A stretch of DNA of 21,159 nt from a virus: positions 1 through 21,159 of the IMG/VR virus record IMGVR_UViG_3300046534_000950; one strand, 5' to 3'. The notes beneath the pieces were generated by a model. That model saw nothing but the letters and a program-made list of their open reading frames with translations, was not told where the DNA came from and did no database searches. Positions within the stretch are counted from its first letter, which is position 1; each line of letters starts with the position of its first letter. A program made the translations under genes and the position numbers. Of the stretch, positions 1 through 21,159 are shown piece after piece.

Positions 1-914
1 GCTCCAAAAAAAGAGGCCGGAATAGAGAAAGGAAAAGAACCACCACCAGCACCGCCCCGACTATCTGACGCACCGCCTGTACGCTGACCACTAGCTGCCG
101 CACTAAGCAACACGCCAGAAAAATAATTATAACCCGGCGGCTTAACAAAAGATCCGCTTGAATCCATGATCAAATCAAAGGCGCGCATCACGACAGAAAC
201 TAAACCAGTACCCGCTGCGTTTTTTTGGAAAAATCGCATTTCTCCGGCATACATAATATACGAGTCTAACTCGTCAATTGTCTCCGCTCCGTCAGCATTG
301 ACGGTAATAGTTCCGGTCGTGTCGTTAGTGAGATAGACATACCAGCCAGCGGAAAAGGAGGCCACCGTAGCGAAGGTTTGAGTAAATCCTCCGCCGCCGG
401 TAAATTTTATATTTGCGCCGATATCGCTAGATACCAGTTGCTCGTTTATTGTCCGCCCTTGAATAGCTAAAGAGCCTACTGCAAGCCAATCGGAGGTAAT
501 ACCAGGCTCGCTTGCAGTTACGTCTGCCAAAGATACTAGCAGTACCCATATTCTGCCTTGGTGCGTTACTGAATATGGGGGCGCCTGGGCTCCTGTCTGA
601 TCTGCCCAGGCTCCAGCTAAATTAGCAGCCCCGGCCGAGGTTAATGCGGACGTAGCGGAATCGCCCGCGAATCCAGAGGAATCTATCTTCGAAACATTAG
701 CGGCGGCTGCGCTTGCCTCCGCCTCTTGCCCGACAACGTTAATTTCTGACGCCGCCACGTTAAAGGCCTCGACAGACGTATTATACGAATCTGTCATAGG
801 CCTTAAGGAGGACGCAAAAGTATCGGCGTCTTGGCTATAAGTTTCCTCTGCTATCCCTCGTACCGGGCCTGGCGCCGGTAGTGTTGCGGCAGGTACTGTA
901 GTGATATCGGTCAT
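1..914 (-). CDS. Tail fibre / receptor-binding protein, N-terminal part (runs off window)
   Basis: The frame is open from the ATG at 914 to the window edge, giving 304 residues without a stop. The N-terminus (MTDITTVPAATLPAPGPVRG) is proline-rich, followed by an Ala/Ser/Glu-rich, probably coiled stretch at about residues 25-95. Next is a small module with spaced tryptophans (AGAWADQTGAQAPPYSVTH, then RIWVLL and ITSDWLAVG) that resembles substrate-binding modules of phage tail fibres. A beta-rich part follows, and then a glycine-rich segment (GGASDSRGGAGGGSFPF) of the type found in tail-fibre tips. It starts 3 nt after the stop of the upstream tail gene, with an AGGG-type site before it, so it is translationally linked to the tail operon. 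The role in host binding is inferred from composition and position. The receptor is unknown and the C-terminus is not visible. Confidence 0.72.
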   Translation of the reverse strand, partial: MTDITTVPAATLPAPGPVRGIAEETYSQDADTFASSLRPMTDSYNTSVEAFNVAASEINVVGQEAEASAAAANVSKIDSSGFAGDSATSALTSAGAANLAGAWADQTGAQAPPYSVTHQGRIWVLLVSLADVTASEPGITSDWLAVGSLAIQGRTINEQLVSSDIGANIKFTGGGGFTQTFATVASFSAGWYVYLTNDTTGTITVNADGAETIDELDSYIMYAGEMRFFQKNAAGTGLVSVVMRAFDLIMDSSGSFVKPPGYNYFSGVLLSAAASGQRTGGASDSRGGAGGGSFPFSIPASFFG

Positions 915-917
915 AAT

Positions 918-2543
918 TTAGCCCAACCCTTCTATTGATAGTTGACAGACCGCCGAGGCGTAAGTCTGGTATATCTCGTCAAATGAATTATAAAACCCGT
1001 ATTGTATTGTCCCTTCTATCCCTTCCTTGGCAACCCATACTACGGGCGTATCCCGTAGGTCTGTTAACTTGGCCAAAACAGCGCTAAACCGCCGGGGCTC
1101 TACGAAAACATCAATATCGCCTACGCTTTTAAATGTTCCTTTTACTATCGTAACTGAGCCTGTCACCTGGTCCGTTGATTTTTGCGAATAGTTTTTTATG
1201 CCATACGAGGCACCATATAAGCTAGTCCCTATTACGAACTCATTTCCCGAGACTACGGCCCCGCATTTTGCAGTATTTGGGCTAGCGATAACTACCGTAA
1301 TAATGCTATCCCCGAAAGCAGGCAAAGAAAAATTTACCATTGATTTGGAGAACTCTAAAGGCTGAAAAAGAAACCTAAAAAAATTGTCTATCCCTAAAAA
1401 CGAAAGCAAGTTAAATGCCTGATTGTAAACTTCACCGTCTGTAGTGCTCCTAATAAAAATCTGTACGGACTTTGCCCCCATATTCATAAGTGCGAGGGCG
1501 CCGGTTATTTTGCCTGGCGTAAATTGAAAAACTATGCCCGGTACGTGCTCCGTAAATGCCGCGCTAGATTGTTTGCTCCAAGTCTGGCCGCTTCTTAGAG
1601 AGTCTGAGCTCGTATTGCTTGTGACGGGGTCGTGCCTATTATAGCTGCTCACCATGCGCCGGCCGGTCTCGGTTAGCCCGTTGTAAATAGTTACTTGTTG
1701 GACTGTACCGTTAAAATTATTGTCAGCGCCTAGATTTTGCCCCCCTAGTTCAAGGATAGCGTTAGAGTCAAAAAGCGCTGTCTGAGCTCCCGTTATGGCT
1801 AGCCCTGCCTGCTCGTATTTTACGAACTGCTCTACGTCCGTATTTGTTAGGCCGTAATAAAAGGTCGCTATCGATTCGGCCCCGTTATCCGAATCAAAAA
1901 CTATTTTAAACCATGCTTTTTCTGTATTTGTAAAGCCGATAGCGTCGGTCTCGTATTCTTCCAGAGAGTCCGTGCCGTCTGCAGAAACAATTAATTTCAA
2001 CCCGCCCGAGGGGATTAATTGTACGGCTAAAGTTCTTTGGTCCGCGGCTTCCGTATATTTAGAGAATATCGTCTGAGCATTACCCGGCGTTGCGTCAGTT
2101 GCGGCAAATCGCCCAGTTATAACTATTTCCTTAGTCGGGAAGTTAGCCAAGTCTGCAGAGCTGGCATAGTTCCCCGTTGCTCCATTTAGCGTTAAGCCTG
2201 GCTGATCTGAATAGGCTTTTTGCGTCTGGTTTTGGAGGATTTGATTAAACATTGCATACTTTAACGTAGACCCTTTAAATTTCCACTTTAGCGGGTGCTC
2301 ACCTGTTGAAGGGTCGTTGCCCTGGTTAGACGCTATTAAATTCTCATAGATTCCGTGAGTAGCTATAGCGGGAGTCGGGGACGCCGTCGCAGTTACTCTA
2401 ACCTCCTCGCCTATTGTTGTATAAGTTGTTGAGTTTAGGTATTCCGCCGGGTCTGCTGCAGGAGTGGACCCGCCCCAGGGCTCCGCGACGTTCGAGTAAT
2501 TTAGGATAGTCTGGTCTATCGTTACAGGAATAATTATTTTCAT
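918..2543 (-). CDS. Tail-tip / minor tail protein with inserted LamG-like domain
   Basis: 541 residues. The first ~105 residues (Tyr/Thr-rich, with GIYENLIASNQGNDP and PLKWKF...KYAMFN) match the N-terminus of a phage minor tail protein family found next to tail-tip genes. In relatives as I remember them, the MF(D/N) motif is followed soon by a PG...AL hydrophobic strand. That strand occurs here only at about residues 335-355 (VFQFTPGKITGALALMNMG). The intervening ~190 residues (about 116-305) look like a concanavalin A/LamG-type jelly roll: GLTLNGATGNYAS, then EIVITGRFA, AWFKIVFDSD, LELGGQ and NFNGTVQQVTIYNG. The start codon overlaps the tape measure stop (ATGA), and the fibre gene follows 3 nt after its stop. 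It probably sits at the distal tail and may bind carbohydrate through the insert. The family assignment is from motif memory, not a search. Confidence 0.7.
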   Translation of the reverse strand: MKIIIPVTIDQTILNYSNVAEPWGGSTPAADPAEYLNSTTYTTIGEEVRVTATASPTPAIATHGIYENLIASNQGNDPSTGEHPLKWKFKGSTLKYAMFNQILQNQTQKAYSDQPGLTLNGATGNYASSADLANFPTKEIVITGRFAATDATPGNAQTIFSKYTEAADQRTLAVQLIPSGGLKLIVSADGTDSLEEYETDAIGFTNTEKAWFKIVFDSDNGAESIATFYYGLTNTDVEQFVKYEQAGLAITGAQTALFDSNAILELGGQNLGADNNFNGTVQQVTIYNGLTETGRRMVSSYNRHDPVTSNTSSDSLRSGQTWSKQSSAAFTEHVPGIVFQFTPGKITGALALMNMGAKSVQIFIRSTTDGEVYNQAFNLLSFLGIDNFFRFLFQPLEFSKSMVNFSLPAFGDSIITVVIASPNTAKCGAVVSGNEFVIGTSLYGASYGIKNYSQKSTDQVTGSVTIVKGTFKSVGDIDVFVEPRRFSAVLAKLTDLRDTPVVWVAKEGIEGTIQYGFYNSFDEIYQTYASAVCQLSIEGLG

Positions 2544-5500
2544 GCGTCCGGGTCTACCTTAGTCGGCGGCAGTCCTTGCCCGTCCCACTTATCTAATAAT
2601 TTATATAAGTTAATAAGCGTCTTCGCCATGTTGAATAGCATGCTAAATAGCCCGCCCTTTGTAGATATTGCGGCCTGGTCGCCGCTCTGCTCTTCCTGTG
2701 TTTCCCTGGCAGACTTTACGCTTTCCCCTTTGTGTAGACTTGCTATATAGCCATCAAAAGGAATTCTACTTTTTCCTGTCTCATGGGACCCGTCGACACC
2801 TTGCCCAGCGTTAGTAAGATTTATTCCTGATTGGATAATATAATCTAGGGCGGTCATGCCTGTCGCTTCTTTGACAAAATCGTAACTAGCGCTATCCATT
2901 ACCGAGGTTATCGCGTCGTCAGTCTGCAAGTGACCATAGCCCAAGGCTATAATTCCCCTAGATACTTTAATGTCCTGCTGTATTTGTTCAATAGTCCTAT
3001 TTACATAACTATTACCTATGTCCGATCCTGTTGCCGCCCTAGATGTTGAGTTTCTGCCAGTTGTGGCTAGGCTTAGGTTTACCGGGTCGTTAGCTGCTGC
3101 GCCTGGGTCTGTAATAGAAAAACCTAAGCCGGTGCTCGTGGGTGCTGGAGAATTGCCGTAGCCATCCGGCCCTACTGTTCCTGTAGATAACACATTTTGG
3201 AAAGGACCCATTACGGCGGCTAATCCGTTAATCTCTAAGGCCAGGCCCTCTAGTGAATTAGTAACTACTATATTGCTACCTACCAAAATATCAGTCGAGG
3301 TAGTCGCCGTTTTGGTTGCCTCGATTGCGTCTATAGCTGCCTGTGTTGCGTTCCGTTGAGCCTCTGTTGCTTCCCCTTGTGCTTCCTCTGCAGTCTCTAA
3401 GCTTGCCGCGTACTCGGTTAAAATTTCGACAATGCCGGTCAAAGTTGTAGACTCTTTTACAGCGCTAAGTATTTCGTCTGGTAAGCCGCTTACATGGCCC
3501 CCAAGCTGCTCCGCAAAAAAATCTAATTGAGCGTCAAAATTCTCGGTCATACCACCAACGCCTAGGAAAGTTCCGGCCGTTCCAAATTGTCCTTCTTGGT
3601 TTACGCCATCAAAAGTAACACCTGCCGTATTTAGCGTGCCCCCTGCTTTTGCTACCGCATCAAATAAGATTTGGTCTACGGCTCTGAACTGGTTCACGAT
3701 GGCCGTAGCGTCGTCTACAGTGCCACGGCGGTTAAAGCCCTGGCCTTGAAACCCACTAGCAAAAGGGTCTATGTCAAACAGCCTGCTAGGGTCGTCCATT
3801 GCGCCTGGAGTAGGGGCAACAAACAAGCCAGAATTAGAGCGCTTATATCCGTCCGGGTCTTTCCAAAAATCATTTTGAGCGGCAAAGATTATAGCGGCCG
3901 CGGCCCAGGTTAAGGGATTTGTCGCTAGAGCTGCTACCGTTGAGCCTACACCCCCGGCGGCGGCGCCGGTAGCAGCGGCACCAGTAGCCGCACCAGTAGC
4001 CGCACCAGTACCGCCAGCGCCATAAAAAGCACCCCAAGCAGCGGCGCCAGCATTAGCTGCAGGCAATGCCGCACTAGTTCCTATACCCAAGGCCCCCAAA
4101 ACAGCACTACTTACACCCTTTAGGACCGTGGACCCGGCGCCATTGGTTATAGCGTCGATCAAATCGACCGCCCCAGAGGCCCCACTTACACCGCCTAGCC
4201 CCGACAATAAGCCGCCAGACAAAGCACCACCGCCAGAAAATCCTAGGAATTGTAAAGCTTTGCTGGCGGCGAATTGAGCGGCGAGCCTGATAAGCATATT
4301 TTTAAACGAGTCGAGCACGGCCTCGGCTGCGCTAGAGCCATTGTTAATCATGTCTATAAAGAAGTCGGCCGTAGAGTCTCTAGCTAATCGCCATTCTCTT
4401 GTCGCGTCTTTTGCGGCCTGGGTCCTCGCTTTTGCTGCCGAATTGGTAGCGGTTTCGTTAGCTTTTATCTCTTGGCGTTCGTCAAATAATACGCCGGCCA
4501 GCGCTCTAACCTCTCTTATTTGCTCGGTAGTGGCGGTAACCCCTAGCTTTCTTTCTTCGTTTAGCAAGAAATTGGCGCGCTCGGATCGGCCTAATGCGTC
4601 TATTTCTTCCTGCAAACCGTTAACCAGGCTCTTAGCCTCGGCCGCGTCTTTTTTCCGCTGCTCTAGCTCTTCGAAAGCTATACGCTCTTTTATTATTTGC
4701 GCCGTTAGCTTTTCTACTTCTATTTTTTGCGCTTCGGTCGCTTTTTCGCCCAGCTTTCTAGCTGTTTCAAGTTTGTATAACTGGTCCTCCGTTAATCCTA
4801 TTTCTGTTATCTCTTGCTCTAGGGAAGCTATTAACTCTTGGGTTTCTTCGTCTAGGCTAGTTACGGCGGTACTACTAGCCCCGGCCGATTCGGTCATAGC
4901 GTCGATCGCGTCGGTTAACTCGTCTGTGGCGTCCGTTAACTCGTCGCTACTGTCTTCCGCCTCTCCTTCAAGTTTGGTTCGAGCGGCTATTAGCTTGTTT
5001 AACAAATCTTGCTGTATTTCTAGGTCTTTCGCTACGGTCCTCTGCCTAAGCATAGCCTTAACATTTAAAGCGCTGGCGTCTTCAAGGTCTTCATATTCCG
5101 CGTTAAGCTCTGCTATTCTATTTTTCACCCCAAGTACGTGCAGGTCTACTACGCCCAGGCCTTGCGCGACAGAGTTAGCCACGGCGCCACCAATAGCATT
5201 ATTTTGGGCTGTCTTCATGTCTTTATAGGCATTAACTACAGCCATCACAGAGGTAGCCACGGCGGCTATGGCCAGCACCACCACCCCAATAGGCCCGCCA
5301 ACTAAAGTCATGGCCGTACCTAGTAGCCCAGTAGCGGTAGCGGCAACACCAGCAGCGGTAGCGGTAGCTGCGAAGGATACGGCAGCAGTACCAAGAGATA
5401 GCACTAAACGGGTAGTGATAACCAAGGCCAAAGCTTTAAGAGCTAAACTAGTTCTCCCTATCCATACCTCGAATCCGTCCGACTCTAAAAAGCCTGTGAG

Positions 5501-6766
5501 CTTGTTAACAAAATCCGTAAATCCTTGAGTACCCGTTCTAAGGCTCGGCGTTAATTTTGAACCAAAGGCTATCTGCAAACCTTCAATAGCACTAGCCGCG
5601 CTTTTTGAATCGCCGGTTAGGTTATCCATGTTAATTTTTGCCTGCTCGGTTGCGGTAGCCGTGCCGGTCATATCAATCTCTAGCTGTACCAAGGCCGCGG
5701 AGTTATCCACTAGCGTCTGAGCTGCTACTACGTTCTGCTTACCAAAAAGGTCGGTCATTTCGGTTATGCTTAGCTGCTTGGCCGCCAGGTTTTCCATTGC
5801 CTGAGCGACGCCGACTATTGACGGCTTAAGGTTGTCGTCTGTCTCCTGCTCTAGAGTTAACAAAATATTTCTTAGACCAGTGCCGGCTTCTCCCGCCTTT
5901 ATGCCCCCAGAGGCTAGAGCCTGGATAGCGGCGTTAGTAGATTCGAAGGATAGCCCGGCAGCATTTGCCGCGGCTCCTGAATTCTTTAATGCCATGGCTG
6001 TGTCGGCTATTGAGCTTGCGCCGAACTTAGAACCCGCGGCTAGAACATTAATAAACCTATTGGCCTGCTCTGCTCCCGCCCCAAATTGATTTAAAGAGGT
6101 GCCAACGGTATCGGCAGCCTGGGCTAAATCAATTTTTGCAGCTTCGGCTAGGGTTACCGCTTCCCGGGTAACAGAGTTAAGCGCTTCGGCAGACTGCAGC
6201 AAATCAGGCTTAGCGGAAGCTATTAGTTTAAATGCCGTGGCGGCTTCGGAGGCGGAAAGGGTCGTAGTGCGGCCAATCTCTTTAGATTGCTCTGTTAGAT
6301 ATTCTAGGTCTTTGCCTACCGCTCCAGTAATAGAGGAAAGTTCTGATATTGAGGCGTTAAATTGATTGGTAGCTGTTATGGCACCAGACAGCGCTTTAAC
6401 TACACCCATCGCGGCTAGGGCGGCCCCGAGCGCTGCTACTGCAGACTTCGCGCCAGAAAAACCTTTTGACATTTCCCCCGTTGCTGTTTTGGTTTTTTTG
6501 CCCGCGGTCTCTACTTTGTCGCTAGTCTTTTTAGCTTCGTTACCTAAGCCGGTCGCCGCGGTTTTGGCCCCAGTTAAGCCCTTAGACATATCCGCGGTGG
6601 CCGCTTTGGTTTTGTTGCCTGCAGAGGTTACATTCTCGCCGGTCTTTTTGGCAGAGGCGCCCAGGCTGTTAGCCGAGGCTTTGGCTTTCTGTAGCTCTTG
6701 ATTGGCTCGCTTAAGGTCGCTTGTATCTACGCGGACCTTCCAAGTAATCTCACCTAAATTAGCCAA
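2540..6766 (-). CDS. Tape measure protein
   Basis: 1408 residues; sets tail length and occupies the tail lumen before DNA ejection. The start is TTG at 6766 (LANLGEITWKVRVD), placed 4 nt after the chaperone stop with AGGG upstream; no ATG fits better. Order of parts: two 39-residue repeats (35-112), a TP901/PhageMin-tail-like region (about 130-400), a strongly hydrophobic Ala/Gly stretch (about 440-512), coiled coils with two related segments (YKLETARKLGEKATEAQ and LLNEERKLGVTATTEQ), a lambda-type C-terminal segment (DFFIDMINNGSSAAEAVLDS, near 800), an Ala/Gly low-complexity part (near 900-960), and a C-terminal motif ending HKGESV. Scaling from lambda (about 0.15 nm of tail per residue) suggests a tail near 200 nm, if it is not processed. 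Its stop overlaps the next start (ATGA). Confidence 0.95.
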   Translation of the reverse strand: MANLGEITWKVRVDTSDLKRANQELQKAKASANSLGASAKKTGENVTSAGNKTKAATADMSKGLTGAKTAATGLGNEAKKTSDKVETAGKKTKTATGEMSKGFSGAKSAVAALGAALAAMGVVKALSGAITATNQFNASISELSSITGAVGKDLEYLTEQSKEIGRTTTLSASEAATAFKLIASAKPDLLQSAEALNSVTREAVTLAEAAKIDLAQAADTVGTSLNQFGAGAEQANRFINVLAAGSKFGASSIADTAMALKNSGAAANAAGLSFESTNAAIQALASGGIKAGEAGTGLRNILLTLEQETDDNLKPSIVGVAQAMENLAAKQLSITEMTDLFGKQNVVAAQTLVDNSAALVQLEIDMTGTATATEQAKINMDNLTGDSKSAASAIEGLQIAFGSKLTPSLRTGTQGFTDFVNKLTGFLESDGFEVWIGRTSLALKALALVITTRLVLSLGTAAVSFAATATAAGVAATATGLLGTAMTLVGGPIGVVVLAIAAVATSVMAVVNAYKDMKTAQNNAIGGAVANSVAQGLGVVDLHVLGVKNRIAELNAEYEDLEDASALNVKAMLRQRTVAKDLEIQQDLLNKLIAARTKLEGEAEDSSDELTDATDELTDAIDAMTESAGASSTAVTSLDEETQELIASLEQEITEIGLTEDQLYKLETARKLGEKATEAQKIEVEKLTAQIIKERIAFEELEQRKKDAAEAKSLVNGLQEEIDALGRSERANFLLNEERKLGVTATTEQIREVRALAGVLFDERQEIKANETATNSAAKARTQAAKDATREWRLARDSTADFFIDMINNGSSAAEAVLDSFKNMLIRLAAQFAASKALQFLGFSGGGALSGGLLSGLGGVSGASGAVDLIDAITNGAGSTVLKGVSSAVLGALGIGTSAALPAANAGAAAWGAFYGAGGTGAATGAATGAAATGAAAGGVGSTVAALATNPLTWAAAAIIFAAQNDFWKDPDGYKRSNSGLFVAPTPGAMDDPSRLFDIDPFASGFQGQGFNRRGTVDDATAIVNQFRAVDQILFDAVAKAGGTLNTAGVTFDGVNQEGQFGTAGTFLGVGGMTENFDAQLDFFAEQLGGHVSGLPDEILSAVKESTTLTGIVEILTEYAASLETAEEAQGEATEAQRNATQAAIDAIEATKTATTSTDILVGSNIVVTNSLEGLALEINGLAAVMGPFQNVLSTGTVGPDGYGNSPAPTSTGLGFSITDPGAAANDPVNLSLATTGRNSTSRAATGSDIGNSYVNRTIEQIQQDIKVSRGIIALGYGHLQTDDAITSVMDSASYDFVKEATGMTALDYIIQSGINLTNAGQGVDGSHETGKSRIPFDGYIASLHKGESVKSARETQEEQSGDQAAISTKGGLFSMLFNMAKTLINLYKLLDKWDGQGLPPTKVDPDA
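3975..4010 (-). repeat. 12-bp tandem repeat inside the tape measure gene, 3 copies
   Basis: On the plus strand gcggcaccagta is followed by two identical copies of gccgcaccagta. The phase is a multiple of three, so it encodes an in-frame Thr-Gly-Ala-Ala repeat in the Ala/Gly-rich part of the tape measure protein. It could change copy number by slippage without breaking the frame. Confidence 0.85.
6431..6664 (-). repeat. Two 39-residue tandem repeats in the N-terminal part of the tape measure protein
   Basis: Residues 35-73 (LGASAKKTGENVTSAGNKTK...) and 74-112 (LGNEAKKTSDKVETAGKKTK...) align without gaps. Shared positions include AKKT, AG.KTK.AT and MSKG..GAK. The DNA copies lie at 6548-6664 and 6431-6547 and have diverged more than the protein, so this is an old duplication kept under coding selection. 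The unit is Lys/Ala/Thr-rich and probably helical. Confidence 0.85.
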
Positions 6767-6770
6767 TCTC

Positions 6771-7226
6771 TTAACCCTTTTTGTTAGCCTGCATTTTAGC
6801 GAAATTTTGGAAAGCTTTTTCTATTCCGCTAGCGATAACCTTTCGATCTATTCTCCCGTTATTCCATGGAGCTATTCGTTTAGGGTCTTTGGATAAAGAG
6901 GCCTCTTGAGCAAATAATACGCTAAGGCCTCTTATTGTCTGATACTCCCAGGCCGTTAGCGCTAACCCTACCGATTTAGACCAATTGCTTAGCTCAGTCC
7001 AGGTTATCGGTATAACGCCATCCCCGTTATGGAGGACCGGCCCCACTTCGTAGAGATATTCTACAATGTGCTCGGCTCCTTCGAGCTCCGGGTAAACAAT
7101 CTCCCCGGAACCCTCCAAAGTTTTTTGTCTAGTTTGTTGACTCCCCGTCATGCCCGTAGTCTCAGGTATGGACTTAAGCCATGCGTCGTACCTAACGTAG
7201 ATAACTAATCTAGTTAGGCTTGCGTC
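6771..7226 (-). CDS. Tail assembly chaperone, T part of the G-T frameshift fusion
   Basis: This frame has no convincing start of its own. The first ATG (7151) has only a weak TGAG upstream, and the frame stays open through it back to 7232, directly next to a stop at 7233-7235. It is entered by a -1 slip in gene G, giving a fusion of about 281 residues over 6771-7615: 130 from G, then DASLTRLVIYVRYDAWLKS and on to the end. The G-T product is known in lambda to bind the tape measure protein while G-only molecules coat it, which fits its place directly upstream of the tape measure gene. The T part is 151 residues with a Trp-rich middle (PITWTELSNWSKSVGLAL...WEYQTIRG). It should not be annotated as a free 126-residue protein. 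Confidence 0.87.
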   Translation of the reverse strand, partial: DASLTRLVIYVRYDAWLKSIPETTGMTGSQQTRQKTLEGSGEIVYPELEGAEHIVEYLYEVGPVLHNGDGVIPITWTELSNWSKSVGLALTAWEYQTIRGLSVLFAQEASLSKDPKRIAPWNNGRIDRKVIASGIEKAFQNFAKMQANKKG

Positions 7227-7232
7227 AAAAAA
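7191..7232 (-). promoter_or_regulatory. Programmed -1 ribosomal frameshift signal (slippery site plus stem-loop)
   Basis: On the minus strand the 0 frame reads AAT TTT TTG ACG, which contains the heptamer T TTT TTG (X XXY YYZ) ending at 7226. A 7-nt spacer (7225-7219) is followed by a stem: CCTAACTAGAT (7218-7208) pairs with ATCTA and GTTAGG (7202-7198, 7196-7191) around a TAGTT loop, with one bulged C at 7197. That is 11 base pairs. The 0-frame stop TAA (7216-7214) lies inside the stem, and a -1 frame stop lies just before the heptamer. Position, spacing and frame all match lambda-type G/GT frameshifting. Confidence 0.92.
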
Positions 7233-7615
7233 TTAGCACGATCCGCTATAAACTCGTCTACCTGCTCGCGGACCCATCTAAGGCTAGAATACAAGTCCTC
7301 CGCGGCCTCTACGGAAAAATCTAGCTCGCTGTCTTCGTCTAATTGAAGAGTCCAGCCAATAGTGCAAGCGGCTAGCAATTCGTTACCCTGCCGCTCGGAT
7401 TTCTCTAAGCTGTTTTTTACTTTCCGCTTTCCTAGTTCACGGTTAGCTATCTGGGCGGACTTTTTACGATACTTGCCCGAATCCATGCCAACTAAGCGGA
7501 TAATCATTTTCTTTTTGCCGTCGGTAAAAAGCGGCTCGTAAGTGGTGGGGTGCAACAATACCAAGTCTGCGCCCTCCTCTGACTTCTCCTCTAAATTGAT
7601 TTCTTGTAACTTCAT
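7214..7615 (-). CDS. Tail assembly chaperone G (0-frame product)
   Basis: 133 residues, charged and helical in its second half (GKRKVKNSLEKSER, then a C-terminal EDLYSSLRWVREQVDEFIAD). Size, position between tail tube and tape measure genes, and the frameshift near its 3' end identify it as the lambda gpG-type chaperone. That protein assists tape measure folding and tail tube polymerisation and is not kept in the virion. ATG at 7615 follows GAGGA by about 4 nt. The leader upstream is heavily structured (7623-7700). The last residues (LTQA) are read only by ribosomes that do not slip. Confidence 0.87.
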   Translation of the reverse strand: MKLQEINLEEKSEEGADLVLLHPTTYEPLFTDGKKKMIIRLVGMDSGKYRKKSAQIANRELGKRKVKNSLEKSERQGNELLAACTIGWTLQLDEDSELDFSVEAAEDLYSSLRWVREQVDEFIADRANFLTQA

Positions 7616-7622
7616 AAATCCT

Positions 7623-7700
7623 CGCTGCTATTGCGTTAGTGGCTGCTAGTAAATTATTAACGTGGGGAAAGGCGGCTAGCAGCGACAACCTTTCCCCACG
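7623..7700 (-). promoter_or_regulatory. 12-bp hairpin with possible pseudoknot in the tail tube - gene G leader
   Basis: A perfect 12-bp stem CGTGGGGAAAGG / CCTTTCCCCACG (7700-7689 and 7672-7661) encloses a 16-nt loop, 19 nt after the tail tube stop. The downstream tract (TTAATAATTT) is a poor T-run, so it is only a fair intrinsic terminator. The loop contains CGCTGCTAG (7684-7676). Its complement occurs twice downstream: CTAGCAGC at 7649-7642 and TAGCAGCG at 7630-7623, the latter abutting the gene G ribosome binding site AGGA (7622-7619). Attenuation of readthrough, transcript-end protection or control of G translation are all possible. The function is inferred. Confidence 0.68.
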
Positions 7701-7718
7701 GTTCGTAAGAACTCTTTT

Positions 7719-8177
7719 TTAGACCGGCGCATCCTCGAAAAGCACCTGCCCGACCACTTCCAACATCATCGATTTGGAAACAATATCGTTAACCGTTCCT
7801 ATCGTTATTGGATTGCTCATTATTTGAGTCGTAAAATAGATATGTTTGCCGGATTGCAAAACAATACGCACGGCCTGGTCGAGGTCGCTATCTATCAAAG
7901 CCTCTAAGGCCGATTGCCCTGCGTCCGATTCATCTACAGCGTATTGGACCGTCAAGGAGCCGTCGTTAAAAGATCCTTTTCGCTTTACGGTCCCGCGCTC
8001 TGCTAGGCCTACATGGGTTACCCCACTATATAGGCGGCCGAATTCTGGAATATTGGTTACTTCCCCTACGGCTGTAAAGGTAACGGCTTCAAAACCGGCT
8101 TTATCGTAGCTAGCGGGGGCGGCATCACCTATAGAGATAACCGAACCGGCAGCGGTAAAAACATTACTTTCAGGCAT
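7719..8177 (-). CDS. Major tail tube protein
   Basis: 152 residues, predicted mostly beta, with no membrane segment. It has the usual tail-tube features: an N-terminal GSVISIGD strand, a central EVTNIPEFGRLYSGVTHVGL loop, the motif DESDAGQSALEAL before a short helix, and a C-terminal strand pair (MMLEVVGQVLFE). Hexameric rings of such proteins stack around the tape measure protein. The gene lies just before the G/GT chaperones, where lambda carries gpV. ATG at 8177 follows CGGAG by 9 nt. The large hairpin just downstream would suit a highly expressed structural gene. The preceding gene appears to be a shorter paralogue. Confidence 0.83.
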   Translation of the reverse strand: MPESNVFTAAGSVISIGDAAPASYDKAGFEAVTFTAVGEVTNIPEFGRLYSGVTHVGLAERGTVKRKGSFNDGSLTVQYAVDESDAGQSALEALIDSDLDQAVRIVLQSGKHIYFTTQIMSNPITIGTVNDIVSKSMMLEVVGQVLFEDAPV

Positions 8178-8191
8178 GCTAATTGCTCCGT

Positions 8192-8581
8192 TTAATTTGT
8201 TTCAATTGTGCCGCTAACCCTTAGCTCCACGGAGCTAGTATTAAGCGGCTGATTACTTTCTTTACTGCCAGTAACAGGGAAGAGCAAGCACCAGCCTATA
8301 AAGGTATGGGTTACTCCGTCCTTGTATTCAATAACACATGTGTAACGCAATCTACCTAGCAAGCTCTGTCTTAATTTTTGCTGCCCGGCGTCCGTGTTAT
8401 CTGTGTATAAATCTATTGCGCATTTACCATAATCCGGAGGCCCTGGTAGCGTAGCCCCTGGACCGCTAAGAGGTCTATGCGCGACCTCTTCCGCGATACC
8501 GTCTAAAAATCGATACCGAATAACTCCGCCTACTTCCTGGCCATCGATTGTAAATGTTGTACCTTGCCCGTCTATAACCAC
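8192..8581 (-). CDS. Second tail-tube-like protein
   Basis: 129 residues starting with GTG at 8581, directly after the tail terminator stop (TAG|GTG), with GAGG about 10 nt upstream. Its central and C-terminal parts parallel the next gene product: DLYTDNTDAGQQKLRQSL against QYAVDESDAGQSALEALI, then a strand pair and a closing SSVELRVSGTIE against SMMLEVVGQVLFE. I read it as a tail-tube-fold protein, perhaps a minor tube subunit, the first ring under the terminator, or a hub-side ring. Which of the two genes encodes the bulk tube cannot be settled from sequence; the longer one is more typical. Confidence 0.6.
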   Translation of the reverse strand: MVIDGQGTTFTIDGQEVGGVIRYRFLDGIAEEVAHRPLSGPGATLPGPPDYGKCAIDLYTDNTDAGQQKLRQSLLGRLRYTCVIEYKDGVTHTFIGWCLLFPVTGSKESNQPLNTSSVELRVSGTIETN

Positions 8582-8962
8582 CTACTCGCCCTCGGTTACG
8601 CATCTAACGGTTAACTCGAATAGCTTTCTATCATTCTGCAGCGTGACCGGCCCCGTTACTGGGCCTATCGGGTCGAACCTGGCTACGCCTGCCTGGGTCG
8701 TAGTCCCGCGAAATAAAATTAAAATTGCTTTCATGGTGTTAAACGCGGCGGATATATTGTTAGGCGTCTGTATTAACTGGATTAGGACGTCTGTCTCCTG
8801 GACCAATACATTAGAGGCCCCGCCCGTTCCTGCCATGCTGTAAATAACTACCGCCGCTTGCCCTTGCAGGTCTTTGTCACTCCATCGATTTTTTTTTATC
8901 GTGTAGCCCGTCGTAAGAGTTGCACAATGTAGATTTACGGCTTCCATTAGTTCTAGGCTCAT
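8582..8962 (-). CDS. Tail terminator protein (lambda U-like position)
   Basis: 126 residues, predicted mixed alpha/beta. Features are an N-terminal helix (LELMEAVNLHCATL), a QAAVVIYSM strand, VQETDVLIQLIQTPN, and an AFNTMKAILILFRG helix, then a final strand LFELTVRCVTEGE. Order and size match the tail terminator that caps the finished tube and joins it to the neck. It overlaps the preceding tail completion gene by 4 nt and abuts the following tube-like gene with no gap. Identified mainly by synteny. Confidence 0.66.
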   Translation of the reverse strand: MSLELMEAVNLHCATLTTGYTIKKNRWSDKDLQGQAAVVIYSMAGTGGASNVLVQETDVLIQLIQTPNNISAAFNTMKAILILFRGTTTQAGVARFDPIGPVTGPVTLQNDRKLFELTVRCVTEGE

Positions 8963-9357
8963 AATATATAGTGCCTCGCTATCTGGCTTAGGCCTTGGAT
9001 AGCCGCGGTCTCTTTAGCCCCTTTCTCTAAAAACTTAGGCTCTCCGGTAACGTCCCATATATTGCCCAGGCTCGCCGGGCTTCGTGGCGTATTTTTGCCT
9101 AAGTGAATACCCTTAGCTTCATGGACTGCCCCGGCATATTCGGAGGTATAAGATAGGGCACCGTCCCAACCGCTTAGCGTCCTTTGTACGGACTTGGTTT
9201 TACTTCTTAGCAAATTGCCACGAGCCACCGGTATTTTTTTGTCACTGTTAGCACCCACGGCTATAACCATGGTGGTAACGGCTTGCTCTGTCTGAGCGCC
9301 ACCAATAGAGGCTATAAAGCCGTCTATCCTATTGAAAACAGTGTCCGCGCTGCTCAT
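8959..9357 (-). CDS. HK97 gp10-like tail completion protein
   Basis: 132 residues. The signature is the central IPVARGNLLRSKTKSV, then GALSYTSEYAGAVHEAKG, and a C-terminal GEPKFLEKGAKET. These are the conserved blocks of the gp10/minor capsid neck family: a target strand, the Y..(A/Y)..VHE motif, and a final helix. It acts at the head-tail junction or in tail completion. Start ATG overlaps the previous stop (ATGA at 9354-9357). Confidence 0.82.
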   Translation of the reverse strand: MSSADTVFNRIDGFIASIGGAQTEQAVTTMVIAVGANSDKKIPVARGNLLRSKTKSVQRTLSGWDGALSYTSEYAGAVHEAKGIHLGKNTPRSPASLGNIWDVTGEPKFLEKGAKETAAIQGLSQIARHYIL

Positions 9358-9716
9358 GTATAAATTTTCCAGTCTGGGATTTCGCTAGCTCCAAAAGCTT
9401 TCATACTTGAAGAGGCTATTTTTTTTATCTTCTCGGCGCCGGCCGTTATGGGCTCCGCTTGGCCCGTCAAATCTCCTTGGGCTATATAGTCTGCCCTAGT
9501 AGGTATAAGCGGGTCGTTTATCTCACCTTCCATGTAGTAGGTGCTATTAGCTGTGAACTCTTCGCCCGTTTGTGCTACCTGAGTCCCGCCGCCGATCTTC
9601 CAAGAGCCCTTTATTATGTAGGGGGCGCCATAAGTAGGCACGTTTAACTCTGTTTCACTTACAAAGGGCCATATAGTTAGGTCTTCTTTGTAGGTCCATC
9701 TAGCTAAGGAGCTCAT
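9354..9716 (-). CDS. Head closure / head-tail joining protein
   Basis: 120 residues. Features are a Trp-containing N-terminus (LARWTYKEDLTIWPF), a YGAPYIIKGSWKIGGG strand-turn, TGEEFTANSTYYMEGE, and a short C-terminal helix. Lies between the connector and the gp10-like gene, where siphophages encode the stopper that closes the portal after packaging. The stop of the upstream gene and this ATG share one base (TAATG). No catalytic motif is seen. The function is from synteny and overall look. Confidence 0.62.
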   Translation of the reverse strand: MSSLARWTYKEDLTIWPFVSETELNVPTYGAPYIIKGSWKIGGGTQVAQTGEEFTANSTYYMEGEINDPLIPTRADYIAQGDLTGQAEPITAGAEKIKKIASSSMKAFGASEIPDWKIYT

Positions 9717-10099
9717 TAGATAGACCCTATAACGAAGAGGCCAAGGTTATTATCGTTATTAAAAACAACGGTAACGCATTTAGTTATGTCTATCTGGTTA
9801 AGCATTACGCCGTAGGTAGTTGCGTCTATACCTTTGCCAATCCACGAGTTAAAAGACCTTGAGCCAGATGGGGAGCCCTGGCTTTTAATAGTGCCTCTTC
9901 CTGACTCTGCCATTAAAGTGCAAGCATGCCGAACGGCGTATTTTTTCATTAATACGATTTTGTTATCTGTAATCAAATTGGCGTCTAGGCATAGGTCCGC
10001 GGTCGCGCTAACAAAGTCTATTAGCTCTTGTATCTCAACGTCAGATACCGTGGTTTCGAAACCGTCCTTAGCCTGCTCTACCGTTATTGTAACTGCCAT
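9716..10099 (-). CDS. Head-tail connector / adaptor protein (DUF4054 or gp6-like)
   Basis: 127 residues. The N-terminus is helical (EQAKDGFETTVSDVEIQELI), followed by the helix VLMKKYAVRHACTLMAES and a conserved-looking turn GSRSFNSWIGKGIDATTYGVML. The pattern fits small adaptor proteins (DUF4054/gp6 type) that form a ring beneath the portal. It is the first gene after the terminator at 10122-10152 and has a modest ribosome site (AGCAAAAATG), so its expression may depend on readthrough or on a promoter I could not identify. Confidence 0.72.
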   Translation of the reverse strand: MAVTITVEQAKDGFETTVSDVEIQELIDFVSATADLCLDANLITDNKIVLMKKYAVRHACTLMAESGRGTIKSQGSPSGSRSFNSWIGKGIDATTYGVMLNQIDITKCVTVVFNNDNNLGLFVIGSI

Positions 10100-10121
10100 T
10101 TTTGCTAATCTTTTTTAGATG

Positions 10122-10152
10122 AAAAAAAAGGGAAACCAAAGCCCCCCTTTTT
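10122..10152 (-). terminator. Intrinsic terminator between the small acidic gene and the connector gene
   Basis: On the minus strand AAAAAGGG (10152-10145) and CCCTTTTT (10132-10125) form an 8-bp stem with a 12-nt loop, and the T-run extends to 8 T's (10129-10122). The A/T-rich lower stem makes it moderately strong. Confidence 0.68.
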
Positions 10153-10183
10153 GATACTGCAGAGAGTCTGACTATCGACTTCT

Positions 10184-10498
10184 TTAAGTATCGCCGCTTG
10201 TAGCTTTTTCGTCTGCGTCAGGATCGCCGGCCGCTTCCGGGGTATTTTCGCCGTCGTTCTCGCCTTGGTCGTTAGTGCCTAGGTCCTTTTTGCCCGGCTC
10301 CTTGTCGCCTTGGCTAGACTTAGTTAAATCTATAGTTTCCTTGCCACTAATCGGCTCTACTCTGTTCCCTAGGCCTAAAGCTGCTTTTTTGGTTAAGACT
10401 AGGTCCGAGCCTTTAGCTATTCGCATTAATTTCTCACCTACCATCATATATAGGCGGGGGTGCACTACTCGGTGCGTGGGTCTTTTAGGGGCTGCCAT
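10184..10498 (-). CDS. Small capsid-associated protein with acidic tail
   Basis: 104 residues. The first half is basic (APKRPTHRVVHPRLYMMV, KLMRIAKGSDLVLTKKAA). The last half is low-complexity Asp/Glu/Gly/Lys (DLGTNDQGENDGENTPEA) and probably disordered. A gene of this shape directly after the major capsid protein is common in siphophages, where its role is generally undefined. It is fenced by terminators on both sides (10528-10556 and 10122-10152). ATG at 10498 follows AAAAGG. Confidence 0.66.
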   Translation of the reverse strand: MAAPKRPTHRVVHPRLYMMVGEKLMRIAKGSDLVLTKKAALGLGNRVEPISGKETIDLTKSSQGDKEPGKKDLGTNDQGENDGENTPEAAGDPDADEKATSGDT

Positions 10499-10527
10499 TC
10501 TATGTACCTTTTCGCTAATTAAATTAA

Positions 10528-10556
10528 GTTAAAAACTAGGAGGGCCGAAACCCTCC
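10528..10556 (-). terminator. Intrinsic terminator after the major capsid gene
   Basis: Minus strand GGAGGG / CCCTCC (10556-10551 and 10544-10539), loop TTTCGG, then TAGTTTTTAAC. It lies 16 nt after the capsid stop. Partial readthrough would give more capsid mRNA than downstream neck mRNA. Confidence 0.82.
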
Positions 10557-10571
10557 CGCGCTGCTACGCTT

Positions 10572-11654
10572 CTAGCCTAAATCGCTAGCAAATATCGCCG
10601 GCGTATTTCCGTAAAAATCCGTCCGTATCTGGAAACCAATTGCGGCCCAGGTAGCGAAGTTATAGTTAGCGTTATACGTCTGTCTCGGCATGGCTACAGT
10701 GTTTACAGCCATTCCTACTACGGGCTGGATAAGCTCGCGGTCCAGAGGGAAACCCATAAGCTCGTTGCCAGAAAGTAAAGAAGTTACCTTTATTTCTTTA
10801 ACGTTCATAAGTTCCGCTAACTCTTGGTTAATCGTTTTTGAATCGTACTGAGCACTAAAACGACGTTCCAAGTTAGCCGCGATTTCCTTAGAGACATAAA
10901 ATGTAGACTCTTTAGAAACTTTATTATCTATCCATTGCACGTCGCGGATAGTGATAAAAGCCGCCTTGATTTGCTCGCCAGTATTTGCCGTGGCGGTAAA
11001 ATCAAAGTTAATGCCTCCAGCGCCTAAGTTAACGCTAGCTACTCGGCTATCTGTACGCATGCCCTCCCAGCTAATGCCATCCTCTTTAATAAACTGGCCG
11101 GACTGGTCCTTGTGCCCGTCTAGAAATTGAGTAGCAGCAGCCTTTCTAACGGCCGCTACGCTTTCGCGCTGGTCGTCGATAAGGGCGTCGAAACCTTCCG
11201 AGGATTGGGCATCGAATTCGCGCCAGTTACGACCAAATCCGGCTTCCATAACGGGGATAATACAACCGTCATAGGTAAAGTCCACCTGGTCCAATATGGC
11301 GCCAATTTGGCCGCTCATAGAGGTTTTAACCACCCCAGAGGTAGAAGCCTGGCGAAACTTGCTAACAAGCTTGCCAATTCTAACCGAGCGGGAAAGGGCC
11401 AATAGGTCATTTAAAAATACGTCGCCGTCGTCTGATCGGAATCGTTCGACTGTTACGTTATCAAATTCCTGGTAAACGTCTTTAGGAATAAGACCCGCGT
11501 TAGCTACTATCCCGCCCTGGCGTCTGCCAGCTTGTCGCATAGTTGCCTCGTGGATTTGCTCTTGCAGATTGCAAGCATTCCTAGAGAATTTAACCTCGTC
11601 CCATTGCTGGGCCGCGCTTCGGCTATTGCCTACTAATGATTTTTGGAAAAGCAT
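10572..11654 (-). CDS. Major capsid protein (HK97 fold)
   Basis: 360 residues. An N-terminal arm (MLFQKSLVGNSRSAAQQWDE) with helix is followed by an extended loop region (FDNVTVERFRSDDGDVFLND), a long spine-type helix region (FDALIDDQRESVAAVRKAAA, ending QFLDGH), a central sheet/A-domain (FITIRDVQWIDNKV, STFYVSKEIAANLERRFS), and a typical C-terminus (IQPVVGMAVNTVAMPRQTYNANYNFATWAA). Length and order fit HK97-fold capsid proteins that lack a long delta domain, probably because a separate protease/scaffold is encoded upstream. AGAGGA precedes the ATG at 11654. A strong terminator follows. The exact capsid subfamily is not certain. Confidence 0.88.
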   Translation of the reverse strand: MLFQKSLVGNSRSAAQQWDEVKFSRNACNLQEQIHEATMRQAGRRQGGIVANAGLIPKDVYQEFDNVTVERFRSDDGDVFLNDLLALSRSVRIGKLVSKFRQASTSGVVKTSMSGQIGAILDQVDFTYDGCIIPVMEAGFGRNWREFDAQSSEGFDALIDDQRESVAAVRKAAATQFLDGHKDQSGQFIKEDGISWEGMRTDSRVASVNLGAGGINFDFTATANTGEQIKAAFITIRDVQWIDNKVSKESTFYVSKEIAANLERRFSAQYDSKTINQELAELMNVKEIKVTSLLSGNELMGFPLDRELIQPVVGMAVNTVAMPRQTYNANYNFATWAAIGFQIRTDFYGNTPAIFASDLG

Positions 11655-11667
11655 TTTACTAAATCCT

Positions 11668-12117
11668 CTACGCGATACGGACGCGAACTAACTCGGTCGC
11701 ATCTGTAGTTATGATCTCGTCCGAATATCCAAAGATATCGTCCGTACCATCTGTGGCAGCGATTTTTAAAGCGCCAGGAGTAGCCGAGCGGCATAAAGCA
11801 GTACCGCGCTTTATTGCTTGGCCAGTAATTACTAGTACGTTAACTAGTTCGCCCGATCGCGGTTGTATCGCAACCATGGTGCCGCCAATAGTCCAAGCGG
11901 TAGTAACAGGTAACGAGCGCATCTGGTCTTTATCTGCCACCAGAGAGAGCTTACCGAATACCGTTGCCGCGTCGTCTGCAAGCTCAAGGCCCGCATTAGC
12001 TGCAGCAAAATCGAGCACGGAACCGGGCACACATGCCTCAGTTGCGATACCTTCAACACTAAGCCCTTTAGTGTTTGGCCCATCCACGGGGCCTAGCCAA
12101 ATCATATTTTTTGACAT
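11668..12117 (-). CDS. Probable head decoration / capsid cement protein
   Basis: 149 residues, small and beta-rich, with many Thr/Ala/Gly and no cysteine except two (TEACVPG, GTALCRS). It ends in a strand TTDATELVRVRIA. Lies between the protease/scaffold and capsid genes, where lambda has gpD and many siphophages have a cement protein. AAGGGG before the ATG at 12117 gives a strong ribosome site, as expected for a protein made in capsid-like amounts. Identified from position, size and composition; no diagnostic motif. Confidence 0.66.
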   Translation of the reverse strand: MSKNMIWLGPVDGPNTKGLSVEGIATEACVPGSVLDFAAANAGLELADDAATVFGKLSLVADKDQMRSLPVTTAWTIGGTMVAIQPRSGELVNVLVITGQAIKRGTALCRSATPGALKIAATDGTDDIFGYSDEIITTDATELVRVRIA

Positions 12118-12125
12118 AAATCCCC

Positions 12126-12587
12126 TTAAGCGACCATTTCGGCGGGTGCGTCGTCTTTATCATCCCGTCCAGAGTTAACGAAAGGGTTTAGACCTACGGA
12201 CGGCGTAATAGCTACCGCCATATTTTGTAGTGTCTCCAGACCCAATTTAACAGCGGCTTCTTTATCAACACCTGGGTACTTACCGCTATTAACGATAGTT
12301 TCCGCCAGGGCATCTACTTTAGCCTCTGTCTTTGCTTTTGCTGCTGTTTCGACGCTATCCAATCTACTTAGAACGGGCGCTAGAGCTGCCGTTACTGCGT
12401 TAGCGACTGTTTCGGCTAGAGCTTTCGCGCTCTTGCCTCCGTCTTCGCTTTCGCTATCCGCCGCGCTGCTGGCAGCTTCAGATTGGTTAGCTAGGAGCTT
12501 GTTATACTCATTAAAAAGCTGCTCGTCGGTCTTACCTTCTACCGATATGCCTGCCTTTTTAAGAGCGTTAACTATAAATTCGTTCAT
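12126..12587 (-). CDS. Possible internal in-frame scaffold protein (Nu3-like)
   Basis: Within the protease gene, ATG at 12587 (Met311) begins MNEFIVNALKKAGISVEGKT, which reads like a natural N-terminus, and is preceded by GGGTGA about 4 nt upstream, complementary to the UCACC of the 16S 3' end. Initiation there would give a free 153-residue scaffold. Lambda C/Nu3 works this way. This is a candidate only. Confidence 0.4.
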   Translation of the reverse strand: MNEFIVNALKKAGISVEGKTDEQLFNEYNKLLANQSEAASSAADSESEDGGKSAKALAETVANAVTAALAPVLSRLDSVETAAKAKTEAKVDALAETIVNSGKYPGVDKEAAVKLGLETLQNMAVAITPSVGLNPFVNSGRDDKDDAPAEMVA

Positions 12588-13517
12588 AGTTTCACCCGTT
12601 GCGTTAATTACCTTGGTATATGTAACAGTCCGCTCTACTTCGAGCGGAACCGTAACAATTCTAATCGAATCGTTTTCGAGAACTTCGAACCCGATTTCAT
12701 AATATTTGTCTTCGTAAAGGTATATAACCCTATTTTCGTATAGGCCATCGTCAGGGATATAGTCGCACTCATAGCCGGCGTCCTTTAAAGCCTGAGTAAC
12801 TTTTTCTCTAAGCTGCCCGTATGACTGGTCGTTAATTTGGAAGCTGTTAACTATGATTTTCGCGCCTTTTTTATTAACTGCCATTCCTACGCCTTGGCCT
12901 GGACTAGCCGCGGGGGAAGAGTTTAATAAAATTGCGTCGTGGTCCGGAATCATTTTACTAACGACCCTAGAATATTTTTGGCCCATGCCGTTAACTAGCG
13001 TCTCGCCTACTTCGTCAACAATTGCCAGGGCTGCTATAGAGGTATTAATCGGCCTAGCGTTCTCTTTGTTTTCTAGCTCGTCTATTCTCGCCAGCAATTC
13101 TAAGCCGCGCTCTGTTTTCTTGGCCTCTTCGACATTAACGTATTTGTCTATATAGACTCGGCCGTTTTTACGCCTAACATTTTTATTAAATGCTCCAGCG
13201 TGGAAATTATGTATAGCTTCGGGGGTCGAAGCGCTAATAAAATCGCCACTCTCGTCAACTGGGTGCTCTATGGGAGCGAACGTATTTTCAAAACCTAGGT
13301 AAGAGTCTTCAATGACGCTAGCCGGGTAGAGGATACCGTTCATTACTATATTGTCGGGGAGAGTGGCAGAACTGACGACTATGTGCTCTACGCCGCCTAT
13401 GGTTTGGCGGGAAATAGCATTAGCCTTTATTTCTGTGGCGCAATGTACCATGACCTCGTCGGGCGACTTGGTCTTATTAACTAAAAACTGGCAAATTTGA
13501 CTAATTCGGTTGCTCAT
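12126..13517 (-). CDS. Head maturation protease with C-terminal scaffold (DUF2213-type)
   Basis: 463 residues. The protease-like part (about 35-215) contains VMNGILYPASVIEDSY, FAPIEHPVDE, TSIAALAIVDEVG and DHDAILLNSSPAASPGQGVG, the blocks of DUF2213-type prohead proteins. An inserted region (about 225-300; SYGQLREKVTQALKDAGY and VIYLYEDKYYEIGF) is next. The C-terminal third (from about 311) is an Ala/Glu/Ser-rich, helical scaffold: MNEFIVNALKKAGISVEGKT, then an acidic linker and LAPVLSRLDSVETAAKAK. Such proteins guide shell assembly and clear the procapsid. The catalytic residues are not assigned. The first ATG (13517) has no ribosome site and sits under a TATAAA box, so a leaderless message or an internal start (Met23, after GAGG at close spacing) is possible. 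Confidence 0.78.
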   Translation of the reverse strand: MSNRISQICQFLVNKTKSPDEVMVHCATEIKANAISRQTIGGVEHIVVSSATLPDNIVMNGILYPASVIEDSYLGFENTFAPIEHPVDESGDFISASTPEAIHNFHAGAFNKNVRRKNGRVYIDKYVNVEEAKKTERGLELLARIDELENKENARPINTSIAALAIVDEVGETLVNGMGQKYSRVVSKMIPDHDAILLNSSPAASPGQGVGMAVNKKGAKIIVNSFQINDQSYGQLREKVTQALKDAGYECDYIPDDGLYENRVIYLYEDKYYEIGFEVLENDSIRIVTVPLEVERTVTYTKVINATGETMNEFIVNALKKAGISVEGKTDEQLFNEYNKLLANQSEAASSAADSESEDGGKSAKALAETVANAVTAALAPVLSRLDSVETAAKAKTEAKVDALAETIVNSGKYPGVDKEAAVKLGLETLQNMAVAITPSVGLNPFVNSGRDDKDDAPAEMVA

Positions 13518-13539
13518 GGGAGCGATTTATACACCCACT
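13518..13539 (-). promoter_or_regulatory. Candidate promoter before the protease gene
   Basis: TATAAA lies 8 nt before the ATG, and TTGCGC in the terminator loop lies exactly 17 nt upstream of it, a correctly spaced though weak sigma-70-like pair. Transcription would begin at or just before the start codon, giving little or no leader. No Shine-Dalgarno is present. Confidence 0.3.
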
Positions 13540-13559
13540 AAAAAAAGGGCGCAACCCTT
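13540..13559 (-). terminator. Intrinsic terminator overlapping the end of the Mu-F-like head gene
   Basis: Minus strand AAGGG / CCCTT (13559-13555 and 13549-13545) with a TTGCG loop, followed directly by a run of T's (7 T's at 13546-13540). The stop codon TAA forms the 5' base of the stem. The stem is short but the T-run is good. Confidence 0.65.
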
Positions 13560-14502
13560 AGCTATCAAAAAATGCGCGTTCCGCTTTGATTTCTTTTTGT
13601 AGCTCTCGATTAACTACCTTACCGCTAGAATTAACTAATACCGTATTAACCGTGCAATGACAGTTAATTCTATTCGCTCCCTCTCCCCACCATTGCGTCT
13701 GATCTGCAACAGAGTATACGTTCCCATGTCTGGCCGCGTGGTGCTCTCTTGTCGTCGCCATTAGTGCAGATATGTGCATAACGGCCGTCCTTAGCCCTGT
13801 AGATTCCGCCAAGTCTAGGGACATAGCCATTTTGGCGTTAGTGTATGCCTCGTTAATCGTAGTCTCTGCTATACGTCTGGCGGAGGTCTCGGCTACTTTG
13901 AAGCGCTTGGAGATTTCCTTCGCTATGTAACCAGGCGATCGGCCGGCCTGGACTCCTGAGTTAATAGTCTGGACTACTTGGCTAGCGGTCCTTTGAGACA
14001 TGGTTTTAATATTTTGATAGCTAGTAACCTCCGCGGTAACAAGTCGCTTTGTATATCGATCGCTTAAAAGTACCGATTCTACGCTTACCTCCCTAGGCGC
14101 TATCCCTCCAATTCTAAGGCCCGCCAAGGCGGCCGCGGCTACCAGTTCGTTAAAGTCCCTAGTCTCTTCTACGGTCCCTTGCCTATGTGCAAGCTCTACA
14201 TATTTCTTATATGTCCACCCGTAAGGCATTGATTCCCCTATAGTTTCTAGGAAAATATTAGATATTGCATTTCTTGCAGATTGGTCTAATTGCTCGAATT
14301 GCTGCTCGGTTATCTGGTAGTCATAAACTTGCGTAGATTTCGCGTTAGTTATCTTTTTTACAGATTTCACAGTTCTAGGGATGCCACGAAATAAAATAAG
14401 GATTTCGGCTTTTGCTTGTCTAACCTGAGATTCGAGCGCGCGGGTAGCTTTTAGCCTGGTGCGCGCCTGGCCCGTGGGGTCTTGTTTAGTTATTTTTCCC
14501 AT
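13558..14502 (-). CDS. Head morphogenesis protein (SPP1 gp7 / Mu gpF family)
   Basis: 314 residues. A basic, coiled N-terminal half is followed by the family C-terminal domain: SARRIAETTINEAYTNAK, TGLRTAVMHISALMATTREH, H.ARHGNVYSV, WWGEGANRINCHCTVNTVLV. The TRE-H...HG and final C-x-C blocks are the recognisable Mu-F core. Members are minor capsid proteins present at low copy near the portal, and this gene follows the portal as usual. Start and upstream stop share a base (TAATG at 14502). No toxin or other extra domain follows the core. Confidence 0.88.
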   Translation of the reverse strand: MGKITKQDPTGQARTRLKATRALESQVRQAKAEILILFRGIPRTVKSVKKITNAKSTQVYDYQITEQQFEQLDQSARNAISNIFLETIGESMPYGWTYKKYVELAHRQGTVEETRDFNELVAAAALAGLRIGGIAPREVSVESVLLSDRYTKRLVTAEVTSYQNIKTMSQRTASQVVQTINSGVQAGRSPGYIAKEISKRFKVAETSARRIAETTINEAYTNAKMAMSLDLAESTGLRTAVMHISALMATTREHHAARHGNVYSVADQTQWWGEGANRINCHCTVNTVLVNSSGKVVNRELQKEIKAERAFFDS

Positions 14503-15890
14503 TATTCCTGGCCGTCGTCGTCTTCGTCGTCTATTTCTTCGCTAGGCGGCGGCAGTTCTTCGGACGGCTCAAAGCCTGCAGCTACTCTTATCTCGTCGGC
14601 TGAAAACGGAACCTCCCCTCCTGATTTATATTGCTGTTCGTTTATCTTGCTAAGTTTTTCCGAGGCGCCGAGCTTTTCGGTTTCGGACCTAGCTAATAGG
14701 TCGTCCCAAGTTACCTGGTAGCTGCCTTTAGTGATTACGCCATACTTCATAAACCAATCGAAAACCGATTCTAGTATTTCCGTCTGAAAGTCTACGCGCC
14801 GCGCCTGGACACCTGAAAGAAATTGCCTAGCGTCCTCTGAGCTGGCTAGTCTGCCCGTCTGCTGCCCTACTAGAATTGTAGCGGGTATCATTGGGTCACA
14901 GCCCGCGGCTACGTCGTTTAACGCATTGGTAAAAAACTCTTTGGGGTTGCTTAAATTTGTGCTTATAGGGTTAGCTTTCATGCCAGGGGCGAACATGCTA
15001 CGTCTATATCTATCCCTAGAGAAATCATCGTAACTTTTTGTAAATTCCGCTATTAAAGATTCTATGTTTGCGGCTTTACTAGGGTCTTCCATTTCAAAGA
15101 TCATAGATTGGGCAGCGTTCTTGTAGAATCCTTCGGCGCCTCCTCCTATCACTTTGCGCAAGTCCATAAGGGAGTTATATATAGGCTCTAGTGTCGAAGT
15201 GCCATATATAAAGCCGTTATCACTATTCTCTGAGATAAATATAATCCTAGAAGCGTGGACCGTTTGAGAGGTCCTAACCTCTGTATTTCTTGTGCCCACC
15301 CCACCCTGTCGATATTCGACCTCTAGGGGGTTTCCGAATGTATCGCTAGTGGGGTCGTCGTCGGTTTTGGTTATTTCTAGCTGTCCCTCAAATAAAGGCA
15401 TTAATTCCACTATAGACCCAGGCCCACTTAGTTTATCGATTGGCGTTTTTAATGGCTGGTCGTCACGAACTCGGACAAATAGCCCGGCAAATCTTCCGAC
15501 TCTTTGGCGCCTGTCTAAGCCCCTTAGCCGCTTATACAATTTACAATTGTCATTAAGCTGCTCTATTTCTTTTAAAATCTTTTCATCACCTTCAATTATT
15601 GGAGGACTAGACCACCCATAATTTACAGGGAGATTGCACGCGGATTTTGCTATTCCGAACCGGCTGTACATATTCCAATAATTAGAAAATTCCAAGTTTG
15701 CAGGGTATCCAAAGTCTAGATAAATATTGTGTAAAGTGTCGGCGTAGTCGTAACCCCCGCTAGCTACGGACGCCATTTTATTTCTAATCCCTTGGGACGT
15801 GCTAGCGCTGGAATTAGCGACAATTTCGCTCGCCATAACGTGTAGCTCGCTTATCATCAAATCTCTTTTTTTGTCCTGGTCTTCGCTCAT
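14502..15890 (-). CDS. Portal protein (DUF1073 / Phage_portal_3 type)
   Basis: 462 residues. Family-typical blocks: YWNMYSRFGIAKSACNLPVNYGWSSPP near residues 67-93, GLDRRQRVGRFAGLFVRVRD, HASRIIFISENSD, YNSLMDLRKVIGGGAEGFYKNA (stem/crown region), NDVAAGCDPMIPATILVGQQ, TGRLASSEDARQF with SGVQARRVDFQTEILE, then an acidic tail (SEEIDDEDDDGQE). Twelve copies form the DNA channel and docking site for terminase. It starts 3 nt after terminase large with AGGGGG upstream and overlaps the Mu-F-like gene. Confidence 0.92.
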   Translation of the reverse strand: MSEDQDKKRDLMISELHVMASEIVANSSASTSQGIRNKMASVASGGYDYADTLHNIYLDFGYPANLEFSNYWNMYSRFGIAKSACNLPVNYGWSSPPIIEGDEKILKEIEQLNDNCKLYKRLRGLDRRQRVGRFAGLFVRVRDDQPLKTPIDKLSGPGSIVELMPLFEGQLEITKTDDDPTSDTFGNPLEVEYRQGGVGTRNTEVRTSQTVHASRIIFISENSDNGFIYGTSTLEPIYNSLMDLRKVIGGGAEGFYKNAAQSMIFEMEDPSKAANIESLIAEFTKSYDDFSRDRYRRSMFAPGMKANPISTNLSNPKEFFTNALNDVAAGCDPMIPATILVGQQTGRLASSEDARQFLSGVQARRVDFQTEILESVFDWFMKYGVITKGSYQVTWDDLLARSETEKLGASEKLSKINEQQYKSGGEVPFSADEIRVAAGFEPSEELPPPSEEIDDEDDDGQE

Positions 15891-15893
15891 AAT

Positions 15894-17411
15894 TTAGCCC
15901 CCTATGGCTATCTTTAATAAATTCTCTAAGTTAGATGATATACCAGATAGCTCTGCTAGGGCATATACCGTAGCGTCTACCCGGTTAGGTGATTTACCGT
16001 TGCTCTTTTGCGTTACTGGGTCGAAGTCTAATTGCTCGTCCTCCAGATCAGATAAGCCGGCCTTGTGCGCTACTCTCCTAAGCTCGTAAAGGGCTACCAC
16101 CGGCTCCGCTCTTAGAGCCTTACCTTTCTTGGCCGTTATTCTAATTACTAGGCCTGTATACCCGGCGTTCCTTAAATTGCTTTCGCACATGTCGCCGCCC
16201 TGATTGGTTTCTATCAATACCGCGTCTGCGTCGTTCTGCTCATATGCCGCTATAACGGCTAAGGCCCAGTCTAGCGGCCCGCCTTTCCTAGAATAGTCGG
16301 CTTGGACCGTATACTTATTATCTTGGTCTCTAAAATCGTGCTCGCTAGCCACAATAATACCGTGCTCGTCCGAGCTTTCCGTATTCGTGGTCGCCGGGTC
16401 TACCGCTACCACCGTTCTAATAATTGGATAGTCTTTGAAATCTGCCTCTTTGGCGTCGGATATAACCTTTTCCCTCCATAGCGCCGTTTCCTGGTCTCGC
16501 TTAATAGGAGCCTGCATATACTGAGCTCGGTATTTTCTCCTATTAGACTCTAAAGCTATTCTGTGTTTTTCGTTATGCTTAAACCTCCATAACCATCCAT
16601 TAGGTAAGCCGTGCTGTATCTGTATGCCGTGGGTATATTCTTCGGGATAAGGAACAGAGTTATCTATAAATACAGGTAGGTTTAAATGGTGCCAAGGCTC
16701 GCCAGAACCGCCACAAAGAAGAAAGCCGGCTAAGTCGTTCCAGTGCACGCGCTGCATTATTAAAATTATGGGGGTTTCTTCAACGGCTACCCGGCTAGAT
16801 ATGGTTTCACCATAGTTATTATTTATACCTTCCCTGGCTTTTTCACTATATGCGTCGTCTGGTTTTATTGGGTCGTCTATAACCAGGGCGCCAGAGAAAC
16901 TAGGCTTTACCATGTGCCCAGCTCTAAAGCCGGTTACCTGGCCCATGGTTGTTGAAGCGGTGACCCCGCCGCCGTCCTCGGTCGTCCAGATTTCCTTTGA
17001 GTCTATATCCTCTTTAATGTTTCGCTCGAACATCTGTTGAAATCTAGGTGATTTTACGATGGCCCTAGTCTTTGCGGAGTTCTCTAACACTAGCTTATTA
17101 GAGTAGGACAGGTGTAAGAATCTAGCCATGGGGTTAACGGCTAATCCCCTGGCCATATAGTTTATCGAGGCTAACTCTGTTTTTGTGTAGCCTGGCGGGA
17201 GATTTATAATAAGCCTAGGTATGTATTGCGGGTCGTCCTGGTCTAGCATTGTGCGATCTAGAGCGGCCTGCATTGCCCTATGATGCCGGTCTATTATCAT
17301 TTTGGTATCAAAGCGCTGTTTAAAAAAGTACCTCGCGTGGTATATGCCGTCGAGTTTGCATTCCTGCTTTCTCGATTCGACTCTGCGCGCCTCTGCGAAT
17401 ACGTCCACCAT
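15894..17411 (-). CDS. terL: Terminase large subunit
   Basis: 505 residues, the ATP-driven packaging motor and DNA-cutting nuclease. ATPase: a Walker A-type loop LPPGYTKTE (71-79; the usual form is PPRHGKSE-like), Walker B ALVIDDP (175-181), and coupling motif ILIMQRVHW (216-224). The segment YRAQYMQAPI (294-303) links to an RNase H-like nuclease whose likely metal ligands are Asp338 (VVAVDPA), Glu401 (AVLIETNQGG) and Asp479 (NRVDATVYAL). All key residues appear present. It overlaps terminase small (TAATG at 17411) and is 3 nt from portal. The packaging strategy (cos or pac) cannot be told from sequence alone. Confidence 0.96.
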   Translation of the reverse strand: MVDVFAEARRVESRKQECKLDGIYHARYFFKQRFDTKMIIDRHHRAMQAALDRTMLDQDDPQYIPRLIINLPPGYTKTELASINYMARGLAVNPMARFLHLSYSNKLVLENSAKTRAIVKSPRFQQMFERNIKEDIDSKEIWTTEDGGGVTASTTMGQVTGFRAGHMVKPSFSGALVIDDPIKPDDAYSEKAREGINNNYGETISSRVAVEETPIILIMQRVHWNDLAGFLLCGGSGEPWHHLNLPVFIDNSVPYPEEYTHGIQIQHGLPNGWLWRFKHNEKHRIALESNRRKYRAQYMQAPIKRDQETALWREKVISDAKEADFKDYPIIRTVVAVDPATTNTESSDEHGIIVASEHDFRDQDNKYTVQADYSRKGGPLDWALAVIAAYEQNDADAVLIETNQGGDMCESNLRNAGYTGLVIRITAKKGKALRAEPVVALYELRRVAHKAGLSDLEDEQLDFDPVTQKSNGKSPNRVDATVYALAELSGISSNLENLLKIAIGG

Positions 17412-17983
17412 TAGCAGTCGTCTTCTTTTAACATTTCAGCCCTGGCTTTTTTATACTGTTCCATCGACATAGGAACCGTAGTAACTACGCCCGCTAAGGC
17501 TATCCTTTCCTTAAATGCTTGTACGCTCACATGACGGCCGACAGTGTCCAGGGCTTTTAGCTTATCTAGTGTTTTAATCTTTACGCTGTTAGCCGGGTAT
17601 AGGCCCCTGGTGTTTGCTCTGCCGGTATCTATTACAAGCTCGCCAATACAATACCAATCGTCGTCAGTAGCTTTGCTAAAGTCGTAAAATATTTTCCCCT
17701 TCTCTAGCACAATAAATTTGCCTAGGCTAAAGCCGGCTATTAGCGCTGCTTTCTCTAATACCCAGGTCGCATTAATAATAGCTTTATTGGCGGCCTCCGC
17801 CATCGCGCTCTCAACATAGCTGTTTACCCTTTCCCTGCTGAATACGTCCGTAGCCCTACGATTAACGGTTTCTGTTTTCATATTGCTAGTGCTGTAAGCA
17901 TGCCTATACGCCGCGCTCTTGTTTCCATGCTCTAAAAAGTGGTTCGCGGCTAACCGCTCTTTTAACGTTAAAGTTGTTTTCAT
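17411..17983 (-). CDS. terS: Terminase small subunit (Terminase_2-like)
   Basis: 190 residues from ATG 17983 (MKTTLTLKERLAANHFLEHG). An N-terminal helix-turn-helix-like part (NKSAAYRHAYSTSNMKTETV, RRATDVFSRERV) would bind DNA. A helical middle (oligomerisation) follows, and then the family C-terminal block SVKIKTLDKLKALDTVGRHV. It recognises the packaging site and stimulates the large subunit. I chose 17983 because its ATG overlaps the stop of the upstream membrane-protein gene (ATGA) and the family begins here. An in-frame upstream ATG at 18082 would add a hydrophobic stretch that is the out-of-frame reading of that other gene. Confidence 0.86.
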   Translation of the reverse strand: MKTTLTLKERLAANHFLEHGNKSAAYRHAYSTSNMKTETVNRRATDVFSRERVNSYVESAMAEAANKAIINATWVLEKAALIAGFSLGKFIVLEKGKIFYDFSKATDDDWYCIGELVIDTGRANTRGLYPANSVKIKTLDKLKALDTVGRHVSVQAFKERIALAGVVTTVPMSMEQYKKARAEMLKEDDC

Positions 17984-18183
17984 AGTTTGGCCAAAATATA
18001 GCGGTGATACAGGCAACCCGTATAGAAAAAGATAATAGGAGGCCAAAAAGGCATAGTTTGGGTCCCAAGCCAATAGAGCCATAAAGCCAATACTAAAGGA
18101 AATGACAGGCCTATAGCTATCAAATGCGGCGTAAGTTCTTGATTTTTAACGCCATGCCCTTTCCGTGCTTTAAATTTTTGCAT
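17980..18183 (-). CDS. Small two-helix membrane protein, possible holin
   Basis: 67 residues: a basic N-terminus (MQKFKARKGHGVKNQ), a first hydrophobic helix (about 20-42, LIAIGLSFPLVLALWLYWLG), a short turn, and a second (about 45-64, FWPPIIFFYTGCLYHRYIL). This is the shape of a class II holin, but no endolysin or spanin lies nearby and the family is unrecognised. ATG follows GAAGGTTAGGAAA, a good ribosome site. Its stop overlaps terminase small. It appears to be the first gene of the late region, just behind the TATAAT box. Confidence 0.66.
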   Translation of the reverse strand: MQKFKARKGHGVKNQELTPHLIAIGLSFPLVLALWLYWLGTQTMPFWPPIIFFYTGCLYHRYILAKL

Positions 18184-18202
18184 TTTCCTAACCTTCTATT
18201 TC

Positions 18203-18208
18203 ATTATA
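18203..18208 (-). promoter_or_regulatory. Candidate -10 box of a late promoter
   Basis: A perfect TATAAT on the minus strand, 19 nt before the ATG of the membrane-protein gene and downstream of the hairpin at 18276-18310. No TTGACA-like box is present at 16-18 nt, so it may need an activator or be fortuitous. Confidence 0.35.
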
Positions 18209-18256
18209 TTTTAAAGGGCTGCTGATTCTTTAGATATTAAATCTCAAAATATGCCT

Positions 18257-18310
18257 AAAAAAAATCGAATATTTGCCCGGTTAATCTGGGTGGGTCTCAG
18301 AATAACCGGG
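18257..18310 (-). terminator. Hairpin and T-run between the small-gene cluster and the late genes
   Basis: Minus strand CCCGGTTA / TAACCGGG (18310-18303 and 18283-18276), extended inward by TCTG / CAGA after a T-T mismatch, around a 9-nt loop. A run of 8 T's (18264-18257) begins 11 nt later, further than in a classic intrinsic terminator. It is either a weak terminator or an RNA structure at the region boundary. Confidence 0.5.
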
Positions 18311-18363
18311 AAGGACCTATTCTTTAATTAGTGGAGTCTCTGCCGCGGCGGTCGTTGTTACTT

Positions 18364-18903
18364 TTATTTCCCTGCTCTAACAAAGTCAGCGGCTTCGGCA
18401 CAATGGCCGCATTGATCTTGGGGTTTTAGGCATCTAGAGCAAAATTCTATATCATAGCTGGCCGCTCGGTGCCCGGTAGAGGTAGAGGTAGGGGTAAAGG
18501 TAGGGCTAGAGGCAGGAGCCAGGGCGGCCAGGCAGTCGTTAAGCAGTTGTATTTCAGCATTTTTTGATTCTACCTCTATCTCCGCCTCTCGTGTTTCTTG
18601 TGCGTTTTGCCGGGTTACCGAGTTTTTGGCCATCCATCCATGAATCATAGCTCTTTGTATTGTAAGTGCCTGTATTCGAAACTCAATGCGATACTGTAAG
18701 TCGCTTATGTCATTTTTTGGGGCGCCATTAGTGGCGGTCTGCAGCCTAGAGGCTTCCAACTGCTCTGTAAGTTCTTTTACGATTTCCCCCGTAAAATTCA
18801 TGCCATATTGGTTATCCAGGGCTTCCCCTAGCTTTTTCATTATTCTGATACGAGTATCGATAGATATCTCGATCATTCTAAATACTGCTATTAATTCATT
18901 CAT
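18364..18903 (-). CDS. Unknown protein with C-terminal zinc-knuckle-like motif
   Basis: 179 residues from ATG 18903. A GTG at 18912 is possible, but AAGGTGAG sits about 4 nt before the ATG and overlaps that GTG. The body is helical and charged (FRMIEISIDTRIRIMKKLGE, a Glu-rich stretch EAEIEVESKNAEIQLLNDC), followed by a Ser/Thr/Pro linker (SSPTFTPTSTSTG) and a C-terminal C-x2-C-x6-C-x2-C (CSRCLKPQDQCGHC). The last motif could bind zinc. No family is recognised. It is the last gene before the late-region boundary. Confidence 0.68.
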   Translation of the reverse strand: MNELIAVFRMIEISIDTRIRIMKKLGEALDNQYGMNFTGEIVKELTEQLEASRLQTATNGAPKNDISDLQYRIEFRIQALTIQRAMIHGWMAKNSVTRQNAQETREAEIEVESKNAEIQLLNDCLAALAPASSPTFTPTSTSTGHRAASYDIEFCSRCLKPQDQCGHCAEAADFVRAGK

Positions 18904-19003
18904 ATCTCTCACCTTATGTGTTGGGGCTCTAACTTAATGTCTCTTTATATCAATGGCTTATGCTATGTGTTTTTATAAAGTTTCGTTTAAATAGCGTTCG
19001 GGC

Positions 19004-19255
19004 TTAACGTTTAAGGGCTTGCGTAAGTTCGGCTTCTATAGAAACCCATGCGGGCATATTTCCATTCGCGCATCCGCATTTTATACACCAAGCAGCATAG
19101 TTTTGAATTTGCTCGGCACACTCTCGGCTAATGGTCACGCTATCCTTAGCGCAAAAAACGCAATTGTTGGCGTCCTCAAAATCATGCCCTTTTACTTCGC
19201 AGAACACTTTGCTGTCGCTGGCAGCTTGTAATGCCCCCGTTTTTAATTCATTCAT
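19004..19255 (-). CDS. Small cysteine-rich protein, possible zinc binder
   Basis: 83 residues with seven cysteines: C19, C32-x2-C35, C46, and C57-x2-C60-x-C62. Spacing suggests one or two zinc sites. No family is recognised. ATG at 19255 lies just after one copy of the repeated junction element (19266-19280). Expressed with the other small genes upstream of the packaging genes. Confidence 0.68.
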   Translation of the reverse strand: MNELKTGALQAASDSKVFCEVKGHDFEDANNCVFCAKDSVTISRECAEQIQNYAAWCIKCGCANGNMPAWVSIEAELTQALKR

Positions 19256-19265
19256 AATTACTCAA

Positions 19266-19280
19266 TCCTATTGGCTAACC
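19266..19280 (-). repeat. Intercistronic element, copy 1 (GGTTAGCCAATAGGA)
   Basis: Reads GGTTAGCCAATAGGA on the minus strand, 10 nt before the ATG at 19255. AGGA serves as the ribosome site. Here the element lies after the stop of the preceding gene. Confidence 0.75.
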
Positions 19281-19289
19281 CTGTTAATA

Positions 19290-19604
19290 TTATTTGTGTG
19301 CGTCCCAGCTACCATCCTCGGAAAAATCCTCTTCGAAGTATCCATCCTCATTGACACATAAAACGCCCGCCGTTCTTTCCTTCCTGACTAGTAAATCATA
19401 AAGGTCGGTAGCTCTTGAGTGAGTGCTTATCGTCACCCCCCTCTCGCGGGTCATGTCGGCATATTGCCCAGTCCTTTTTTCTTGAGCTTTAGCCTTGCAG
19501 GACTTGGAAAAATACTTCCCCCAACCCCTTTTAACATCAGCGGTTCTTACCGTTTTCTTCCGCTTGCACCCACAAACACAGGTGACTTCTACTTGACTTG
19601 GCAT
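19290..19604 (-). CDS. Small phage zinc-finger-like protein (RGWG-SKSC motif)
   Basis: 104 residues. The N-terminus has C9, C11, C13 (VTCVCGCKRKK), then VRTADVKRGWGKYFSKSC with C36. The phrase RGWG-(K/R)-(Y/F)-x-SKSC is familiar from small phage proteins in which the Cys pairs bind zinc. Here the usual Cys before SKSC is Phe, so the site may be C9/C11/C13/C36 or degenerate. The second half is unrelated to anything I know and ends acidic (EDGYFEEDFSEDGSWDAHK). Role unknown. AGGAGG precedes the ATG as part of the junction element. Confidence 0.7.
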   Translation of the reverse strand: MPSQVEVTCVCGCKRKKTVRTADVKRGWGKYFSKSCKAKAQEKRTGQYADMTRERGVTISTHSRATDLYDLLVRKERTAGVLCVNEDGYFEEDFSEDGSWDAHK

Positions 19605-19614
19605 TCTATTTACC

Positions 19615-19629
19615 TCCTATTGGCTAGCC
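19615..19629 (-). repeat. Intercistronic element, copy 2 (GGCTAGCCAATAGGA)
   Basis: Reads GGCTAGCCAATAGGA, continuing GG, 10 nt before the ATG at 19604. The upstream gene stops at the TAG inside the element. Confidence 0.78.
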
Positions 19630-19881
19630 TGCTGTTGAATGCACATCACTAGGAAATACAAGGTCGCCGAGTTCCGCTTCAAACTCTTCGACCCCGTTAC
19701 AGAAATCATTGCGTTGACCGCTTGTATACTCATTTATTTGTCTATCTTTGCTCTTATCGTAAACGGTCACATTCTTATCGCCGATGGTGTAAAACCCAAG
19801 CCGATCAGACGGACATTTATTTAACAAGTTCTGCATTTTGCGAAGCCATGACTTTTCTTCTTTTGTTGATTTACTTTCCAT
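19624..19881 (-). CDS. Unknown small protein
   Basis: 85 residues, no family recognised. The N-terminus is Lys/Glu-rich (ESKSTKEEKSWLRKMQNLLN), followed by a possible beta segment (LGFYTIGDKNVTVYDKS) and an acidic C-terminal part (VEEFEAELGDLVF). Two cysteines, no membrane segment. The ATG at 19881 sits behind AGGAGG in the repeated junction element, and its own stop lies in the next copy of that element. Confidence 0.62.
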   Translation of the reverse strand: MESKSTKEEKSWLRKMQNLLNKCPSDRLGFYTIGDKNVTVYDKSKDRQINEYTSGQRNDFCNGVEEFEAELGDLVFPSDVHSTAG

Positions 19882-19887
19882 ACTGCC

Positions 19888-19902
19888 TCCTATTGGCTAA
19901 CT
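19888..19902 (-). repeat. Intercistronic element, copy 3 (AGTTAGCCAATAGGA)
   Basis: Reads AGTTAGCCAATAGGA, continuing GG, 6 nt before the ATG at 19881. The upstream gene ends Val-Ser-Gln-stop within it (GTT AGC CAA TAG), so stop and ribosome site overlap. Confidence 0.78.
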
Positions 19903-20120
19903 GGCCCATGCTCTAGGTCTTCCGCTATCTCACCAAGTTCTTTGAGTTTTTCAATTAAAACCCCAATAGATTCATGGTAATTCGCTTTTAACTCAATAGC
20001 TTTTAGGCGTTCAATTTCCGTTACTATTTTTTCAATACTCCCTTCTCGATACCCAAGGGCAGCTTCGCTTATGTCAGATAAAACACAGTATTCCGCTGTT
20101 GATAATTTATTCCTATCCAT
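19890..20120 (-). CDS. Unknown small helical protein
   Basis: 76 residues, almost entirely predicted helix with heptad-like Leu/Ile spacing (SIEKIVTEIERLKAIELKAN, ESIGVLIEKLKELGEIAEDL). Probably coiled-coil or dimeric. No family is recognised. ATG and the upstream stop share a base (TAATG at 20120), with AGGGG of the junction element as ribosome site. Confidence 0.66.
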   Translation of the reverse strand: MDRNKLSTAEYCVLSDISEAALGYREGSIEKIVTEIERLKAIELKANYHESIGVLIEKLKELGEIAEDLEHGPVSQ

Positions 20121-20503
20121 TAATGACCCCTGTTGGCTAACGGCGGGGTCAGCTTAGAAAGATTATCGTCAAGGTCTGGAAGGTTTGCGAGTTTTTGGCC
20201 GCTAGTTTCTTCCTTCTTTGCTGGCTGTTGCGCTAATAACTTTATAGCTGTGTCGTAGGGCTCGTAACCTTCTTGCATATCTAGGCAAGTGGCGCACGAC
20301 TCTAGGCAGTCTTGGAGATCGGTTATACACTTGTCCTTGATAGCGTCGTTGTCTCTTAGTTCAATTAAGAGCGAAAGAATATCCATAGATATTTTAGTGT
20401 CAGTTACAATTGTATGATCAGCTTTAGCCCAAAAATCTATCTCGTCCCTTAGCTGTATTTCTAGGGGAATCGGGGAATCGTCCATATCGTCCGGTTGTCT
20501 CAC
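20120..20503 (-). CDS. Unknown small acidic protein with clustered cysteines
   Basis: 127 residues starting with GTG at 20503, which shares a G with the upstream stop (TAGTG); GGAGAAAGGA lies just upstream. An acidic N-terminus (MRQPDDMDDSPIPLEIQLRD) is followed by a helical middle with C59, C66, C70 and C73 (CITDLQDCLESCATC), then a polar tail. The cysteines may bind a metal or pair. No family is recognised. Confidence 0.66.
   Translation of the reverse strand: MRQPDDMDDSPIPLEIQLRDEIDFWAKADHTIVTDTKISMDILSLLIELRDNDAIKDKCITDLQDCLESCATCLDMQEGYEPYDTAIKLLAQQPAKKEETSGQKLANLPDLDDNLSKLTPPLANRGH
20127..20142 (-). repeat. Intercistronic element, copy 4 (CGTTAGCCAACAGGGG)
   Basis: Reads CGTTAGCCAACAGGGG, 6 nt before the ATG at 20120, differing from the other copies by AAC for AAT and GGGG for GAGG. 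It codes the last residues of the upstream gene (PLANRGH), so here it is translated. Confidence 0.7.
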
Positions 20504-20778
20504 TATCCTTTCTCCATTGATTCTTGATCTAGGTAAGCTGTAAAAGACTCGCTAACCCTGTCCAGTTTGTTTTTTTCGGCCTCGGCTACGTTGTTTTTGT
20601 GCTTGGCGCCGGCCTTATCTAGCTTTTCTATTGCGGCTTTGCGTATTGAAACCGCCTTGTCTAACTTTTCGATTGATTTGCAATGCTTAAACCTGGCTAT
20701 ATCTACGTTCGCCGCGCTTTGCGCCCATTCAATATAGGCATATTCATAATTTTTTTCATCTTCATTAAAGTTGCTCAT
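20503..20778 (-). CDS. Unknown small lysine-rich coiled-coil protein
   Basis: 91 residues, mostly helical. IEKLDKA occurs twice (SIEKLDKAVSIRKAAIEKLDKAG), giving a short internal repeat. Charged throughout with a Tyr-rich N-terminus (NYEYAYIEWAQ). No family is recognised. The sequence before ATG 20778 (AATAGGACTAGGCCAATATA) holds the words AATAGGA and GGCCAATA, perhaps a rearranged relative of the junction element. Confidence 0.63.
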   Translation of the reverse strand: MSNFNEDEKNYEYAYIEWAQSAANVDIARFKHCKSIEKLDKAVSIRKAAIEKLDKAGAKHKNNVAEAEKNKLDRVSESFTAYLDQESMEKG

Positions 20779-20968
20779 TATATTGGCCTAGTCCTATTTG
20801 TTGTTAAAAGCCCCTGGCGCCTGCAATATTAGTAACCGCGTAAACTAAATCCTAATCGTCAGGTGATAAGCGGGGGATAAATTGTTAGTCCGTTTAGTGT
20901 TCTTGCACCTGGTAGAAGAATCTCTGCAGGCCAGGGAATACGCGGACTTTAAAACCAGTTTAAAAGCA
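20779..20968 (-). other. Intergenic region without a supported gene
   Basis: 190 bp between the edge gene and the small-gene cluster. It contains CAGGTG and CACCTG as separated inverted arms and a weak TAATAT box with no matching -35. A reading frame over 20845-21051 overlaps the edge gene, lacks a ribosome site and is not accepted. No convincing terminator or promoter is seen. Confidence 0.5.
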
Positions 20969-21159
20969 CTACCAGTTACGCCTATTTTTACCCTTGTTTC
21001 CATTCCTTCCGCTAAAACTAGGCTTTGAGTGTTCGGGCTCTGCCACAACATTATTAAGCCGTAGGTTATCGTAGTTCGTTATATCTCCTACAACTATAAA
21101 CCGAAACTCTTTTAAGTTTTTAGCAGCCATAGCTGCTGATCTAGCGAGCTGGGAAGCTG
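20969..21159 (-). CDS. 3' end of an unknown gene cut by the window edge
   Basis: The frame enters from the right edge (ASQLARSAAMAAKNLKEFRF...) and ends at the TAG 20971-20969, giving 63 residues with a basic, Gly/Asn-rich end (FSGRNGNKGKNRRNW). The composition is protein-like (FRFIVVGDITNYDN). A start at the internal ATG 21130 would make a 53-residue protein but has no ribosome site, so I favour a longer gene continuing outside. Function unknown. Confidence 0.55.
   Translation of the reverse strand, partial: ASQLARSAAMAAKNLKEFRFIVVGDITNYDNLRLNNVVAEPEHSKPSFSGRNGNKGKNRRNW

Follow-up and report, generated by a model that had tools for sequence, protein, structure and literature searches.

A predicted −1 ribosomal frameshift joining tail assembly chaperones G and T in a virus record and its relatives

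The window, the whole 21,159-nt stretch of DNA analysed here (a 21 kb virus record, to which all coordinates refer), very probably carries a programmed −1 ribosomal frameshift of a siphovirus-type tail-chaperone pair, with G and G-T as its products. The G/T cassette lies on the minus strand. A frameshift joining these two tail chaperones had been proposed in a first-pass annotation of the same DNA, a reading strongly supported at the level of sequence by the order of the genes, by matches to protein families and by some 79 non-redundant relatives. The slippery heptamer, its phase, the conserved coding in the −1 frame, the order of the genes and a family-wide excess of structure downstream of the heptamer all rest on the sequence and its comparison with relatives.

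The slip site and the genes it joins

The 3′ end of G reads AAT TTT TTG ACG CAA GCC TAA. The T_TTT_TTG heptamer (7226..7232, minus strand) stands in the X_XXY_YYZ phase of −1 slippage, AAT TTT TTG, as the first-pass annotation had it, and the 0-frame UAA stop of G follows 16 nt downstream (7214..7216, minus strand). Equally borne out by the sequence was its description of the −1 frame as shut immediately upstream of the heptamer and then open through 151 codons: a TAA at 7235-7233 abuts the 5′ side of the heptamer, and from TTT TTT onward the frame runs to a stop at 6773-6771, with NFL|DASLTR as the predicted junction. The in-phase TTTTTTG is the sole instance among the 6,220 codons of the window, and of its 31 in-phase X_XXY_YYZ sites (Y = A/T) this one has by far the longest −1 frame, 153 codons, the next longest being 52. 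The spacer ACGCAA (7220..7225, minus strand) is 6 nt long, or 7 nt if the outer G-U pair of the hairpin beyond it is left uncounted. Inspection by eye for a Shine-Dalgarno-like stimulator upstream of the heptamer revealed none, and Rfam gave no match over 6700-7700.

Slipping and its rate, stimulation by this hairpin and the part played by each product are inferred, as follows. The majority of ribosomes would read G through to its UAA. In a minority, the Phe and Leu tRNAs on TTT TTG would slip back onto TTT TTT, and the slipped ribosomes would go on for 151 codons to yield a G-T fusion with a Phage_TAC_18-like domain at its C-terminal end. If the two products act as lambda gpG/gpGT do, coating of the tape measure protein would fall to G, and recruitment of the major tail protein to the less abundant G-T. 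The slip rate would set the ratio of G to G-T, and the hairpin, positioned 6-7 nt past the heptamer, would probably boost that rate.

Gene G (7214..7615, minus strand) encodes the 133-aa 0-frame product, identified as a tail assembly chaperone by its ORF, its match to phrog_313 "Tail assembly chaperone" (E 1.4e-13), its predicted structure and the gene order. The AlphaFold model of G has a pLDDT of 81, and its matches in BFVD are annotated tape-measure or tail chaperones; a Foldseek search of the model against the PDB gave no meaningful match. T (6771..7232, minus strand) is the coding sequence of the −1 frame and the C-terminal part of the predicted G-T fusion, as indicated by the sequence, relatives, Pfam and its own model. 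This model has a pLDDT of 85 and a confident helix at residues 2-20, and its BFVD matches are likewise annotated chaperones. Against Pfam Phage_TAC_18 the window's own T scores 17.5 bits, under the curated cut-off of 27, and the T of two relatives lies above it (L005, 34.4; L088, 28; L-numbers are labels of relatives).

The G and T models also hit the same single chains in BFVD, namely the tape measure chaperone of Escherichia phage Seurat (268 aa), the chaperones of Acinetobacter phage Loki (262 aa) and phage K1H (259 aa), and A0A7L8ZK78 (232 aa). From a match table that is without target ranges, the two models would appear to match different halves of those chains. The likeness to the single-chain chaperones of Seurat, Loki and K1H lies in the matching of the same chains by both models, whereas these proteins are distant, and their deposited product is one long chain where T is unannotated or separate in the window's related isolates.

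The two overlapping frames, the second in −1, sit between the genes for a major tail protein (7719-8177, by phrog_158) and a tape measure protein (2540-6766, by PhageMin_Tail), giving the order major tail protein, G, T, tape measure protein. When the window was compared with phage records by megablast, nothing matched, and no phage isolate is a near match; an NCBIfam search returned nothing relevant. A 541-aa ORF (918-2543, minus strand) closely follows the tape measure gene. Its C-terminal 200 residues match phrog_6278, a family of unknown function; the N-terminal part has, by eye only, the look of a laminin-G/concanavalin-like candidate domain.

Coding in the −1 frame among relatives

Searches returned 177 loci, or 79 once redundancy around the G stop is removed. 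Of the 75 non-redundant relatives that could be tested, 74 have a −1 frame free of stops over the 90 nt that follow the G stop; in the same 90 nt, stops occur in the 0 frame of 51 relatives and in the +1 frame of 54. Among eight gap-free relatives, differences after the stop fall 193, 126 and 246 times on the first, second and third positions of −1 codons, and the mean BLOSUM62 score is 2.68 in frame −1 versus 0.25 and −0.05 in the other two. A T-type X_XXY_YYZ heptamer is present in 67 of the 79 relatives, mostly at ≤30 nt from the stop. TTTTTTG is the commonest form (35 relatives), followed by AAATTTT/C, TTTTTTC and TTTTTTT.

These heptamers bear on whether the extra product could arise from transcriptional slippage on the T run, not from slippage of the ribosome. 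The run comprises six Ts in the window and reaches seven or eight in certain relatives (L013, L015, L029), which would suit such an origin; six Ts is, however, a short run for polymerase slippage, and many relatives carry AAATTTC or other non-homopolymer heptamers. The heptamer is moreover held in codon phase, and the structure downstream of it is under selection, both of which argue for ribosomal slippage and leave the transcriptional route highly improbable.

Some relatives depart from the common arrangement. L009, L019, L066, L068, L083, L084 and L119 keep the −1 overlap and are without an X_XXY_YYZ heptamer, and by eye just a tetramer, such as T_TTT or G_GGG, is found at the same place. 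In Curvibacter phage P26059A (L180, 1255-1290) T lies in the +1 frame of G instead of the −1 frame. There the junction is AAC TTT CGA CCC AAA TGA, from which slipping by +1 at TTT_C would yield NF-DPNDLEEALAYL. This phage may have switched the direction of its shift while keeping the fusion; a one-base sequencing error is also possible.

Among the relatives the second frame codes immediately after the slip site and is without a conserved start of its own. The motif YVRxxAWL, conserved in the −1 frame, lies upstream of ATG 7151, and the phrog_18915 score of T rises from 38.6 to 42.6 bits once the part before this ATG is included. Were T instead an independent gene initiated at ATG 7151, with no frameshifting, its product would be the 126-aa ORF that does extend from this ATG (6771..7151, minus strand), and annotators of related phages in GenBank do call such separate ORFs. 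Yet ATG 7151, the only plausible internal ATG, is not conserved in position among relatives and is preceded by no good Shine-Dalgarno sequence. The −1 protein is conserved from the heptamer onward, which lies 27 codons ahead of this ATG, and the −1 frame is open across the G stop in all but one of the testable relatives. The confident helix in the T model precedes the ATG as well, and a free 126-aa protein would be predicted to lose it. An independent T is thus scarcely credible, and the apparent free ORF, with its unconserved ATG and with conserved −1 coding that starts upstream, is probably an internal reading of T and not a separate gene.

The misannotation of T that had been feared at first reading proved real, as T stands in GenBank isolates as a separate "hypothetical protein" or is absent, and G in the isolates examined is mostly "hypothetical". 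T is missing from the annotation of Xanthomonas phage DoCa5 (L175); in this phage, Pseudomonas phages PaMx74 and PaMx28 (L176 and L179) and Alteromonas phage R7M (L177), it is either unannotated or a short separate hypothetical protein. The annotations of PaMx28 and PaMx74 place "terminator" features inside the T region or immediately beyond it.

The downstream hairpin and the stop codon within it

Beyond the spacer lies the hairpin GCCUAACUAGAU-uaguu-AUCUA(c)GUUAGGU (7190..7219, minus strand), a putative frameshift stimulator on the basis of its fold energy, a synonymous null and the relative L028. It has 12 pairs with the outer G-U and 11 without; its loop is 5 nt long, and a C bulges out at 7197. 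The 7-nt spacer and 11-bp stem with a bulged C of the first-pass annotation hold, give or take this terminal G-U. The stem starts 6-7 nt after the heptamer, within the 5-8 nt expected of hairpin-stimulated −1 sites. The fold reaches −13.2 kcal/mol in 45 nt and outdoes 99.2% of those windows whose GC content is the same or lower. Under a synonymous-codon null in which the −1 protein is kept, P is 0.03 with the codon usage of the window and 0.012 with that of the locus. Taken alone, the hairpin is only moderately significant.

Structure after the heptamer is also in excess across the family. By dinucleotide shuffle, the z at the site is −1.05 versus a background of −0.15. The synonymous null applied to 54 relatives gives a mean z of −0.84 (Wilcoxon P 1e-5, a value that treats related phages as independent), and control positions in T have average z values between −0.33 and +0.12.

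The exact helix is clearly common to the window and just one relative, L028, where the same outer helix takes the form GCCUAAC/GUUAGGC with a G-C replacing the terminal G-U; most other relatives differ, and beyond L028 neither this helix nor the sequence of the stem is preserved. Alignment of relatives had been put forward at the outset as a check on whether heptamer and stem covary. A T-type heptamer is indeed kept in 67 of 79, but covariation of the helix is weak when taken column by column (across 11 relatives only 56% of cells form pairs), and shifting the register by −3 gives a similar score, which makes the register ambiguous. A GUAAC/GUUAC stem in an Acinetobacter phage was considered as a homologue of that in the window but is not put forward as one, its 5′ arm being displaced by one codon in the protein alignment. 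Both frames and the heptamer persist in several close relatives (L013, L029, L030 and L088) that lack a strong stem, and the stem may therefore not be needed for the frameshift.

Such relatives, along with the lack of column-by-column conservation of the helix, are what would be expected if the frameshift were real and the hairpin incidental, the heptamer alone slipping enough, as in the published account of phage P2, where, as in P2-like phages, TTTTTTG is used and no hairpin has been found (PMC3091744). This reading is possible but rather unlikely, as the fold in the window beats the synonymous null with either codon usage, the structural excess of the family appears at the position downstream of the heptamer and is absent at control positions, and L028 retains the same outer helix. 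The hairpin thus probably does raise the slip rate.

The UAA of G (7216-7214) is paired within the 5′ arm of the hairpin. The first-pass annotation was right to place the stop inside the stem, but as a special feature this arrangement does not hold up, given a precedent in SARS-CoV-2 and the pairing found in the family. Among 47 relatives with the G stop in the folded stretch, 9 have all of the stop paired, 13 have part of it paired and 25 have it unpaired. With full pairing in 9 of 47, a stop within the stem, as far as predicted pairing goes, therefore recurs among relatives but is no family rule. It is very unlikely that the stop-in-stem is a tuned device in the phage lineage of the window, in which a terminating ribosome would melt the hairpin, and the spacing of ribosomes at the UAA and the speed of release would set the frequency with which the next ribosome encounters a folded stem and slips. 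If true, such a device would couple the G:G-T ratio to translation load.

Relation to known frameshifts

Phage P2 and its relatives use a TTTTTTG heptamer for the −1 frameshift of E/E+E′, for which no downstream hairpin is reported (PMC3091744). The site in the window shares with that system an identical heptamer, the −1 direction and a place between the major tail and tape measure genes, whereas P2 is contractile-tailed, employs other protein families and is without a reported hairpin. The lambda scheme of G/GT, the function of which has been reviewed (PMC5009743), resembles the present one in its short chaperone and rarer −1 extended form, encoded just before the tape measure gene. The heptamers differ, being GGGAAAG in lambda according to the first-pass annotation and TTTTTTG here. 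This difference stands, but the novelty that it had seemed to confer does not, because P2 uses TTTTTTG (PMC3091744). No sequence match of the window's G/T pair to lambda G or T was obtained in the family searches run.

For the stop codon, the frameshift element of SARS-CoV-2 ORF1a/1b likewise has its 0-frame UAA inside the stimulatory structure, in stem 1 (PMC8256030). It is a precedent for geometry only, as that element has a pseudoknot as its stimulator and another heptamer, and belongs to a eukaryotic virus with unrelated genes. The site is thus ordinary in kind, both of its unusual features, the heptamer and the stop within the stem, having precedents, and it leaves the understanding of frameshifting unchanged.

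What emerges is a diverse family of 79 non-redundant sequences, largely from uncultured phages. The family conserves the G-T frameshift and yet stands in the GenBank isolates examined as two hypothetical proteins or without T. The natural variation of the family in heptamer, distance to the stop and hairpin provides material for studying how slip rates are tuned.
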